From positions 1 to 64,000 of the forward strand of contig JAIOPI010000024.1 in the NCBI GenBank assembly GCA_021413965.1: a DNA stretch of 64,000 bases, read 5' to 3'. The notes beneath the pieces were generated by a model that was not told the origin of the DNA, did no database searches, and saw nothing but the letters and a program-made list of their open reading frames with translations. Position numbers and translations under genes: made by a program. Positions 1 through 64,000 of this stretch are shown here, piece by piece. The number at the start of each line of letters is the position of its first letter. Within the stretch, counting starts at the first letter, position 1. Source of the DNA: Lentisphaerota bacterium. Lineage in GTDB: Bacteria; Verrucomicrobiota; Kiritimatiellia; UBA8416; JAIOPI01.

Positions 1-153
1 GTGGCCGGGGTCCTCAGCTGCCAAAAGGGGGCGATTAAAGAACACCTGCTCCGCCTCCAGGGGCGTAACCTTGTGAGCGTCCCAGTTCTTCTGGGCATTC
101 CCCCCGCTCCAGTCAAATCCTTCAAACTCAGGCGCCGACGCAAGCTCCATCAT
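1..153 (-). CDS. brnT: BrnT family type II toxin, N-terminal part (runs off the left edge)
   Basis: The first 51 residues are visible. They contain the BrnT signature: FDWSGGNAQKNWDAHKV (residues 13-29) followed by an EAEQVFFNRPLL segment (34-45). BrnT is a RelE-like ribonuclease toxin normally followed by its antitoxin BrnA, which would lie beyond the left edge. The start is ATG at 153 or the adjacent ATG at 150. It is the last cassette visible in the attC array and is preceded by its own promoter-like sequence, which is common for toxin-antitoxin cassettes. The family assignment rests on the motif pattern. Catalytic residues further along cannot be checked here. Confidence 0.8.
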   Translation of the reverse strand, partial: MMELASAPEFEGFDWSGGNAQKNWDAHKVTPLEAEQVFFNRPLLAAEDPGH

Positions 154-160
154 GGGGATG

Positions 161-189
161 AGTGTATATGGTTATCGTACACAGGTCAA
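161..189 (-). promoter_or_regulatory. Putative promoter of the brnT cassette
   Basis: On the minus strand TTGACC (189-184) is separated by 17 bases from TACACT (166-161), and ATG follows 7-10 bases later, so the transcript would be nearly leaderless. The spacer and -10 form a GTGTA...TACAC inverted repeat (182-162) that could be an operator for autoregulation, as BrnA does in other BrnTA systems. This is a sequence reading only. Confidence 0.45.
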
Positions 190-215
190 GTCGCGTGTGA
201 TTCACTCGCCGAAGG

Positions 216-292
216 GCCGAACGCCCGCGTTCAGCCGCAAAATGACCCGCGTCCGCGCGGGTCATTTTGTAGGCTGCGACGCGTTGTTGGGA
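216..292 (-). repeat. attC-like recombination site 1
   Basis: The core ends on the minus strand are TCCCAAC (292-286) and GTTCGGC (222-216). Between them lies a long imperfect palindrome with 13-base arms at 239-251 and 256-268. The upstream protein gene ends inside this site, so its C-terminus (PNNASQPTK) is encoded by attC sequence, a frequent trait of cassette proteins. Confidence 0.7.
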
Positions 293-780
293 GCTTCCTC
301 GTTTGCTTCCGTCAGTTCAATTCCGTTGCGTCTGAATGCTCGCAGCAAGGCCGCCACCACGGCGTCCTTCTCTTCAGGAGGTTGGGGCTGCCTGGGAAGC
401 ACGACCGGAGACTTCTCTATGTGAACGTAGGTCGGACGCTGCTGATAGACGGAGAGCTGCACGCCGGGTGCCTGTGTGTTCCACGTGAGGTATCGGAATT
501 CGGGGTGTGGTTCCATGTGGTACCCGCTGCGCCTGTAGGTTTCGCCCGTTGTTACGAATATGGTTTCGTGAGTCGTGGTCACGACGAGCCGCGTCCCCTG
601 CGTCTCGAGTCTACATTCGCGAACGTGCGCCAGGGTGTTGGTCTCTTTGGCTTCACTCAGAAACTGCTGCAGCGCAGAAGCTGCTCGCAGCATTGCGTTG
701 CTCGGGGTTGTCAAATCCCCGGCATTCGCACACCGCAACGCTAAGACCATGCTGCAGATGATTGTCGAGTATTTCTTCAT
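262..780 (-). CDS. Cassette-borne exported protein of unknown function
   Basis: A 172-residue protein starting MKKYSTIICSMVLALRCANA, a typical signal peptide with a likely cleavage after ANA. The mature part has no family I recognise. It is hydrophilic, with several short beta-like segments around residues 45-75 and a proline-rich stretch near 125-135. The C-terminal residues NNASQPTK are encoded inside the attC site at 216-292. The start codon lies 16 bases after the preceding attC core (797-803), so the gene has almost no leader of its own and probably depends on read-through transcription from an upstream cassette or on a promoter hidden in the attC region. Confidence 0.7.
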   Translation of the reverse strand: MKKYSTIICSMVLALRCANAGDLTTPSNAMLRAASALQQFLSEAKETNTLAHVRECRLETQGTRLVVTTTHETIFVTTGETYRRSGYHMEPHPEFRYLTWNTQAPGVQLSVYQQRPTYVHIEKSPVVLPRQPQPPEEKDAVVAALLRAFRRNGIELTEANEEAPNNASQPTK

Positions 781-796
781 TTCATCTTGCCTGCGC

Positions 797-906
797 TCCC
801 AACGCCTGCGTTCACCGGCGATGGGTCCGCGGCGTGAGGTGTGCTCCTGATTGACCCGCAGGCCTCATGCCGCGGACCCATCGTACGGTGCGACGCGTTG
901 TTGGGG
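797..906 (-). repeat. attC-like recombination site 2
   Basis: The core ends on the minus strand are CCCCAAC (906-900) and GTTGGGA (803-797). The arms at about 809-840 and 863-895 pair over most of their length with a few bulged bases, leaving a loop of about 22 bases. This is the clearest attC architecture in the array. Confidence 0.75.
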
Positions 907-914
907 CATTTCGT

Positions 915-1217
915 TCATTGAATGCTCTGCCATTTGGCCTGGTCTTTGGTGAGCGGAAACCTCTGATGCACGAGTGATGACTGCTTTACTCGAAAATAGC
1001 GTTCAGTGTCTCGAGCGGTCGGAGGGTAGGAATTCAGTTCCCTTTGTTCTCCAACGAAATAGTCAAATCCGTCGTCAGTGCCTGTGTAGTGGAAGCGCTC
1101 GTGTGCACGAGGGGTACCAGTAATTGATAGCAGTTCCGCATCAGTCAATTCCGCAGGTTGGTGGCAGCCGAACAGCAAAGCGCAGGATGCTAACAGAATC
1201 AGGCGATGTCTTCTCAT
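915..1217 (-). CDS. Small cassette-borne lipoprotein of unknown function
   Basis: A 100-residue protein. The start chosen is ATG at 1217, giving MRRHRLILLASCALLFGCHQ, a lipoprotein signal with lipobox LFGC and the lipidated cysteine at residue 18. A longer reading from 1331 would translate through attC site 3 and is unlikely. The start lies only 8 bases after the core of the preceding attC-like site (1226-1232). The mature 83 residues contain no domain I can name. Outer-membrane or periplasmic attachment is inferred from the lipobox. Confidence 0.65.
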   Translation of the reverse strand: MRRHRLILLASCALLFGCHQPAELTDAELLSITGTPRAHERFHYTGTDDGFDYFVGEQRELNSYPPTARDTERYFRVKQSSLVHQRFPLTKDQAKWQSIQ

Positions 1218-1225
1218 GATTGTTG

Positions 1226-1327
1226 CCCCAACGTCGGAGCTCACCGGACGGCGGGAAGCAACCGGAGGCCCGCGCCGAGTGGGCCAAAGGTTGCGGACAG
1301 CCGTACCGGTGCAGCGACTTGTTCGCT
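1226..1327 (-). repeat. attC-like recombination site 3
   Basis: On the minus strand the site runs from AGCGAAC (1327-1321) to GTTGGGG (1232-1226). Paired arms include CACCGGTACGGC with GCCGTCCGGTG, and CCGCAACC with GGTTGC. The 5' core is degenerate compared with the RYYYAAC consensus. Confidence 0.6.
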
Positions 1328-1461
1328 GCACCTAATTCCGACCCGAGCTCCTAACCAAGTTGCTCACTTCTCTTGGTGACCGGCGGGCGGCTCCGAATCT
1401 CAGACATTTCCGTTTAGGCAGTCTGCCGCCCGCCAATACATTCATTCAACATTTCCGAGGC
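1328..1461. other. Gene-less cassette body
   Basis: About 134 bases between two attC-like sites with no convincing reading frame. It holds a 10-base inverted repeat (GGCGGGCGGC near 1382-1391 and GCCGCCCGCC near 1425-1434) that could be a terminator, a small RNA or the remnant of another attC. Gene-less cassettes are known from chromosomal integrons. Confidence 0.4.
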
Positions 1462-1570
1462 AGCGAACGCCCGTGCTGAGGCTGAGTGTTTCGCGGCGTG
1501 GTTGCTGCTCCTCGTCCGTCCGCAGCAACCATGCCGCGGAACACGATAGCTCTCCAGCACGTTGTTGGGC
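1462..1570 (-). repeat. attC-like recombination site 4
   Basis: The core ends on the minus strand are GCCCAAC (1570-1564, a perfect RYYYAAC match) and GTTCGCT (1468-1462). Arms CGTGCTG/CAGCACG, GTGTTCCGCGGC/GCCGCGAAACAC and GGTTGCTGC/GCAGCAACC stack into one long imperfect hairpin. The site begins 21 bases after the stop codon of the gene at 1591-2196. Confidence 0.75.
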
Positions 1571-1590
1571 TCCGATCCTTTGACTGCCCC

Positions 1591-2196
1591 TCAATGCTCT
1601 TGGATCCTGGTGGAAAACACCACTACGTTCGTCCCAAGTGGGAATGTCCCATCAAATGGCATAAGCACCTGAGGAGAGTGGTTTGCGTCCGCCGTGAACA
1701 AGGAGACAACGCCCCTCATGCTGACGGCATTGTCTTCCAATGAGAAGACTAACACCCTCGCGAGTATGCCCGGCCCATGAGAAATGGAGACGACATCACC
1801 GCCGAGGTGAATGGTGGACTGGCATTGCTGGTTGGTGCCCTCGTTCTCTACACGCACTTCTGTCCATTTGCCAACAGTTGCCTGGATAGTATGGAGTGTG
1901 AGTAGATCGACGCCCCCCTTGCCGGAAAGAATCTGACTTAGCTCATCTGGGGAGAGTGTGCTGTTGCTGGCCATTTGCCACTGGTCCGTCATCACCCAAG
2001 GGGCTTGATCGTCCGGGTGCTCTACGATGTGGGCCATTTTCAAGTTGATTGCGACGGTTTCGCCGTGACGTGAAGCAAGCACGGTGAGTTCACGCCTTGT
2101 GATCGTCTGCGGCTTCGAATCGGGATTCGTAACTGATTGACGGTTTGACACACAACCGGCAGCTAAGAAAAGCAGCAGTGGTAGAGTTTTCTTCAT
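1591..2196 (-). CDS. Cassette-borne lipoprotein of unknown function
   Basis: A 201-residue protein starting MKKTLPLLLFLAAGC, a lipoprotein signal with lipobox LAAGC and the lipidated cysteine at residue 15. The mature part has a mixed alpha/beta appearance. Its C-terminal half (about residues 120-195) is rich in short hydrophobic strands and loosely resembles the beta-rich region of secretin-type proteins, but the similarity is too weak to name. The gene sits between a GTTGGGC core (2211-2217) and attC site 4, making it the first cassette of the array as read on the minus strand. A GGAG-like ribosome binding site precedes the start. Confidence 0.7.
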   Translation of the reverse strand: MKKTLPLLLFLAAGCVSNRQSVTNPDSKPQTITRRELTVLASRHGETVAINLKMAHIVEHPDDQAPWVMTDQWQMASNSTLSPDELSQILSGKGGVDLLTLHTIQATVGKWTEVRVENEGTNQQCQSTIHLGGDVVSISHGPGILARVLVFSLEDNAVSMRGVVSLFTADANHSPQVLMPFDGTFPLGTNVVVFSTRIQEH

Positions 2197-2210
2197 TCTT
2201 GTCTCCGTTA

Positions 2211-2217
2211 GCCCAAC
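2211..2217 (-). repeat. Recombination core at the array boundary
   Basis: GTTGGGC on the minus strand matches GTTRRRY and lies 14 bases before the first cassette gene. The flanking sequence out to 2297 does not fold into a clear attC, so this may be the remnant of an attI site or of a degraded attC. Confidence 0.45.
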
Positions 2218-2690
2218 TCTACATAGGTCGACGTCTGGTTTCGGAGGCCTGTGACGCGGGCCGACCCTTTTAGGGTGTCAGAATCGGACGGTTGGTCAAG
2301 CGCAAGATTTTCTCAGCTTTTCCCGGAATGGCCGGAGGTTTGACTCTTTATGTCAGTAAAGGGGGGCGTCGCGTCGAGTTGGCGTTTGGCGGGCAGGACC
2401 GGGATGGGACGCCGTTGGCCTATCCCGGAGACGAACGGGCGGTTTGGGGCCAAAACGTGCGTCAGAAAGTTGGCTTTTGGCCGGCATTGGGATGATAGGC
2501 CGACGTTGGCCTAGCAAGGTATTGAGCAAGGAGCGAGGTGCAACATGCCGACCGACAGCGATTTGCTATGGCAGCGCGTCACCGAGCATCTGCTTCGGCG
2601 CCAGTTACCCCAATTGGTATGGCTGGGAACTTGACACCCGTCACGTGACCCCCGAAACTTGACGTTTTGCATCTTGCACAAGGAGCCATC
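2218..2690. other. Intergenic region between cassette array and purE
   Basis: About 470 bases without a convincing full-length gene. It contains one short possible reading frame (2545-2634), a perfect 10-base palindrome GTCACGTGAC (2640-2649), and two copies of AACTTGAC (2629-2636 and 2657-2664) bracketing that palindrome, one of which could supply a -35 element for purE. No integrase or attI could be identified here. Confidence 0.5.
2545..2634 (+). pseudogene. Very short open frame, possibly the 5' stub of a broken gene
   Basis: A 29-residue frame (beginning MPTDSDLLWQRVTEHL) is preceded by AAGGAG ten bases before the ATG. The LWQRV...L...LP spacing is reminiscent of the first helix of DnaA domain I, but the frame stops after 29 residues. 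It may be a truncated gene left by rearrangement next to the integron array, or chance. Assignment is weak. Confidence 0.2.
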
Positions 2691-3215
2691 ATGAAAGTGA
2701 AGCAGCCAGCCGTCGGAATTGTCATGGGCAGTGACTCGGATTGGCCGGTGGTCGAGGAGGCCAGCCGGCTGTTGAACGAGTTCGGCGTCGCGCACGAGGT
2801 CCGCGTCATCTCGGCCCACCGGGCGCCGGATGCCGTGGCCGCCTACGCCAAATCCGCCGCGCGCCGCGGCCTGAAGGTCCTTATTTCCTGTGCCGGCGGC
2901 GCCGCGCACCTCGGAGGCGTGTTGGCGGCACATACCCCGCTGCCGGTCATCGGGCTCCCGATGCCGGGTGGCTCCTTGAATGGACTCGACTCGCTGTATG
3001 CCACGCTGCAGATGCCCGCGGGCATTCCCGTCGCCACCGTGACGCTCGGCAAGGCGGGCCCCGTGAATGCGGCCGTGTTTGCCGTCCAGATCCTCGCGCT
3101 CGCCAATCCCGAACTGGCCCGCAAAGTGGTGGCTTACAAGGCCGCCCTGGAGCGCAAGGTGGCGGAAGGCGACAAGCGCGTGCAGGCGGATATCGCCGCC
3201 AAGCGGCGGGCGTAG
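2691..3215 (+). CDS. purE: N5-carboxyaminoimidazole ribonucleotide mutase
   Basis: Converts N5-CAIR to CAIR in de novo purine synthesis. The 174-residue length and motifs GSDSDW (residues 12-17), SAHRAP and AGGAAHLGG are those of class I PurE, which works with PurK. No purK is visible in the window. The start is ATG at 2691, preceded by AAGGAG at 2680-2685. A longer frame beginning at 2667 lacks a ribosome binding site. It is the first gene of a plus-strand run in which the next start lies 6 bases after this stop. Confidence 0.95.
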   Translation: MKVKQPAVGIVMGSDSDWPVVEEASRLLNEFGVAHEVRVISAHRAPDAVAAYAKSAARRGLKVLISCAGGAAHLGGVLAAHTPLPVIGLPMPGGSLNGLDSLYATLQMPAGIPVATVTLGKAGPVNAAVFAVQILALANPELARKVVAYKAALERKVAEGDKRVQADIAAKRRA

Positions 3216-3221
3216 CGGAGC

Positions 3222-4214
3222 ATGCGCATGCGAGTTGCCACAGGCCTGGCCGCGACCGCGGTGATGATCGCCACCGCGGTTCTGCCGCGCGCCGGCGCCA
3301 CCAGCGTCGAAGCCCTCTACCAGGCGCTGGAACCCCACGTGCTGATCGAGACGCAGCGCATCAACCAGGTGGCCATCGCGGCCGCCCTGCAGGCCATTGA
3401 TGCGGGGGCGGAACTGCGCCCGACCGGCCAGTCCGATGCGCCCGCAACCGGGTCCATCATCGCGATCGCTGAACCCTGGCCGGAAGGGCTCGCACGCGTT
3501 AAAGTCAATGGCCTCCACTCGGACGGGCGGGCGGACGCTCTCGCCAGCCTGCGCGCCCTGCTGAAGCCCGACACCATCGGGCTCATCCTCGACTTGCGCG
3601 GCGCCGGCGGCAGCGACCTCGACACGCTCGATGCGTTTGGCGGACTGTTCTTCGCGACGAACACGCCGCTCTACGATTTGCGCGACGGCTACGGCAACGT
3701 GCTGGCGACGCATGTCGCGCATGCCGACGCCCCACCGCCGAGCCTGCCCCCCGTCATGCTGCTGGTCGATCGGGGGACGCACGGCGCCAGCGAGGCCCTG
3801 GCCGCCATCCTGCGTCACCATTCCGGGGTCATGCTGCTCGGCGAGACCACCCGCGGCGACTCGGCCCAGCGCGTGCGCGTGCCATTCACCGATGCGCAGG
3901 ACCTGTGGGTGGGCACGTCCTGCATCGTTCCGAGCGACGGGGGCTTGTACGCCCCCGCCGGCGTCCATCCCCATGTGCCCGTGTCCCCCGCACCCCCCGG
4001 CACCAACCTCCTGGCCACCACCTCCACCGATGCGGCCGCCCCCCTCGCCGCCACACCGGCCGCCCCCCTCGCCGCCACACCGGCCGACACCAATGCCACC
4101 GACATCGCCACGGCGCCCGCCGCCCCCCTGCTCGCCACGTTCACCGGCAAGGACCCCGTCTTGCGTCGTGCCGCGGATATCATTCTCGGCTTGCACGCCC
4201 TGCGGAAACCCTGA
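3222..4214 (+). CDS. S41 (C-terminal processing peptidase)-like protein, probably inactive
   Basis: A 330-residue protein with an N-terminal hydrophobic export signal (about residues 1-27). A crotonase-like core resembles family S41: ILDLRGAGG (about residues 125-133), then THGASEALAA with the presumed nucleophilic serine. The position of the family's catalytic lysine (G.RT.GKG) reads GETTRGDSAQ, so the lysine is missing and proteolysis is doubtful. No PDZ domain is seen. A proline/alanine-rich linker near residues 255-300 contains a duplicated 24-base unit. It is translated with purE and tsaC, but a functional link is not evident. Confidence 0.7.
   Translation: MRMRVATGLAATAVMIATAVLPRAGATSVEALYQALEPHVLIETQRINQVAIAAALQAIDAGAELRPTGQSDAPATGSIIAIAEPWPEGLARVKVNGLHSDGRADALASLRALLKPDTIGLILDLRGAGGSDLDTLDAFGGLFFATNTPLYDLRDGYGNVLATHVAHADAPPPSLPPVMLLVDRGTHGASEALAAILRHHSGVMLLGETTRGDSAQRVRVPFTDAQDLWVGTSCIVPSDGGLYAPAGVHPHVPVSPAPPGTNLLATTSTDAAAPLAATPAAPLAATPADTNATDIATAPAAPLLATFTGKDPVLRRAADIILGLHALRKP
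4034..4081 (+). repeat. 24-base tandem duplication inside the S41-like gene
   Basis: Two identical 24-base copies (4034-4057 and 4058-4081) encode the repeated AAPLAATP segment in the low-complexity C-terminal linker. It looks like a slippage product. Confidence 0.8.
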
Positions 4215-4250
4215 CGACGCCCGCCGCCCGATTGGCGGTCAGGCGCGCCC

Positions 4251-4895
4251 GTGCCAGATGACGGACATATGACTGCGGATTCCAAAATCATCTCTGTCGA
4301 CGCCGTGGGGAAGGACGCGGCCGTGGCGCGCGTGGCCGCCCGTTTGCGCGCCGGCGGGCTGGTCGTGATTCCCACGGACACCGTCTACGGTCTCGCGGCC
4401 CACCCCGATTGTCCGGCCGCCGTCGAGCACCTGTTCACGGTAAAAGGCCGCGATGCCGCCAAGGCCATCCCCCTGCTGATTGCGGATGCCGGCGACGCGC
4501 ACCGCTTCGGCGCCGAACTGTCACCCTTCGCCGCGCGACTTGCCGCACGCTTCTGGCCGGGGGCGCTGACGCTGGTGCTGCCGGTGGGTGGCACCGACGG
4601 GCGCACGGAAGGCTTCCGCGTGCCCGCCTCCACCATCACACGCGCCCTGCTGCGGGCCGTCGGCGGCGGCCTGCGGGTCACCAGCGCCAATCGCAGCGGG
4701 GAGCCGCCGGCGACGACGGCCGACGCCGCCCTGCAGGCCCTGGACCACGATGTGGACCTGGTTCTGGATGCCGGCCCCGCGTCGCACGGGGTCGCGAGCA
4801 CGGTGGCCCGCCTGGCGGGGGATACGGTTGACATTCTGCGCGTCGGCGTCATCACGGCGGACGACCTGCGCGCGGCGGGGGTGCGGGTGTCATGA
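4251..4895 (+). CDS. tsaC: L-threonylcarbamoyladenylate synthase (Sua5/YrdC/TsaC)
   Basis: Makes threonylcarbamoyl-AMP from threonine, bicarbonate and ATP for the t6A modification of tRNAs reading ANN codons. The 214-residue protein shows the YrdC fold motifs VIPTDTVYGL, KGRDAAKAIPL and VTSANRSGEPP. It has no C-terminal Sua5 extension. The start may be ATG at 4251 or at 4269. The stop overlaps the following start by four bases (ATGA), indicating translational coupling to the phosphatase gene, a neighbourhood (tsaC, phosphatase, rpiB, glyA) also seen in Firmicutes and other phyla. Confidence 0.92.
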   Translation: MPDDGHMTADSKIISVDAVGKDAAVARVAARLRAGGLVVIPTDTVYGLAAHPDCPAAVEHLFTVKGRDAAKAIPLLIADAGDAHRFGAELSPFAARLAARFWPGALTLVLPVGGTDGRTEGFRVPASTITRALLRAVGGGLRVTSANRSGEPPATTADAALQALDHDVDLVLDAGPASHGVASTVARLAGDTVDILRVGVITADDLRAAGVRVS

Positions 4896-5410
4896 ACGGG
4901 CGTCGCGGCAACCTGATCAAGGGCTCGAAACCGATCCAGCGCCAGGTGCTGTTTGTCTGCACCGGCAACGTCTGCCGCAGCCCCATGGCGGAGTACTTGC
5001 TGCGGGCGGCGCTGGGGGCCGGCACCGCCTGGCGCGTGGCCTCGGCAGGCCTGTTGGCCCACCCCGGCCAGCCCGCGAGCGACGAGGCCGTCCAGACCCT
5101 GGCCACGCGCGGCATTGACCTGCGCCGGCATCGCAGCCGGACGCTGACCCGTGATCTGATTGACGCGGCGACGCTGGTTGTGGTAATGACCCGGGCGCAT
5201 CGCGAGCAGATTGAAGCCTTGTATCCCGACACGCGGGCCAAGGTCTATCTCCTCAAAACGTTCGACCCCGCGGCCGCGGACCCGGATGTCGAAGACCCCA
5301 TCGGGATGCCCATCCGCATCTACAGTGAAACGTGCGACGAAATCCGGGCCGCCTTGCCGGGGCTCGTGCAATACATGGAAACATTCCGACCCGCGGACAC
5401 GGCATCATGA
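4892..5410 (+). CDS. Low-molecular-weight protein-tyrosine/arginine phosphatase
   Basis: A 172-residue protein with the LMW-PTP P-loop CTGNVCRSP (Cys23 to Arg29) and a C-terminal DPDVEDPIG segment that supplies the general-acid aspartate. Relatives beside tsaC and rpiB include the B. subtilis protein-arginine phosphatase YwlE, whose P-loop is CTGNTCRSP. Here valine replaces the threonine that favours phosphoarginine, so tyrosine specificity is possible. Both ends overlap neighbours by four bases (tsaC and rpiB-glyA), so the genes are translationally coupled. Confidence 0.88.
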
Positions 5411-7089
5411 AAATTGCTCTCGGATCTGATCACGGCGGATTTGCCATCAAGGAAGCGCTGCGCGACGTGCTCGTACGCCGCCAGATCGAGGTGGAAGACC
5501 TCGGCTGCCACAACCTCGAGGCGGTGGACTACCCGGATTACGCGCGCGCCGTGGCCGCCCGGGTGTCGACCGGGGCCGTGGATGAAGGCCTGCTGGTCTG
5601 CACCACGGGCATCGGCATGTCGATGGCCGCCAACCGCTACCCGCGGGTGCGCGCCGCGCTGTGCCTGAACCCGGACATGGCCGAAACGGCCCGCACGCAC
5701 AACAACGCCAACGTGCTCGTGCTGGCCGGCGGCAAAGTCAACGCGGAACAGGCCATCGCCATTCTCAACCGCTGGATCGGCACCTCCTTCTCCAACGCCG
5801 AGCGTCATGCCCGCCGCATCGCCAAGATGGACCCGGTCTCCTGCGGCGACTCCGGCACCGCCGCGGTGCAGGACATTGACCCGGAACTGTTTGCCGCCAT
5901 GCAGCGCGAGACGGTCCGCCAGCAGGAAACCATCGGCCTGATCGCCTCGGAAAACTATGTCAGCCGCGCCGTGCGCGAGGCGCAGGGCTCGGTGCTGACG
6001 AACAAGTACGCGGAGGGCTACCCGGGCCGCCGCTGGTACAACGGCTGCCAGTACGTGGACGAAGTCGAACAGCTGGCCATTGACCGCGCCAAGGCCCTGT
6101 TCGGCGCGGAGCACGTCAACGTCCAACCGCATTCCGGCAGCAGCGCCAACATCGCCGTCTACCTCGCCGTGCTCAAGCCCGGGGACACCCTGATGGCCAT
6201 GAGCCTGTCGCACGGCGGCCATCTCACGCACGGGCACGAGCTGAACCTGTCCGGACGCCTCTACCGCATCGTCTCCTACGGCGTGCAGCCGGGCAGCGAA
6301 GTGCTGGACTACGACGAGGTGGAGCGCCAGGCGGTGGCGGAGCGGCCGCGGCTCATCGTCGCCGGGGCGAGCGCCTATCCGCGCCTGCTGGATTTCGAGC
6401 GTTTCCGCGCCATTGCGGATCGCGTGGGCGCACTGCTGATGGTCGATATGGCCCACATCGCCGGGCTCGTGGCCGGGGGCTCCCACCCCTCGCCTTTCCC
6501 CCACGCGGACCTCGTCACCACCACCACGCACAAAACCTTGCGCGGTCCGCGCAGCGGGATGATCCTCTGCCGCGAGCGTTTCGCGGCGGACATCGACCGC
6601 AGCATCTTCCCGGGCACCCAGGGCGGCCCGCTCATGCACACCGTGGCCGCCAAGGCGGTGTGCTACGCGGAGGCGCTGCGCCCGGGATTCAAGACCTATG
6701 CCCACCAGGTGGTGCGGAATGCCCGCGCCATGGCGGCCACCCTCAAGGCTCACGGGTGCCGGATCGTCTCCGGCGGTACGGACAACCACATGCTGCTCGT
6801 GGACGTGGCCCCGCTGAATCTGACCGGCAAGGAAGCCGCGACGGAACTCGAAAAAGCCAACATCGTGGTCAACAAGAACGTCATCCCGTTCGATCAGAAG
6901 AGCCCGTTCGTGACGTCGGGCATCCGCATCGGCACCCCGGGCGCCACGACGCGCGGCATGGGCGAGGCCGAAGTGGTGCGCGTGGCGGAGATGATTGCCA
7001 GCATTCTACGGCATCGCGGCGACGAGTCCGTGCTGGCCCGCGCGCGGGAGGAGATCCGCACCCTCGCCCGCCGCTTCCCGGCCCCGTAA
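5407..7089 (+). CDS. Fusion of ribose-5-phosphate isomerase B and serine hydroxymethyltransferase
   Basis: One 560-residue frame. Residues 1-145 are RpiB (SDHGG at 7-11, catalytic Cys65 in CTTGIGMS, His98). From about residue 155 it is a complete SHMT ([11 protein letters not shown] at 203-213, PLP lysine Lys376 in THKTLRG). RpiB interconverts ribose-5-phosphate and ribulose-5-phosphate; SHMT makes glycine and 5,10-methylene-THF from serine. These two genes are often adjacent in other bacteria, and here no stop separates them. An ATG at 5830 could allow separate SHMT translation, but a ribosome binding site is not obvious. The start overlaps the phosphatase stop (ATGA). Confidence 0.92.
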
Positions 7090-7130
7090 CGCGCCCTCAG
7101 CTCACCACGGCGGTAGGGTGGCGTGCAACC

Positions 7131-7925
7131 TCACGGGATCGGCGCAGCGCCGGCCTCCAAGACCCCTTCCACCGCCGCCAGCAGGGCCTCCGGTTCGTCT
7201 GTCAACACCACCGTGGCGACGGCGCGCGGCGGCGGCGCCCCGCGTGCGTACTGCCGCTCCATCAGGTGGCTGGAGTCATACAGGATGAAGGGAATGTCCT
7301 GCGTGGACTTGTGCCCCTTCACCATCAGCGCCACGGCGCTACCCTTCATGGCGGGCAGGAATTCCTTGGAGATGATCACATCCGGCCGTTCCTTGGACGC
7401 TTTGCGGAAGATTTCCAGCCCGTGCTTGACGACGTCCACGGCGTAGCCGGCTACGCCAAACGCCTCCACCAGCCGATCCGACGTGGGCGGATGGTTTTCC
7501 ACCAGCAGGATCCGCCCGCGCATGCGCAACGGCTCGCGCTTGCCAAGCGCCCGCTGGGCCAGGACCTTGCGAATGGCGCGCACCAGATCCACTCCCGCAC
7601 AGGGCTTGGACAGAAAGCCGTCGGCCTCCACGTTCTCGAAGAACTGTTCCATCGCCGCGCGCGCCGTGAGGACGAGCACCGGATAGCGCGGCACGCCCTG
7701 CTCGTCCGCAATCTCGCGCAGGAATCCGAGGCCCCCCATGCCGGGCATGCTGATGTCCAGCACGATCAGGTCGGGCGTGTGATGTTCCAACTGCCGGAGC
7801 GCATCCTCTGCCGACTCCGCGCGGGTCACCTCAAAGCCTTCAAAGCCGAGAAAATCTCCCAGTGTAATGAGCAAGTGCTTGTCATCATCCACCAGCAGAA
7901 TACTTGGGCGGGCCTCGCCGTTCAT
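7131..7925 (-). CDS. Tandem receiver-domain response regulator (second receiver degenerate)
   Basis: A 264-residue protein with two CheY-like receivers and no output domain. The first (residues 8-125) has the acidic pair in VDDD, phospho-acceptor Asp57 (LIVLDISMPG) and a conserved SKP lysine. The second (about 137-255) starts RILLVENHPP but has lysine at the phospho-acceptor position (DVIISKEFLP), so it probably cannot be phosphorylated and may serve for dimerisation or partner binding. It is the last gene of a minus-strand signalling operon, 18 bases after the hybrid kinase. Confidence 0.88.
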   Translation of the reverse strand: MNGEARPSILLVDDDKHLLITLGDFLGFEGFEVTRAESAEDALRQLEHHTPDLIVLDISMPGMGGLGFLREIADEQGVPRYPVLVLTARAAMEQFFENVEADGFLSKPCAGVDLVRAIRKVLAQRALGKREPLRMRGRILLVENHPPTSDRLVEAFGVAGYAVDVVKHGLEIFRKASKERPDVIISKEFLPAMKGSAVALMVKGHKSTQDIPFILYDSSHLMERQYARGAPPPRAVATVVLTDEPEALLAAVEGVLEAGAAPIP

Positions 7926-7943
7926 GTGTCACCACCTCATTGC

Positions 7944-9572
7944 TCAGGATGTCGACCGTGGCGGTCCAATCGTGAGATCTTCCAGGATTTTGATCAAGTC
8001 GATTCTCGACCAGGGTTTGCGCACCACCTGCACGTCGAAGCCCGCCAGGAACAGGCGCTTGTCCTCGTCCACGTCATACCCCGTCAACACGAGCACGGGG
8101 ATCTGCCGCAGGCGGTGATCCGCCTTCACCTGGGCTATCAGTTCCAGCCCGCTCATGCCCGGCAGCAGCATGTCCACGATCAGGATGTCAGGGCGCAGAT
8201 CCGCCGACAGCGCCTTGAGCGCGTCCGCTCCGGTCGCCGCCAACACCGGGCGGTAGCCAAACCCGCTCAGCTGGCGCCCCAGGAGTATGCGAATCGAGTC
8301 GTCATCGTCCACGACCAGGACGACCGGCGGCGGGGCGGCCGGCAGGCGAACGGTCGCCACCGTCCCGCGTTCCAGGCCGGGCGGCGGGCTGGCCATGGAA
8401 AGACTGCCGCCGTGCAACTCCAACAGCTCCTTGCAGAGGGACAGTCCCAGACCGGCTCCGGTCACATGTTCACCCACGCGGTAGTACCGCTCCGTGACGC
8501 GCGGCAAGTGTTCCGGCTCGATCCCGATGCCGTTATCCTGCACATCCAGCCGCACATCGGCCGGCTCGGAGGCTTCCTGCTGCACGGAGAGCGTGATGCG
8601 CCCGCCCTCCGGCGTGAACTTAATCGCATTGCCCACCAGGTTCTGGATGACGCGCTCGATCTTCTGCGCATCGCAATCCACGAACGTCAGCGTGCCGTTC
8701 GTGCGCACGTCCAGGTCCTGCCGCTTGCGCTCGGCCTGCAGACGCAGCGCGTTTAACGCCTGCTGCACAAAGCGGCCGAGGTGCACCTTGCGCCGGTTGA
8801 GCACCAGGCGCCCAGCCTCGATGCGATTCAAATCCAGCACGTCCGTCACCGTCCCGATCAGACGCCGGCAGTCCTCTTCCATCATCATGACGTAGTCGAG
8901 CACCGGCCCGTCGAGCGGCCCGAGCACGCCCCGGTGCAAATTCTCCAGCGCATGCGAAATGGATGCCAGGGGCGTGCGCAGCTCGTGCGACACGTTGGAG
9001 ACGAACTTGTCCTTGGAGTCGCTGTGCGCCTCGAGGCGCGCCACCACCTGGCGCAGTCGCTCTTCCACCGCTGTCCGTTCCGCGATCTCCATGCGCAACT
9101 TCTCATTGGCGGTCAACAGGTCGCGCGTCGCATCGTCCACCGTGTCCTGGAGCCGCGCCTGGTAACGCTTGAGCGTCGTCTCGTCCTTCTTGCGCTCAAT
9201 GGCGTAACGGATGCAGCGGACGAGCTGGTCGCTGTCCGTGGTGCCCTTGAAAAGGTAATCCTGCGCGCCACGGTGCACGGCTTCGATGCCCATCACCATG
9301 TCCACCGAGTGCGTCAGGAAGATGATCGGCAAACTCGGCGCCAGTTCGTGAATGGTGTCGAAGGCTGCCCAGCCCGGCGCATCGGGCATCTCGGCGTCCA
9401 GGAGGATCACGTCGACGCCGCCCCCCCGGAGCCGCTCCAGCGCCGAGCCCAGGTTATGGCAGCAGGCAACGGCAAACGTGGGCCCGCCCGTTCCGGCCAG
9501 CAATTCACGCGTGATCCGGTAGTCCTGTTCGTCCTTGTCCACCAGAAGGACCTGAATCGAGTCACGGTTCAT
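7944..9572 (-). CDS. Hybrid sensor kinase: receiver - coiled coil - HisKA/HATPase - receiver
   Basis: A 542-residue soluble protein. An N-terminal receiver (1-125; Asp59 in LLDAEMPD) is followed by a coiled-coil linker (130-185), a HisKA box VSNVSHELRTPL with His196, and an ATPase domain (NLVGNAIKFTPEGG, DNGIGI, GAGLGLSL). A C-terminal receiver (about 415-535) holds its acceptor in LIVDMLLPG. There are no membrane segments, so input probably comes by phosphorylation of the N-terminal receiver. It lies between a second hybrid kinase and the double receiver, suggesting one multi-step phosphorelay. Confidence 0.9.
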   Translation of the reverse strand: MNRDSIQVLLVDKDEQDYRITRELLAGTGGPTFAVACCHNLGSALERLRGGGVDVILLDAEMPDAPGWAAFDTIHELAPSLPIIFLTHSVDMVMGIEAVHRGAQDYLFKGTTDSDQLVRCIRYAIERKKDETTLKRYQARLQDTVDDATRDLLTANEKLRMEIAERTAVEERLRQVVARLEAHSDSKDKFVSNVSHELRTPLASISHALENLHRGVLGPLDGPVLDYVMMMEEDCRRLIGTVTDVLDLNRIEAGRLVLNRRKVHLGRFVQQALNALRLQAERKRQDLDVRTNGTLTFVDCDAQKIERVIQNLVGNAIKFTPEGGRITLSVQQEASEPADVRLDVQDNGIGIEPEHLPRVTERYYRVGEHVTGAGLGLSLCKELLELHGGSLSMASPPPGLERGTVATVRLPAAPPPVVLVVDDDDSIRILLGRQLSGFGYRPVLAATGADALKALSADLRPDILIVDMLLPGMSGLELIAQVKADHRLRQIPVLVLTGYDVDEDKRLFLAGFDVQVVRKPWSRIDLIKILEDLTIGPPRSTS

Positions 9573-9596
9573 GGGCGGCCCTCGTCTCTTTCCCGG

Positions 9597-11300
9597 TCAG
9601 CCAACGACGCCTGCCACCGCGCGATCCAATTCCTCCAAGGCCACCGGCTTGCTGACGACGCCGTTAATGCCAGCCGGGTGCGTGCCGGCGTCCTTCATCA
9701 AGTCGCCAAACCCCGTCAGCATAAGGATCGCCACCGCCGGGTCCTGGCTGCGAATCCGGGCGGCCACTTCGTCGCCGCTGATGTCCGGCATGGCCCGGTC
9801 GGTAATCACCAGGTCGTATGCCCGGGGCTGGAACAGGCGCAATCCATCCTGGCCGCAGATCGCCGACGTCACCTGGTGATCCCGCCGCCGGAAGTGATCG
9901 CCCAGCAGCCGGCAGATCGCCCCGTCGTCATCGATGATCAGGATGCGCAGCGCGCGCGCGGGCACACGGGCCGCGGGCACGAGCGGGGACGCATCACGTG
10001 GGACATCCGCCAGCGTCGCGGGCAGCACCACCACCACCGTGGTGCCGCGACCGGCATGGCTGCGCACATCCACCTGCCCGCCATGCGCCCGCACGATGCC
10101 ATAAACCACGGCCAGACCGATGCCGGCCGCGTGCGCGCCCTTGGTCGAGAAAAAGGGCTCAAAACACCGCTGCAACGTGGACTCGGCCATCCCGACACCG
10201 GTATCCGAAATCGTCACCTCCACCCCGGCGTCACAGGCCCGGGTGGTCACCGTCAGCTTCCCGCCATCCGGCATGGCTTCATAGGCATTGGCCAGAATAC
10301 TCGCGAAGGCTTCCTGCAGTTCGGCATCATTGCCCGGGATCGCCGGAACCGTGCCCAGATTTCGGACCACACTCACGGAGGGAACGGCGTTCCCGGGTTC
10401 TCTCCCGGCGCGCTCACGCTCCCGCGCCAACGCCGTGTCGAGCAGAAGGTTCAGATCGACAGACTGGCGCTCTCCCGAGCGGGCCGGCTGATAGAACTCG
10501 CGCAACTGACGGATTTCCTGGGCAGCCCGCAGCGTGGCGGCGCGAATCTCGTGCAGGTACTTCATGGTCTCGACACGCTGCTCCAACAGGTCCGGCTGCT
10601 CCAGCAACAACTCGGTGTAACCCTGAATCGGCATCAAGGCATTGTTGAAATCGTGCATCATGCGGGCCGCCATCTGCCCCAGCGCGCTCAATCGTTCCGA
10701 TTGGATGAGACACCGCTGCGCACGCTTCAGCGCAATCAACGCGTCCGACAGGCGGACATTGGCGGCCAGCAGCTCCGTCTCCGTCTGGCAATGCCGGCGA
10801 ATCTCCTCCTCCAGCATGTGATTCGTCCGCACCAGGCTGGCGCTGCGCTCTTCCACCAGATCCTCGAGCCGATCCTGGTACCGGCGCAGGGCCGCCTGTG
10901 CCTGGTGCCGCTCTATGGCGTAGCGTATCACCCGGGCCAGCGTATCGCCCTCAAAGCAGCCCTTGACGAGATAGTCCTGCGCGCCCTCCTGCAGCGCCTG
11001 CAGCGCCGCCTGTTCGTCATCCAGCCCGGTGAGGACCAGGAGGGGAACCTGGGGAAGCAGGGCGCGCGCCTGACGCAGGGTTTCAATGCCCTGGCTTTCC
11101 TCCAGATGCAGGTCGACCAGGATGATATCGGGCGTGCGCTCGGCCGCGCGGGCGACGCCCTCGGCCAGACTGCCGGCGATGACCAGGTGGAACGAGGCGC
11201 GGCGCGCATCCGCCATCAAGCGCCGGGTGAGCACCTGATCGGACTCGTTGTCCTCGATCAGCAATACCCAGATTGGGCCCACCGTTCCTCCTTGTGCCAT
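9597..11300 (-). CDS. Hybrid sensor kinase with HDFNN-type H-box: receiver - kinase - receiver
   Basis: A 567-residue soluble protein with the same layout as its downstream neighbour. It has an N-terminal receiver (Asp63 in ILVDLHLEE), a coiled coil (about 135-200), an H-box MMHDFNNALMPI with His216, and an ATPase domain (NAYEAMPDGG, DTGVGM, GIGLAVVYGI). A C-terminal receiver carries LVITDRAMPD. The HDFNN/HD-type H-box is typical of kinases that also act as phosphatases. It is the first gene of the minus-strand cluster and is divergent from the NarL-type regulator across a 260-base spacer. Confidence 0.9.
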   Translation of the reverse strand: MAQGGTVGPIWVLLIEDNESDQVLTRRLMADARRASFHLVIAGSLAEGVARAAERTPDIILVDLHLEESQGIETLRQARALLPQVPLLVLTGLDDEQAALQALQEGAQDYLVKGCFEGDTLARVIRYAIERHQAQAALRRYQDRLEDLVEERSASLVRTNHMLEEEIRRHCQTETELLAANVRLSDALIALKRAQRCLIQSERLSALGQMAARMMHDFNNALMPIQGYTELLLEQPDLLEQRVETMKYLHEIRAATLRAAQEIRQLREFYQPARSGERQSVDLNLLLDTALARERERAGREPGNAVPSVSVVRNLGTVPAIPGNDAELQEAFASILANAYEAMPDGGKLTVTTRACDAGVEVTISDTGVGMAESTLQRCFEPFFSTKGAHAAGIGLAVVYGIVRAHGGQVDVRSHAGRGTTVVVVLPATLADVPRDASPLVPAARVPARALRILIIDDDGAICRLLGDHFRRRDHQVTSAICGQDGLRLFQPRAYDLVITDRAMPDISGDEVAARIRSQDPAVAILMLTGFGDLMKDAGTHPAGINGVVSKPVALEELDRAVAGVVG

Positions 11301-11560
11301 CCGACCACTTGTTGCCCCGCGTTAAGTCGATGCCGCTGGCTATCATAGTCCCACCGGCAGACCTGAAAAGCAATCCGGGCAGGGCCTCAATCTCGCCCAA
11401 GGTTAATACCTGATGCGCCATAAGGGATTCCCTTACGTTTGACTCCCGGTGCGTTTTCCTCTTGATTTGCCATGACAGGAGGGTACGCTGCTGCCTAAGC
11501 CGTAAGGGCTTCGGTAACTGCAATTCTGGCCGACGCATGCCCGGTTGGCGGAAGTTAGCT
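11301..11560. promoter_or_regulatory. Divergent control region between hybrid-kinase operon and NarL-type regulator
   Basis: A 260-base spacer shared by divergent signalling genes. It contains a perfect inverted repeat TAAGGGATTCCCTTA (11421-11435) and a small hairpin AAGCC...GGCTT further toward the regulator gene. The palindrome is a plausible binding site for the neighbouring LuxR-type regulator, but only sequence symmetry supports this. Confidence 0.4.
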
Positions 11561-12265
11561 ATGAGTGAGGAAAAAACAAAACTCCCAGCACCTCCGGGCG
11601 CGCGCGGCGTTGATCGGCGGCGCATCCTTCTGGTTGATGACCATCCCATTGTACGCAGTGGGCTACGCCGGTTGATCGACCAGGAATCCGACATCTGTGT
11701 CTGCGGTGAGGCCGGTAACGGCCAGGAAGCGATCCAGATCCTGCCCCTCTCCAATGCCGACCTCGTGCTCCTGGACATCACCCTCAACGGCACCAACGGC
11801 ATCGAACTGACGAAAACCATCCGGCACAGCCATCCCACCGTGGCGGTCCTGATTCTTTCGATGCACGACGAAAGCCTCTACGCTGAGCGCGCCCTGCGGG
11901 CCGGCGCCGGCGGTTACCTGATGAAGCATGAGGCTCCCGACACGTTGTTGCGTGCCATCCGGACCGTGCTGAACGGCGACCTGTTCGTCAGTACGGCGGT
12001 CGCGTCGCGCATCATGCAGGGCGTCATCCGGCGGCCCACCAACCGCCCGCGCAGCGCCGGGGTGGGCCTCCTCAGCGATCGCGAACTGGAAGTCCTCGAC
12101 CTGATTGGCCGTGCCTGGACCACGCGCGATATCGCGGGCAAGCTGAACCGCAGCATCAAGACCGTGGAGACGCACAAGGGCAACATCAAGCGCAAGTTGA
12201 AGCTGCGCACGGGCGCCGAACTGACCCGCTACGCCGTCCAGTGGGTTGAAGGCGAATCCCGCTGA
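11561..12265 (+). CDS. NarL/FixJ-type response regulator
   Basis: A 234-residue protein with a receiver domain (residues 20-140; VDDHP, phospho-acceptor Asp72 in LVLLDITLNG, and the conserved lysine in GYLMKHE) and a C-terminal LuxR-type helix-turn-helix (about 165-228; LSDRELEVLDLIG, TVETHKGNIKRKL). The start ATG at 11561 follows a weak GGAAG ribosome binding site. Frames beginning further upstream lack one. It is divergent from the two hybrid kinases and is the natural DNA-binding output for them. Confidence 0.92.
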   Translation: MSEEKTKLPAPPGARGVDRRRILLVDDHPIVRSGLRRLIDQESDICVCGEAGNGQEAIQILPLSNADLVLLDITLNGTNGIELTKTIRHSHPTVAVLILSMHDESLYAERALRAGAGGYLMKHEAPDTLLRAIRTVLNGDLFVSTAVASRIMQGVIRRPTNRPRSAGVGLLSDRELEVLDLIGRAWTTRDIAGKLNRSIKTVETHKGNIKRKLKLRTGAELTRYAVQWVEGESR

Positions 12266-12365
12266 TCCACGCCTGGCCCTTCGACGCACCATGCCGCTGA
12301 TGCGCCGTCGCCGCACGCGAGGTGCCGCCGTGGACGCCCGCCGCGCGCCCTGCTAAACTCGTCAC

Positions 12366-12791
12366 GTGTCACCCCCGTCACACCGCAAGCGTGCCTTCAA
12401 CCGTGGCCGCTGGGAAATCCAGCGTGAACGCGCGCAACTGGAGGACCCCGCGCCTCCCGCCCCGGATCGCGCGCCACGCGTGCTAGTGGATGGGATCGCC
12501 GCCATTCTCAAGACCCTGCAACCGGCCGAAGATGCCTGGCTGGACGAACTCAAGGCGTCGTGGGCCGTGCTGGTTGGCGCGGATATGGCGAAGCATACGC
12601 GCCCCGCATCGGTCCACCAGAAGGTGCTGACCATTTATGTGGATAACTCGGCCTGGCTGAGTGAACTGCAGCGCTTCGCGCAGAAGCGCATCCTGGAGAA
12701 CGTGCAGAAACGCTTCGGGGCCACGCGCCTGAGCGCACTGCGACTGCGATTAGACCCCGACGGTCCACGCCCGGCGCCGCGCACGCCGTGA
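12366..12791 (+). CDS. DUF721/DciA-like protein
   Basis: A 141-residue protein with GTG start at 12366. The region from about residue 45 to 130 (WAVLVGADMAKHTRP, then VLTIYVDNSAWLSEL and a downstream LRLRL strand) matches the DUF721 fold. DciA proteins of this family load the replicative helicase DnaB where DnaC/DnaI are absent. The basic N-terminus (residues 1-25) may bind DNA. It stands alone and converges on the kinase gene. Confidence 0.75.
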   Translation: MSPPSHRKRAFNRGRWEIQRERAQLEDPAPPAPDRAPRVLVDGIAAILKTLQPAEDAWLDELKASWAVLVGADMAKHTRPASVHQKVLTIYVDNSAWLSELQRFAQKRILENVQKRFGATRLSALRLRLDPDGPRPAPRTP

Positions 12792-12836
12792 GCGTCAACG
12801 ATTCCGCGTCAGGCACCCTCCCCCGCCAGCCCGCAT

Positions 12837-12894
12837 GTCAGGCGGGAGCGGACGAACGGCAGCGAACCCGAGGCAAGAATCCTGCCCGCCTGAC
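12837..12894. terminator. Inverted repeat between convergent genes
   Basis: Perfect 10-base arms GTCAGGCGGG (12837-12846) and CCCGCCTGAC (12885-12894) lie between the convergent DUF721 and kinase genes. The 38-base loop is long and there is no T-run, so a role as a bidirectional terminator is only plausible. An 11-base G run (12932-12942) follows, just beyond the kinase stop. Confidence 0.35.
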
Positions 12895-12946
12895 AATCGC
12901 CATGCCGCCACTGTTCCGTGAGGAGAGAGGCGGGGGGGGGGGACGC

Positions 12947-15454
12947 CTACTTCGGCGCCAGCAGGCGCTCCGACTCGGAGGCCAGTGACGGTGCCGACTC
13001 CAGCGCCTTTGCGCGATACTTGTCGGCAAAATCGGCATTCTCGAACTCGGAACAGTAGATGGCGGTCGCCAGGTAGTATTCGCCTTTGGCGCTCGAACGC
13101 GTCTGCGGCAAGGCCACATAGTGCTCCACGAACAGGAGGAACTGGGCGCTGCTCACCCGCTCCCACGGCACAACCCGCCCGCGCAACTTGACTCCCTTTG
13201 CATCCGCGCCCAGCACGTCCTCCCGGCTGCCACCCGGTCGCAACCAGCCCCAGCCGAAGGGAGCGCTGTTCAACTGTTCAATCAGGAACTTCTTCAGGCT
13301 AATCAGCCGTGTGTACCGATCGGTCACGACCGCCATGGCCTGCTTGGCCGCATCCGTCTTGAGCTTGCGACCGGCCGCAGTCACATCCCGCAGCGCTTCG
13401 TCATACTCGGATCTGCGGATGCGCGCATTGCCGCTGGCGGCCGCCTCGCGCACGATTGCCAACTCGGCGGCGTCCCGGGCCTGGCGCTCCGCCTCCGCCC
13501 GCTGCTGCTCCTCCGCCTGGCGACGCTCCTCTGCCTGGCGGCGAATATCTTTCGTCAATTCCGTGACCTTCTGGGCGGCGGCCCGGGCCTCGGCCAGGCG
13601 GGCCTTGAGAGGCTTGGCGAGCGCGTCGAGCGCAACCTGCTGCTCGCGCAGCGCATTCTCTTTCATCGCCACGTCTTCCAGCGTCTCAGCCTTGTCCAGT
13701 CCGTTGTAGAACGCATCGGCGGCCTTCATCAGCCCCGGCACCTGGCTGGCCGCGTCCTGCGCCTGGACCGCCCACATTTCCAATGACGCCACCAGGTCCC
13801 GGATCGTGCGGGCCGGCGACAGCACAACCGGGGCCGCGGCCACGGCGACCGCCTGCGTGGCGGCGACGGGCGCGACCGACGCCGGAGCCTGGGCCGCCGC
13901 GTCGGCATTCCGCTTCCGTGACTTCTCGAGGGCTTCCCGCGTCGGCATGCCAAATGGGGCCTCGCGCCCCTGTTCGTCGACGGCGGCGGCGGGCTCGGCA
14001 GCCACCAGCACGGAGGGGGGGGCGGCCGGTGCCACCACCGGCTCCGGCGGCGCCAGCGTATCCAGGTCGTGCAGCAACGGGCGCACGCTGGCCGCCAAGG
14101 GCTCGAATTCGGCCGCGAGCTTGATCACGTTCGTCGCGGCAGCGCTGATCGTGGTGTAGAGGTCGCCGGCATGATCGACGGCCTGCTGCAGCACGTACGC
14201 CTGACGGCGCGTCTCCTGCTCGATCCGCTGCCGGGCATTCCGACGCGCCACGAGAATCGCCACCACCACCACGACCACCAGTGCGGCGGCCACGATCCCG
14301 GTCACTTTGGCCCGGCGACGGCGACGCGCGCGAATCACCTCGCGCTGCTCTTCGAGCCGCGGCACCGGATTCAGCCCAGCCGCCACCGTGGCCGGGCTGC
14401 CCTTGTTGATGATGAACCGTCCCGAAGGCGATAACCCGCCGCCCGACGACTCCCGCTTCTTGATGATCACCCGCTTGCCCGTCACCCCCACGCGCGGCAC
14501 GGCGGCCACTTCCTGCAAGTTGCGGCGCAAGTCGCCCAGCAAGGAGGCGTACGTCGGATGCCGCCTGGCCGGCTCGCGCTCCAGCATCCGCACCACCGTC
14601 GCCGCTAGTGACTTCGACAACTCGGGGCGGACCTCATCCAGTGGTGCCGCGGTCCCGGTCAGCCGTGCCTTGACCACGTCCAGCGGCGTTTCGCCGTCAA
14701 ACGGAGGCTTGCCGGCCAGCGCATGGTAGAGGGTCGCCCCAAGACTGTAGATGTCCGAACGCGCATCGCTCTTGCGGCCCTGGGCTTTTTCAGGCGCGAT
14801 GTAATAGGGCGTCCCCCATATGCCCTGGGACGCGGCCTCGTCCTGGAAACTGGCGATACCGAAATCCACCAGCTTCGCCTTGCGCTTCTCGTCGAGCAGA
14901 ATGTTCTCGGGTTTGATGTCACCATGCACCAATCCGATTTCGTCGGCGGCCTGCAGCCCTTCGGCAATGTCGATCGCAATGCGCAGCACCATCGCCGGAT
15001 CAAGCCCTTCGGGATGGCTCTCGATCAGCCGGTCAAACCGGTGGCCGGACACCAGTTCCATGACGATAAAGGGCTGCCCCTGCACCTGCCCGTAGGAGTA
15101 GATCTGGGCGACGTTGGGATGGTTCAACTGCGCGGCGGCCTGCGCCTCACGCTTGAAGTTCGCGACGAACTCCACGTTCTCGCCGAGCGACTCCAGCATG
15201 ACCTTGATGGCCACCAACCGCCCCAGGGACTCGTCCCGGGCCCGGTAGACGCCGCCCATGCCGCCCACATTGATCAGGTTGAGCAGGACGAACTGGCCGA
15301 AACGCGCCGGAACGGTGTCCTGGTTGCCGCAACTGGGACACTCAACGCTGGAAAAAGGTTCCAGGGCGGAGATATCGAGGCGCGTGCCGCATTGGGCACA
15401 ATTCATCTCCGCCATGCGATCGATGAGGATCTGAGCTCCGGCGTCTTTGCTCAT
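12947..15454 (-). CDS. Membrane-anchored serine/threonine protein kinase with zinc-ribbon N-terminus
   Basis: An 835-residue protein when started at 15454. Residues 19-42 form a CxxC...CxxC zinc ribbon. The kinase domain (about 52-310) has GGMGGVY (64-70), AIK with Lys84, HGD (177-179), DFG (197-199) and APE (220-222). HGD in place of HRD means the activation loop is not anchored by the usual arginine. A basic stretch and one transmembrane helix (about 384-404) follow, then an alanine-rich region and a coiled coil (about 615-700), so the C-terminal third is probably outside the membrane. The kinase is divergent from lgt across 149 bases. Confidence 0.9.
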   Translation of the reverse strand: MSKDAGAQILIDRMAEMNCAQCGTRLDISALEPFSSVECPSCGNQDTVPARFGQFVLLNLINVGGMGGVYRARDESLGRLVAIKVMLESLGENVEFVANFKREAQAAAQLNHPNVAQIYSYGQVQGQPFIVMELVSGHRFDRLIESHPEGLDPAMVLRIAIDIAEGLQAADEIGLVHGDIKPENILLDEKRKAKLVDFGIASFQDEAASQGIWGTPYYIAPEKAQGRKSDARSDIYSLGATLYHALAGKPPFDGETPLDVVKARLTGTAAPLDEVRPELSKSLAATVVRMLEREPARRHPTYASLLGDLRRNLQEVAAVPRVGVTGKRVIIKKRESSGGGLSPSGRFIINKGSPATVAAGLNPVPRLEEQREVIRARRRRRAKVTGIVAAALVVVVVVAILVARRNARQRIEQETRRQAYVLQQAVDHAGDLYTTISAAATNVIKLAAEFEPLAASVRPLLHDLDTLAPPEPVVAPAAPPSVLVAAEPAAAVDEQGREAPFGMPTREALEKSRKRNADAAAQAPASVAPVAATQAVAVAAAPVVLSPARTIRDLVASLEMWAVQAQDAASQVPGLMKAADAFYNGLDKAETLEDVAMKENALREQQVALDALAKPLKARLAEARAAAQKVTELTKDIRRQAEERRQAEEQQRAEAERQARDAAELAIVREAAASGNARIRRSEYDEALRDVTAAGRKLKTDAAKQAMAVVTDRYTRLISLKKFLIEQLNSAPFGWGWLRPGGSREDVLGADAKGVKLRGRVVPWERVSSAQFLLFVEHYVALPQTRSSAKGEYYLATAIYCSEFENADFADKYRAKALESAPSLASESERLLAPK

Positions 15455-15603
15455 GCGTTCTGGTTTGATCGTTGAGCGTCGCGCGGAGAGACTCCGGCGT
15501 GGGGCACAATGCACCTTGATCGCTCAAACGAGTATCTGCCATAGTTCTCGGGTTGTCTATCGCAAACGTCCCCGGGACGCGCGCGATGGGCGGACGATCG
15601 CAC

Positions 15604-16431
15604 ATGCACCCCATATTCTTAAAACTCGGCCCGCTGACCATCTACTGGTACGGCATCTTCATGGCCCTGGCCTTTCTCGCCGGCTTCGCCAACTGGATCT
15701 GGGTGGCCCGCCGCGACGGCCGTGACGCGCAATTCTGCTCCGACCTGCTGTTCTGGGTGATGGTGGCCGGCATCCTGGGCGGCCGCGCCGCCTACCTGAT
15801 CTCCAACTTCGGCTATTACCTCGACCACCCGGGTGAAATCGTGGCCCTGTGGAAGGGCGGCCTGATCTACTACGGCGGATTCGTGGGTGCCATTATCGCC
15901 GTGCTGCTCTTCGCGCGACATCGGCGCATTCCCTTCCTGTCCCTGCTGGACTTCGCCTTTACCTCGCTGCCCCTGTCCCATGCGCTGGGACGCGTGGGGT
16001 GCGTCATGTACGGCTGCTGTTTCGGCGCGGTCGCGCACGGCTGGCCAGGCATCGTGTTCCCGCACGGCAGCCTCGCCTGGGAACGCCAGATCCAACTTGG
16101 TTTGATCACCGCCAATGCCGCCTGCAGCCTGCCGGTGTATCCCGTGCAGATCTACGAAGCGCTCTGGAACCTCGCGCTGTATCCGATCATCCTCTTCGCC
16201 TACAGGCGCCGCCACCAGCCGGGTGCCGTCACCGGCCTATACCTGCTCCTCTACCCGATCGGCCGCTTCCTGCTGGAGGGATTGCGCGGCACCGAACGCC
16301 TCTATGTCGGCCCGCTCTCCGTGGCCCAGACGATCAGCGTCGCCCTGATGGCGGTGGGCGCGCTCTTGCTCCTGCGCGGACGGCGCGCCCGCGCCCCGAA
16401 TTCCGACACCCAGTCCGCGTCACCGGTGTAG
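15604..16431 (+). CDS. lgt: Prolipoprotein diacylglyceryl transferase
   Basis: Transfers diacylglycerol to the lipobox cysteine of prolipoproteins in the inner membrane. The 275-residue protein has about seven hydrophobic segments and the Lgt core GRVGCVMYGCCFG (129-141), where many Lgts have a GR.GNF.N motif. The later YPVQIYEALWN segment is also typical. The start ATG at 15604 begins MHPIFLKLGP, the usual Lgt start. An upstream in-frame ATG adds 17 residues with no family match. The pseudouridine synthase gene follows after 3 bases. Confidence 0.93.
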   Translation: MHPIFLKLGPLTIYWYGIFMALAFLAGFANWIWVARRDGRDAQFCSDLLFWVMVAGILGGRAAYLISNFGYYLDHPGEIVALWKGGLIYYGGFVGAIIAVLLFARHRRIPFLSLLDFAFTSLPLSHALGRVGCVMYGCCFGAVAHGWPGIVFPHGSLAWERQIQLGLITANAACSLPVYPVQIYEALWNLALYPIILFAYRRRHQPGAVTGLYLLLYPIGRFLLEGLRGTERLYVGPLSVAQTISVALMAVGALLLLRGRRARAPNSDTQSASPV

Positions 16432-16434
16432 CCT

Positions 16435-17367
16435 ATGCAGGAGTGGCTGGCGGATAAGGAAGGGGCCGGCAACCGCCTCGATCTCTGGGTCGAGACCCGC
16501 GTGCCCGAACTGTCGCGCGCCCGCATCCAGGCACTCGTAAAGCGCGGCCTCATCACGGTCAATGGGCAGTCCGCCAAGGCGCACCTCAAGATCCGTCCCG
16601 GCATGACCGTGCGCGTCGTCGTGCCACCGCCCGAACCGCTGGCCCTGACGCCGGAGGCGATCCCGCTCGACATCCTCTTCGAGGATCGGGACCTCATCGT
16701 ACTCAACAAGCCCGCCGGCCTGGTCGTGCATCCCGCCGCCGGCCACCCGTCGGGCACGCTGGTCAATGCGCTGCTCCACCATTGCCACGATCTGGCCGGC
16801 ATCAACGGCACCCAGCGCCCCGGCATCGTGCACCGCCTCGATCGCGACACGACCGGCGTCATGGTCGTGGCCAAGCACGATCACGCCATGCAGGCCCTCG
16901 CCGAACAGTTCAAGGCGGGCGTCGTGCACAAGCAGTACGTCGCCCTCGTGCACGGCGTGCCCACACCCGACACGGGCACGATCGAAAGCCTGATCGGCCG
17001 CAGCCGCCACGACCGCAAGAAGATGTCGGCGACCCCCTCGCATGGCCGGCGGGCCGTGACGCATTACGAGGTGGCCGAAGTCCTGGGCGATCTGGCGCGG
17101 CTCAACCTGCGCATCGAAACCGGGCGCACCCACCAGATTCGCGTGCACCTCACCCACATCGGCCATCCGGTTGTGGGCGACGCCACCTACGGCAGCCGCC
17201 GCGCCACCGCCGGGGCCACACGCCAGATGCTGCACGCCGCCAGCCTGAGCTTCTACCACCCCAAGAGCGGCAAGCGCCTGACCTTCGAGGCCCCGCTCCC
17301 CGCCGACATGGTCGCCCTGCTGGGAACGTTGCGCCGCGCCGCGCGCAAGGCGCGCCCCGGGAAATAG
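16435..17367 (+). CDS. RluD-family ribosomal RNA pseudouridine synthase
   Basis: A 310-residue protein with an S4 RNA-binding domain (about residues 12-75) and an RluA/RluD catalytic domain. It holds the motif HRLDRDTTG with catalytic Asp136, then TGRTHQIRVH. The order S4 then catalytic domain fits RluD, which modifies helix 69 of 23S rRNA, but RluC-type specificity cannot be excluded. It is probably cotranscribed with lgt (3-base gap). Confidence 0.9.
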   Translation: MQEWLADKEGAGNRLDLWVETRVPELSRARIQALVKRGLITVNGQSAKAHLKIRPGMTVRVVVPPPEPLALTPEAIPLDILFEDRDLIVLNKPAGLVVHPAAGHPSGTLVNALLHHCHDLAGINGTQRPGIVHRLDRDTTGVMVVAKHDHAMQALAEQFKAGVVHKQYVALVHGVPTPDTGTIESLIGRSRHDRKKMSATPSHGRRAVTHYEVAEVLGDLARLNLRIETGRTHQIRVHLTHIGHPVVGDATYGSRRATAGATRQMLHAASLSFYHPKSGKRLTFEAPLPADMVALLGTLRRAARKARPGK

Positions 17368-17521
17368 ACGCCGCCGCGGCGCCTGCCTCCGGCCTGCAGG
17401 CACCGGCGCGCCGCAGGCGGGCACCCGGCGCCACCCGATGCCGGCGGCGATTTTGCCCGCCAGGGGCGCGCTTCGGGGTGGACAAGCATTTCGCGCCCCC
17501 CTACCCTCCCGTCATTCACGC

Positions 17522-18172
17522 ATGCTGACTCCAGAAACCATCACACTCGCCCAACAGCTGTGGGATTACCACCACGTCGGCCACACGGTGGACCCGGCCG
17601 ATTGCATCCTCGTCCTGGGCAGCCACGACCTCCGCGTCGCCGAGCGCGGCGCGGAACTGTTCCTGGCGGGACTCGCCCCCTGGCTCGTCATGTCCGGCGG
17701 ACTCGGCAATCTGACCCTCGGCGTGTGGACCGAACCGGAGGCGGACCGCTTTGCGCGCGTCGCCTGCGAGCTGGGCGTGCCGCCCGGCCGCATCCTCATC
17801 GAGAACCGGTCCACGAACACCGGCGAGAACATCGCCTACTCGCGCGACCTGCTGCGCGCCCGCGGCCTGGACCCCCAATCGTTTCTGGTCGTGCAGAAAC
17901 CCTACATGGAGCGCCGCGCCTTCGCCACGTTCAAGCAGCGCTGGCCGGAGAAGGACATTCGCGTGACCTCCCCGCAGATCGCGTTTGCCGACTACCCGAC
18001 CCCCGACATTTCCATGGAGGATGTGATTCACATCATGGTCGGGGACCTGCAGCGCATCATCGAGTATCCGTCAAAGGGATTTCAAATCGCGCAGGACGTG
18101 CCGCCGGCCATTCACGCGGCCTTCGCCGAACTCGTTCGCCGCGGCTACACACGGCACCTGATCAATACCTGA
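17522..18172 (+). CDS. YdcF-like DUF218 protein
   Basis: A 216-residue protein with the DUF218 pattern: an early CILVLGSHDLRVAERG block, the glycine-rich MSGGLGN segment, and ENRSTNTGENIAYSRDLL. YdcF/SanA-type DUF218 proteins are linked to envelope or cell-wall processes and some bind S-adenosylmethionine. This one lacks an N-terminal membrane anchor and is therefore more like cytosolic YdcF. It heads a plus-strand run with the esterase 25 bases downstream. Confidence 0.8.
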   Translation: MLTPETITLAQQLWDYHHVGHTVDPADCILVLGSHDLRVAERGAELFLAGLAPWLVMSGGLGNLTLGVWTEPEADRFARVACELGVPPGRILIENRSTNTGENIAYSRDLLRARGLDPQSFLVVQKPYMERRAFATFKQRWPEKDIRVTSPQIAFADYPTPDISMEDVIHIMVGDLQRIIEYPSKGFQIAQDVPPAIHAAFAELVRRGYTRHLINT

Positions 18173-18197
18173 GAACCCTCCATCCGTATCGCCAGCC

Positions 18198-19076
18198 ATG
18201 CACACCCACATCTTCAAATCCATCGACGGTTGTGACATCCGGGCCGACGTTCATCCCGCCTGCGGCGTGAGCGGCCCCGCCCCGGCCATCGTCTGGCTGC
18301 ATGGCGGGGCCCTGATGTGGGGCTCCTGCGCGTATATGACCCGCCCCGAGCAGGTGGAACTCTACACCCGCGCCGGCTACACCTTCATCGCGATGGACTA
18401 CCGCCTCGCCCCCGAGAGCAAACTCCCCGACATCCTCGCCGATGTCACGGATGGCATCCGCTGGGTGCGCGATCGCGGCCCCCGGGAATTGGGCATCCGC
18501 CCGGATCGCCTCGCGCTGATCGGCCACTCGGCGGGCGGCTATCTCGCCCTGCTGGCGGGCGCCCGCGTGCGGCCCGCCGTGCAGGCGGTCGTATCGCTCT
18601 ATGGCTACGGGGACATTGCCGCCCCGTGGTACACGCAACCCAGTCCGCACGCGCTGCAGCATCCGCGCGTGACGGAAGCCGAGGCGCGCGCGGTCGTCGG
18701 ATCCCGCCCCCTGTCCCAAGCCGGCCGCGAGCGCGGCACGTTCTACCGGTGGTGCCGCCAGAACGGCGTGTGGCCGCGCGAGGTGACCGGCATCGACGCC
18801 GCCGTCTCCCCGCACGCGCTCAGCGACTTCTGCCCCGCCGCCTTGGTGGATGCCCACTATCCGCCGACCTTCCTGGCGCACGGCGACCAGGACGACGACG
18901 TGCCCTGCGCGCTTTCCGCCGCCATGGCGGCGGCCCTCCAGCGCGGCGGCATCCCCCACGCATACCGCACCCTCACGGGTTTCGGCCACGTCTTTGACGA
19001 TCACTTCTCACACCCCGCTGTGATCGAAACGTTCGTCGATGTGCTCACGTTCCTGGCCACGCATCTGCAGGATTAA
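18198..19076 (+). CDS. Alpha/beta hydrolase of the acetyl-esterase/HSL type
   Basis: A 292-residue protein with the oxyanion-hole motif HGG (35-37) and nucleophile elbow GHSAGG (Ser111). A late HGDQDDDVP region and GFGHVFDDH supply candidate Asp and His of the triad. Such enzymes deacylate small esters. Adjacency to a polysaccharide deacetylase, an aminotransferase and an epimerase-like gene suggests processing of an acylated sugar or amino compound, but the substrate cannot be read from sequence. There is no signal peptide, so it is cytoplasmic. Confidence 0.85.
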   Translation: MHTHIFKSIDGCDIRADVHPACGVSGPAPAIVWLHGGALMWGSCAYMTRPEQVELYTRAGYTFIAMDYRLAPESKLPDILADVTDGIRWVRDRGPRELGIRPDRLALIGHSAGGYLALLAGARVRPAVQAVVSLYGYGDIAAPWYTQPSPHALQHPRVTEAEARAVVGSRPLSQAGRERGTFYRWCRQNGVWPREVTGIDAAVSPHALSDFCPAALVDAHYPPTFLAHGDQDDDVPCALSAAMAAALQRGGIPHAYRTLTGFGHVFDDHFSHPAVIETFVDVLTFLATHLQD

Positions 19077-19187
19077 CCCCATGGCCCCCACCGCAGAATG
19101 CCCGGCCCGCACGACGTTGGCCGCCGGCCGCTTCCCGTCTGTCGGGTGTCCATCGCCACTCGGGTTTCACATGCCGGATCTCCTGAC

Positions 19188-19931
19188 ATGAAGACGCACT
19201 TCCCCTGGCCGAATGGCGCGCGCGGAGCGCTCAGCCTGACCTTTGACGATGCGCGCCCCAGCCAGGTCGCCGCCGGCCTGCCCATTCTCGACCGGCACGG
19301 CGTGCGCGCCACGTTCTACGTCTCGCCGGCGGGCGTGCAGGCGCGGACGGAAGCCTGGAAGCAGGCGGCGCAACGCGGGCACGAGATCGGCAATCACACG
19401 TGGACGCATCCCTGCAGCGGCAACTTCGCCTTCGTCCGGGCCAACGGCAATCCGCTTGAGGACTACACGCTGGAACGCATGGAGGCGGACATCGCCGACG
19501 CGGACGCCTGGATCGAACGCGAACTGGGGATCCGGCCGCAAACGTTCGCCTACCCGTGCGGCGAAACGTTCGTCGGCCGCGGGGAAAAGCTACAGAGTTA
19601 CAGTCCGCTCGTGGCGCGCCGCTATCTCGCCGGCCGCGGCTTTCGCCAGGAGTACCACAACCACCCCCTCCATGGAGACCTGGCACGCCTGGCCGGCACC
19701 GAAGCGGACGGGGCCTCCTTCGCCTATCTGCGCGCACAAATCAACCGCGCTCTCGACGAAGGCTGCTGGCTGGTGCTCGTGGCGCATGAGGTCGGCGAGA
19801 AGCAGGCCCAGGCCCTGTCGGCGACGGTGCTCGACCAGCTCTGCGCCCACGCCATGCGCCCCGGCAGCGACCTCTGGGTCGACACGGTGGCCGCGGTGGC
19901 CACCCATATCGCCGCACATCGCAACCGCTAA
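19188..19931 (+). CDS. Polysaccharide deacetylase (CE4/NodB-like)
   Basis: A 247-residue protein with the NodB metal-binding motifs LTFDDARPS (Asp20, Asp21) and HTWTHP (His70, His74), followed by PQTFAYPCGE. No signal peptide is seen, so a cytoplasmic role on small N-acetyl or N-formyl substrates is more likely than cell-wall chitin deacetylation. The start is ATG at 19188 (MKTHFPWPNG); an upstream frame start lacks a plausible ribosome binding site. An AAGGAGG sequence follows the stop and serves the aminotransferase gene 11 bases on. Confidence 0.87.
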   Translation: MKTHFPWPNGARGALSLTFDDARPSQVAAGLPILDRHGVRATFYVSPAGVQARTEAWKQAAQRGHEIGNHTWTHPCSGNFAFVRANGNPLEDYTLERMEADIADADAWIERELGIRPQTFAYPCGETFVGRGEKLQSYSPLVARRYLAGRGFRQEYHNHPLHGDLARLAGTEADGASFAYLRAQINRALDEGCWLVLVAHEVGEKQAQALSATVLDQLCAHAMRPGSDLWVDTVAAVATHIAAHRNR

Positions 19932-19942
19932 GGAGGTCAGCC

Positions 19943-21112
19943 ATGTATCGGGTTGGAAAGCCGGAAATCGACGCCATCGCCTCGGTGATCCGCAGCGGTA
20001 ACCTGTTCCGCTACCAGAAGACGGAGAGCGCCTGCGCCCGCTTCGAGCGGCGCTACGCGGCCTATCTGGATGCCCGGCACGTCCTGCTCACCTCCAGCGG
20101 AACGACCGCGCTGACCGCGGCGCTGGTGGCCCTGGACATCGGGCCCGGAGACGAGGTCATGGTTCCCGCCTGCACGTACATGGCCACCGCCTGCGCCGTG
20201 CTCGCCGCGGGCGCCATCCCCGTCATCGTCGACGTGGATGAGTCGATCACCATGGATCCCGCCGCGCTGGACGACGCCGTCGGGCCCCGGACCCGGGCGG
20301 TGATTCCGGTTCACATGTGGGGACTGCCCTGCAACATGAATGCCATCATGCGCGTGGCCCGCCGTCGCAAGCTGCTGGTCATCGAGGACGCCTGCCAGGC
20401 GGTGGGCGGCGGCTATCACGGCCGCAAGCTCGGCACCATCGGCGATGCCGGCGCGTTCAGCTTCAACTACTACAAGAACATGACCTGCGGCGAAGGCGGC
20501 GCCGTCGTCACCCGCCGCGCCCGCGCGGCGGCGCGCGCGGCCTGCATGATCGATTGCTGCGGGTTCTACTGGAAGGGCCGCCAGCAGAGCGTGCATCCCT
20601 TCACCAGCAACGGCTCGCGCGCCTCCGAACTCGAAGGGGCCATGCTGAACGTGCAGCTTGATCGCATCGATGCCATCGTGCGCGGACTGCGACGCCACAA
20701 GCACCGTGTCCTGAACGCCACCGCCAAGACCGGCTTGCAGCCGATTCCGCTCCACAGCCCCGCCGATGAATGCGGCGCCCAGGTGGTGTACCTGTTGCCG
20801 ACGCGCGCGCAGGCGGACGCCTTTGCCCGGCAGGTGGCCGGCACGGTGGTGGGCAAGACGGGCCGGCACATCTACACGGAGTGGGACCCGATCTTCCGCC
20901 GCGAAGGCGCGCACCATCCCGCACTCAATCCGTATCGGCTGCCGCAGAACCGGGGGTGCCGGATGACCTACCGCAAGAACATGTGCCCGCGCTCGCTGGA
21001 CATCCTCCACCGTGCCGTGATGATCGCCATGCACCCGGACCGCAAGGCGGCCGACGTGGACGACCTGATTGCGAAGATCCGCGCGGCGGCGAGTCTGGCC
21101 GGTGTCAGGTGA
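19943..21112 (+). CDS. DegT/DnrJ/EryC1/StrS family PLP aminotransferase
   Basis: A 389-residue type I fold PLP enzyme. The PLP-binding lysine is Lys178 in FSFNYYKNMTCGEGG, and SSGTTAL (51-57) binds the phosphate. Family members transaminate nucleotide-linked or free keto-sugars and inositols. The gene follows AAGGAGGTC (19931-19939) and ends the plus-strand run that starts with the YdcF-like gene. The next two genes run on the opposite strand and converge on it. Combined with the deacetylase it could act on an amino-sugar. Confidence 0.9.
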   Translation: MYRVGKPEIDAIASVIRSGNLFRYQKTESACARFERRYAAYLDARHVLLTSSGTTALTAALVALDIGPGDEVMVPACTYMATACAVLAAGAIPVIVDVDESITMDPAALDDAVGPRTRAVIPVHMWGLPCNMNAIMRVARRRKLLVIEDACQAVGGGYHGRKLGTIGDAGAFSFNYYKNMTCGEGGAVVTRRARAAARAACMIDCCGFYWKGRQQSVHPFTSNGSRASELEGAMLNVQLDRIDAIVRGLRRHKHRVLNATAKTGLQPIPLHSPADECGAQVVYLLPTRAQADAFARQVAGTVVGKTGRHIYTEWDPIFRREGAHHPALNPYRLPQNRGCRMTYRKNMCPRSLDILHRAVMIAMHPDRKAADVDDLIAKIRAAASLAGVR

Positions 21113-21152
21113 TCGGCCCAGGCGTGTAACGCCTGCATGCGGCTTCTGATTC

Positions 21153-22175
21153 TCAGTAGCGCCCGTCCTGCGCTTCGAAATGCGTGGGCTTGCCGAGGGT
21201 GTTGCCGCCGGCGGTAAACCAGTGCGCGATCCAGCGCACCATCTGGTCAACCGGCACGGAGAGCGGGCCGAACGTTGCGATGGCTTGCGCGGCATTGCCG
21301 AGGTAGCCGCGGCCATTTTCCGTGTTCACAAAGCGCACGGGCTTGTTGAACCGCTGGCCGAACTCTTCGGCGACGCGGCGAATGGACACGATCGGCCCCG
21401 TCACGTTCAGCGGCACCGCGGGACTCGCCGCGAGGGCCAGGCTGCGCAGAATCTGGTCCGCCGCATCGCCCTGCCAGATCACATTGGCGTGCCCGGTCTG
21501 CACGTCCACCGGCTCGCCGTGCCAGACACGCGACGCGACATCCACCAGCACGCCGTACCGCAATTCGACGGCGTAGAAGAGCCGGATGTGGACAACCTTT
21601 TCCCCTGCGGTGGCCGAGAAGTAGTCGAAGACGCGTTCGCGGCCCAGGCAGGACTGGGCGTACTCGCCCACCGGCTCCGGCGGCGTGGCTTCGGTGGCGC
21701 CACCGCTGTCAACGTGCAGGATGGGATACACACAACCGGTCGAAAACATGACCACGCGCGACGGCGTGAACGTCGAGGCGATGTGGTAGGGCAGAATCAC
21801 GTTCGAGGCCCAGGTGAGATGCTCCGCGCCGGTCGAACCGAACTTGCGCCCGGCCATGTAGATCACGTTGGCGACGCGCGGCAGCCGGCGGACGGCATCG
21901 AGATCCATGAGGTCGCAAGCGATGCTGCGCACGCCGTGCGCTTCCATTTCGGGCAGCGGCTTGCGCGCGACCGCGATGACGTCCTTGCGCACACCGGCCT
22001 CGTCCGCCGCGCGCCGCGCCATGCGTGCCAGCGTCGGCCCCATCTTGCCGCCCGCGCCCAGGATCAGCAAATCCCCGTCCAGGCGCCGCATGAACGCGAC
22101 GAGTTCCGCCGAAGGGCGGCTGAGGACTTCATCCAGCTGTTCGGTTGTATCGATCGTCGCGGGCCAGGATTGCAT
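21153..22175 (-). CDS. NAD(P)-binding epimerase/dehydratase-like protein with altered catalytic motif
   Basis: A 340-residue extended-SDR-like protein with the dinucleotide motif LILGAGGKMG (about 37-46) and the VIYMAG and VVMFSTGCVYP strands. At the catalytic YxxxK position it reads EYAQSCLG, so the lysine is absent. It may bind NAD without normal epimerase chemistry, or catalyse a different step. It lies 32 bases downstream of the M20 peptidase on the same strand and converges on the aminotransferase. Confidence 0.75.
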   Translation of the reverse strand: MQSWPATIDTTEQLDEVLSRPSAELVAFMRRLDGDLLILGAGGKMGPTLARMARRAADEAGVRKDVIAVARKPLPEMEAHGVRSIACDLMDLDAVRRLPRVANVIYMAGRKFGSTGAEHLTWASNVILPYHIASTFTPSRVVMFSTGCVYPILHVDSGGATEATPPEPVGEYAQSCLGRERVFDYFSATAGEKVVHIRLFYAVELRYGVLVDVASRVWHGEPVDVQTGHANVIWQGDAADQILRSLALAASPAVPLNVTGPIVSIRRVAEEFGQRFNKPVRFVNTENGRGYLGNAAQAIATFGPLSVPVDQMVRWIAHWFTAGGNTLGKPTHFEAQDGRY

Positions 22176-22207
22176 GCGTCACACCATGGTTTGACGGGCC
22201 CGGCCGG

Positions 22208-23398
22208 TCAGGCGCTGGCCGGCCAGGACGTTGTTCGACCGCATTCGCGTATGATCTCGGCGTAAACCCCCACGGCCTGCTCCACCGCGCGCACCTCAAT
22301 GAATTCGTCCTTCGTATGCGCCTGCTGGATGGAGCCGGGACCGAAGAGCAGGGAGGGCAGGCCCTGCGTGGCAAACACCCCCGCGTTCGAGGCCCAGGGC
22401 GCGGTCACAAAGCGCGCCGCCCCCAGCGCCCGCGCGCAACCGGCCGAGACCACCTGGGCGGCCCAGCCGTCCGTCGGCATCTCGAGCGGTTCGTAATACT
22501 GGGTGGCGTCGAGCGCGTACGTGAACGCCGGCGTGGCGGCGGCGAGCGCATCCAGTTTCGCGCGCGCCTCAGCCGTGAGCGCCTCGCGCGATTCACCCGG
22601 CAGGAGCCGCCGGTCCACCTCGATCGTGCACTCGGCGGGCACCACATTGGCCTGCGTGCCGCCCGTGATGGTGCCGACGCTCATCGTCGCCGCGCCCAGC
22701 AGCGGGTGGCGGCGGTCGCGCAGCGCCGGGATCATCTCGGCCTCGATACACTGCAGGACGCGATTCATCTGGTAGATCGCGTTCACGCCGCGCTCCGGCG
22801 CCGAACTGTGCGCCGCCACGCCCTGCGTACGGATGCGCCAGCGCAGGGTTCCCTTGTGAGCGTGGCAAATCGCAAGATCGGTCGGCTCCCCCACGACGGC
22901 CAGGTCCGGCCGGAAGTCCGGACCGATCAGGCTGCGCGCGCCCCGGGCGCCAAGCTCCTCATCGCAGGCCGAGGCGAAGTACACCGTGACGGGCATCCGG
23001 CCGTCCTCGTCGAGCACCTTGCGGATTCCCAACAGCATGGCTGCCATGGGCCCCTTGGTGTCGCAGGCACCGCGACCGTACAGCCGGCCGTCGCGCACCG
23101 TGGGCGTGAACGGCGGAATGGTCATGTCCGCCGCCTGCACCGTGTCGCTGTGCGATTCCAACATGATCGACCGCCGCGCGTTGATCCCGTCGAAGCGAGC
23201 GACCAGATTGGGCCGGCCGGGCAGGACGTCCCGCACGGTCACGGCGGCGCCCCAGGAGCGAAGGCGGGTGGCAAGCAGGGCGGCCAGGCGCGCCTCGCCG
23301 AAGGGCGGCTCGATGGGCCAGCGGTCCGCGGGATTGACGCTTGGGCAAGCCACCAGTTCGGCAAGCAATTCAGTCACGGAGATGGACGTCGTATTCAT
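22208..23398 (-). CDS. M20 family metallopeptidase (ArgE/DapE-like)
   Basis: A 396-residue cytoplasmic di-zinc hydrolase. Metal ligands are visible in LESHSDTV, then GRGACDTKGPM and ACDEELGARG, with the dimerisation domain around AHSSAPERG. Family members remove acyl groups from amino acids or cleave dipeptides; ArgE, DapE and CPG2-like activities are all possible. The start chosen is ATG at 23398 (MNTTSISVTELL). The longer frame to 23485 adds low-complexity residues. It pairs with the epimerase-like gene downstream. Confidence 0.88.
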   Translation of the reverse strand: MNTTSISVTELLAELVACPSVNPADRWPIEPPFGEARLAALLATRLRSWGAAVTVRDVLPGRPNLVARFDGINARRSIMLESHSDTVQAADMTIPPFTPTVRDGRLYGRGACDTKGPMAAMLLGIRKVLDEDGRMPVTVYFASACDEELGARGARSLIGPDFRPDLAVVGEPTDLAICHAHKGTLRWRIRTQGVAAHSSAPERGVNAIYQMNRVLQCIEAEMIPALRDRRHPLLGAATMSVGTITGGTQANVVPAECTIEVDRRLLPGESREALTAEARAKLDALAAATPAFTYALDATQYYEPLEMPTDGWAAQVVSAGCARALGAARFVTAPWASNAGVFATQGLPSLLFGPGSIQQAHTKDEFIEVRAVEQAVGVYAEIIRECGRTTSWPASA

Positions 23399-23580
23399 TC
23401 CTGCAGGATTCCCTGGCGACGTTGCTTGATACCCTTTTTTCATCGGCGGTGCAATGTCCGTCGCCCGGCCAACTATTGCGGCCACCCATTGCGTTTGCCG
23501 CGCACACCACCGATTGCTATCGTGCCTGGCGTGGAGGGCACGTGACGGAATGTGATCTGAACGTTCAGGACCAGCCAGCC

Positions 23581-26500
23581 ATGCGCCCCCCTCCTGCTGG
23601 CTGGCGTGCCGCGCGCTTGCGCCCCGGCTGCCGCGCGTTGCCTGGTGGGCTGTTCTGGCTGTGGCTCACGCTCGCGGGGAGCGCGCAAACGGCCCTCACC
23701 ACCGTGCCCCTGGAGCCGGCAGGGCCCGTGCTGGCCGGCGATGATGCCTCCAATTACACGAACACCTGGTCCGGCAACGGCGGCGTCGGGTTCGAACCCT
23801 GGTACTTCGAAACGCTGGATACGCCCGTCGACCCGCCCCGCGCCTACCTGGCTTTTACGAACACGCACCCCGGCCTGACGACCATCGGCACCCCACCCGA
23901 CGGCGCAGCGTGGGGCCTGGACGCCAACCCGGGGCTGCCATGCTACATCATGGCCATCCGCCCGTTTCCGGCTAATGGACTGAATGCGTCGGGCCAGACG
24001 TTTGCGGTCTCCATGGCATGCGGCGCCGTGGGTTCGAACGCCATGGCCGCCGTAGGCGTCCAACTGCGCCGGTCCGAGGGCTTCTCGGAGCGCGAACGCG
24101 TCGAGTTGTCCGTGCTGGGCGGGAAGAGCACCTATACCGTCATCGACGCCGCTGGCCAGGTGGACACGGGCATCAACATCCACAGCGGCGGGGTTCGCCT
24201 GGTCTTCACACTCACCGGCCCGGACACCTACGAGCTCCACCTCAACCAAGCCGGCGACGGGACACCCATCGGCTCGGTGACAGGGACCATGGACAACTGG
24301 GGAATCATCGACGAAGTGCTGCTCTACAATGCCAGCGCCGGAACCAACCACGTGTACTTCAACAGTCTGGCCATCAACGGCGCGCCGATGGCTTCATCGA
24401 CCACCACCACCACCACCACCTCGACCTCGACCACCACCACGTCAACCACGTCAACGACCACCACCGCGGAGCCGTTTTACGTCGTCGCCGTTGATCCGCC
24501 GAATGCCGCGGTCGCGGCTCCGCTCGCCGGCCCCGTCGCGGTGACGTTCAGCGACGTGGTCGACCCGGCCACGGTGAACGCCAACACCTTCCGCGTGCAT
24601 GGGCGCCAGAGTGGACTCCGTCGCGGCACCTTTCTGGCCGATCCCGTGCGTTTTGTGCCGGACAGGCCGTTCCACCCGGGAGAATGGATCGATGTCACGC
24701 TAACCGCCGGCGTCCGCGCCACGAATGGCGCATCCCTCCGGCCGTATCAATGGAGCTTCACGACCAGGACACTGGGCAGCACGAACTTCAGCTTCGTCCG
24801 GGAAGCAAACTGGGGCGGGTCCATGCAGCAGCGTCCCGCCATGGGCGACCTGGACGGCGACGGCGACCTGGATGCCTGGGTGGCTTGCCGTGGTGACGAC
24901 GACTACATCTGGATTAACGACGGCGACGGGACCTTTGCCGCGGGACAGGAGATCCCACGTCCCTTCTCCATTTTCTATTACCCCTTTATGGATCACCTCC
25001 TCGGCGATATCAACGGGGACGGCCGCCTGGACGGCTTACCGCTTAATCCGGAACCCCGGGAACCACTTCCGGATCCGGGCCTCGTCATCTGGACCAACAC
25101 CGGCAACGGAACCTTCTCAGCGAGCACCCAGCACGTCGGCACCGCGTGGGGATTTGGATACGGATTGCTCCGCGATCTGGATGCGGACGGCAATCAAGAT
25201 GCGCTTGTCTCTCATGAATTTTCCCCGGGCGGCGGCGAACCCACGAATATCCTTTATCGGAATGACGGGTTCGGCAATCTTGACAACGGCGAGACCGTGA
25301 CCATCCTGGCCACGGGCCGGGTTGACCAGATCGTGACCGCCGACCTGGACACGGACGGCGACACGGATTTGGTGTGCGCCGGCGTGGACTACGCCACCGG
25401 GAGCGGCTACACACTCCTCATCATCTCGAATGCTGACGGGGCCGCATTCATCCCCAGCCAGCAGCTGGCCCTCACCAACTTCTCGGGTGGCACGGTGGCC
25501 TCGCTCGGCGATGTGGATGGCGACGGCGACTATGACGCAGTGCTGGGGGACTATGACGGCCGTCACGTGATCTTGAAAAATGATGGTGAGGGCATCTTCA
25601 CGCCGGCGGGGCAAATCGACACCGGGGAACACACGACAAGCCCCATCGGATTGGCCGACATCGATGGCGACGGCGACCTGGACGCCGTCATCGCCCCAAA
25701 CTACCAGGCCGGCGGGCCGGGGCGCGTGATGGTCAATGACGGATCCGGCCACTTCGCGACGTCGGAGGTTCTCCTGGTCGGCGAAGCCTGGTGGATGGAC
25801 GTGGCGGACATTGACCAGGATGGCGATCTCGATTTGGTCTATGGAGGCGTTCACCCGACCGTCTGCCGCCACATGAGCCTCTCGGAGGTGGGAGCAGAAC
25901 TCCGGGGACCTGAAGCGCTCGGCGCGGGCCAGCCATTCGCCTACACCATTGCGTATTCCAACAACGGCCCCGTTGGCGCACGCGCTCTGTCGATCACCGC
26001 CGCGTTGCCGGTTTCGCACCTTGATGTCCAAGGGGTCTCCGCAACCGGCATGCCGGCCCCGGTCCTCGACACCAACGCCCCCGCCTTGACGTGGCGGCTC
26101 GGCGGCGTCCTCGCGGCGGGACAAGGAGGCACACTGACGGTCACGGGAAGCGTGTACGCGGCGGCAGCGTCCGGCGCGGTCACGGCGCAGATCATGGTCG
26201 CCGTGGCCGAAATCGATGATGAGGCGAGCAACAACACCGACGCCAAGACGATTCACATCACAGCGTCCCCGCCGTTACCGGACACCGACGGCGACCGGAT
26301 ACCGGACGGGTGGGAAGTGGCACACGGGCTGGACCCGGGCGTCTCGAATGCCCCAGATGCCAACGCGGACGGCGACCCATTCTCCGACTGGGAGGAATAT
26401 GTCGCCGACTCAGACCCCACGAATCCAGCCGCGTATTTCGCCATCACGGCTATCTCCAACGGCGCCGCGTGGACCGTGTTTGTGGACGCCTCCACCGCTC

Positions 26501-26658
26501 GCGTATATCTGCTCGAGGGCGCCGCGGATCTGTCGGCGTCCGCCTGGGTCGTCGTCCCCGGCCAGTCCAACGTCCCCGGCGCGACGGCGCAACAGGGCTT
26601 GTCGGACACGAACGCCACCAGCTTCCGCGGCTATCGTGTTGGCGTGAACCTCCCCTAA
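23581..26658 (+). CDS. Large secreted FG-GAP/VCBS-repeat protein
   Basis: A 1025-residue exported protein. After an N-terminal signal (hydrophobic core around LFWLWLTLAGSAQT) comes a lectin-like beta region (about 40-265) and a threonine/serine linker (about 272-297). An Ig-like Big_5 domain (about 305-395) follows, then at least seven FG-GAP/VCBS units with DxDGDGDxD calcium-type loops (for example GDLDGDGDLD, ADIDQDGDLD). A DUF11-like domain (about 775-885), a thrombospondin-3-like DTDGDRIPDGW segment and a C-terminal domain complete it. It is probably a cell-surface adhesin or carbohydrate-binding protein. It has the style of Kiritimatiellota/Verrucomicrobia secreted proteins. Confidence 0.82.
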   Translation: MRPPPAGWRAARLRPGCRALPGGLFWLWLTLAGSAQTALTTVPLEPAGPVLAGDDASNYTNTWSGNGGVGFEPWYFETLDTPVDPPRAYLAFTNTHPGLTTIGTPPDGAAWGLDANPGLPCYIMAIRPFPANGLNASGQTFAVSMACGAVGSNAMAAVGVQLRRSEGFSERERVELSVLGGKSTYTVIDAAGQVDTGINIHSGGVRLVFTLTGPDTYELHLNQAGDGTPIGSVTGTMDNWGIIDEVLLYNASAGTNHVYFNSLAINGAPMASSTTTTTTTSTSTTTTSTTSTTTTAEPFYVVAVDPPNAAVAAPLAGPVAVTFSDVVDPATVNANTFRVHGRQSGLRRGTFLADPVRFVPDRPFHPGEWIDVTLTAGVRATNGASLRPYQWSFTTRTLGSTNFSFVREANWGGSMQQRPAMGDLDGDGDLDAWVACRGDDDYIWINDGDGTFAAGQEIPRPFSIFYYPFMDHLLGDINGDGRLDGLPLNPEPREPLPDPGLVIWTNTGNGTFSASTQHVGTAWGFGYGLLRDLDADGNQDALVSHEFSPGGGEPTNILYRNDGFGNLDNGETVTILATGRVDQIVTADLDTDGDTDLVCAGVDYATGSGYTLLIISNADGAAFIPSQQLALTNFSGGTVASLGDVDGDGDYDAVLGDYDGRHVILKNDGEGIFTPAGQIDTGEHTTSPIGLADIDGDGDLDAVIAPNYQAGGPGRVMVNDGSGHFATSEVLLVGEAWWMDVADIDQDGDLDLVYGGVHPTVCRHMSLSEVGAELRGPEALGAGQPFAYTIAYSNNGPVGARALSITAALPVSHLDVQGVSATGMPAPVLDTNAPALTWRLGGVLAAGQGGTLTVTGSVYAAAASGAVTAQIMVAVAEIDDEASNNTDAKTIHITASPPLPDTDGDRIPDGWEVAHGLDPGVSNAPDANADGDPFSDWEEYVADSDPTNPAAYFAITAISNGAAWTVFVDASTARVYLLEGAADLSASAWVVVPGQSNVPGATAQQGLSDTNATSFRGYRVGVNLP

Positions 26659-26815
26659 TGGGCCCGCGCATCACGGGAACGAAACCAGCATCCCCCCGGC
26701 ATGGTTCGGGCGTTATCACGATTGCCCAGCTGAAGCCCGACACGGATTTCCTGCCACCCGAGTCGGCGCCGCAATTGCATTGTCGCCGATCGCGTGCCCG
26801 CGCTAGGCTGACCAC

Positions 26816-28012
26816 ATGACGCGCACCATCCTGCATGTGGATATGGATGCCTTCTTCGCGGCGGTCGAGCAGCACGACCACCCGGAGTGGCGCGGCAAGC
26901 CCGTGGTCGTCGGCTCCCCGCCCGACCAGCGCGGGGTCGTCGCCGCCGCCTCGTACGAGGCACGCCGATACGGCATCCACAGCGCCATGCCGTCGCGCGA
27001 GGCCGGAAAGCTCTGCCCGCACGCCATCTTCCTGCCCGTGAACATGCACCGCTACCAGGACCTCTCGCGCCAGGTGTTCGCCCTGCTCGAGCGCTTCACC
27101 CCCATGGTCGAACCGCTGTCCATCGACGAGGCCTTCCTCGATGTCACCGGCTCGCATCGCCTCTTCGGCAGCGGCGAAGACATGGCCCGCCAAATCAAGC
27201 AGTCCATCCGCGCCGAAACGGGATTGACCGCGTCCGTCGGCGTCGCGTCCAACAAGTTTCTCGCCAAGCTCGCCAGTGATCTGAACAAGCCGGACGGCCT
27301 GACCGTGGTCCCCCAGACGGGCAAGGCGATCGCCGAGTTCCTGGCGCCGCTGCCCGTGCGGCGCATCTGGGGCGTGGGCGTGGTCACGGCGGAGAACCTG
27401 GCACAGGCTGGCATCCATACGATCGGCGATTTGCAGGCCAGGCCGGAACGCGTGCTCGCCTCCATTGTCGGCAAGCACTCGGCGGCGCACTTGCGCCGGC
27501 TGGCGTTCGGGGAGGACAGTCGCGAGATCGAATTGGAGCGCCAGGAGCGCAGCATTTCCCGCGAGCACACGTTCGGCACCGACTGCACGGACGCCGCGGA
27601 AATCGCGCACTGCCTGGCCAACCTGGCCGAGGACGTCGGCCGCCGGCTGCGCGCGGAGGCGTTCTACGCGGGCGTGGCGCATCTGAAACTGCGCTGGCAC
27701 GGATTCAAAACCATCACGCGTCAGCGCCCGCTGGAGAAGCCATGCTGCGACGACATCACCCTGCGCCAGGCCGCGGACGCCCTGCTCGCGGCCGAGTCAC
27801 TGACCCAGCCCGTGCGGCTCGTCGGCTTTGGCGTCAGCCACCTGACCGAGCGACCCGAACAACAGCTGGCCCTCTTCCAGACCGGCGCCAGCGACCCACG
27901 CCGCGAACGCCTGAGCCGCACGGTGGACAAGATCCGCACGCGCCACGGCCCGGGCAGCATCCGCCGCGCCTCAGCCGGCAGCACGGAAAAACCGGAACCC
28001 GCGGCGGAATGA
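26816..28012 (+). CDS. dinB: DNA polymerase IV (Y-family translesion polymerase)
   Basis: A 398-residue Y-family polymerase. Catalytic acidic residues are Asp9 (HVDMDAFF) and Asp104/Glu105 (SIDEAFLD); the palm, thumb and little-finger regions are all present. A sliding-clamp motif QLALF (350-354) lies before a short basic tail of about 44 residues, which is longer than usual after this motif. It copies past lesions with low fidelity. No obvious LexA-type box was found in the 157-base upstream spacer. Confidence 0.95.
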   Translation: MTRTILHVDMDAFFAAVEQHDHPEWRGKPVVVGSPPDQRGVVAAASYEARRYGIHSAMPSREAGKLCPHAIFLPVNMHRYQDLSRQVFALLERFTPMVEPLSIDEAFLDVTGSHRLFGSGEDMARQIKQSIRAETGLTASVGVASNKFLAKLASDLNKPDGLTVVPQTGKAIAEFLAPLPVRRIWGVGVVTAENLAQAGIHTIGDLQARPERVLASIVGKHSAAHLRRLAFGEDSREIELERQERSISREHTFGTDCTDAAEIAHCLANLAEDVGRRLRAEAFYAGVAHLKLRWHGFKTITRQRPLEKPCCDDITLRQAADALLAAESLTQPVRLVGFGVSHLTERPEQQLALFQTGASDPRRERLSRTVDKIRTRHGPGSIRRASAGSTEKPEPAAE

Positions 28013-28049
28013 TCCATCGCGCCCCGCACACACAAAGGAGCACTCACAC

Positions 28050-28937
28050 ATGACGGCCACACGCATCGGCTGGATTGGAACGGGCGTGATGGGGGGCCCG
28101 ATGTGCGGCCATCTGCTGGCCGCCGGCCATCCCGTCACCCTCTTCACCCGCACGCGGGCCAAGGCCGGGGCGCTGGTGGCGCAAGGCGCCGTCTGGCAGA
28201 CCTCACCCCGCGAGGTGGCGGCTCAGAGCGACGTGACCTTCGTCATGGTCGGGTATCCACGCGAGGTCGAGGACGTCATCCTCGGGCCCGACGGCGTGCT
28301 GGCCGGAGCGCGCCCGGGTACGATCGTCGTGGACATGAGCACGTCCGAGCCGACCCTCGCCGAGCGCATCCATCGCCGTGCGGCGGCCCGCGGCGTGCGC
28401 ACGCTCGACGCCCCCGTGTCGGGCGGCGATGTCGGCGCGCGCGAGGCCACGCTGGCCATCATGGTCGGAGGCGACGCGGGCGCGGTGGCCGAGGTGACCC
28501 CGCTCCTGCAGAGGCTGGGCAAGACCATCTCACACATGGGCCAGGCAGGCGCGGGACAGCACGCCAAACTGTGCAACCAGATCCTGATTGCCTCGACCAT
28601 GATCGGCGTCGTGGAATGCCTTGTGTACGCCGTACGCGCGGGGCTGGAGGCCGGGACCGTGATCGAGGTCGTCGGGCGCGGCGCGGCGGCATCGTGGGCA
28701 CTGAATCATCTTGGCCCCCGCATCGTGCGCGGCGATTTCGCGCCCGGGTTCTCTATCCAGCTGCTCGTGAAGGACATGGGGATCGCGCTGGCGGAAGCGG
28801 AGCGCAGGCGGCTGACGCTCCCGGGACTGGCGCTGGCCAACCGCTTCTACCAGGAGGCCATGGCGCAGGGGCTCGCGGACCAGGGAACGCAGGCGCTGTA
28901 CCGGGTGGTGGCGAAGATGAACGGCCTGCTGCCATGA
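28050..28937 (+). CDS. 3-hydroxyisobutyrate dehydrogenase family oxidoreductase (tartronate-semialdehyde reductase-like)
   Basis: A 295-residue beta-hydroxyacid dehydrogenase. The NAD(P) motif is GWIGTGVMGGPM (7-18), the substrate motif is DAPVSGGDVGA (120-130), and the catalytic lysine is Lys173 in GQHAKLCNQ. Members reduce tartronate semialdehyde, succinic semialdehyde or related short acids. The sequence alone does not choose among them. A strong AAAGGAG ribosome binding site lies before the ATG. Confidence 0.88.
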   Translation: MTATRIGWIGTGVMGGPMCGHLLAAGHPVTLFTRTRAKAGALVAQGAVWQTSPREVAAQSDVTFVMVGYPREVEDVILGPDGVLAGARPGTIVVDMSTSEPTLAERIHRRAAARGVRTLDAPVSGGDVGAREATLAIMVGGDAGAVAEVTPLLQRLGKTISHMGQAGAGQHAKLCNQILIASTMIGVVECLVYAVRAGLEAGTVIEVVGRGAAASWALNHLGPRIVRGDFAPGFSIQLLVKDMGIALAEAERRRLTLPGLALANRFYQEAMAQGLADQGTQALYRVVAKMNGLLP

Positions 28938-28961
28938 GGTGGCCAGACCCGGCGCGAGCCG

Positions 28962-30437
28962 CTACCGGCTTTCCTTTTCCTGCTTGAGCATCTGGAACTG
29001 GGCCTGCGCGGCTTCGAAGCGCTGCGTGGCTTCCAGGAAGGCGTTGCGATGACCCTCGTCGCGCTGGTTGGAGAAGAACAGCATGCGGGCTTCGTTCAGT
29101 TCCTGCCGCGCCGTCTCCATGTTCACGCGGGCCTCCTCAATCCGCTCCCGCAGGCTTCGCTCCGGCGGGGCCGTGCTCGCCTCGCCGGCGAGGCCGCGCA
29201 CCGACACGAACTGGCCGATCAACGCGCGCTGCTGGTCGAAGACGCTGATGATAACCCCGTAGAACTGCATGCCGCTCTGCTTCCACACGGCGCCGAGCCC
29301 CATGCGTTCCCGCCCCATCATCGTTTCCACCGGCGGAAAATCGATCGTCGTGGTTTCCGGCACGAGTTGCTCCAGTTCGACACGCTTGACCGAGTAAACT
29401 TCCGGCGTCACGCGCCCCTTCGGCTCGGCACTCTTGATGAAAAACTCAACGGTTACCAGCGGCGACTTCACGACGCCCGCGGCCGGCGAGGTCCGCAGCT
29501 GCAGCCGCAACGACCAGCGGTCCAGAATCCGCTCGCGCCGGTAGTGATCGCCTTCGCCCTCCCGCTCTGTCTCCGCCTTGTCCAGACTCAGCGCCGTGAC
29601 CGTCACGGGGCTGGCCACGGGCGAGTTCTCGGATCGGCTCAGGGACATCTTCTTGTAGCCCGACGCGTCCGCCATCGGCAGGCGTTTCCCGGCTTGATAG
29701 ATGCGGACGTCCTTCGGGTTGGAAAGCGCCACCGCGACGTCGCCGGCGTTTGTCGAGTCCGGCGCGGTGGCGGTCCCCGAGCTGGTGGCCTCCGTGGAGG
29801 TGTCGGCCGGCGCCGCGCCGGCATCGCCCGGGGCGCCCGCGTCATCGGAGGCCTCCCCGGCCGGGGAGGGAGCGCCCGACCCCGCGCCGGTATCGTCGCC
29901 CGCAATGGCCAGCTCAAACGCCGCCGCCGTCACGACCGGATCCTGGGCCGCACGGTCCCGCTCTTCCTTGATCGCCAGCGCGGCCCCCACGTTGCTTTCC
30001 GACTTTTTCTGCTTGTCGGCCAGCATGGCGTCGTACTTGCCAAGGGCCTTGACGATGGACGCGTTCTTCTCGCGACTGAGCTGCTCGAGACGGGACGCGA
30101 AAGCGCGCTGCTTCTCGGCGAGCTCCGCAGGCGTGGCAAAATCGTCCGTCACCTCGATCTCTCCGGTGCGCGCAAAGCGTTCGGCTTCCTGCCGCACCGC
30201 CGCCGCGGCTTCGCTCTGGCCACCCGCCTCGAACTGCCCCAGGAGCTGGGTCAATTCTCGGCTGTAGTCCTGTTGGCATGTCTGGAGCCGGCCGGTGTGT
30301 CCCGACTCGATCCCCTGCAGGTAAGTCGTGTATTTCTGCCGGAGATCCAGGACATCGGTGGGCAGGTCGTCCGCACGCGCGAAAGGCATGGAGAGAAACG
30401 CCAGGACCGCAACACATGAGATGGCAAGAATTCGCAT
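28962..30437 (-). CDS. Secreted coiled-coil protein of unknown function
   Basis: A 491-residue protein with a clear signal peptide (MRILAISCVAVLAFLSMPFARA). A helical, coiled-coil-rich region (about 25-165) is followed by an acidic Gly/Ala/Ser/Asp linker (about 178-235), a beta-rich domain (about 240-430) and a final coiled coil (about 430-491). I do not recognise a named family. The coiled-coil/linker/beta layout suggests a periplasmic structural or scaffold protein. It is divergent from the sialidase-like gene. Confidence 0.65.
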   Translation of the reverse strand: MRILAISCVAVLAFLSMPFARADDLPTDVLDLRQKYTTYLQGIESGHTGRLQTCQQDYSRELTQLLGQFEAGGQSEAAAAVRQEAERFARTGEIEVTDDFATPAELAEKQRAFASRLEQLSREKNASIVKALGKYDAMLADKQKKSESNVGAALAIKEERDRAAQDPVVTAAAFELAIAGDDTGAGSGAPSPAGEASDDAGAPGDAGAAPADTSTEATSSGTATAPDSTNAGDVAVALSNPKDVRIYQAGKRLPMADASGYKKMSLSRSENSPVASPVTVTALSLDKAETEREGEGDHYRRERILDRWSLRLQLRTSPAAGVVKSPLVTVEFFIKSAEPKGRVTPEVYSVKRVELEQLVPETTTIDFPPVETMMGRERMGLGAVWKQSGMQFYGVIISVFDQQRALIGQFVSVRGLAGEASTAPPERSLRERIEEARVNMETARQELNEARMLFFSNQRDEGHRNAFLEATQRFEAAQAQFQMLKQEKESR

Positions 30438-30606
30438 GGGTATCGAGTCAGTTCATTACTACGACATCCGCCCTGCGGCAAGGTCAAATCCGTTCGGCTG
30501 ACGGCCATGCTTGCCCGCCCTGGCCCTTTGCCGCTACACTCCATCGTTCGCTCGATGCTGCGCCGCAACCTCTGGACTGCCGTTGCGCCAAGGAGCCCTG
30601 TTGACC

Positions 30607-31893
30607 ATGGACCCGCACGTCAAAGAGCCCGTTACGATCTGCCAGGTCCCCGGCGCCGACCGGGTCTATCTCGGACATCCGTCCGTCCTGGCCCTTCCCG
30701 GCGGTCGACTCTTTGCGGCCGTTGACTACCTCGGGCCCGATGTCCGCGCACTCCCCGGACAGAAGAGTCGCTACGCCGACACCAACCACTGGATGCAGGG
30801 GCGCCTGTTTGTCTCGAACGATGAGGGCCAGACCTGGACCGCCAAGCAGGAGTATCCCTTCGGCCACGCGTGCCTGTTTCGCGACGGGCCCAATCTCTAT
30901 CTCCTCGGCCATCGCGGCCCGCTCGTCATCATGCGTTCCGCCGACGGCGGCGAGTCCTGGAGCAAGCCCGTCGAACTAGCCCCCAAGGGCGGCAGCCAGG
31001 CGCTCTATTCGCACTCCCCCTGCAGCGTCCTGCATGCGGATGGCCATTTCTACGTGGCCCTGATGCGGGCCACGACCGCCGCCGACCGCCGCATTTGGCC
31101 CCACACGCTCGCCCCCGCCATGCTGCAGGCGGCCGAGGGCTTCAACCTGACGGCGCCCAAGAGCTGGACCTGGTCGGAACCCGCGCCGCCCTTCGACCAG
31201 CTGGTCCCCGCCGACGTCGTCGCGAATCTCGACCAGCCTCTCCTCGGCTATGCCGGTGCGCCGCCCCCCGCCCCCGCGTCCGCCCGGGACAGTGCCCCCG
31301 CCACCCCCGGCTGGCAGTATCCCCACGCCGTGCGCCTCACGGACCCGCGCCACGCCTGGCACGATCCCGCGGGACGCACCACGGGCATGCTCAGTGCCGT
31401 GGAAACGCCGCGCGGGCAATGGGCACTCTATGCCCGCTTCGCGGAGCAGCCCGATGGCACGCTGCGCCTCGACCAACCCAGCGCCTCGCCACCCAAGCTG
31501 CCGACGCTGGTGCCGCTGCCGGGAGGCCACCGGAAGTTCCACGTGCTGCCCGACCCGGACGCGAAGCTGCACTGGTTGCTCAGCTCCCAGCCGCGCGGCT
31601 GCTTCCTGCAGACAGGAGCCCCCGCCGCCGCGCCGCGCCCCGTGCGGCTGAACAGCCATCCGCATCTGCTGCAACTCAGCTTCTCCAACAACCTGGTGGA
31701 TTGGTTCTCGGCCGGCTGGGTGGCCGGGTCCCCCTCAGACCCGCTCATCGATCCGGCCATGGACATCCGCGGGCGCGATCTGTGCGTGGTCGCCTGCGGC
31801 CGCGACGCTGCCGATCCCGCCAACCGCCACGCCAAGCGCCTGGTCTTCGGCCTCGTCCGCAACTTCCGCAGCCTGGCATACGGCGATGCCTAG
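30607..31893 (+). CDS. Sialidase-like (BNR/Asp-box) family protein
   Basis: A 428-residue protein with two Asp-boxes (SNDEGQTWT and SADGGESWS) in a likely six-bladed beta-propeller; the start is ATG at 30607. Asp-box proteins include sialidases and many other glycoside-active or non-catalytic propellers. The arginine triad of true sialidases cannot be placed with confidence, and there is no signal peptide, so a cytoplasmic propeller acting on imported glycans or sugars is possible. Confidence 0.7.
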   Translation: MDPHVKEPVTICQVPGADRVYLGHPSVLALPGGRLFAAVDYLGPDVRALPGQKSRYADTNHWMQGRLFVSNDEGQTWTAKQEYPFGHACLFRDGPNLYLLGHRGPLVIMRSADGGESWSKPVELAPKGGSQALYSHSPCSVLHADGHFYVALMRATTAADRRIWPHTLAPAMLQAAEGFNLTAPKSWTWSEPAPPFDQLVPADVVANLDQPLLGYAGAPPPAPASARDSAPATPGWQYPHAVRLTDPRHAWHDPAGRTTGMLSAVETPRGQWALYARFAEQPDGTLRLDQPSASPPKLPTLVPLPGGHRKFHVLPDPDAKLHWLLSSQPRGCFLQTGAPAAAPRPVRLNSHPHLLQLSFSNNLVDWFSAGWVAGSPSDPLIDPAMDIRGRDLCVVACGRDAADPANRHAKRLVFGLVRNFRSLAYGDA

Positions 31894-31924
31894 CCGCGCG
31901 CCGAACCTGATGGGCCCCTGATTT

Positions 31925-32392
31925 ATGGATGCCGAACGGCTGATCATCGACGGCAACAACCTGCTCCACGCCTGGCGCTCGCGGCGGGATCTGGCCCGCG
32001 ATTTTCCGGCCGCGCGCATGGCCCTCGTGCGCCTGGTGGAACCGCTCGTCGGCGCCTCGACCAGCCAGCTCGTGGTCGTGTTCGATGGCACGGTCGGCGG
32101 ACGCGACGAAGGGCTCAGCCACGGCCCCGTGGAAGTCATGTACGCCACCCGCGACGTCTCCGCTGACACGGTCATCGAGCGACGGGTGCGCGCGGCGGCT
32201 CGCCCGGGGGAATGCCTCGTGATCACCTCGGACCATGCCATCCGGCGGGCCTGCGAAGCCGCCGGCGCCAGCACCATGGGCTGCGAGCCTTTCCTCGACT
32301 GGGTGAAGGATCAAACCCGCACCCTGAACACCCGCGTGCGCGGCACCCAGCCACGCGGCGGCTCCAGGCTCGGCGACTACTTCCCCAAATAG
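31925..32392 (+). CDS. YacP/Rae1-like NYN-domain protein
   Basis: A 155-residue protein with the NYN (PIN-like) nuclease signature: LIIDGNNLLHAW (6-17), VVVFDGT (49-55), a central acidic region and VITSDHAIRRAC. B. subtilis Rae1 (YacP) of this family is a ribosome-associated endoribonuclease. The acidic residues needed for metal binding appear present (Asp9, Asp53, Asp116-type positions). It is followed by a small membrane protein gene. Confidence 0.8.
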   Translation: MDAERLIIDGNNLLHAWRSRRDLARDFPAARMALVRLVEPLVGASTSQLVVVFDGTVGGRDEGLSHGPVEVMYATRDVSADTVIERRVRAAARPGECLVITSDHAIRRACEAAGASTMGCEPFLDWVKDQTRTLNTRVRGTQPRGGSRLGDYFPK

Positions 32393-32435
32393 CCGACGGC
32401 AGCGCGAATTCCACCTGCAGGGAGGACTGGGCAAA

Positions 32436-32843
32436 ATGACGACGAACCGATTGCCGGGCATGGTTTTGCTCGTGGCGGGAATCCTGTTGCTGGCCAAGGC
32501 CATCTGGGCCGCGGCGCGCCCGCAGTCCGCCAGGCGTCTCGCGACCTGGTGGTCGGGCGCGGCGACCCGCGTCAACACGCTCACGGGCTGCATCTATACG
32601 CTGGCGGCCGTGAGCCTTTGGGTGCTCGTCCTGCTGCACCAACCGCTCACCAACTGGGTGCTGACCGGACTGGGCGCGATCTTCGCCTGGTGGGCCGCCC
32701 TGTATTTCAAGCCGCCCGCCTTCCAGAAGGCCCTCGACACCCTGATCGTCAACCGCACGCCGGGCAGCGTGCGTGCACTGGCCATCCTGCTCGCCGTGCT
32801 CGCCCTGCTCTTCATCGGCATCGCCCTGCGCGAACTGCGCTGA
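32436..32843 (+). CDS. Small integral membrane protein of unknown function
   Basis: A 135-residue protein with four predicted membrane helices (about 7-26, 45-66, 72-92 and 112-131) and short basic loops. No family is recognised. A GGGAGGA-type ribosome binding site precedes the ATG. An interspersed repeat (32849-32899) begins six bases after its stop codon. Confidence 0.6.
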   Translation: MTTNRLPGMVLLVAGILLLAKAIWAAARPQSARRLATWWSGAATRVNTLTGCIYTLAAVSLWVLVLLHQPLTNWVLTGLGAIFAWWAALYFKPPAFQKALDTLIVNRTPGSVRALAILLAVLALLFIGIALRELR

Positions 32844-32848
32844 CGGAA

Positions 32849-32899
32849 ACCGGCCGGGACGGCCGGCTCCGGAGCTTGGAGACGGCGGTCTCCGCCGTT
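32849..32899 (+). repeat. Interspersed GC-rich repeat, copy 1
   Basis: It contains a self-complementary block (core CCGGCCGGGACGGCCGG) and, after a short spacer, a second hairpin block (GACGGCGGTCTCCGCCGT). Both blocks recur in inverted orientation at 63837-63902; the first is identical over 22 bases and the second matches 22 of 23. It looks like a REP-type extragenic palindrome. Confidence 0.7.
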
Positions 32900-32995
32900 C
32901 ACCTCCTCCCGTAACTGGCCCCTCGGGGCGCGCCCATTGCGCTTGCCTCCGGCGGCGCGGAGAGGCATGATTACCGGTTCACGAAGGGAGCATAT

Positions 32996-33646
32996 ATGCG
33001 TACACGAGGCACACTCCGTCGAGCCGTATGGATGATGGCGCTGGGCGCCGTCGCGCAACTGGCACTGGCGCAGACCGACACGCCGCAAACAAACCCCACA
33101 CCCGAGACTTCAGGAGTCACCATGGCCACACCGCCGCCTGCCGCCAAGCCCGTCGTCGTGATCGAAACCTCCCAGGGCACCATCAAGGCCGAACTGTGGC
33201 CCGACAAGGCGCCCGCCACCGTGGCCAGTTTCCTCGGCTATGCCGGCGACCATTTCTACGACGGTACGATCTTCCACCGCGTCATCAACAACTTCATGAT
33301 CCAGGGCGGCGGCTTCACGGCCAGCATGAACCAGAAGCCGACCAAGGCCCCCGTGCGCAACGAGGCGCGCACCGACACGCCCAACGCGCGCGGCACGCTC
33401 GCCATGGCCCGCACCGCCGTCGTAGACAGCGCCACCAGCCAGTTCTTCATCAACCTGGTCGACAACGGCTTCCTCAACCACCAGAGCGAATCGCCGCAGG
33501 GGTTTGGCTACTGCGTCTTCGGCAAGGTGACCGACGGCATGGACGTCGTGGACAAGATTGCCAAGGTGCAGACCGGAACCGTCAGCGGCTTCCAGGACGT
33601 GCCGCGCGAGGCGGTCGTGATCAAGAGCATACGCCTGGCCGACTGA
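32996..33646 (+). CDS. Exported peptidyl-prolyl cis-trans isomerase (cyclophilin)
   Basis: A 216-residue protein with a signal peptide (residues 1-25, ending LALAQ). A proline/threonine-rich linker follows (about 26-52), then a bacterial-type cyclophilin domain with [14 protein letters not shown] and [13 protein letters not shown], which contain the active-site Arg, Phe, Gln and other conserved residues. It assists proline isomerisation in periplasmic protein folding. The glycosyltransferase gene follows after 5 bases. Confidence 0.92.
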
Positions 33647-33651
33647 GGGGC

Positions 33652-34860
33652 ATGGACGCGGCACAGATCGACTTTCTTTATGTCGACATCGGCCGCGGTC
33701 ACCCCTTTTATCTCGACGGGATTCGAACCTGCCTGAACCCCGCGCGGGAAGGCAGCGTGCGGGACGTGTTTGACGTCTGCCGGGGCCCTTCCGGCGCCCT
33801 GTGGCAGGTGGCGCGCTGGCTGTACGGGGCCGGGTCGTCGCGCGGCGGCGACCGTCCGCTCTATTCCCGGTTGCGCGCCAGGGCCGACTTTCGGCGTCCG
33901 GGACTGCTGCTGCGGCTGATGGGCCGGCCGGTGGCACGGGCGTACGGGCGCGCCACCAATGTCCTCGTCGTCTCGCATCCGCTGCTCGTCGCCATGCTGG
34001 GCCACCATCCGCGCCTCGTGTACCAGCACGGTGAGCTGGCCGTGCCGCGCGAAGCCCTCGTCCCCGGCTCGCATACCGTGCTCGTGCCGGACGCGCGCGC
34101 CGCAGACGTCTTCCTGCAGGCTGGCTTCACCCGGGACCAGTTGGTGGTGACGGGCCTGTGCGTTGAACCGGACCTCGTACGCCGGGCCCCCAAGGCCTAC
34201 CATGGCCGCGCCGTGCGCCTGGCGTCTGCCAGCCCGCTGACCGGCGCCTTCCTGTCCTCGGGAGCTGAGCCACGGCTGCACGTCCTGACGCTGGCGGAAG
34301 CCGCGTTGAGCGCCCTGGCCGCCGGCGGACACGCCGTGCTGCTCGCGCGGCAACGCGGGCAGTATCACGCCCAGGTCGAGCGCGCCTTCGGACTCCGCGG
34401 CCAGCAACTGGCTGTGATGGACGCGGAAGCCACCGACCTGCCGCTCCCCACCCACCCCGCGACCCTGTTCACCTACCGCACGCGCAGAGGAATTGAACGG
34501 GTAACCAACCGCTGCTTTCCGGCTTGGGATTACGTCTGCTCGCCGGCGCACGAGCGCAGCCACTGGGCGCTGGGCCTGGGGATGCCGCTCTTCGCACTGG
34601 ATCCGCCCATCGGATCGTTCGCGCCGCTGAACCGCGCACGGCTGCTGGCAGAAGGCGTGGCCGCCCCCCTCGCACCCGCCGCAGCTGCGACCTTCGGCCC
34701 GCAGCTCGCTGAGTGGCAGCGCGCCGGCGTGCTGTCGCGCATGGCCGCCGCCGGCTGGGATCGCTTCACGATCAATGGGTTTGCACGCTCGTCCGAGTTC
34801 CTGAAAAACGTGCTCGCGCGCACCGACGCATCCACCCACTCAAATGCCCAGGCTCGATAG
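33652..34860 (+). CDS. GT-B-like glycosyltransferase family protein
   Basis: A 402-residue protein starting at ATG 33652 (MDAAQIDFLYVDIGRGHP). It has the MGDG-synthase/MurG-like GT-B pattern: an N-terminal IGRGHPFYLDG loop, an NVLVVSHPL strand and a C-terminal SHWALGLGMPLFALDPP donor-site segment. The donor and acceptor are unknown. Its last 21 bases overlap the convergent DUF4404-like gene. Confidence 0.65.
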   Translation: MDAAQIDFLYVDIGRGHPFYLDGIRTCLNPAREGSVRDVFDVCRGPSGALWQVARWLYGAGSSRGGDRPLYSRLRARADFRRPGLLLRLMGRPVARAYGRATNVLVVSHPLLVAMLGHHPRLVYQHGELAVPREALVPGSHTVLVPDARAADVFLQAGFTRDQLVVTGLCVEPDLVRRAPKAYHGRAVRLASASPLTGAFLSSGAEPRLHVLTLAEAALSALAAGGHAVLLARQRGQYHAQVERAFGLRGQQLAVMDAEATDLPLPTHPATLFTYRTRRGIERVTNRCFPAWDYVCSPAHERSHWALGLGMPLFALDPPIGSFAPLNRARLLAEGVAAPLAPAAAATFGPQLAEWQRAGVLSRMAAAGWDRFTINGFARSSEFLKNVLARTDASTHSNAQAR

Positions 34861-35172
34861 CACGTTGCAGAGGGAGTTAACGCTGTCGACCAGCTTGGGG
34901 TGCGAGGCCTCAAAGCCCTTGACCGAGGCGGCCAGGCCGTCCAGCGACAGCTGCTGCAGCTCCGCATTCGCCGGGGTGCGCGTCGATTCGTGCGTCGACA
35001 GCTCCGCGAAGCGGGTGATGCTTTCCGCCTGCTCGGGCTTGGCCATCGACAGTTTCGACACCTCCGTGCGCAAATCCGAAAACAGAACCGTCAGTTCCGC
35101 CTTCTTATCCTCCGGCACGGTGCTCAGGCTGCGGATGCGATGCTCCAACTTCGCTAACGTGTCATCAATCAT
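34840..35172 (-). CDS. DUF4404-like small helical protein
   Basis: A 110-residue protein (start ATG 35172, MIDDTLAKLEHRIRSL), entirely helical and rich in heptad-like spacing. It ends HPKLVDSVNSLCNVLSSLGI, which resembles the C-terminus of DUF4404 proteins. Function is unknown. The frame extends further upstream, but the added residues are arginine-rich shadow sequence. Its 3' end overlaps the convergent glycosyltransferase gene by 21 bases. Confidence 0.65.
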   Translation of the reverse strand: MIDDTLAKLEHRIRSLSTVPEDKKAELTVLFSDLRTEVSKLSMAKPEQAESITRFAELSTHESTRTPANAELQQLSLDGLAASVKGFEASHPKLVDSVNSLCNVLSSLGI

Positions 35173-35305
35173 AGCCGGGATTCCTGATTTAAGTTGTGCA
35201 AACACATCCACGCGATGCCAAACGGTGACGCTATTTTGAGCGGGAACGGACGGGAAGTCAACCGGGGGCGGCACGCGCCACGTACCGCGAGGAGCGTGGC
35301 GGTCG

Positions 35306-37654
35306 TCACGGCACGCTGACGCGGTAGAAGGCGGTCGACCAGACCGGCAGCGACGTGTCCGTGTAGGTGTTCTGCGGAGGCGTGGCGACCAGATTGCTGA
35401 CCACCGGCTGGAACGCCATGCCCAGCCCCGTGGCACGCCAGAGCGTATAGGTCTTGCCCGCCACGGACGGCCAGCTCACCACCGGCTGGGCGACATCCGC
35501 ATCCACGCCGGCCACCGCGAGCCGGCTGGCGGCGCTCAGCGGATCCGTGCCGGCCACGAATTCGGACTGGTTGGCCAGGCCATCCTGATCGCTGTCGACC
35601 GTGGCCACGCCGCCGGTGGCGCTGCCGAAGTAGGCTTGCTCCCAGCCGTTCGCCAGGCCGTCGCCATCCACATCCAGTGCCGGATCCAGCGCCACGGTGA
35701 CGGACACAAACGGCGATGCCGCGCTCCAGGTCGCGCCGTCGTAGGCCTGCACGTCAAAGTGTTGCGTTCCCGACAGGCGCGTACCGACCTGATAGCGGGT
35801 TGACCCGGCGGCCAGATGGTCCGCCAGCACGCTCCACTGCAGCTGCTGGATGCCGTTGAGCGCCACGTTATCGAGCCAGAAGCCACCGTTGATTCCATAA
35901 TGACTGCCACTGGAAAACGAGTAGAGGAACCGTATCGCCACCTCGCGACCCGCGTAGCCGCCAAGCGCCACGGACGCCGTGCGCCAGGTCGGATCCCACC
36001 CCGTATTCGTGAGATGCCGCAGCGTCGTCCACGTGACGCCCCGGTCTGTCGATATCTGCAGGTACATGTGATCCTGCACGAGGATGGCTTTGTAGTCGAA
36101 CTGCAGCACCGTGGCGGCGGACGGCACCAGGACGTTGCGCATCGCCAGCGTGTAATCGCCGATCTCGGCCACCTTGCGGAAGCAGGTGCCACCGCTGCGC
36201 CCCGGCGATTCCACCTTCCACGCCGCGCTGTAGTCGGTCCACTCCTGCAGGTTGCTGGCGCTGTCGCTGAAGTTGGTGGCCACGAACCGGCCTTCACGCA
36301 CGCGGTAGTGGTCGACCTGGGACTGCCGCACGGCGGCCACGCTCCAGGCCAGGTCAATGAGCCCGCTCACATTCGTGGTGACGCCGACGGTCTGAAGCAC
36401 GGGAATCAGCGCGGGCCACTGGCCGAAAATGGCGGCGGTCACGCTGCCTTCCGGTATGACCGAGGGCTGGTACCAGCCGTCGTTCTGCCCCGCCAGCCCG
36501 TAGTTGAGATGATAGTAATCGACTCCGGCATCCACGCTGAGCCCGTCCACGACGACCGCATGCCCGGGGATGGCACAGATGACGGGCCGGCCGGCGATCA
36601 CCTCGTTGCGCAGCGTGCTGTCGAAGGCCGCCGCGTTGCCGGCGCGCTCGGTGAAGGTCCCACGCTCGTAGAAGAAGCAGCGGTTCATGGCGCGGGACAG
36701 CGCCTGCAGCGAGGCGCTTGAGCCGCCGTAGTTGAAGCTCCCGTAGTCCAGGTTCAAGGCCACGCCAAAGCGGTAAAGAATATCCGACACGGCGGTCACG
36801 GCCGCCTGCGGTTCCGTCCCCCATGGATTGTACTGCACCTGGGTGGCCGACCAGTTGAACGGATCGAGGAAGCGCGCGCCGAACGGGCCCGCGATCAGAT
36901 TCGTCGGATTCGTGTCGTCATCGGTATGCCCCCCGTCGCCGCGCGGCGGCCAGGCGAAAAAGCGGCCAACCTGTGCGGCCGCCACCGGCATGCAGCCCAC
37001 CGGTGCGCGACCATCGTAGCCGGCCACAGGCGAGGGATCCGCCGGATAGAGCTCATTGAAGTGATTCCACTGGCTCCACTGCGTCTGCAGCATCGGCGCG
37101 ACGACCACCGCCGACGCGCTCGCCTCGGGCGAACCGGGCTCCGTCGCCGCCGCCAGCTGCGTTTCCGATGCCAGTTCACGCCATTGCGACTGGTGACGGG
37201 CAACTGCCGCGCGCACGGCCCCGGACTGGGCCGCCGAAAAACTGCCCTGCTTCAGGGCGGCGCGCCAGGAGGATGTCTCGCGGCTCAGCAGCGAACGCAA
37301 GCCGTTGGGCCCTTTCCCCTCGAGTACGAGGTCGCCCTTCTCGCTGAAGGCCAGCACGGGCGGCAACCGGTCGTCAGCCCCCAGCACCAGATAGCCGTGC
37401 GGCACGAGGGATACGTGGTAGAGCAGCGCCGTCGTGGAGTCTCCGAAGGCCAGCGGCCTCACGCCGACGACCCGAACAGGCTCCGTGGCGCTGGCGAAAA
37501 CGGCATTGCGGGCGATCCAGCGCTCGGCCACCTGACGGGCAACACCCGGGTTGATGGGCGCGGCCTGGACAAGGCCTGAAGACACCACGACACTGCACAG
37601 CACGACGCCAAGCAGACATGACGCGTCGTAAGAAAGTATTCCCATTCTTGGCAC
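35306..37654 (-). CDS. Secreted C10 (streptopain-like) cysteine peptidase
   Basis: A 782-residue protein. A signal peptide (about residues 1-31) and a Spi-like propeptide (about 32-185) precede the peptidase C10 domain. Catalytic Cys221 lies in PVGCMPVAAAQVG and His365 in IPGHAVVVDG, followed by YYHLNYGLAGQNDGWY (Asn384). A carbohydrate-binding-like beta domain comes next (about 455-610), then an EF-hand-like segment with DVDGDGLANGW and DSDQDGLANQSEF (about 693-735) and a C-terminal SWPSVAGKTYTLWR domain. The C-terminal layout resembles the FG-GAP protein at 23581. ATG at 37645 is an alternative start. Confidence 0.85.
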   Translation of the reverse strand: MPRMGILSYDASCLLGVVLCSVVVSSGLVQAAPINPGVARQVAERWIARNAVFASATEPVRVVGVRPLAFGDSTTALLYHVSLVPHGYLVLGADDRLPPVLAFSEKGDLVLEGKGPNGLRSLLSRETSSWRAALKQGSFSAAQSGAVRAAVARHQSQWRELASETQLAAATEPGSPEASASAVVVAPMLQTQWSQWNHFNELYPADPSPVAGYDGRAPVGCMPVAAAQVGRFFAWPPRGDGGHTDDDTNPTNLIAGPFGARFLDPFNWSATQVQYNPWGTEPQAAVTAVSDILYRFGVALNLDYGSFNYGGSSASLQALSRAMNRCFFYERGTFTERAGNAAAFDSTLRNEVIAGRPVICAIPGHAVVVDGLSVDAGVDYYHLNYGLAGQNDGWYQPSVIPEGSVTAAIFGQWPALIPVLQTVGVTTNVSGLIDLAWSVAAVRQSQVDHYRVREGRFVATNFSDSASNLQEWTDYSAAWKVESPGRSGGTCFRKVAEIGDYTLAMRNVLVPSAATVLQFDYKAILVQDHMYLQISTDRGVTWTTLRHLTNTGWDPTWRTASVALGGYAGREVAIRFLYSFSSGSHYGINGGFWLDNVALNGIQQLQWSVLADHLAAGSTRYQVGTRLSGTQHFDVQAYDGATWSAASPFVSVTVALDPALDVDGDGLANGWEQAYFGSATGGVATVDSDQDGLANQSEFVAGTDPLSAASRLAVAGVDADVAQPVVSWPSVAGKTYTLWRATGLGMAFQPVVSNLVATPPQNTYTDTSLPVWSTAFYRVSVP

Positions 37655-38109
37655 GCCGTCATAATCAGCAAGTTCTACACCATACGAAGCTCAGGTGACT
37701 GTTTGGTATATAAAACACCAATCGGCGCGCTCCCCCCATGCCGCGGCGTCAGCACGCCAGTGCAGCACGAATGTCTGTTCTTTATCTATCTCGCTTACCA
37801 TAAACATATTACAACCATTTAGACATCTCCCTTCACGACTCCACCGCCTCCGCTTTTATCGATTATAAGAAATATTTAACCTACAACCGCACTGCGGTAT
37901 TGTCATTATTGACACATGTGATTGTAAAAAAGCATGACACGCCCGAAGGATGAAGGGAGGCGGCGGCCTCGGCGCGACACGGCTTTGGCTCGACACCAAC
38001 GCCGGTTCTGATACCCTGCGCGGGTCCACCATATGGACCGTGCTGGTGATCCCTCGAGATGTTCACCGGGCACGCACGTTGCAGAATTGTTTTCATAGGG
38101 AGGCTATCC
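37655..38109. other. AT-rich intergenic region between divergent peptidase and bcp genes
   Basis: About 450 bases with no gene. The middle (about 37770-37960) is strikingly AT-rich for this chromosome. It contains a TTGGT...ACCAA inverted repeat near 37706-37724, the palindrome CCGCACTGCGG (near 37889-37899), TTGACA near 37914, and a GGTCCA/TGGACC hairpin near 38023-38039. Promoters for both divergent genes are likely here, but none is certain. Confidence 0.45.
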
Positions 38110-38577
38110 ATGTCGGCACTTAAGGCAGGTTCCAAGGCCCCGCGTTTCAGTCTGCCGGATCAATCGGGCAAGGCGATTTCGCTGTCCGGCTTCAAGGGCA
38201 AGAAACTGTTGATCTATTTTTACCCGAAGGCGGACACCCCCGGGTGCACGAAGCAGTCCTGCTCGGTGCGCGACAATCTCACGAGCCTGCGCGGCCGTGG
38301 CATCGAACCCGTCGGCATCAGCCCCGACAAACCCGCCGACCAGGAAAAGTTCGACAAGAAATTTACGCTCGGCTTTCCCCTGCTCGCCGATGAGGGGCAT
38401 ACCGTGGCCGAGGCCTACGGCGTGTGGGGTGAAAAATCCATGTACGGCAAAACCTACATGGGCATCATCCGTTCCGCGTTTCTGATCGACGAAACCGGCA
38501 AGGTGCTGCAGGCCTGGTACAAGGTCAGCCCCGACGACACCGTGCCCAACGTGCTGAAGGCCATGGGCTCAACTTGA
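38110..38577 (+). CDS. bcp: Thioredoxin-dependent thiol peroxidase (BCP/PrxQ)
   Basis: Reduces hydrogen peroxide and organic peroxides using thioredoxin. The 155-residue length and motif PGCTKQSC (peroxidatic Cys46, resolving Cys51) identify an atypical 2-Cys PrxQ. The start ATG at 38110 follows AGGGAGG. The next gene starts two bases after the stop. Confidence 0.93.
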   Translation: MSALKAGSKAPRFSLPDQSGKAISLSGFKGKKLLIYFYPKADTPGCTKQSCSVRDNLTSLRGRGIEPVGISPDKPADQEKFDKKFTLGFPLLADEGHTVAEAYGVWGEKSMYGKTYMGIIRSAFLIDETGKVLQAWYKVSPDDTVPNVLKAMGST

Positions 38578-38579
38578 TC

Positions 38580-38897
38580 ATGCCGCCGGGCGACCAACAG
38601 CTCCGACAGGCGCGCTTCTGGCGCAAGTTCATGCTGCTGACCCGCGGGCGCATTGAGGTGCGACGGGCGCTGGACATCATCATCGCCGAGGAGGCGGACG
38701 CCTCCCTCCAGCAGCAATGGCGCTCCTTGCGTGCCGCCGTGCTGGCTGGCCAACCCTTGAGCGAAGCGCTTGAGGCAGCGCCCGGGACGTTCTCCCGGGC
38801 CGTCCGCGAATTGGTCCGCAGCGCCGAGCAGAGCGGCGCGTGGGACGACATCCTGCCCCTGATCGCACAAGGGCTGGAAGACGGCACCTTCGATTGA
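38580..38897 (+). CDS. Standalone GspF-like (T2SSF) domain protein
   Basis: A 105-residue helical protein matching the cytoplasmic domain of type II secretion/pilus protein GspF/PilC: an FWRKFMLLTRGRIEVRRALDII block, a central LRAAVLAGQPLSEALEA, and RAVRELVRSAEQSGAWDDIL. The membrane helices of GspF are absent, so it cannot be a normal platform protein. ATG 38580 is preferred over TTG 38574. It lies between bcp and the ExbB-like gene and might be a regulator or adaptor for that locus. Confidence 0.7.
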   Translation: MPPGDQQLRQARFWRKFMLLTRGRIEVRRALDIIIAEEADASLQQQWRSLRAAVLAGQPLSEALEAAPGTFSRAVRELVRSAEQSGAWDDILPLIAQGLEDGTFD

Positions 38898-38991
38898 ACG
38901 TGCGCACGCTTGCGCTTATCGCCATGTCGGGCTAGCGTAGGGCAGCGTGCGCGTCCGCCGGCACGCGAGTTGGCAACAGGAGACATGCCCC

Positions 38992-39741
38992 ATGAATAGA
39001 AAGACGTCGAAAATTTGGTTTGCGGCCGTCGCCCTGCTCGCACTCGGCCTGGGAACGGCCGCCTTCGGCCAGGCCGCGACCGGGGATGCGGCGGTCACCA
39101 CGCCCGTACTGACCTGGCGCGACATGTGGCGCTTCGGCGGCCCCCTGATGTACGTCCTCGCGTTCCTCTCGGTACTCGCCGTGGCGTTCATCACGTACTT
39201 CTTCATCGTGCTGCGCAAGGACCAGATTGCCCCCGACCCCCAACGGCGCGCCCTGATCGACACGCTGCGCCGCGGCGCCCGGGACGATGCCCGGCGCGTG
39301 TGCGAAGCCCGCCCCTGCCCGCTCTCGGCCATCTGCCTGGTGGCCCTGGACTACCTGCGCGACGCCCCGCAAGCCGATTCCGCCTTGCTCAAGGACATCA
39401 TGGAGGGAGAAGGCGCGCGCCAGGCCGATAACATCCAGGGGCAGACCCAGTACCTGCTCGACGTCGCCGTCGTGGCCCCCATGGTCGGCCTGCTCGGAAC
39501 CGTCTTCGGCATGATTCAGGCCTTCAGCGTCATCGCCCTGGATATCGCGCGCGCCAAGCCCATCCTCCTGGCTGCCGGCGTCTCGCAGGCCTTGATCACG
39601 ACCGCCTTCGGCCTGATCATCGGCATTCCCGCCATGGCCTTCTTCGCCTACTTCCGCCGTCAATCGTCCAAGCTGGTGTCGCACTTGGAGTCGGCCGCGA
39701 CCGAACTGCTGACCACCCTGCTGGGGAACAAGACGCCATGA
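38992..39741 (+). CDS. MotA/TolQ/ExbB family proton-channel protein
   Basis: A 249-residue protein. An N-terminal signal peptide (about 7-26) is followed by the three ExbB membrane helices (about 48-73, 153-180 and 199-222). The conserved VAPMVGLLGTVFGMIQAF and TTAFGLIIGIPAM segments line the channel. With ExbD it forms a proton-driven motor that energises outer-membrane or envelope processes. The added N-terminal exported region resembles long ExbB variants. It overlaps the ExbD gene by four bases. Confidence 0.9.
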   Translation: MNRKTSKIWFAAVALLALGLGTAAFGQAATGDAAVTTPVLTWRDMWRFGGPLMYVLAFLSVLAVAFITYFFIVLRKDQIAPDPQRRALIDTLRRGARDDARRVCEARPCPLSAICLVALDYLRDAPQADSALLKDIMEGEGARQADNIQGQTQYLLDVAVVAPMVGLLGTVFGMIQAFSVIALDIARAKPILLAAGVSQALITTAFGLIIGIPAMAFFAYFRRQSSKLVSHLESAATELLTTLLGNKTP

Positions 39742-40184
39742 AATTCCGCAAGCGCCAGGGCGCCGGAGAACTGAGCTTCCAGATTGCGCCGATGATCGAT
39801 GTCGTGTTCCTGCTCCTGTGCTTCTTCGTCACCAGCCAGGTGTTCTCGCAGTGGGAATCCGAAATCGACATCAAGCTGCCGACGGCCGAAAGCGGGCAGA
39901 CGCCGCAGCGGCTGCCGGGTGAGATCATCATCAACGTGCGCGCGGACGGGACGAAGGTCGTCAACAGCCAGGTCCTCGACCTGCCCCAGTTGCAGGCCTT
40001 GCTCAACCGCCTCGTCGGGTTGTTCCCCGGCCAACCCATTCTGATTCGCGCCGACAAGACCACGGCCTACGAGCACATCATCGGGGTGCTGGACATGTGC
40101 CGGCAGGCGGACCTGTGGAATATCTCCTTTGCCACCAGCCAGACCGAGGCCCCGGCGGCGGATGGCGCAACCGATGGCGGGTAA
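39738..40184 (+). CDS. ExbD/TolR family protein
   Basis: A 148-residue protein with a short cytoplasmic start, one membrane helix (about 17-36) carrying the essential aspartate Asp21 in APMIDVVFLLL, and a periplasmic domain. It partners the upstream ExbB-like protein. The start overlaps the exbB-like stop (ATGA), and the TPR gene begins 4 bases after this stop, so the set is an operon. Confidence 0.92.
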   Translation: MKFRKRQGAGELSFQIAPMIDVVFLLLCFFVTSQVFSQWESEIDIKLPTAESGQTPQRLPGEIIINVRADGTKVVNSQVLDLPQLQALLNRLVGLFPGQPILIRADKTTAYEHIIGVLDMCRQADLWNISFATSQTEAPAADGATDGG

Positions 40185-40188
40185 TGCC

Positions 40189-42546
40189 ATGACGCGATGG
40201 GCGCTGTTGGCCGGCTTGCTGCTTGCGCACACGGTCTGCGCGGCGGACCCGCTCCCCGAGAGCGACCGCCTCCAACTGGCCGACGGGCTGTACGCGCGCG
40301 ACATGCACGACCTTGCCGCCGCCGAGTACGCCGCCTTCCTCCGCGACCATGCCGCGAGCCCGGAAGCGGCCGCCGCCACCTACCGGCTGGCCGAATGCTA
40401 TCGCGCCCTCGGCCGGCGCCCGGACGCGGACAAGGCGTTCAAGGCCGTCGTCGACGGGTTCCCGCAGTCCGACTATCGCTTTCGCGCGGCATTCCGACGC
40501 GCCGATCTGCACCTGGAAATGGGCCAGCCCGAGTCCGCGCGCGCGCTGTACAACGAGCTCCTCGCCGCCGGCCCCCCTCCCGATATCGCGGCCGCGGCCC
40601 TCTTCTTCATGGCAGACGCCGCCCGACAGACGGGCGACGCGGCCGCCGCCGAAACCGCCCTTGAGCGCATTCGCAAGGAGCACCCAACGTCCGAGTACTG
40701 CGCCTACGCGCTGCTGAAACTGGGCGAGATTCACACCGGCCAGTCCATGAACTCGCCGGGCGACGACGTCCTGGCCATGTACACCCAGGCCCTCACCAAC
40801 GCCCCCACCGAGCGCGTGGCGGCCGAAGCCCTCTTTCAGCTGGCGGAAGCACGCTACGCGCGCGGTGAGTACGACCAGAGCGCCACCCTCTACCAGCGGC
40901 TGCTGACCTCATACCCCGGGGATATCCGCGCCGGGCGTGCCCGCCTGCGCGGCGCCTGGGCCGCGCACAATGCCGGCCTGTATGCCGACGCACTCCGCCT
41001 CGCCGACCAGGCCCTGTCCGACCCCGCCCCTGCCGAAAAAGCCGACTGGCTCTACCTCAAGGCGAACTGCCAGCGCCAGCTCGTGCGCGACGCCGATGCG
41101 CTCGCCACCTACACGGCGCTGCTGGCCGCCGCCCCCGAGGGCAAGCTCGCGGACGCCGCGCGCCTCGAACTCGCGCTGACCCTCTATCGCATGGGACGCT
41201 ACGACGACGCCGTGGCCGCCGCCCAGAAACTCACGCTCACGCCGGACAACCGCAAGGACGTCTACTGGCTGCTCGCGGAGTCCTTCGCGGCCTTGAAACG
41301 CGATGACGAGGCCGTGCAGTATTACCGCCTGATCGCCACCGAGTTTCCGCAAAGCGATGTGGCCGCGGACGCCATGTACCGCCTCGCCTACCACCTCCAG
41401 ACCCGCGGTGACGCCCACGAGGCGGCCCAGTTCTACGAGCGCGTCGCGGCCGGCTTCCCCCAGCACGCCCTCGCCCCGCAGGCCCTGCTGGCGGCCGGCT
41501 TCTGCCGCACGGCCACCGGCCAGGACGACGACGCCGTCCGCATCTGGTCGCGACTCGTGGAGAAGTTCCCCCAGGATGCCCGCGTGGAAGAGGCGCTATA
41601 CCGCAAGGCCCTCGGCGAAATCCGGCTGGAGCGGCGCGACCAGGCGCTCGCCACCATGCGCACGCTGCTCGCCAAGTTCCCCGCCAGCTCGTTTGCCGCG
41701 GACGCGCATTTCTGGCAGGGCGCGCTCTTGCGCGAAGCCAACCGCCCCGCCGACGCGGAGCGCGAGCTGCGCCTCGCCCTCGACGCCAAGCCGCGCCTGG
41801 AACTGGAGCGCGAATGCCGGCTGAACCTCGCCCTGATCCTGCACCAGCGCGGGGCGTTTGAGGAAGCCGCCGATAATCTGCAATCCCTGCTCGCCGGCCC
41901 GGAACGCAAAGACCTGACCCCGTCCCTCCTGCAGTGGCTCGCCGAGTATGAAGGCGAAAAGAAGCGCCCGGAGCGCGCCGCCGCCGCCGCGGAAGCCCTG
42001 ATCGCCGTCAGCGAGAACGACGCCGGCCGCCAGATCGGCTGGACGCTGCTCGGCCGCACGCATCTGGCACGCCATCGCCCCGCCGACGCGCAGGCCGCCT
42101 TTGCCAAGGCGCTGTCCTTTCCGACCCGCACCGCCTTCGCCGCCGAGGCCGCCTTGCGCCTGGGAGATCTGAAGCTGGACGCCGGGGAACCGGCCGCGGC
42201 GGCGCCGTACTACGAACAGGCCGCCGGACTGGCCAGCGACGACTCCCTCACCGGCCTGCGCGCGCAGGCCTACGCCGGGCTGGGACGCGCGGCCAAGGCC
42301 GGCGGCGACGCCGAGTCCGCGGCCCGCTATTTCCTGAGCGTCGCCGTGCTCTATGACGACGCCGCCCTCGTCCCCGAGTGCCTCGGCGAAGCCGCCCTCG
42401 CCTTGCAGCAGCAGGGGCGTGCGGACGACGCCCGACGCACGGCGGATGAATTGCGCCAGCGCTATCCCAAGAGTGAGTGGATCGCCCGCATGGACACCGC
42501 CGGCCTCGCGGCCGACGCGGCGCCGAAGGGGAAGGCCGCACCATGA
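40189..42546 (+). CDS. Periplasmic TPR-repeat protein
   Basis: A 785-residue protein with a signal peptide (MTRWALLAGLLLAHTVCA) and an almost continuous TPR-type solenoid (about 20 helix pairs with A..LY..LL..YP-like consensus) to about residue 770. ATG 40189 is chosen because it places the signal peptide at the N-terminus; ATG 40174 is possible. Like YbgF/CpoB beside Tol-Pal, it probably bridges the ExbBD-type motor to envelope partners. It overlaps the VWA gene by four bases. Confidence 0.82.
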   Translation: MTRWALLAGLLLAHTVCAADPLPESDRLQLADGLYARDMHDLAAAEYAAFLRDHAASPEAAAATYRLAECYRALGRRPDADKAFKAVVDGFPQSDYRFRAAFRRADLHLEMGQPESARALYNELLAAGPPPDIAAAALFFMADAARQTGDAAAAETALERIRKEHPTSEYCAYALLKLGEIHTGQSMNSPGDDVLAMYTQALTNAPTERVAAEALFQLAEARYARGEYDQSATLYQRLLTSYPGDIRAGRARLRGAWAAHNAGLYADALRLADQALSDPAPAEKADWLYLKANCQRQLVRDADALATYTALLAAAPEGKLADAARLELALTLYRMGRYDDAVAAAQKLTLTPDNRKDVYWLLAESFAALKRDDEAVQYYRLIATEFPQSDVAADAMYRLAYHLQTRGDAHEAAQFYERVAAGFPQHALAPQALLAAGFCRTATGQDDDAVRIWSRLVEKFPQDARVEEALYRKALGEIRLERRDQALATMRTLLAKFPASSFAADAHFWQGALLREANRPADAERELRLALDAKPRLELERECRLNLALILHQRGAFEEAADNLQSLLAGPERKDLTPSLLQWLAEYEGEKKRPERAAAAAEALIAVSENDAGRQIGWTLLGRTHLARHRPADAQAAFAKALSFPTRTAFAAEAALRLGDLKLDAGEPAAAAPYYEQAAGLASDDSLTGLRAQAYAGLGRAAKAGGDAESAARYFLSVAVLYDDAALVPECLGEAALALQQQGRADDARRTADELRQRYPKSEWIARMDTAGLAADAAPKGKAAP

Positions 42547-44312
42547 GTACCTACGCGGATCTGGTCGTCCACAGCATCAGCAAACGGCGGGCCGAACTCG
42601 CCACCGTGTCCGCGCTCTTCTCGATCTTCCTGCATGTCGGGCTCCTGATCTGGATGGCCGTGTCGCCCGGTACCATTCCGTTCTGGCGTCCGCTCTTCGC
42701 GGATCAACCACCGCGCGAACCGCCCATGCACGTGCGCGAGGTCGAAACAGCCCCCGCCCCGCCGGTCATCACCCAGGCTGATGCCTCGTCACCCGCCAGT
42801 CGTCGCGGACCCTCCGTTCACCTGGAGCAGGACACGACCCGCCTCGCCGTGCCGCCAGACCGCGTGGATGTCGAGCCGCCTCCACCGTCCGCCGGCCGGG
42901 AGAGCGCCCCCCTGGTGACCGCACTGGCGGAGCCGACCCTGCCTCCGCAACCGGAAGCCTGGCAGCCGCGCCAGGAAATCCTCGCCGTCGAACACGCCTC
43001 AGTCCGCGACGAACTGGCCGCACGGCCGCGCCGCACCATTCCGCGCATCGAACGCGTGCTGGCCGCCGCCGATGTCGTGTATCCGGCCCCGCCCAAGGCC
43101 GTCCCCGCGGCCGCGCCCACCGGCGACAGCGCCGGCGGCACCGGCAAGCCGTCACTCGCCACCATGCTGCGCCGCGTCACGGACACCACGTCCGCCCGCA
43201 GCGAATCCGTCCCCCTCGCGGAATCCGCCCGCAGCGGGTCCGGCGTGCTGGCCGAGAGCGGCTCGGACGTCACCTCACTGCAGCCCATCGAAGCCCTGCT
43301 CACGGCCCACGTGACGACCTTCAAAACACGCCACGATCCCGAGTCCCTCTACTTCAAAATCGACATCCAGCGCCGCAGCGAGGAAGCGCTGCCCGTGCTG
43401 CCCAAGGATTTGCTCTTCATCCAGGACTGCTCGGCGAGCATGTCCGAGCAGCGCCTGTACTTCTGCCGCCAGGGCCTGATCGACAGCCTGCCGCTGATCG
43501 GCCCGCAGGACCGCTTCAACATCGTCGCCTTCCGCGACCAGATCGACACCTGCTTCACCGACTGGACCGCCAACTCCCCGGAAGCCCGCGAACGGGCCGC
43601 CACCTTCATCCAGGGGCTGCAGTCGCGCGGTGAAACGGACGTCTTTGCCGCCATCCGCGCCGCGCTGACCTTCAAGACGGAGCCCGGCCGGCCGGTGATT
43701 GCCCTGCTGATCTCCGACGGCCACTCCACCACCGGCCTGACGGACGGCTCGGCGATCATCCGCGAATTCACCCAGTCCAACCGCGGCGCGCTCTCGGTCT
43801 TCACGCTCGGCACGTCGCCACAGGCCTACGCGTACCTGCTCGACCTGCTCAGCTACAGCAACCGCGGCGATTCCCGCGTCGTCACGCGCGGCCGCTGGGA
43901 TATTCCGAAGGATGTGCAGGGGCTGACGGAGGAGGTACGCCATCCCGTACTCGCCGAAGTCGGCCTGCGCGTGGCGGAGTCCACCCCCTGCGAAGTGTAC
44001 CCCGTCCAGACGATGAACGTGTATCGCGACCGCCCGCTGGTCCTGTACGGGCGCTGCGGGCGGCGCCAGGCGAACGTGGTGTTCCAGGCCACCGGCCGGG
44101 CTGCCGCCACCTCGTGCGACATGATCTTCGACCTCAACCTGGACGATGCCGCCGCGCAGGCGCAGGAGGATCTGCGCCAGGTATGGGCGCAGCAGAAGCT
44201 CTATCACCTGATCGGCATGTACGCCCGCACCCGCGACGTCACGCTGCTGCCCCTCATCGACGAAACCGCACGCGCGTACCACGTGGCGGTGCCGTACCGT
44301 GACAGCCTGTAG
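42543..44312 (+). CDS. Membrane-anchored, proline-rich VWA-domain protein (TonB-like layout)
   Basis: A 589-residue protein. One N-terminal membrane helix (about 21-40, SALFSIFLHVGLLIWMAV) is followed by a proline-rich periplasmic spacer (about 55-245). A VWA domain comes next (about 285-450) with a complete MIDAS: DCSAS (295-299), Thr365 and Asp392. The C-terminal region (about 470-589) resembles the tail of VIT/VWA proteins. The helix plus proline-rich arm is the architecture of TonB/TolA, but a metal-binding VWA domain replaces the TonB C-terminus. It is encoded last in the ExbB-ExbD-TPR operon and is probably the motor's effector. Confidence 0.82.
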   Translation: MSTYADLVVHSISKRRAELATVSALFSIFLHVGLLIWMAVSPGTIPFWRPLFADQPPREPPMHVREVETAPAPPVITQADASSPASRRGPSVHLEQDTTRLAVPPDRVDVEPPPPSAGRESAPLVTALAEPTLPPQPEAWQPRQEILAVEHASVRDELAARPRRTIPRIERVLAAADVVYPAPPKAVPAAAPTGDSAGGTGKPSLATMLRRVTDTTSARSESVPLAESARSGSGVLAESGSDVTSLQPIEALLTAHVTTFKTRHDPESLYFKIDIQRRSEEALPVLPKDLLFIQDCSASMSEQRLYFCRQGLIDSLPLIGPQDRFNIVAFRDQIDTCFTDWTANSPEARERAATFIQGLQSRGETDVFAAIRAALTFKTEPGRPVIALLISDGHSTTGLTDGSAIIREFTQSNRGALSVFTLGTSPQAYAYLLDLLSYSNRGDSRVVTRGRWDIPKDVQGLTEEVRHPVLAEVGLRVAESTPCEVYPVQTMNVYRDRPLVLYGRCGRRQANVVFQATGRAAATSCDMIFDLNLDDAAAQAQEDLRQVWAQQKLYHLIGMYARTRDVTLLPLIDETARAYHVAVPYRDSL

Positions 44313-44320
44313 GAGGCCGC

Positions 44321-45457
44321 ATGAAGATCACCCAACTGGAAACCTTCTTCGTCAAGCCGCGCTGGATGTTCCTGAAGGTGTCCACGGACGAGGGCCTGGT
44401 CGGCTGGGGGGAGCCCATCGTGGAGGGCCGCGCACGCACCGTGGCCATGGCCATCGAAGAATTGCACCCGCTGCTGATCGGGCAGGATCCCCGGCGCATC
44501 GAGCATCTCTGGCAACAAATGTATCGCGGCACCTTCTACCGCGGCGGCCCCATCCTGGTGAGCGCCATCAGCGGGATCGAACAGGCGCTGTGGGACATCA
44601 AGGGCAAGGCGCTGAACGTCCCGGTCTACGACTTGCTCGGCGGCTCCTGCCGAACGCGCATTCGCATGTACACCCACTGCGGCGGGGCCTCGCCGCAGGA
44701 CGCCACCATGCAGGCCAAGGGCCTGCGCGTCAAAGGCTACACCGCGGTGAAAACCGGCATCGACGGTCCGGTGCGGGCGATTGACAGCATGGAATTCATC
44801 GACAAAACCGTGACGCGCATCGCGGCCATCCGGCAGGAACTGGGCCGCGGCGTGGATCTCGCCGTGGATTTTCACGGGCGCCTGAGCCCGGCCATGTCCA
44901 AGCGGCTGATCCCGCTGCTGGAACCGTTCCAACCCATGTTCATCGAGGAGCCGTGCCTCCCCGAGAATGTGCCGGCCCTCGCCGCCATCACGGCCTCGAC
45001 CACGATCCCCATCGCCACCGGCGAGCGCCTGTTTACACGCTGGGGCTTCCGCGAAGTGCTGGAGCGCCAGGCCGCCGCCGTGCTGCAGCCCGATGTCTGC
45101 CACGCCGGGGGCATTTTCGAGACGCGCAAGATCGCCGCCATGGCCGAGACCTACTACGTGAGCATCGCGCCGCACAATCCGCTCGGCCCCATTTCGCTGG
45201 CCGCCTGCCTGCAGGTCGACGCCTGCACGCCTAATTTCCTCGTACAGGAACACCCGGGCCTTTCCAATCGCTGGGACCTCGGCCACGGCTTCCTCAAGAC
45301 GCCGTTCAACATCCAGGAAGGCTACATCGAGACGCCCCAGGGGCCCGGGCTCGGCATCGACGTCAATGAAGATGCCGTCCGGGAACGCGCCTACCCGGGG
45401 GACTGGGATACGCCGCGCCTGCTCCAAACCGACGACCACTCCGTGGCGGATTGGTAG
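44321..45457 (+). CDS. D-galactonate dehydratase-like enolase superfamily enzyme
   Basis: A 378-residue mandelate racemase/muconate lactonizing-type enzyme. Metal ligands and acid/base residues follow the galactonate dehydratase pattern: Asp183 and His185 in DFHGR, Glu209 in IEEP, Glu235 in GER, and His285 in APHNPLGP. It would dehydrate D-galactonate to 2-keto-3-deoxygalactonate. Related sugar-acid dehydratases share these residues, so the substrate is inferred. An AGGAGG-like ribosome binding site precedes ATG 44321. Confidence 0.85.
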   Translation: MKITQLETFFVKPRWMFLKVSTDEGLVGWGEPIVEGRARTVAMAIEELHPLLIGQDPRRIEHLWQQMYRGTFYRGGPILVSAISGIEQALWDIKGKALNVPVYDLLGGSCRTRIRMYTHCGGASPQDATMQAKGLRVKGYTAVKTGIDGPVRAIDSMEFIDKTVTRIAAIRQELGRGVDLAVDFHGRLSPAMSKRLIPLLEPFQPMFIEEPCLPENVPALAAITASTTIPIATGERLFTRWGFREVLERQAAAVLQPDVCHAGGIFETRKIAAMAETYYVSIAPHNPLGPISLAACLQVDACTPNFLVQEHPGLSNRWDLGHGFLKTPFNIQEGYIETPQGPGLGIDVNEDAVRERAYPGDWDTPRLLQTDDHSVADW

Positions 45458-45463
45458 CGACAC

Positions 45464-45910
45464 ATGACCGACGCCACCACGGGAACCTTCCGTCCGCTGG
45501 ACCAGCCGGATCGCCGCCTGCCCGGCAAAACCGCCGTGCTCGTCTCCGGACACGCACCCGAGGAACAGTCCCGGCTGCTGGAGGCCCTGTCACGCGCCGG
45601 ATTGCCAGCCCTGCCGGTCGTGTTCGTCACCGACAAGTCCGCCACGCTCACGCTGCAGGATCTGGCGGCGTGCCCGCACGCCACCGGGCTGCACGAAACG
45701 GCGCCGCTGCCGCGCGCGATTGTATTGTCCGGACTTCAGGAATCACAGTTGCACACCGTGATGGCGGCGTACAAGGCCTGCCGGCTGCCGCCCGCCCTGT
45801 GGGCCACCGCGACGGATACGACGGCATCCTGGACGCTGAGGGCGCTGCTGGACGAACTGCAGAAGGAGCGGCAGGCGCTGGCTGACGCCCTGCGCCGTCC
45901 GCAAGGTTAG
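45464..45910 (+). CDS. DUF3783 domain protein
   Basis: A 148-residue protein. The C-terminal half (about residues 75-140; AIVLSGLQESQLHTVMAAY, ATDTTASWTLRALLDEL) has the DUF3783 pattern. The N-terminal part has one Rossmann-like segment (TAVLVSGHAPEEQSRLL). Function is unknown. It starts 6 bases after the dehydratase stop and overlaps the convergent next gene by four bases. Confidence 0.65.
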   Translation: MTDATTGTFRPLDQPDRRLPGKTAVLVSGHAPEEQSRLLEALSRAGLPALPVVFVTDKSATLTLQDLAACPHATGLHETAPLPRAIVLSGLQESQLHTVMAAYKACRLPPALWATATDTTASWTLRALLDELQKERQALADALRRPQG

Positions 45911-46461
45911 AGCCCTTCGCCCGCCCCACGCATGACCAGAACCGGGCTGAAGCGGGATTCGGCCCCGCGCTGGCGGGATTCCAACTCCGTGACCGACTCG
46001 TCCACCAGCTTCTGGATCTGCTGCAGCACGCGCAGATCCCCCCACGCCACGAGTTCGTCCAGCCACTCCTCGAGGTGCGTTTCAAGGTGCTCCGTGTCTT
46101 CGAGCAGGCGCCACTGCCGGTGCGTCCAGTCGTAGTACATGCGATCCAGGTTATACGCGTACGGCTGCTTCAGCCCCGACAGCAGCGCGGACAGCACATT
46201 CCCGCAACAGCCCGCCACGACGAGACGGCCCAGGAAGCGCATCTCCGCCTCCTGCGCGCGCGACAGGCTGCTGAGTTCGCGCGGATCGAAGCTGAGCAGT
46301 CCCTTCTGCTGCAGGTCCATGAGGGAGACCCAGTTCAGCCCGATGAGTTGACACAACGCCTGCGGGCTATGGGGTTTGAAGACGTCGAAAGAGAACGCAC
46401 TTTGAACGTGACCATCCACTCCCGCCGACACCACCCTGGCGCGTTCCACATCCTTGTTCAT
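45907..46461 (-). CDS. Hypothetical protein, MerR-like or helix-turn-helix N-terminus possible
   Basis: A 184-residue protein starting at ATG 46461 (MNKDVERARVV). Residues about 35-65 (LCQLIGLNWVSLMDLQQKGLL) resemble a recognition helix pair. Residues 70-100 are alanine/leucine-rich with a Cys-Cys pair. The C-terminal half is helical and acidic (WLDELVAWGDLRVLQQIQKL). I do not recognise a family. It is divergent from the DUF763 gene across 228 bases. Confidence 0.55.
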   Translation of the reverse strand: MNKDVERARVVSAGVDGHVQSAFSFDVFKPHSPQALCQLIGLNWVSLMDLQQKGLLSFDPRELSSLSRAQEAEMRFLGRLVVAGCCGNVLSALLSGLKQPYAYNLDRMYYDWTHRQWRLLEDTEHLETHLEEWLDELVAWGDLRVLQQIQKLVDESVTELESRQRGAESRFSPVLVMRGAGEGL

Positions 46462-46689
46462 GGCACCACTCCTGAAACGCAATGTCATCGATCATCACGA
46501 TGCCGGAGGGGACACGGGACCTCGTCCGGCTGTACCAACGCCACACCGCGTTGACCACCGGAAGTTTACCAGCCAGTCGCGGGACTGAAAAGCCAATTGA
46601 ACAAATAAATGAACTGGCCAATGCCGGCAGGCCCGAAGGGCCGGGAATCTCACTTTCTCCCGCCGCACCGCCCGCGCTATGATCGACCG
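46462..46689. promoter_or_regulatory. Divergent intergenic region before the DUF763 gene
   Basis: A 228-base spacer between divergent genes. It includes an AT-rich stretch (about 46590-46615) and the hairpin GCCGGCAGGCCCGAAGGGCCGG just after. Promoters for both genes are expected here, but no convincing -35/-10 pair is clear. Confidence 0.3.
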
Positions 46690-47976
46690 ATGCCACGCGC
46701 ATACGCCAACTTACCCCTGCACACCGGCCGGGCGCCACGCTGGCTGTTCGCTCGCATGACGCGCCTGGCCGGCGCCCTTACCGAGGGACTCGTCATGACG
46801 TGGGGACCGGACGGGTTCCTCGCGCGCATCGCCGACCCCTTCTGGTTCCAGGCCCTCGGCTGCCTGCTCGGCTTTGACTGGCACTCCTCCGGCCTGACCA
46901 CCACGACCTGCGGCGCACTGAAGGAAGGCCTGCGCGGCCGCGCCCACGACTTGGGCCTCCACATCGCCGGCGGCAAGGGCGCCGCCTCGCGCAAGACACC
47001 GGACGAAATCCGCGCCGCCTGCGAGAGCAGCGGCCTCGACGCGGAGGCCCTCGTCTATGCCAGCCGCATGTCGGCCAAGGTCGATAGCGCCGCCGTTCAA
47101 GACGGCTTTCAGATCTATCACCATTGCTTCATGTTCACGGCCTCAGGCCGTTGGGCGGTGGTACAGCAGGGCATGAACGAGGACACGGGATGGGCCCGGC
47201 GCTATCACTGGCTCGGCCGCAACGGCCACCCCTTCGTGTGCGACCCCCATGCCGCGATCTGCTCGGACGGCACAGGCCCCGTCGTCAACCTGGTGGCGGC
47301 GGAAGCAAGCGACTCCCGCACCGCCACCGCCGCCGTCAGCCGCCTGCCACCGGAAGCCCTGATGCGGGACTTGCGCCACGCCCTCGCCGCCGCTCCCCAC
47401 CTGGACCTGCCCGCGCGCCACCGCATCCTGCGCACCGACATCCATCCCGACCGCCTCGCCCAGACCTTCCTTCGCACGTACGCCCGCCAGCCCGAAACGT
47501 TTGAAACCCTGTTGGGGCTGCCGGGCGTGGGCCCCCAATGCCTGCGGGCCCTGAGCCTGCTCGGCCAGCTGCTCTACGGCGCCGCCCCCAGCTTCCGCGA
47601 CCCCGCCCGCTTCTCCTTCGCCCACGGCGGCAAAGACGGAATTCCCTTCCCGGTCGATCGCCAAACCTACGACACGACCGCCACGGTCCTCGAACGTGCC
47701 GTGCGGGACGCGCGCCTGGGACAGACCGAATCTCTGGACGCCCTCCGCCGGCTGGAGCGCTACTGGAACCAGCTGGACGCCCGCCCCGCCACACCCCTGG
47801 CTCACGCAACTGGTGCGGCACCGCATGGCGGGAGCGGCCCAGGCCAACGACCATTCACCCCCGCCCTCCCCAGGCGATTCCCCCCGCAGACCGAGCAGTC
47901 CCGGAAGGGCTCAACGCCACCGTCGGATGAAAAATTCAAACAGTTTTGCCTCGACCTGCCAATGGAATCCCCATAG
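46690..47976 (+). CDS. DUF763 family protein
   Basis: A 428-residue protein with the DUF763 start (MPRAYANLPLHTGRAPRWLFARM), the WFQALGCLLGFDWHSSG block and the YHHCFMFT...GRWAVVQQGMN region. A helix-hairpin-helix-like segment LLGLPGVGPQCLRAL (about 277-291) follows. DUF763 proteins occur mainly in thermophiles and archaea, and a role in DNA metabolism is suspected. The C-terminal 70 residues are low-complexity and may not be conserved. Confidence 0.8.
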   Translation: MPRAYANLPLHTGRAPRWLFARMTRLAGALTEGLVMTWGPDGFLARIADPFWFQALGCLLGFDWHSSGLTTTTCGALKEGLRGRAHDLGLHIAGGKGAASRKTPDEIRAACESSGLDAEALVYASRMSAKVDSAAVQDGFQIYHHCFMFTASGRWAVVQQGMNEDTGWARRYHWLGRNGHPFVCDPHAAICSDGTGPVVNLVAAEASDSRTATAAVSRLPPEALMRDLRHALAAAPHLDLPARHRILRTDIHPDRLAQTFLRTYARQPETFETLLGLPGVGPQCLRALSLLGQLLYGAAPSFRDPARFSFAHGGKDGIPFPVDRQTYDTTATVLERAVRDARLGQTESLDALRRLERYWNQLDARPATPLAHATGAAPHGGSGPGQRPFTPALPRRFPPQTEQSRKGSTPPSDEKFKQFCLDLPMESP

Positions 47977-48022
47977 AAATAGGTCGGCACTCGCAATACA
48001 GATGCTGATGCGCGGTGGGGCT

Positions 48023-48325
48023 ATGACACTCGAGGAATTCGAACGACATGTGGCAACGCACGCCACGCCGCCCGGGGACATGGCGCGGCCTCTGCAAGCG
48101 CTCTGGCATGCCGCCAAAGGCAACTGGAACGCGGCCCACGAACTGGTGCAGCGCATGGACTCGCTCACCGGCAGCTGGATTCATGGGCATCTTCACCGCA
48201 TCGAGGGTGACCTCAGCAACGCCGCACATTGGTACGCGCACGCCGGCCAACAGATGCCATCGATCCCCGTGCCACAGGAGCGCGAAAAACTGATCCACCA
48301 CTTCCTGCATAGCGAATCGGACTAG
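48023..48325 (+). CDS. Small helical TPR-like protein
   Basis: A 100-residue protein (start ATG 48023 after GGTGGGG). The helices LQALWHAAKGNWNAAHELVQ and WIHGHLHRIEGDLSNAAHWY have TPR-like spacing. Similar short proteins occur in Proteobacteria, function unknown. An upstream ATG at 48002 is possible. It lies 46 bases after the DUF763 gene. Confidence 0.6.
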   Translation: MTLEEFERHVATHATPPGDMARPLQALWHAAKGNWNAAHELVQRMDSLTGSWIHGHLHRIEGDLSNAAHWYAHAGQQMPSIPVPQEREKLIHHFLHSESD

Positions 48326-48509
48326 CGCCTCATCGAGCGGGGCAGACGATCTCGCACACAGCCGGAATCCGGCGTACAAGCCGCCCCTTGGCGGTGGCGG
48401 ACGTGAGCCCGGAGGGGCCATCCGGCAATCCCGTCGCACTTCTGCCGCTCCCATGGTACGATGCTCCGCTTTTCCGGGATGTGGTGTCGGACCTCTGCGA
48501 TAAATACAA

Positions 48510-49628
48510 ATGAAACTCGCTGTCTTTGTCTCGCCGCACGGCATGGGGCACGCCGCCCGAGCGGCGGCCATTCTCGCCGCCCTTCACGACCGGCTGCCCG
48601 CGCTGCAGACGCACCTGTACACGCTCGTTCCCGCCCCGTTTTTTCGTGAATCCGGCGTGACGAATCTCGTGTATCGCCGCTGCGATACTGACCTGGGCCT
48701 CGTGCAGAAGAACCCGCTGGAAGAGGACGTCACCGCGACCCTGCACCAGCTGGCGCGCCGGCTGCCTTTCGACAACACCGTGGTGCGCACCCTTGCCGCC
48801 GAACTCCTGGCCCACGGCTGTCGGGCCGTCCTGTGCGATATTGCACCGCTGGGACTCGCGGTGGCCCGCACGGCAGGGCTGCCTTCGATCCTGGTGGAAA
48901 ACTTCACCTGGGACTGGATCTACGCGGGTTATGCACAACGTGAACCGGCCTTCACCCCATTCATCGATCTGATGCGCGCGACCTTCGCCCTCGCGGATTT
49001 TCGCATGCAGACCGAACCCGTCTGCCTGCCCCTGCCCGGCGCCTTCCAAACCGGGGTCGTCAGCCGCCGCCCCCGCACGCCACGCGACGCGGTGCGCGCG
49101 CGCCTGGGTCTGGCACCCGGCGCGCCCGCCGTGCTGCTCACGGGCGGGGTCATCCCCGGTGGCGCCGCCGGACTGGCTCCTCTGCGCCATGCCACCCCGT
49201 ACCAGTTCATTGCCGTCGGCGGACAGGCCCCGGAGCAGCGCGACGGACAGGTGGTGTCGCTGCCGACGACCTCGGATATCTACCACCCCGACCTCGTGCA
49301 TGCCTGCGACGTCGTGGTCGGGAAGCTGGGCTACAGCACGCTGGCAGAGGTTTACCATGCCGGCGTGCCCTTCGCCTACCTGACCCGCGACCAGTTTCGC
49401 GAATCGAAGTCGCTGGAGGCGTTTGCCGTGTCATGCATGCCCAGCCAGCGCATCGCGTACCCCGAACTGGTGGACGGAGGCTGGATCCGCGCGCTGCCGG
49501 CCCTGTTGGCGCAGCCTCGCGTAACGCGATCGACCACGAACGGAGCGGAACGCGCCGCGGACTGGCTGGTGGCGAACGTGCTGCAGCCCGGAGCCCCAGG
49601 CCGCGTGCCGCCGCCGCAGCCGGATTAG
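48510..49628 (+). CDS. MurG-like GT-B glycosyltransferase family protein
   Basis: A 372-residue protein with the GT-B signature: N-terminal FVSPHGMGHAARAAAIL (6-22), a central domain junction near LLTGGVIPGG, and C-terminal VVVGKLGYSTLAEVYHAGVPFAYL. The last segment is the donor-site region shared with MurG, MGDG synthases and the N-terminal domain of L-arabinokinase-like proteins. The donor sugar is unknown. Its stop overlaps the convergent sigma-54 activator stop. Confidence 0.75.
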   Translation: MKLAVFVSPHGMGHAARAAAILAALHDRLPALQTHLYTLVPAPFFRESGVTNLVYRRCDTDLGLVQKNPLEEDVTATLHQLARRLPFDNTVVRTLAAELLAHGCRAVLCDIAPLGLAVARTAGLPSILVENFTWDWIYAGYAQREPAFTPFIDLMRATFALADFRMQTEPVCLPLPGAFQTGVVSRRPRTPRDAVRARLGLAPGAPAVLLTGGVIPGGAAGLAPLRHATPYQFIAVGGQAPEQRDGQVVSLPTTSDIYHPDLVHACDVVVGKLGYSTLAEVYHAGVPFAYLTRDQFRESKSLEAFAVSCMPSQRIAYPELVDGGWIRALPALLAQPRVTRSTTNGAERAADWLVANVLQPGAPGRVPPPQPD

Positions 49629-51364
49629 CCCTCGGGCTTCCACTGGGCGCTCTTCGGCAGATCGCCCGGGATGATCATGCAGGCCTTCATGCGGCGGTAG
49701 AGCGTCGCGCGCCCGATGCCCAGCATGCGCGCCGCTTCGCCACGATTGCCGCCCGCACTCTCCAGCGCACGCAGGATGCGCTCTTTCTCGGTGTCCGTGC
49801 CAGCGTCCCGTCGCGCCTCGAAACGCGACGGCCCCTCGGTCAGTTCGGGAGGTAGGTCCTTGACCCGGATAATCGGCCCCTTGCAGTGAATGGCGGCAAA
49901 CGAAATGGCATTCTTCAGCTCGCGCACGTTGCCGGGCCAGCGATAGTCCACAAACGCCCGCATGGCGTCCTGGTCAATCTCGTCAATCTGCTTGCCGGTC
50001 GCGGCGCGGGACTGCTTGAGAAACGTGCTGACCAGCAGCGGAATGTCGTCCGTGCGCACCCGCAGCGGCGGCAGGTTGATGCGCGCGATTCGCAGGCGGT
50101 ACAGCAGGTCGAGACGGAAATTGCCGCGCGCCACCTCGTCGTTCAGCGACTTGTTCGTGGCGGCGATGATGCGCACATCGACCTTGCGCGCCTTGGTCTC
50201 GCCAATCCGCATGACTTCCTTCTGCTCCAGCGCGCGCAGGATCCGGGTCTGGGTGTTCATCGGGATGTCCCCGATTTCATCAAGGAAGATCGTGCCGCCG
50301 TCCGCGGCCTCGAAGAAACCCTCCTGGTCCGACGACGCGTCCGTGAAGGCACCCTTCTTGTGCCCGAACAGCTGGCTGTTGATGAGCGAGTCGCTCAGGC
50401 CCGCCGAATTGACGACGATCAGCGGCTTGTCCTTGCGGTGGCTGGAGGCATGAATCGCGCGCGCCACCAGTTCCTTGCCCGTTCCGGTCTCGCCTTCGAT
50501 CAGCACGGTGGCGTCCACGGCGGCCACGTCCCGGATGAGCTGAAACACTTCGTGCATGGCATCGCTGGCCCCGATCAACTCATGCAGGCGGGCCTTGTCT
50601 TCCAGCAATTGCCTCAGGTCATACACCTCGGTCACGTCGTAAAGGCAGAGGATGCGCTTGGCGGGCATCCGGGGATCGTCGCGGACATCCAGTTCAAAGG
50701 CGAAGTGACGGCCGCGATGCGTGACGGCGTTGAGGGTAATGCGGCGGCGCTGCCCCAGCGGTGCCTGCAACAACTCGCGCACGCGCAGCTTGTCTTCCTC
50801 GGTGATCGGCAGCACCCGCTCCCACGGCCGCCCCAGCGCCTCCGCCACGGGGCCGCTCAACAACCGCTCGGCGCTCGCGCTCAGGAACTCCAGGTCGCCC
50901 CGCTCGTTGACGATGGCCGTCACAATCTGCAACTGGTTCAGGACCGCCAGCAAGTCGCCCTGGATCTTCCGGATCTCGGCAATCAGGTTGGTCTGCTGGC
51001 GGCGCAGCAGGGAGAGCTCATTTGCATTCTGCTGAATGTCGAACAAGTGGTAGGCCTGGGCCGTCGCGTCGAGCAACAGCACGTAGTCGCCATCGTCGGA
51101 CGGAAAGAGGTGCAGGTCTGCGTAGACTTCCGGCATGACCTGCACGAGCGGAAGAAAGACCGCCTCGCCGCTCAGAGGCAGCATGCCCTCAAGGTAATCC
51201 AACTGGTGACCGACGGGCTCATCCGGCGCCAGCGTGCCGATCCCGTAACGTTCATATTCGCCGCCCTGACCGCGAATCGTGCCATCCGCCGCCACCTGGA
51301 CGTACGCCGGGTGCCGGCGATCCACGCACAGGCGGCGCAGTTCGTCGACAATGGGCTGTGGCAT
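49625..51364 (-). CDS. Sigma-54-dependent transcriptional activator with PAS-like sensor region
   Basis: A 579-residue bacterial enhancer-binding protein. The N-terminal region (1-120) contains a QLDYLEGMLPLSGEAVFLP block, then a coiled coil and a PAS-like domain (about 143-245). The AAA+ domain (about 264-490) has Walker A GETGTGKE (291-298), the sigma-54 loop GAFTDA (338-343, D where GAFTGA has G) and Walker B GGTIFLDE (356-363). A Fis-type helix-turn-helix follows (about 530-560). It lies immediately downstream of the Ras-like GTPase gene, with a possible GTG start at 51379. Confidence 0.85.
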   Translation of the reverse strand: MPQPIVDELRRLCVDRRHPAYVQVAADGTIRGQGGEYERYGIGTLAPDEPVGHQLDYLEGMLPLSGEAVFLPLVQVMPEVYADLHLFPSDDGDYVLLLDATAQAYHLFDIQQNANELSLLRRQQTNLIAEIRKIQGDLLAVLNQLQIVTAIVNERGDLEFLSASAERLLSGPVAEALGRPWERVLPITEEDKLRVRELLQAPLGQRRRITLNAVTHRGRHFAFELDVRDDPRMPAKRILCLYDVTEVYDLRQLLEDKARLHELIGASDAMHEVFQLIRDVAAVDATVLIEGETGTGKELVARAIHASSHRKDKPLIVVNSAGLSDSLINSQLFGHKKGAFTDASSDQEGFFEAADGGTIFLDEIGDIPMNTQTRILRALEQKEVMRIGETKARKVDVRIIAATNKSLNDEVARGNFRLDLLYRLRIARINLPPLRVRTDDIPLLVSTFLKQSRAATGKQIDEIDQDAMRAFVDYRWPGNVRELKNAISFAAIHCKGPIIRVKDLPPELTEGPSRFEARRDAGTDTEKERILRALESAGGNRGEAARMLGIGRATLYRRMKACMIIPGDLPKSAQWKPEG

Positions 51365-51462
51365 GCTCTCATCAATCACGGTGCTGTTCTCCGCACGGTA
51401 GGCCCCACCCCCGGTCAACGGCGGCGGAGCGGGCACGCGGGCGCTGGTGGACTCGGCCGCGG

Positions 51463-51960
51463 TCAAACGGCAATCAAATCCCGAGCGAGACGCTGGAAGG
51501 CCGCTTCGACGCCCATACCAGTCTTGGCGCTGGTCTTGAGCGTCAGCCAGCCGTCCCGCGTCAGGGACTCGATCGTCTGGTCGTCGATTTCCCATTGCCC
51601 CTCAAGATCGGATTTGTTCAGCAGCATGATGGCAGGCAGGGGGCCCAGCGCGCTCCGGACGCGACTGGCGATGCTGGTGGCGGCATCCAGGGTTTCGCGC
51701 CGCGTTCCGTCCACCACGAGAATGTAGCCGGATGAACCCCGCAGGTAGCTGGGCGAAATGTCCTGCGTGATATCTTCCCCGTGAATGTCCCAGATCAGCA
51801 GATCGACCGGCTGGTCCCCGATCTGGACTTCCTTCTTGTCGACCTTGACCCCCACGGTGGTCAGGTACTTCTCGGAAAAGATGCTCCGGACGAACTTCTG
51901 TACCAGGCTCGTCTTGCCCACGGAAAAGGCGCCCAGCATGCAGATTTTCTTCTTTATCAT
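51463..51960 (-). CDS. Small Ras/Rab-like GTPase
   Basis: A 165-residue protein with all G motifs: G1 GAFSVGKTS (10-18), a threonine in TTVGVK as switch I, G3 WDIHGED, G4 NKSD and G5 SAK. It has no lipidation motif. Bacterial relatives of this type (Rup/MglA-like) control polarity or signal transduction. It is cotranscribed with the sigma-54 activator, which starts about 100 bases downstream, and is preceded by the OmpA-family gene on the same strand. This suggests GTPase-linked signalling between envelope and transcription. Confidence 0.85.
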   Translation of the reverse strand: MIKKKICMLGAFSVGKTSLVQKFVRSIFSEKYLTTVGVKVDKKEVQIGDQPVDLLIWDIHGEDITQDISPSYLRGSSGYILVVDGTRRETLDAATSIASRVRSALGPLPAIMLLNKSDLEGQWEIDDQTIESLTRDGWLTLKTSAKTGMGVEAAFQRLARDLIAV

Positions 51961-52030
51961 GAAGTCGCATCTTGATTCATGCTCCCATGGAAATCAAGTA
52001 CTTGCGCGGCCATCACCCCGCGCCGGCGCA

Positions 52031-52079
52031 GAAAGCAAAAAGCCAGGAGTCGCGATCGACCACCTGGCTTCCTGCTTTC
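52031..52079 (-). terminator. Rho-independent terminator (minus strand)
   Basis: Perfect 8-base arms AAGCCAGG and CCTGGCTT (52040-52047 and 52063-52070) are followed on the minus strand by TTTTTG and a second T-rich stretch. Outer arms GAAAGCA/TGCTTTC (52031-52037 and 52073-52079) extend the stem. Confidence 0.65.
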
Positions 52080-52165
52080 CCTCGGCCGTCAACCAGTAAG
52101 GTTTCATTGGTAGCCCCGTCAGTACGTAGCTGACGTGGGTCCTCTCATACCAAACCGGTATCGGT
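52031..52165 (-). ncRNA. Putative structured small RNA with sarcin-ricin-like hairpin
   Basis: Reading the minus strand from about 52165, the RNA would hold a CGTCAG/CTGACG hairpin (52130-52135 with 52117-52122). It also carries a GGTATGAGAGGACC segment (52151-52138) that resembles the 23S rRNA sarcin-ricin loop (AGTACGAGAGGACC), and an ACCA/TGGT hairpin. It ends in a T-rich terminator. A promoter-like TTGGCA/GATAAG pair lies just upstream. No known RNA family is recognised. This is inferred from base pairing and flanking signals. Confidence 0.4.
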
Positions 52166-52171
52166 CAGCAA

Positions 52172-52199
52172 CTTATCGATATAGCACAGCACGTGCCAA
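52172..52199 (-). promoter_or_regulatory. Promoter-like sequence upstream of the putative small RNA
   Basis: On the minus strand TTGGCA (52199-52194) and GATAAG (52177-52172) are separated by 16 bases. Five of six and four of six positions match the sigma-70 consensus. Confidence 0.35.
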
Positions 52200-52346
52200 A
52201 CCGTGCGGGCGGCGTCGCGCGAGCCAGCCGGTTCGACGCAACCACCTGCTTGTGGGGTGTTTACAAGTGAAGCCCGCGTCGAGTAGATGGGGGCGGCCGC
52301 AGGCTTGTCTCACCCCATGGCCGAAACGTCTCAAAGCGGCGAGACG

Positions 52347-54488
52347 TCAGGGGGCGGAGAGCATGACTTTAAGCGCGACCAGGCGATTCTTGGCCTCGCG
52401 CGCGCCGTCACCGGCGACCGGCGGCTGAGCGGATCCCATGCCGCGCTTCGTGAAGAGGCTCATGTCCATCCCGCGGAAACGCAGATTCTCGTAGAAGCCG
52501 CTGGCCAGGTCGAGGCTGTCGGTCGCATCGCGCTGGGGGTCGCCGCTGGCGTCGGTGTAACCGCGAATTTCAATGGTGAACGCCTGATTCCGGCGCTGGG
52601 CGATTTGCTGCAGGCGTGTGACATTCGTCGTCAAGGTTTCCAGGCGACCGCCCTGCCCCGGCCAAAGGTCGGGCGCGCCCACCAGGAAACGGAAGGCCTC
52701 GCCCTCGATCCGGCCCTGTACGGCGCGCAGTTCTTCCAGATCCTCATCCACCAGGGCGCCCGTGTTCAGACTGCGGATGCCGGCCACGCTGGGCGCCAGC
52801 GCCTGAGCGCGGTCGATCCACTTGAAGGGCGCGTGCCCCTCGGCAAACAGCACGCCATCCCGCAGGTCGAGCGTGACGCCGGAGGGCGGTGCCAGCACCT
52901 GGCGGGCGCGCTCCAGCACGAGCGAGGGGTGCAGCGCCTGGTAGGGTTCCCAGCGTGCATCCACATCCCCCGCCGACAGGCCAAACGAGTCCATCAGGCC
53001 CGCGGGCTCGCGCGCCAGCGGATCGCGCAAACCTGTCACAAAGAAGCGCCCGTTGCGGCGCCCGGATTTGAGCACAACCAGCCCCGGTTCTCGCTCCAGA
53101 CGCTGGACGTAGCCCTCCCACCGGCGATAGTCACCCGCGTCCGTGCTGACCAGTCCGTCCACCTGGTATCCGGATAACCCGGTCAGCGTGCGCATGCGGA
53201 TGATGGCGCTGTCGATCCACTCCTGCGGCGCCGCCCCGCGCAGGATCAGCATCCCGTTGTCCATCTCGACGGATATGGAGTCCGGCGGCTTGAGCAACTC
53301 GCGAATGCGCGGCAGCGTCAGGATCTCCCGCATGGACTGGTACGGCAGCCACCGGCTGTCCACCTCGCCCACGAACAGGCCGTGCTCCGACAGCTTGGAA
53401 GCCGGGTCGGGCGCCCGTGGATCCCGCAAGCCCTGGATGAAGAAGCGTCCGTCATGCCGGCCTTCGCGCAGCACGACGAGGCCGGACTCGTTGCCCAGAT
53501 CCCTGACATAGGCGCGCCACTGGCGATGCTCCCGCAGGTTCAGCCCCCCCCACACGGCCAGCAGCAGGGGGAGCACCAGCGCCACCAGCACCGTCTGTGG
53601 CAGGATGCGCGCCTGATCCGTGTTCACGAGCGCATACAGGCACGACTCGAGGAACGCGCTGCTCTCGTCAAACACCGCGGTTTCGCCGCTGAAGGTTTCC
53701 AACTCGTGGCCGAACTGGCCGTGGATGCGGTCGAGCGCTGTGCGAAAGCGATCGCGCAGATCCTCCGGCGTCTCGCCGCGCAGCACCCCCGCCAGCGCCG
53801 CGTACTTGCCCTGCTCGATCAGAATCGTCAAGTCGCCGACGCGAATCGTCTCCAACTGCTCTTCCTTGGTGACGCTGAACGAATCGTGAATGAAGTCGCC
53901 GATGGCCGTCAGCATGCCGGAGACGATGTCCCAGTCGCGCGAGGCGTCCATTTCGCTTTGCGCCTGCTGCAGCAGGATGCCGGTCTCCCGATGGATCAGG
54001 AACACCTGCTTGACCGGCAGGCTGTGGGTGTGCTCGAGGAACACCTGGTGGAACGTCTTGCCCTGGCGGCGCGCCTCCCAGCGCCAGCGCAGCCCGGTCA
54101 CGGAAACGTACCGCAGCATGAAGCGGTTGAGCGCGAGAAACGAGCGCCGGATCGAGGCCCAGATGGCTCCACGCAACGCCGCGCCGATGGCCGGTGCCAG
54201 CGCGGCCGAGAGGCCGCTGCCGACGCGCCGCCCGCTGATGGCCATGGCCCGCTCGACGGCCGGAGCCATCGCCTCGGCCAGGCCGCCGCCCTGCGAGCTG
54301 AGGGAAACGGCCCGCGGCAAAACACGGCTCAGCCGCCGCGCCTCTTCGTCCAGCGCGGCCAGGCGCTCGCGCAGCCGGCGCGCACTGGGGGACTCCGCTT
54401 CCGCCGGCGCATCCACCAGGCCGGCGCGGCGGGCGGCGGCGGGCCGCACCGGGCTTTCCGCGGCCATCATTTCGGTTTGCGCCGTCAT
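52347..54488 (-). CDS. OmpA-family membrane protein with duplicated internal domain
   Basis: A 713-residue protein. A long cytoplasmic N-terminal region (helical at 35-65 and 100-290) precedes a single membrane helix (about 296-317). Two copies of a domain beginning W..YV..L..E.GLVVL..GR..GRFF.xGLRDP follow (324-360 and 457-493), each trailed by a BON-like fold, and the protein ends in an OmpA/MotB peptidoglycan-binding domain (about 615-710, IEIRGYTDASGD). Related OmpA-family proteins sit beside Rab-like GTPases in other bacteria. The cytoplasmic part may talk to the GTPase encoded downstream. Confidence 0.82.
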   Translation of the reverse strand: MTAQTEMMAAESPVRPAAARRAGLVDAPAEAESPSARRLRERLAALDEEARRLSRVLPRAVSLSSQGGGLAEAMAPAVERAMAISGRRVGSGLSAALAPAIGAALRGAIWASIRRSFLALNRFMLRYVSVTGLRWRWEARRQGKTFHQVFLEHTHSLPVKQVFLIHRETGILLQQAQSEMDASRDWDIVSGMLTAIGDFIHDSFSVTKEEQLETIRVGDLTILIEQGKYAALAGVLRGETPEDLRDRFRTALDRIHGQFGHELETFSGETAVFDESSAFLESCLYALVNTDQARILPQTVLVALVLPLLLAVWGGLNLREHRQWRAYVRDLGNESGLVVLREGRHDGRFFIQGLRDPRAPDPASKLSEHGLFVGEVDSRWLPYQSMREILTLPRIRELLKPPDSISVEMDNGMLILRGAAPQEWIDSAIIRMRTLTGLSGYQVDGLVSTDAGDYRRWEGYVQRLEREPGLVVLKSGRRNGRFFVTGLRDPLAREPAGLMDSFGLSAGDVDARWEPYQALHPSLVLERARQVLAPPSGVTLDLRDGVLFAEGHAPFKWIDRAQALAPSVAGIRSLNTGALVDEDLEELRAVQGRIEGEAFRFLVGAPDLWPGQGGRLETLTTNVTRLQQIAQRRNQAFTIEIRGYTDASGDPQRDATDSLDLASGFYENLRFRGMDMSLFTKRGMGSAQPPVAGDGAREAKNRLVALKVMLSAP

Positions 54489-54931
54489 CCTGTGTACCGC
54501 CTCATCGTTCCAGATGCCCGCCGCTGACCGCGGCCGCGGCTCAACTCCATTCGCCTAGTCTAGCCGGGGACTAGACGATCCGATCACATTCCGCCCGGGA
54601 ACGCATGGCGAACGTCTGCGCGGCAACGCCAGACGGTCCCCGACATATTCCCGGTCCTTTGCATTCTAGGCAAAATGCCCCCCCTTGGAAGCTATTTTAT
54701 AACCCACTCCCCCCGCGGCACCGGGGCACACGGCGCCCACCGTCCCCACCGCTCGCAATGGCCCCCCTGAACGCCGCGCCGCCACGGTGGCGCGCAAGGA
54801 CCGGTGATGCCGCGGCAACAGGCGCGGATCACGCATTCGGATTACGGGGTTGTACCCTGCCGCCCCGGCCACTAGAATGCGCCGAAATTCCCATGTGGGA
54901 CGAATGGATGTCGGGTGAGGGAGGGTTCACG
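54489..54931. other. Intergenic region upstream of aconitase
   Basis: About 440 bases between divergent genes. It holds a GTCTAG/CTAGAC hairpin (54558-54563 with 54571-54576) and a TATAAC -10-like sequence (54698-54703) without a clear -35. An open frame runs in phase with aconitase through the whole spacer but lacks a plausible start before 54893. Strong GGAGG-type signals occur only near 54915-54924. Confidence 0.4.
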
Positions 54932-57631
<2,700 letters not shown>

Positions 57632-57662
57632 TACCGACACGGGGAAGTCACAGCGCATTCGA

Positions 57663-57695
57663 TTGGCCACAAAGAAGCACAGAAGGCGCAAAAGG
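57663..57695 (+). repeat. Left inverted repeat of GxxExxY element
   Basis: A 33-base arm with core CCACAAAGAAGCACAGAAGG. It is 27 of 33 identical to the reverse complement of 58151-58183 on the other side of the GxxExxY gene. The CACAGA-rich style is common around GxxExxY genes in many genomes. Confidence 0.7.
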
Positions 57696-57747
57696 GCCGG
57701 CGAGAAGCCCCGGATCGTAGTCGGACAGACGGGAGAATGGCACCGGC

Positions 57748-58119
57748 ATGGATGAGGGCATCAAGCGGCTGTGTGACGTCATCCGGGAGACGAGCTTCTC
57801 GATTCACCGCTATCATCGCCATGGTCACAGCGAAAGGATTTACGAGAACGCGCTCGCACACCGCCTTCACGCACAGGATATCCGTGTCGCTCAACAGCAC
57901 CCCGTGTCGGTATATGATGAAGATGGCTTCCTCTTGGGTGATCTCGTAATCGACTTGCTCGTTGACGAACGCCTTATTGTGGAGTTGAAGGCTTGCAAGG
58001 GTCTTGCCGATGAGCACGTCGCGCAACTTCTAGGCTACTTGCGCGCAACCCGTATTCGACACGGCATTCTGGTGAATTTTGGGGCCGAAAAACTCGAAAT
58101 CAGGAAGTATATTCTGTAG
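57748..58119 (+). CDS. GxxExxY family protein (PD-(D/E)XK-like)
   Basis: A 123-residue protein with the family motif GHSERIY (26-32). A nuclease-like core follows, with Asp69 and E79-x-K81 in LVIDLLVDERLIVELKA, and a conserved C-terminal LVNFGAEKLEIRKYIL. The family is uncharacterised but has the PD-(D/E)XK endonuclease pattern, and it is often found as isolated copies between repeats. Here it sits between aconitase and fumarase, flanked by inverted repeats, so it is probably mobile DNA rather than part of the TCA operon. Confidence 0.88.
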   Translation: MDEGIKRLCDVIRETSFSIHRYHRHGHSERIYENALAHRLHAQDIRVAQQHPVSVYDEDGFLLGDLVIDLLVDERLIVELKACKGLADEHVAQLLGYLRATRIRHGILVNFGAEKLEIRKYIL

Positions 58120-58123
58120 GGGA

Positions 58124-58144
58124 GCCTGTCAGCCGCCGACAGGC
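58124..58144 (+). terminator. Hairpin after the GxxExxY gene
   Basis: A perfect GCCTGTC/GACAGGC stem (58124-58130 and 58138-58144) with a 7-base loop lies four bases after the stop codon. There is no T-run, so termination is likely weak or factor-dependent. Confidence 0.4.
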
Positions 58145-58150
58145 GCACCC

Positions 58151-58183
58151 CCGTCTGTGCCTTCTGTGCCTTTTTGTGGCTAA
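58151..58183 (+). repeat. Right inverted repeat of GxxExxY element
   Basis: The 33-base partner of 57663-57695 (27/33 identical as reverse complement). It runs directly into the fumC leader, where ACTCCTAAAGGAGAC follows. A related arm occurs at 62210-62241 before leuA. Confidence 0.7.
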
Positions 58184-58203
58184 CTCCTAAAGGAGACAAC
58201 GAG

Positions 58204-59592
58204 ATGATGCGTAAGGAAAAGGATGCGTTGGGTGAGGTGCTGGTGCCGGAGGATAAGTACTACGGGGCTCAGACGCAGCGCGCGTGCGGGAACTTCAACG
58301 TCGGCCGCGAACGCTTTCCCGTCGAGTTCATCCGCGCGCACGCGCTGGTGAAGAAAGCCGCCGCCATCGTCAACACCCGGCAGGGACTGCTGCCCGCGAA
58401 CGTCAGCACGGCCATCCAGCAGGCCGCGGACGAAGTCATCGCCGGCAAGTTCGACGATCACTTCCCCCTGCCCATCTGGCAGAGCGGCAGCGGCACGCAA
58501 ACCAACATGAACGTCAACGAGGTCATCGGCAACCGCGCCAACGAGCTGCTCGGCGGCAAGCGCGGCGAGAAGAAGCCGGTCCACCCCAACGATCACGTCA
58601 ACATGTCGCAGTCCACCAACGACACCGTGCCCGGCTCGATCCACATCGCCGCCACGATTGCCATTTCCGACAAGCTCTTCCCCGGCCTCGACCGCCTCGC
58701 ATCCGCCTTTCAGTCAAAGGCGGCAGCCTTTGACTCCATCATCAAGATCGGCCGCACGCACCTGCAGGATGCCACGCCCCTGACGCTCGGCCAGGAGTTC
58801 TCCGGCTATGCCGCGCAGTTGCGCCTGGCCAGGGCCGGCATCGCGGCCGTGCTGCCGCAACTCGCCGAGCTTCCCATCGGCGGCACCGCCGTCGGCACCG
58901 GGCTCAACACCAAGGCCGGCTACGACCAGCTGATGGCGGAGGAAGTCAGCCGCCTGACCGGACACGCCTTCCGGGTGGCCGACAACAAGTTCGCCGCCAT
59001 GGGCGCCAACGACGCCGTCGTGGCCACCTCCGGCGCACTCAAGACGCTGGCGGCGGCCATGATGAAGATCGCCAACGACATCCGCTGGCTCGCCAGCGGA
59101 CCGCGCAGCGGCCTGGGCGAAATCACGACGCCGGCCAATGAACCCGGCAGTTCCATCATGCCTGGAAAAGTGAATCCGACGCAGTGCGAAATGGTCACCA
59201 TGATCGTCTGCCAGGTCTTCGGCAACGACACCGCCATCGGCCTGGCCGGCACGCAGGGCAACTTCGAACTCAACGTCTACAAGCCGCTCTTCGCCGCCGC
59301 GATTCTCCAGTCGATCAACCTGCTTGGCGATGCCTGCGCGTCATTCGCCGAACATTGCGTAGAAGGCATCACGGCCAACGCGGCTCGCATCCAGGAACTG
59401 GTCGATCGATCGCTGATGCTCGTGACCAGCCTCAATCGCCACATCGGGTACGACAAGGCCGCCGAGATTGCGCTCAAGGGCTGGCGCGAGGGCCTGACCC
59501 TCAAGCAGGCCGCGCTGGGATTGGGCTACGTGACCGAAGCGCAGTTCAACGACTGGGTCCGCCCCGAGAAAATGCTCGGCCCCACGCCGTGA
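58204..59592 (+). CDS. fumC: Class II fumarate hydratase
   Basis: Hydrates fumarate to malate in the TCA cycle, as an iron-independent homotetramer. The 462-residue protein has the signature [15 protein letters not shown] and the [14 protein letters not shown] block. The start ATG at 58204 follows AGGAG (58191-58195); an in-frame ATG 30 bases upstream lies inside the repeat and is unlikely. The CTCC just before the ribosome binding site can pair with its GGAG. Confidence 0.95.
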
Positions 59593-59655
59593 GGCCAGGC
59601 ACGGCATCGTGTGAAAGGGTGTTGCCGCGGATCGGAAACCGGACGGGACAGCCGC

Positions 59656-61146
59656 ATGCCTGACCACGCGGACATCGTCCTGGCCACGCGCAACGCGAGC
59701 TACCATCATACCTCGCTGGGGCTGCGCTGCCTGCTGGCCAACCTGGGCCCGCTGCGCGAACGCGCCGCACTCCTCGAATGCGGGCCGGATACGCCGCCGG
59801 ATCAGATGGCCGCGGAAATCGCCGCGTACGCACCGCGCATCGTGGGCCTCGGCGTCTATATCTGGAATGCGGCCGCGATGGCCACGCTCGTGCGGCAACT
59901 GCGGACGCTGTGCCCGGGGGCCGTGCTGGTCCTCGGCGGCCCGGAACTCGCCTACGACGTGGACACGCATCCGCTGGCGCCACTCGCGGATTACCTGATC
60001 AGCGGCGAGGGAGAACGGGCCTTCCGCGATCTTTGCGCCACCCTGCTTGGCAACGGGCGCCCCGTCGATCGGCGGCAGACGTCGCCGCGCCTGGACCTTG
60101 CCACGCTCGTCCGGCCGGATGATGCCTATACCGCCACCGATGACCTGTCCAGGCGCGTCGTGTACGTCGAAACGTCGCGCGGCTGCCCCTTCGGCTGCGA
60201 GTACTGCCTGTCCTCGCGCGACCGGCAGGTGCGCGCCTATCCCCTGCCCGCCACGGTGGCCGGCATCGACGCCCTGCTGGCGCGCGGGGCGCACGTCCTC
60301 AAGTTCGTCGACCGCACCTTCAACCTCGACATCCCGCGTGCCATCGCGATTCTGGACTTTCTGCGGGCGCGCGCCACGGAGGGCCGCGCCTTCCAGTTCG
60401 AGATGGTCCCCACTCGCTTCCCGCCGGAATTGCGCGCCGCCATCCGCGCCTTCCCGCCCGGATCCCTGCGCCTGGAGATCGGCATCCAAAGCATGGACCC
60501 GGCTGTCAACGCCCGCGTCGGGAGACCCATGGACGCCGCCGCAGTGGAAGACACCCTCGCGTTCCTGCAGCACGAGACCGGCGCCGTCGTCCACGCCGAC
60601 CTGATCGCCGGACTGCCAGGCGAAACGCTGGCCGGGCTGGCCACCAGCTTCAACCGCGTGCTGCACTACCGCCCGCGCGAGCTCCAGCTTGGGCTGCTCA
60701 AGCATCTGCGCGGCACCCCGCTCGCACGCCACGCGCCCGAGTGGGCCATGCGGTTCAATCCGGAGCCGCCCTACGAGCTGCGCGACAGCCGCCACCTGGG
60801 CGCCGCGGACATCGGACGCCTGCAAAGCTTCGCCTACCTGTGGGAGCGCCTCTACAACCGGCACGGCTTCACGCGCAGCCTGCCGCTGCTGTGGGAGCAA
60901 TCCGCCAGCGCTTTCGACGCGTTCCTGTCATGGACGGACGCCGTGCGGCGGCGGGAGGGACGCACGCACAGCCTGCCCCTCGACAGCCTGGTGAACAACC
61001 TGTTCTGGTATCTGACGGGAACGGACGGCCCGCCGCTCGCGCCCGAGCGCGTGGCCGCCGCCCTGTGGGCTGACTACGATGCGCCCGGACGCGCCGCCCC
61101 GCCATGGCCGCTGCGGCCGTTCCTGAACATGAGCCGGCAGGACTAG
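59656..61146 (+). CDS. B12-binding radical SAM protein
   Basis: A 496-residue protein with an N-terminal cobalamin-binding-like Rossmann domain (about 5-140; VLGGPELAYD, ISGEGE). The radical SAM core (about 165-380) has the CPFGCEYC cluster motif (Cys177, Cys181, Cys184). The C-terminal region, with hydrophobic and histidine-bearing segments, fits DUF4080. Related proteins carry out methylations or other radical chemistry, but the substrate cannot be named. It follows fumC by 63 bases on the same strand. Confidence 0.88.
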   Translation: MPDHADIVLATRNASYHHTSLGLRCLLANLGPLRERAALLECGPDTPPDQMAAEIAAYAPRIVGLGVYIWNAAAMATLVRQLRTLCPGAVLVLGGPELAYDVDTHPLAPLADYLISGEGERAFRDLCATLLGNGRPVDRRQTSPRLDLATLVRPDDAYTATDDLSRRVVYVETSRGCPFGCEYCLSSRDRQVRAYPLPATVAGIDALLARGAHVLKFVDRTFNLDIPRAIAILDFLRARATEGRAFQFEMVPTRFPPELRAAIRAFPPGSLRLEIGIQSMDPAVNARVGRPMDAAAVEDTLAFLQHETGAVVHADLIAGLPGETLAGLATSFNRVLHYRPRELQLGLLKHLRGTPLARHAPEWAMRFNPEPPYELRDSRHLGAADIGRLQSFAYLWERLYNRHGFTRSLPLLWEQSASAFDAFLSWTDAVRRREGRTHSLPLDSLVNNLFWYLTGTDGPPLAPERVAAALWADYDAPGRAAPPWPLRPFLNMSRQD

Positions 61147-61200
61147 GCACAGGCGCCGCCCCACCCGCGGCCGCGCACGCACCATGCCAGCCCGCAGGCC

Positions 61201-61761
61201 CTACCGCACGTGGTAGCCGGCCACGCGCCACTTGCCGTCCGACTCGCGCATGGTGATGATGCTTTCCAGCGCGCGCTCCTTGCGCTCACGAACGACGGTG
61301 TACTCCAGAACCACGTACTGTCCGTCAGGAGCCCCGGGCAGCGAATCCGAGTATTGCGCGGACGACAGGCTGCGCCCGCTCGAGCCCCCGAGGGTGTCCT
61401 GCACGGTGCGCATCGATTCCTCGAATCCCCCGCGCGACAGGGCGCGCTTCAGGAAGCCCGACGCGTCGTCCCACGCCTTGCCGAAATCCGCCTTGTCGAC
61501 GTCGCGCAGCCACTGCTCGGCGGCAGCCTGCGCCGCGCGTTCCTCGGCCGGGTGGCGGGGCGCGGCTTGCACGTCGAGTTTGCGCACGATCTGAAAACTC
61601 ACCGAACCCACAGTCACTGTCCCGCCGTGCACATACTCATAGGGCCCGAACATGCGCTGCGACGGCATCGCCTTGAGATAAAACGTCTCCCCGCTCCACC
61701 CTCGCGTCGGCAACATGACCACCAGGGCCACACACACGCACCAGCCTGCCAGGCATCTCAT
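61201..61761 (-). CDS. Exported DUF4019 protein
   Basis: A 186-residue protein with a signal peptide (hydrophobic core CVCVALVVMLPTRGWSG; start ATG 61761). A C-terminal DUF4019 domain (about 75-186) shows the AAEQWLRDVDKADFGKAWDDAS helix and a final YTVVRERKERALESIITM strand pair. DUF4019 proteins are NTF2-like in appearance with unknown function. The gene is divergent from leuA and its leader. Confidence 0.75.
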   Translation of the reverse strand: MRCLAGWCVCVALVVMLPTRGWSGETFYLKAMPSQRMFGPYEYVHGGTVTVGSVSFQIVRKLDVQAAPRHPAEERAAQAAAEQWLRDVDKADFGKAWDDASGFLKRALSRGGFEESMRTVQDTLGGSSGRSLSSAQYSDSLPGAPDGQYVVLEYTVVRERKERALESIITMRESDGKWRVAGYHVR

Positions 61762-61907
61762 ACTCAGTCCTCCAGTCGCGCTTCGATATCGCAGTATACG
61801 CATTGACGGCCAAAGGCGCAGCCAATTCGACGATCGGTAATTCTGCTTGAAGCCCCCTTTTGGAGGCGCTAGGCTATTGCACTCAGATACCGGAATTGGA
61901 ATTGCAG
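61762..61907. promoter_or_regulatory. Divergent promoter region with putative leuA leader promoter
   Basis: TTGAAG (61847-61852) and TAGGCT (61870-61875) are separated by 17 bases and would start a transcript about 25 bases before the leader ATG at 61908. The -10 is a weak match. The remaining spacer serves the divergent DUF4019 gene. Confidence 0.35.
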
Positions 61908-62006
61908 ATGAACCCGACCGCCATGATCAACGGCAGCGCAGCCCGTGCACCCCTCGGACGAGGGCTACGGCTCGGCCTACTCATGGGCGGCGGGTGCGTC
62001 CTCTAG
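61908..62006 (+). CDS. Leucine-rich leader peptide of the leuA attenuator
   Basis: A 32-codon frame (starts MNPTAMINGS) with six leucine codons. Five fall within codons 16-25 (CTC, CTA, CTC, CTA, CTC), including two CTA codons expected to be rare in this GC-rich genome. A sixth immediately precedes the TAG stop. It overlaps the 5' arm of an antiterminator and lies just upstream of a terminator, the arrangement of a LeuL-type leader. It carries no strong ribosome binding site, though GGAATTG precedes the ATG. It is inferred from layout, not from similarity. Confidence 0.65.
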   Translation: MNPTAMINGSAARAPLGRGLRLGLLMGGGCVL

Positions 62007-62063
62007 CCCGGACTGGTTGACACCCGCATCCGCTGCCCGCAAACACCGGTCGGCGGATTTTTT
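61986..62063 (+). promoter_or_regulatory. Leucine transcription attenuator (antiterminator/terminator switch)
   Basis: Segment 61986-61997 (GGCGGCGGGTGC) can pair over 12 consecutive positions, with two G-U pairs, with 62026-62037 (GCATCCGCTGCC). The alternative is a terminator in which ATCCGCTG (62028-62035) pairs with the CGGCGGAT side (62051-62058), followed by six T (62058-62063). The shared segment 62028-62037 makes the two structures exclusive. A ribosome finishing the leader covers 61986-61997 and favours termination. A ribosome stalled at the first leucine codons leaves it free and favours read-through. Confidence 0.65.
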
Positions 62064-62155
62064 GTGCCCGCATCCCGCCGCCAGGCCCAGAGGAAGGCAC
62101 CGGACCATCGCGCGGGCAATCGATTGCCGCCATGATTTGCAGAAGGGTTGGAAGA

Positions 62156-62241
62156 TTGGCCGCCAGAAAGCCAAGCAAGCGCAGCATGGTCGACGCCCTC
62201 GTCGGTCAGCTTTTGTGCCTTTTGTGCGTTTTCGCGGCCAA
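62156..62241 (+). repeat. Degraded GxxExxY-element inverted repeats without a gene
   Basis: An arm at 62156-62189 and an arm at 62210-62241 are reverse complements at about 20 of 32 positions. The right arm resembles the right repeat of the GxxExxY element at 58151-58183 (about 23 of 32). Only 20 bases lie between the arms, so this looks like a remnant or MITE-like copy inserted between the leuA attenuator and leuA. Confidence 0.5.
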
Positions 62242-62262
62242 CTCCGCTTGAAGGAGACCGTA

Positions 62263-63804
62263 ATGAGTGAACGGGTTTATGTGTTTGATACAACGCTGCG
62301 CGACGGCGAACAGGCCGCCGGCAGCCGCCTGGACGTCCGCGAGAAACTGGACATCGCGCACCAACTGGCGCGCCTGAACGTCGACATCATCGAGGCGGGC
62401 TTCCCGCAATCGTCACCGCAGGATTTCGAGGCCGTGCGCATCCTCTGCGCCGAAATCCAGGGGCCGGTGATCTGCGCGCTGAGCCGCGCCGTGCTGCCGG
62501 ATATCGACAAGTGCGGCGAGGCGCTGCGCGGCGGCACACGCACGCGCATCCATACCGGCCTGGGCGTTTCCGACGTGCACGTCATGGGCAAGTTCGGTGA
62601 CGCCAAGTACGGCACCACCCTGGCCGCCAAGAAAGCCAAGCTGCTGGACATGGCCATCAAGGCCGTGCGCCATGCCAAGGGCTACACCGCCGATGTGGAG
62701 TTCTATGCCGAGGATTCCGGCCGCGCCGACCGCGCCTTCCTCTTTGAAGTCCTGCAGGGCGTGATCGAAGCCGGGGCCACGGTACTGAACATTCCGGACA
62801 CCACCGGCTATGCCGTGCCGGAACAGTATGGCGCGCTGATCCGCGATATTCGCGTGCACGTGCCCGGTGCCGCCGGCGTCACCGTCAGCGCCCACTGTCA
62901 CGACGACCTGGGCATGGCCGTGGCCAACTCGCTCGCCGCCGTGGCCAACGGCGCGCGCCAGGTCGAGGGCACGATCAACGGCATCGGCGAACGAGCCGGC
63001 AATGCCGCCATCGAAGAAGTCGTCATGGCGCTGCGCACGCGCGCCGACGTCTTCGGCGTCGAGACCGCGATCAACACGCGCGAGTTCTGCCGCACCAGCC
63101 GGATGGTGGCGGATGCGTTTCACATGACGGTGCCGCCCAACAAGGCCATCGTCGGGCCCAACGCGTTTGCCCACAGCTCGGGCATCCACGTCGACGGCGT
63201 CCTGAAGCAGCGCGAGACCTATGAGATCATGAGCCCGGAGGACGTGGGCGCGCAGGAGAGCCGCGTCGTGCTGACCGCGCGCACCGGCCATCACGGACTG
63301 AAGCACCGCCTGGAGAAGCTGGGTCACCGCCTGAGCGAGACGGAACTGGACCGCGTCTACCAGCGCTTCCTGGTGGTGGCGGACAAGAAGCGCGAGGTGT
63401 TCGACGAGGATCTGAACGCCATCATCCGCGACGAGATTCACCCCGTCCCCGAGACGTTCCGGATGGAGTACCTGAATACGACGGCGGGCACGGGCACGAT
63501 TCCCACCGCCACGGTGCGCATCCGCCGGGGGGCACAGGCCACCCAGCAGGCCGCCTGCGGCGATGGGCCGATCGATGCCGCCTACCAGGCCATCTCGGCC
63601 GCAACCGGCATCGAGGTCAAGCTGACGGGCTACGACATCCGCGCCGTGTCCGCCGGCAAGGATGCCCTCGGCGAGGTGACCGTCCGGCTGGAGCCCGCCA
63701 AGGGCTCGGCCGTGCTCGGCCGCGGCGCGTCCACCGACATCATCGAAGCCAGCGCCCGGGCCTACCTGGACGGCCTCAACCGGATCGTCGCGGAACAGGG
63801 CTGA
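62263..63804 (+). CDS. leuA: 2-isopropylmalate synthase
   Basis: Condenses 2-oxoisovalerate with acetyl-CoA, the first committed step of leucine synthesis. The 513-residue protein has the DRE-TIM motif TLRDGEQAAGS (about 10-20), HCHDDLGMAVANSLAA, and the GERAGNAAIEE signature. A C-terminal LeuA allosteric domain starts near residue 400 and would bind leucine. The start ATG at 62263 follows AAGGAG, and a long upstream frame runs through the attenuator without coding signs. It is preceded by the leucine leader and terminator, so transcription attenuation probably controls it. Citramalate synthase is less likely given the full-length C-terminus. Confidence 0.92.
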   Translation: MSERVYVFDTTLRDGEQAAGSRLDVREKLDIAHQLARLNVDIIEAGFPQSSPQDFEAVRILCAEIQGPVICALSRAVLPDIDKCGEALRGGTRTRIHTGLGVSDVHVMGKFGDAKYGTTLAAKKAKLLDMAIKAVRHAKGYTADVEFYAEDSGRADRAFLFEVLQGVIEAGATVLNIPDTTGYAVPEQYGALIRDIRVHVPGAAGVTVSAHCHDDLGMAVANSLAAVANGARQVEGTINGIGERAGNAAIEEVVMALRTRADVFGVETAINTREFCRTSRMVADAFHMTVPPNKAIVGPNAFAHSSGIHVDGVLKQRETYEIMSPEDVGAQESRVVLTARTGHHGLKHRLEKLGHRLSETELDRVYQRFLVVADKKREVFDEDLNAIIRDEIHPVPETFRMEYLNTTAGTGTIPTATVRIRRGAQATQQAACGDGPIDAAYQAISAATGIEVKLTGYDIRAVSAGKDALGEVTVRLEPAKGSAVLGRGASTDIIEASARAYLDGLNRIVAEQG

Positions 63805-63836
63805 CCGGAGTTCGCCCGCGATCCGACGCCACGGCA

Positions 63837-63902
63837 AACGGCGGGGACCGCCGTCTCCAGTTCGGTATTCATCCCGACTGGAGCCGGCCGTCCCGGCCGG
63901 TG
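63837..63902 (-). repeat. Interspersed GC-rich repeat, copy 2
   Basis: On the minus strand it reads the same two blocks as 32849-32899 (22 of 22 and 22 of 23 bases), separated by a longer middle that adds a CTCCAGT/ACTGGAG stem. It lies between convergent leuA and the truncated last gene and may also act as a terminator. Confidence 0.7.
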
Positions 63903-63914
63903 CCACCGAGCGCC

Positions 63915-64000
63915 TTAAATTCCCCACTCCGCCCGCGCGGCCTGCATGGTCTTCGTGGGGCCGCTGTGCCAGGCGTAGTGCGCCTTCGGGTTCTCGCCCA
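63915..64000 (-). CDS. Unknown protein, last 27 residues (runs off the right edge)
   Basis: A minus-strand frame enters from beyond 64000 and stops at TAA 63917-63915. The visible C-terminus (HYAWHSGPTKTMQAARAEWG and one more residue) matches no family I can name. It is convergent with leuA. Confidence 0.5.
   Translation of the reverse strand, partial: GENPKAHYAWHSGPTKTMQAARAEWGI

Follow-up and report, generated by a model that had tools for sequence, protein, structure and literature searches.

Integron integrases (IntI) recombine the folded bottom strand of attC sites with attI, and CALINs, arrays of at least two attC sites with no intI nearby, can be mobilised by IntI in trans (PMC9668308; PMC12444791). 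In frequency CALINs roughly equal complete integrons (PMC9024848), and loss of intI with survival of the array has been described in Xanthomonas (PMC12444791) and Treponema phagedenis (PMC3607928). The origin of a CALIN usually has to be guessed, whereas at the locus described here the scar can be read in the form of an attI, a leader and 21 intI codons. Verrucomicrobiota stand on the published list of integron-bearing phyla (PMC8618304), and an IntI above the curated cut-off was found in 90 of 193 related genomes and in none of 14 control genomes, so the view of the initial annotation that cassette arrays are not widely described in this lineage did not hold. On integrons in the Kiritimatiellae specifically, a poorly studied class in which about half of the searched genomes carry an integron integrase, no paper was found.

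The first letter of the window, the whole 64-kb stretch of DNA analysed, coincides with a contig end, which rules out direct extension to the left; the contig, C27, belongs to a MAG of 5.43 Mb in 42 contigs with an estimated contamination of 0.33%. The left end of the window reads, on sequence grounds, as the head of an integron with a deleted integrase (Table 1). The explanation that we regard as probable is that a sedentary chromosomal integron between purD and purE, of which the window holds the attI end, lost its integrase by deletion and is most likely served in trans by the IntI of a complete integron on contig C19.

Table 1. Features at the left end of the window, in order of position.
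Feature	Position	Strand	Evidence or remark
Cassette 5, partial, off contig end	1..221	-	start G^TTCGGCCC at ~221; brnT start at 1-153
Promoter-like TTGACC-17-TACACT, within cassette 5 before brnT	161..189	-	consensus scan only
attC of cassette 4	216..292	-	R1 E 9e-5
Cassette 4	222..802	-	9-nt matching ends GTTGGGAGC
attC of cassette 3	797..906	-	R1 E 1e-15
Cassette 3	803..1231	-	9-nt matching ends GTTGGGGCA
attC of cassette 2	1226..1327	-	R1 E 6e-4
Cassette 2	1232..1467	-	9-nt matching ends GTTCGCTGC
attC of cassette 1	1462..1570	-	R1 E 2e-22; stem covariation vs C19 copy
Cassette 1	1468..2216	-	8-nt matching ends
attI, ...ACGTCGACCTATGTAGAG^TT	2215..2240	-	insertion point 2215-2217; 26/26 identical to C19 attI
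Leader, attI to intI start	2241..2544	+	ACGTTGGCCTA repeats at 2412, 2496, 2503; 91-bp-spaced repeat
intI stub, first 21 codons (MPTDSDLLWQRVTEHLLRRQL)	2545..2607	+	colinear with C19 intI start, 71% DNA identity
purE, chromosomal flank	2691..3215	+	TIGR01162 above cut-off

The initial annotation had described four attC-like palindromes with core-like ends bounding minus-strand cassettes, in DNA of lower GC content than the neighbouring chromosome, and this description is borne out in each of its parts. A covariance model (R1) trained independently on 10 attC sites, drawn from the genome's other contigs and from a related MAG and with none from the window, returned the four sites at the same coordinates, to the base and on the minus strand (E 2e-22 to 6e-4); beyond them and their plus-strand palindrome echoes, the next best match over the 64 kb had an E value of 0.25. 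An earlier alignment of 16 attC sites had been too mixed and was reduced to these 10, and a covariance model was preferred to a hand-made attC grammar, whose strict R boxes overlooked two of the four sites. Rfam, searched at the gathering threshold, gave no match in the window. The GC content is 56.9% over positions 1-2300 against 67.2% in the remainder of the window, the lowest value among the other sampled 2300-bp stretches being 62.4%.

A cassette inserted as a circle brings its own TTRRRY end, and its first bases should therefore complement its own R'' box rather than that of its neighbour's attC. Each of the four complete cassettes follows this rule over its first 8-9 nt, with four different sequences (GTTGGGCT, GTTCGCTGC, GTTGGGGCA, GTTGGGAGC). 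Since only 0.23% of GTT...AAC pairs in the rest of the window match in this way, four matching cassettes in a row would be expected by chance at about 3e-11. The own-R'/own-R'' rule also applies to the C19 array and to L053, a related MAG; some cases on C19 and C3 are weaker.

The array comprises at least five cassettes. The gene of cassette 1 (1591-2196) encodes a lipoprotein-like product of 201 aa and that of cassette 4 (262-780) a product of 172 aa with a signal-peptide-like start, neither of which matches a Pfam family, while the gene of cassette 3 (915-1217) encodes 100 aa with a lipoprotein-like start. The ORF list holds no notable ORF in cassette 2 outside its own attC; the cassette contains an inverted repeat (GGCGGGCGGC...GCCGCCCGCC). 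The truncated brnT of cassette 5 gives a 51-aa match to Pfam PF04365 (BrnT_toxin, E 1.3e-5), which for a fragment of this kind falls short of the gathering score, and the promoter-like site before it is the one site found by a consensus scan in which 0.7 would be expected by chance.

To the right of the array, the GTTGGGC core noted at 2211 is real (2211-2217) and serves as the insertion point of an attI. Because attI, leader and intI start lie together at 2211-2607, this is an integron head; of the earlier wording, a CALIN or the tail of a chromosomal integron, the first half stands by software definition, which asks for two or more attC sites lacking a neighbouring integrase, whereas the second has to be replaced. 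The array does lack an integrase of its own, as had been proposed: TIGR02249 finds no match on C27, and beside attI the gene is reduced to its first 21 codons. The side on which an intI had been expected was the wrong one, since the intI side is the right and holds the stub only, intact intI genes lying on three other contigs. The absence is genuine, in that the contig continues through the intI side into purE, and it is the other side of the array that the contig end cuts off. The stub begins with an ATG at 2545, and its reading frame stops shortly beyond the 21 codons. Among the 21-residue stretches of the loci compared, its best non-self match is the N-terminus of the C19 IntI, with the N-terminus of another Kiritimatiellaeota IntI (L062) also near the top; beyond the stub the similarity to C19 ends, and purE begins 84 bases downstream. 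Retention of attI and of the intI stub thus makes an origin by intI deletion readable.

The leader is 92.7-97.7% identical to that of C19 over four measured stretches, with a 105-bp segment (2436-2540) free of mismatches. A simple scan, confined to sigma-70-like promoters, found no such site in it. Sequence adjacent to the attI core reappears in the leader before the intI start (window 2403-2513, ACGTTGGCCTA), and the same recurrence is present in L053 (1262-1280, 1501-1515 and 1594-1612, AGAACAAGC-TTAC). The motif varies with the integrase lineage, which suggests that these repeats are candidate sites of IntI autoregulation.

The C19 integron is complete and has the same order, namely array, attI, leader and intI (plus strand, 4618-5928), followed by dnaE; window positions 1463-2606 match C19 3535-4679 at 91.7%. 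Its IntI aligns over the whole chain with V. cholerae IntI4 (VchIntIA, PDB 2a3v; E 1e-69), so that the IntI-specific insert and the catalytic motifs of the C-terminus are both covered, and differs from it by about 110 extra N-terminal residues, as do relatives from several phyla; the closest named relatives of the integrase are MAGs of Kiritimatiellaeota and Verrucomicrobia, and by these relatives the host is probably one of the Kiritimatiellae. None of the relatives tested has an intI near dnaE, which makes the C19 location non-ancestral as well. The coding DNA of cassette 1 is 95.2% identical to that of the first C19 cassette, and with 29 of 606 bases differing (16 synonymous and 13 non-synonymous codon changes), any exchange between the two platforms was not very recent. 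The attC of cassette 1 is only about 78-80% identical to its C19 counterpart; 3-4 stem pairs have changed on both sides and still pair, against 4-5 pairs broken, which may be taken as modest support for selection on the hairpin.

The stub, at 71% identity to C19 intI, stands against the leader just before it, at 98%, and this speaks against a simple copy: a C19 copy followed by deletion leaves part of the pattern unexplained. An account to which we give slightly less than an even chance is that the purE locus had a divergent integron of its own, in which a C19 copy replaced the segment spanning cassette 1 through the intI start, or the reverse. Such a mosaic would fit both the identities, 92-98% over 1591-2544 against 80% in attC1 and 71% in the stub, and the fall of the drop at the intI start codon. 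The stub is short, however, and attC sequence may evolve faster than genes, since mainly its structure counts; moreover, overwriting would add history to the integrase-deletion explanation more than contradict it.

The genome contains three genes above the curated integron-integrase cut-off, on C19, C8 and C26. At the place matching attI, C8 and C26 carry sequence that differs from the C19-type attI, and their integrases probably serve other sites. On C26 (L019 2354-4984) the integron integrase is directly followed by another tyrosine recombinase of a different kind, after which comes a cassette that is codirectional with intI, as opposed to the divergent layout of C19 and C8, and the C8 integrase adjoins tandem, near-identical (about 92%) hairpin units of ~130 bp (L018 9709-10196). 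The ends of C8 and C26 hold nearly the same 141-base attC region (L018 11311-11451, L019 5673-5813), marking another assembly break inside cassette arrays, and C3, C4 and C34 also have contig ends in or close to arrays. Group IIC-attC introns at attC sites are known; on C3 (L020, C3:226000-236946; ~9740-10947) the array is followed, at an attC, by a group-II-intron-like sequence with an apparent reverse transcriptase, inside which the contig ends.

Gene order places the integron on the chromosome. In 12 of 14 testable relatives purD lies directly before purE, with a gap of 24-290 bp, and in most relatives S41-like and SUA5 genes lie downstream of purE; in the window purE is followed by an S41-protease-like gene and then a SUA5-like gene. 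The purD of this genome is found near the start of C34 (2088-3350), directed toward the contig end, from which it is separated by ~2 kb at 55.5% GC, compared with 69% beyond. This purE side of purD holds short ORFs, one of them of the DinB family, and an attC of weak score (E 0.009), in a cassette orientation consistent with that of the window. The adjacency of purD and purE in relatives, together with the cassettes beside purD, makes a position of the integron between the two genes most likely, with the array tail probably on C34. All data come from a MAG assembly, in which C34 and C27 are linked by gene order, and by that order the simplest reading would be purD, array tail (C34), gap, array head (window) and purE. 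As the insertion parted purE from purD, the leader might now act as a purE promoter, and its high identity just ahead of the former intI start would fit such a role; given the empty promoter scan, the idea remains a guess.

In the explanation that we favour, a sedentary integron would thus have occupied the purD-purE interval, and a deletion with its ends near codon 22 of intI and some 80 bp ahead of purE would have left attI intact, together with the leader and the array. Because the window attI is identical to that of C19, service in trans is the most likely working mode: the C19 IntI would excise folded attC hairpins from the window array and insert cassettes at the window attI, and would in this way act on both kinds of site. 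The array might instead be a dead relic, static and decaying since the loss of intI and closed to any action in trans, a possibility that we consider rather doubtful. Divergence from C19 amounts to ~5-7% in cassette 1 and the leader, so no recent homogenisation has taken place, and Xanthomonas arrays with inactivated intI turn stable (PMC12444791). Against decay stand an attI that matches in 26 of 26 positions, cassette ends that are all intact, a cognate integrase in the same genome, and a distal BrnT cassette shared with C19 at 98.7% (over 223 bp) while the intervening cassettes differ.

Five attI-type sites of the C19 family occur in the genome, and only the one on C19 has an integrase. An attI motif search located those on C19, C27, C23 (98.5 kb) and C25 (82.2 kb), and a search with the leader motif led to an attI-like site on C23 at 118.3 kb, next to which lies one lone cassette whose ends match over 9 nt (GTTCGGCTC), with an attC match at E 0.0016. 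The attI pattern had been derived from the other four sites, which leaves this fifth one as the only genuine prediction. The first cassettes on C25 and C23 have matching ends of 8 nt (GTTAGCGC) and 7 nt, respectively, and no intI remnant is recognisable on either contig. Two subtypes can be distinguished: C19 and C27, which are identical at the core, and the two C23 sites (C23a, C23b) with C25, where C23a shares 44/50 and 38/50 positions with the other two and C23b shares 34/50 with C25. A further motif match, on C24, lies within an RHS-repeat-like gene and was dismissed as chance. In 192 relatives the attI pattern gave only 2-mismatch matches, at about the control rate, so that among the genomes searched the set is peculiar to this one. 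A dispersed integron, in which a single integrase would serve five or more attI platforms spread over the chromosome and heading separate arrays, so that cassettes could move between the sites, and in which the purE operon would read from the former integrase promoter, is a combination that we regard as speculative and, taken whole, unlikely. One integrase with five natural attI-type sites nevertheless constitutes a test system for trans service of integrase-less arrays, and because a readable scar and an intact cognate platform share one genome, the working of such arrays in trans is directly testable.

Two further accounts question the locus itself. C27 and C19 open with an identical 141 bases within the BrnT toxin cassette, which explains why the assembly stopped there and is what would be expected of an assembler break at a shared repeat, so that, in a MAG of 42 contigs, C27 and C19 could be alternative versions of one locus, or C27 could stem from another strain. 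We judge such an artefact improbable, since the right flanks differ (purE and dnaE, each single-copy in the genome), the longest exact match near the junction, 105 bp, is shorter than the 141-base overlap, and the contamination estimate is low. That IntI placed cassettes at a chance site (attG) by purE where no integron was ever present, although attG insertion is one proposed origin of CALINs (PMC8618304), is highly improbable and was rejected, as a 330-bp attI-leader block and 21 intI codons adjoin the array in correct order.

Set against described systems, the integron with a lost integrase that we propose is closest to the Xanthomonas case at the ilvD locus (PMC12444791), which likewise has a fixed chromosomal place, an intI deleted or truncated and cassettes kept; unlike there, an intact cognate integrase with an identical attI lies elsewhere in the genome, several more attI sites occur without an integrase, and the host lineage is another. 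With CALINs the window shares its attC sites and the lack of an intI nearby, but it keeps attI, leader and intI stub and is accordingly an integron minus its integrase. In attG insertions and delta-attI-type cassettes (PMC12444791; PMC12901181), cassettes likewise lie away from the main integron and attI fragments outside it; here, by contrast, 26-50 bp of attI-type sequence precede each dispersed array, all within one genome. In a limited open-access literature no description was found of a set of five attI-type sites accompanied by a single cognate integrase, and it is this combination that is the unusual part, an array without an integrase alone being of a known kind.

Follow-up and report, generated by a model that had tools for sequence, protein, structure and literature searches.

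In the leu attenuator of enterobacteria (Rfam RF00512, Leu_leader), a Leu-rich leader lies 5' of leuA together with an antiterminator and a terminator that have a segment in common. Similarly, in the ilv, trp and his attenuators of Proteobacteria and Actinobacteria, the position of the ribosome on the cognate codons picks the hairpin. The actinobacterial LEU element is a pseudoknot in which the Leu codons of a leader 5' of leuA are paired to the leuA Shine-Dalgarno sequence, and the authors of that study doubt classical attenuation (PMC1262725). For a long time, descriptions of leader peptide attenuation were confined to Proteobacteria and Actinobacteria, until hisS/hisZ of Firmicutes were added (PMC2965389); ribosome-mediated attenuation of branched-chain amino acid genes is also reported for Listeria (PMC5864092).

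In this study, we analyzed a stretch of bacterial DNA of 64,000 nucleotides (the window), for which an initial annotation had proposed a leucine attenuator. Our analysis suggests that the region upstream of leuA is very probably a classical ribosome-mediated transcription attenuator controlling this gene. The features of the region, and the corresponding leader of a relative of the same genus (L004), are as follows.

61908..62006, + strand: leader peptide ORF of 32 codons, translation MNPTAMINGSAARAPLGRGLRLGLLMGGGCVL, stop codon TAG at 62004-62006
61953..61982, + strand: control Leu codons, CTC at 61953, CTA at 61965, CTC at 61971, CTA at 61977 and CTC at 61980
61985..61998, + strand: segment 2, 5' arm of the antiterminator, within the leader tail; 14 bp with 62025-62038; kept in L004
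62025..62038, + strand: segment 3, shared by the antiterminator (3' arm) and the terminator (5' side); CGCATCCGCTGCCCGCA, identical in L004
62028..62063, + strand: predicted intrinsic terminator, stem 62028-62039 / 62047-62058, T run 62058-62063
62263..63804, + strand: leuA, 2-isopropylmalate synthase, with upstream Shine-Dalgarno sequence AAGGAG; NCBIfam TIGR00973 and NF002086
L004: leader peptide homologous to that of the window, MKTPHTAGSHAARRLRTSLTLRLRKGSGRVL

Translation of 61908-62006 bore out the claimed leader of 32 codons with five Leu in codons 16-25, two of them encoded by CTA. In all, the peptide contains six Leu (codons 16, 20, 22, 24, 25 and 32), which are clustered rather than consecutive, one Val and one Ile, and the leuA downstream is single. 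CTG accounts for 59% of the Leu codons in eight long ORFs of the window and for 30 of the 36 in leuA, and is absent from the leader. CTA makes up 1.3% of the Leu codons in the same eight ORFs, yet it occurs twice in the leader. Similarly, 35 of the 37 Leu codons in leuA of L004 are CTG, with none in the leader. By eye, the Shine-Dalgarno sequence of the window leader is weak, and a simple scan found no sigma-70-like promoter; like the scattered order of the Leu codons, both count against attenuation.

The antiterminator had been read as a pairing of 12 positions (61986-61997 with 62026-62037). These positions do pair, two of them as G-U, and folding lengthened the stem to 14 bp (61985-61998 with 62025-62038). 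The fold of 61983-62040 has a calculated energy of -34.5 kcal/mol (z -3.8), and none of 200 shuffles was equally good. Folding also recovered the terminator with six T that had been noted, and placed it at 62028-62063; its stem (62028-62058) has an energy of -16.1 kcal/mol (z -2.6) and the T run occupies 62058-62063. Because both folds need 62028-62038, antiterminator and terminator are mutually exclusive. The coordinates likewise agree with the masking geometry that had been described, in which the antiterminator arm lies inside the leader: the stop codon begins 5 nt past the end of the arm at 61985-61998, and the control codons at 61965 and 61971 are 14-20 nt 5' of the arm. A comparable placement of arm and control codons recurs in relatives, in most of the 31 sequences described below. 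Upstream of segment 2, folding gave local hairpins but no strong pairing with segment 2 itself. A second terminator-like copy in the same genome (C19) lies within an NtrC-like ORF and was dismissed as chance.

In the proposed mechanism, RNA polymerase would transcribe the leader with a ribosome following. When leucyl-tRNA is ample, the ribosome would proceed to the stop codon at 62004-62006, where we take it to cover approximately 61985-62016, and segment 2 would be covered. Segment 3 would then pair with segment 4, the terminator would form, and transcription would end before leuA. Under a shortage of leucyl-tRNA, it would instead stall on the rare Leu codons within 61965-61979, 5' of segment 2, leaving this segment free to pair with segment 3, so that no terminator would form and leuA would be transcribed. 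A ribosome stalled at 61965 or 61971 would leave segment 2 free, and one at 61977-61982 would leave it partly free. Upstream pairing would shield segment 2 only weakly when no ribosome is present, so that read-through should be the default for a leader that is not translated, which counts against the mechanism. The relative stability of the two folds leads to the same expectation, because by the energies above the antiterminator is the stabler one; ribosome-free RNA would be expected to read through, and a ribosome at the stop codon would be needed for the off-switch.

The initial annotation had staked its reading on conservation of the leader and stems in relatives, and the locus passed this check. 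L004, whose LeuA is 85% identical to that of the window, keeps the leader, both arms and the terminator, and it keeps the Leu positions by different codons. Between the first control Leu and the stop codon the two leaders align without gaps, with Leu 16, 20, 22, 24 and 32 in common; the codons at these positions (window/L004) are CTC/TTG, CTA/CTT, CTC/CTT, CTA/CTT and CTC/CTC. The LxxxLxLxL spacing is conserved, and not one non-Leu residue is kept within codons 16-25. The arms GGGCrGCGGGyGCG and CGCATCCGCTGCCC are also kept, the terminator of L004 is a hairpin of its own with seven T, and arms and terminator form a conserved island between the two upstream regions. The window type of leader was found in only two genomes of the genus; leuA is absent from the incomplete assemblies of another member of the genus and of one member of the family.

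Within the class, 80 upstream regions of leuA were surveyed by scanning short ORFs for Leu per 10 codons. At least five Leu in 10 codons occurred in 21 of the 80 regions, whereas shuffles predicted 1.1 and the reverse strand gave 1; at least four occurred in 40, for which shuffles predicted 6.7. The same scan of the 80 regions gave no excess for Val or Ile and a much weaker excess for Arg and Ser than for Leu, and as a control the scanner also recovered the known enterobacterial leu leaders. In at least 8 of the 80 regions, an IlvN-like tail was seen by eye directly 5' of leuA. In these cases leuA lies within an ilvBN-leuA operon, so that no leader is expected directly before it.

An automatic search yielded 31 sequences with a leader and a terminator 21-40 nt past the leader stop, including the window, L004 and one Planctomycetota locus. 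The antiterminator arm in these sequences lies mostly in the leader tail, the common form being GCGGTGGG in the tail, then CCCACCGC, then GCGGTGGG followed by T6. All three elements are altered together in L142 (GCGATGG / CCATCGC / GCGATGG) and in L121 (GGCGGGA / TCCCGCC / GGCGGGA). Register shifts spoiled column-by-column covariation with fixed registers, and a swap test was used instead. Segment 2 gave a mean of 11.2 with its own segment 3 and of 9.2 with swapped ones, and 0 of 20000 permutations were as good (p = 5e-5), in a test that ignores kinship between the sequences and in which several single sequences show no preference for their own partner. As a separate observation, the string CTTAG (the Leu codon CTT plus AG) recurs in leader control regions of both phyla (L090, L092, L107, L118, L121, L141, L142, L149, L151, L152 and L165, and in Phycisphaerae L007, L010 and L014).

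Single parts of such an arrangement do arise by chance in GC-rich DNA: among 1500 dinucleotide shuffles of 61804-62262, a leader this Leu-rich (at least 5 Leu in 10 codons) appeared in 7 and any terminator in 304. However, the two were combined at a spacing of 10-60 nt in none of the 1500, the arrangement is kept in L004, and its layout is matched across the class. Together with the class-wide Leu enrichment and the swap test, these results leave a fortuitous combination of leader and hairpins with a negligible probability, and we regard that explanation as already refuted.

The leader might, on the other hand, be an independent small RNA or short gene that ends in an ordinary terminator, and leuA would then be transcribed without attenuation from its own promoter in the 200 nt past that terminator. 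The gap between terminator and leuA is about 200 nt in the window and is not conserved, and promoter-like sequence lies just 5' of leuA in Phycisphaerae relatives, both of which would suit this arrangement. Nevertheless, it leaves unexplained that Leu is kept through synonymous change, that there is an antiterminator arm, that the arrangement recurs upstream of leuA in many families, and that a leader precedes ilvB in ilvBN-leuA operons; moreover, in several relatives the terminator ends less than 60 nt from leuA. We consider it unlikely. A leader that senses leucine might also act by way of Rho-dependent termination or of leuA translation, as variants that have no U-run could suggest (those of Phycisphaerae, and those of Spartobacteria, which lie about 50 nt away from the start of leuA). 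In the window and L004, by contrast, the hairpins carry six or seven T and are exclusive of the antiterminator, and the leuA start of the window is 200 nt away, which makes such a route very unlikely here.

In favor of ribosome-mediated transcription attenuation, which is the reading we prefer, the control codons follow operon content, with Val/Leu before ilvB and Leu before a lone leuA. In the ilvBN-leuA operons of members of the order, a Val/Leu-rich leader precedes ilvB, for example in G009 (MNSVNTIVTLSTVAVVLVLRVLVLRLVPVRVAMGGSFH). In G008, which belongs to the same genus as G009 and has leuA and ilvB on different contigs, the homologous leader is found before leuA (MNSIHTIVTVSAAAVGLLLRVLVLRLRAVRVRMGRGSR), and several positions occupied by Val in its kin are Leu here. 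Val/Leu-rich leaders with terminators were also noted 5' of ilvB in L181, L182, L184, L186, L187, L189, L192 and L193, where ilvB is mostly just upstream of leuA. The ilvB genes of the window genome and of its same-genus relative have no such leader, and no His leaders were found before hisG in the order.

The leuA gene of the window is the only full-length copy in its genome and stands alone, with a convergent downstream neighbor on the opposite strand. Its product scores 641.5 bits with TIGR00973 (cut-off 598.7) and 696.1 with NF002086 (cut-off 532). In the LeuA tree, the genus clusters (100/100) with Phycisphaerae, Acidobacteriota and one MAG labelled Desulfobacteraceae, apart from the LeuA of its own class. 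Given this placement, leuA of the genus was probably acquired horizontally, in a probable replacement by the Phycisphaerae/Acidobacteriota type. Mis-binning is unlikely, since L004 also carries this kind of leuA, at 85% identity. LeuA had hinted at a Planctomycetota host, but this was overruled by RpoB, which is 67-69% identical to that of Spartobacteria and 46-52% to that of Planctomycetota; in the other named phyla tested, identity to the best main stretch did not exceed 58%. Judged by these identities, the host is a member of Verrucomicrobiota.

A second short ORF (62132-62251) lies just 5' of leuA and has five Leu in ten codons and a repeat-like CTTTTGTGCCTTTTGTGCG string; strings like it are also present upstream of leuA in L014 and L009. 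This ORF was not counted as a leader, as it has no counterpart in the upstream region of L004 and contains a repeat-like CTTTTGTGCC string.

Leaders of related kinds were also observed elsewhere. Aquisphaera-type Planctomycetota (L042, L043 and L047) have Leu leaders; an automatic terminator test was positive for L042, and a hairpin with a T-rich tail was seen by eye in L043. In the LeuA tree, L009 is the weakly supported (84/77) sister of the window and L004. Its leader has six Leu within ten codons and, as judged by eye, is accompanied by a perfect terminator stem of 11 bp with a T-rich tail. Phycisphaerae have a conserved Leu-rich leader that ends in LLGLSLLLRRLAQ or similar and has no U-run. 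In L007, L008, L010, L011, L014 and L017-L020 of this group, the leader lies 100-350 nt 5' of leuA and has a GCGCC...GGCGC hairpin where it ends; in several of them a TATAAT-like box is found only about 8 nt before the start codon, which would suit a leaderless transcript. In the Spartobacteria L044, L050 and L052, the leader ends in LLLLAL or similar about 50 nt 5' of leuA, and the hairpin near the ribosome-binding site perhaps points to translational control.

Taken together, we think it rather likely that ribosome-mediated attenuation of branched-chain amino acid synthesis is widespread, and so far undescribed, in Verrucomicrobiota and Planctomycetota. Its control codons would change from Leu to Val/Leu, or back, according to whether the leader precedes leuA alone or ilvBN-leuA, and leaderless-looking, U-tract-free and Shine-Dalgarno-proximal variants would occur in Phycisphaerae and Spartobacteria. 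If so, attenuation, of leuA and ilvB in Verrucomicrobiota families and of leuA in Planctomycetota, would reach another deep bacterial branch. It would also imply coupled transcription and translation in those lineages, and would provide a natural experiment on the change of control codons once a gene leaves its operon.

The covariance model of RF00512 gave no match in the window at its gathering cut-off or at E up to 5, as compared to 53-118 bits for control loci from Yersinia, Proteus and Buttiauxella, and the T-box family of Rfam gave none at gathering or relaxed thresholds. Rfam as a whole returned nothing credible at either threshold for the window and the Verrucomicrobiota relatives tested; hits to NsiR1 in the window (E 0.32) and to S4-Bacteroidia in L010 (E 0.17) were both far below gathering and were rejected. 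The initial annotation had regarded the lineage as new ground for such attenuators. This view probably stands, as the host is placed in Verrucomicrobiota by RpoB and no leader-peptide attenuator on leuA has been described in this phylum in Rfam or in the literature searched, with most subscription papers outside its reach.

The locus nevertheless resembles described systems in its parts. It has the layout of the enterobacterial leu attenuator, but the sequence of its leader differs and its leuA stands alone, in contrast to the leuABCD operon. It agrees with the ilv, trp and his attenuators in the proposed role of the ribosome, whereas it belongs to another phylum and a clear segment 1:2 pause hairpin was not seen in the window. 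The LEU element, compared by its description, likewise has a Leu-codon leader 5' of leuA; the intrinsic terminator of the window and its 200-nt gap before leuA argue against identity with this element. Like the leader peptide attenuators of Firmicutes at hisS/hisZ and, as reported, at the branched-chain amino acid genes of Listeria, the locus would represent attenuation outside Proteobacteria and Actinobacteria, but it differs from them in phylum and sequence. On sequence evidence, the locus is very probably a genuine leucine attenuator, one of a widespread set, with a mechanism that is known in kind and a phylum that is apparently new to it.
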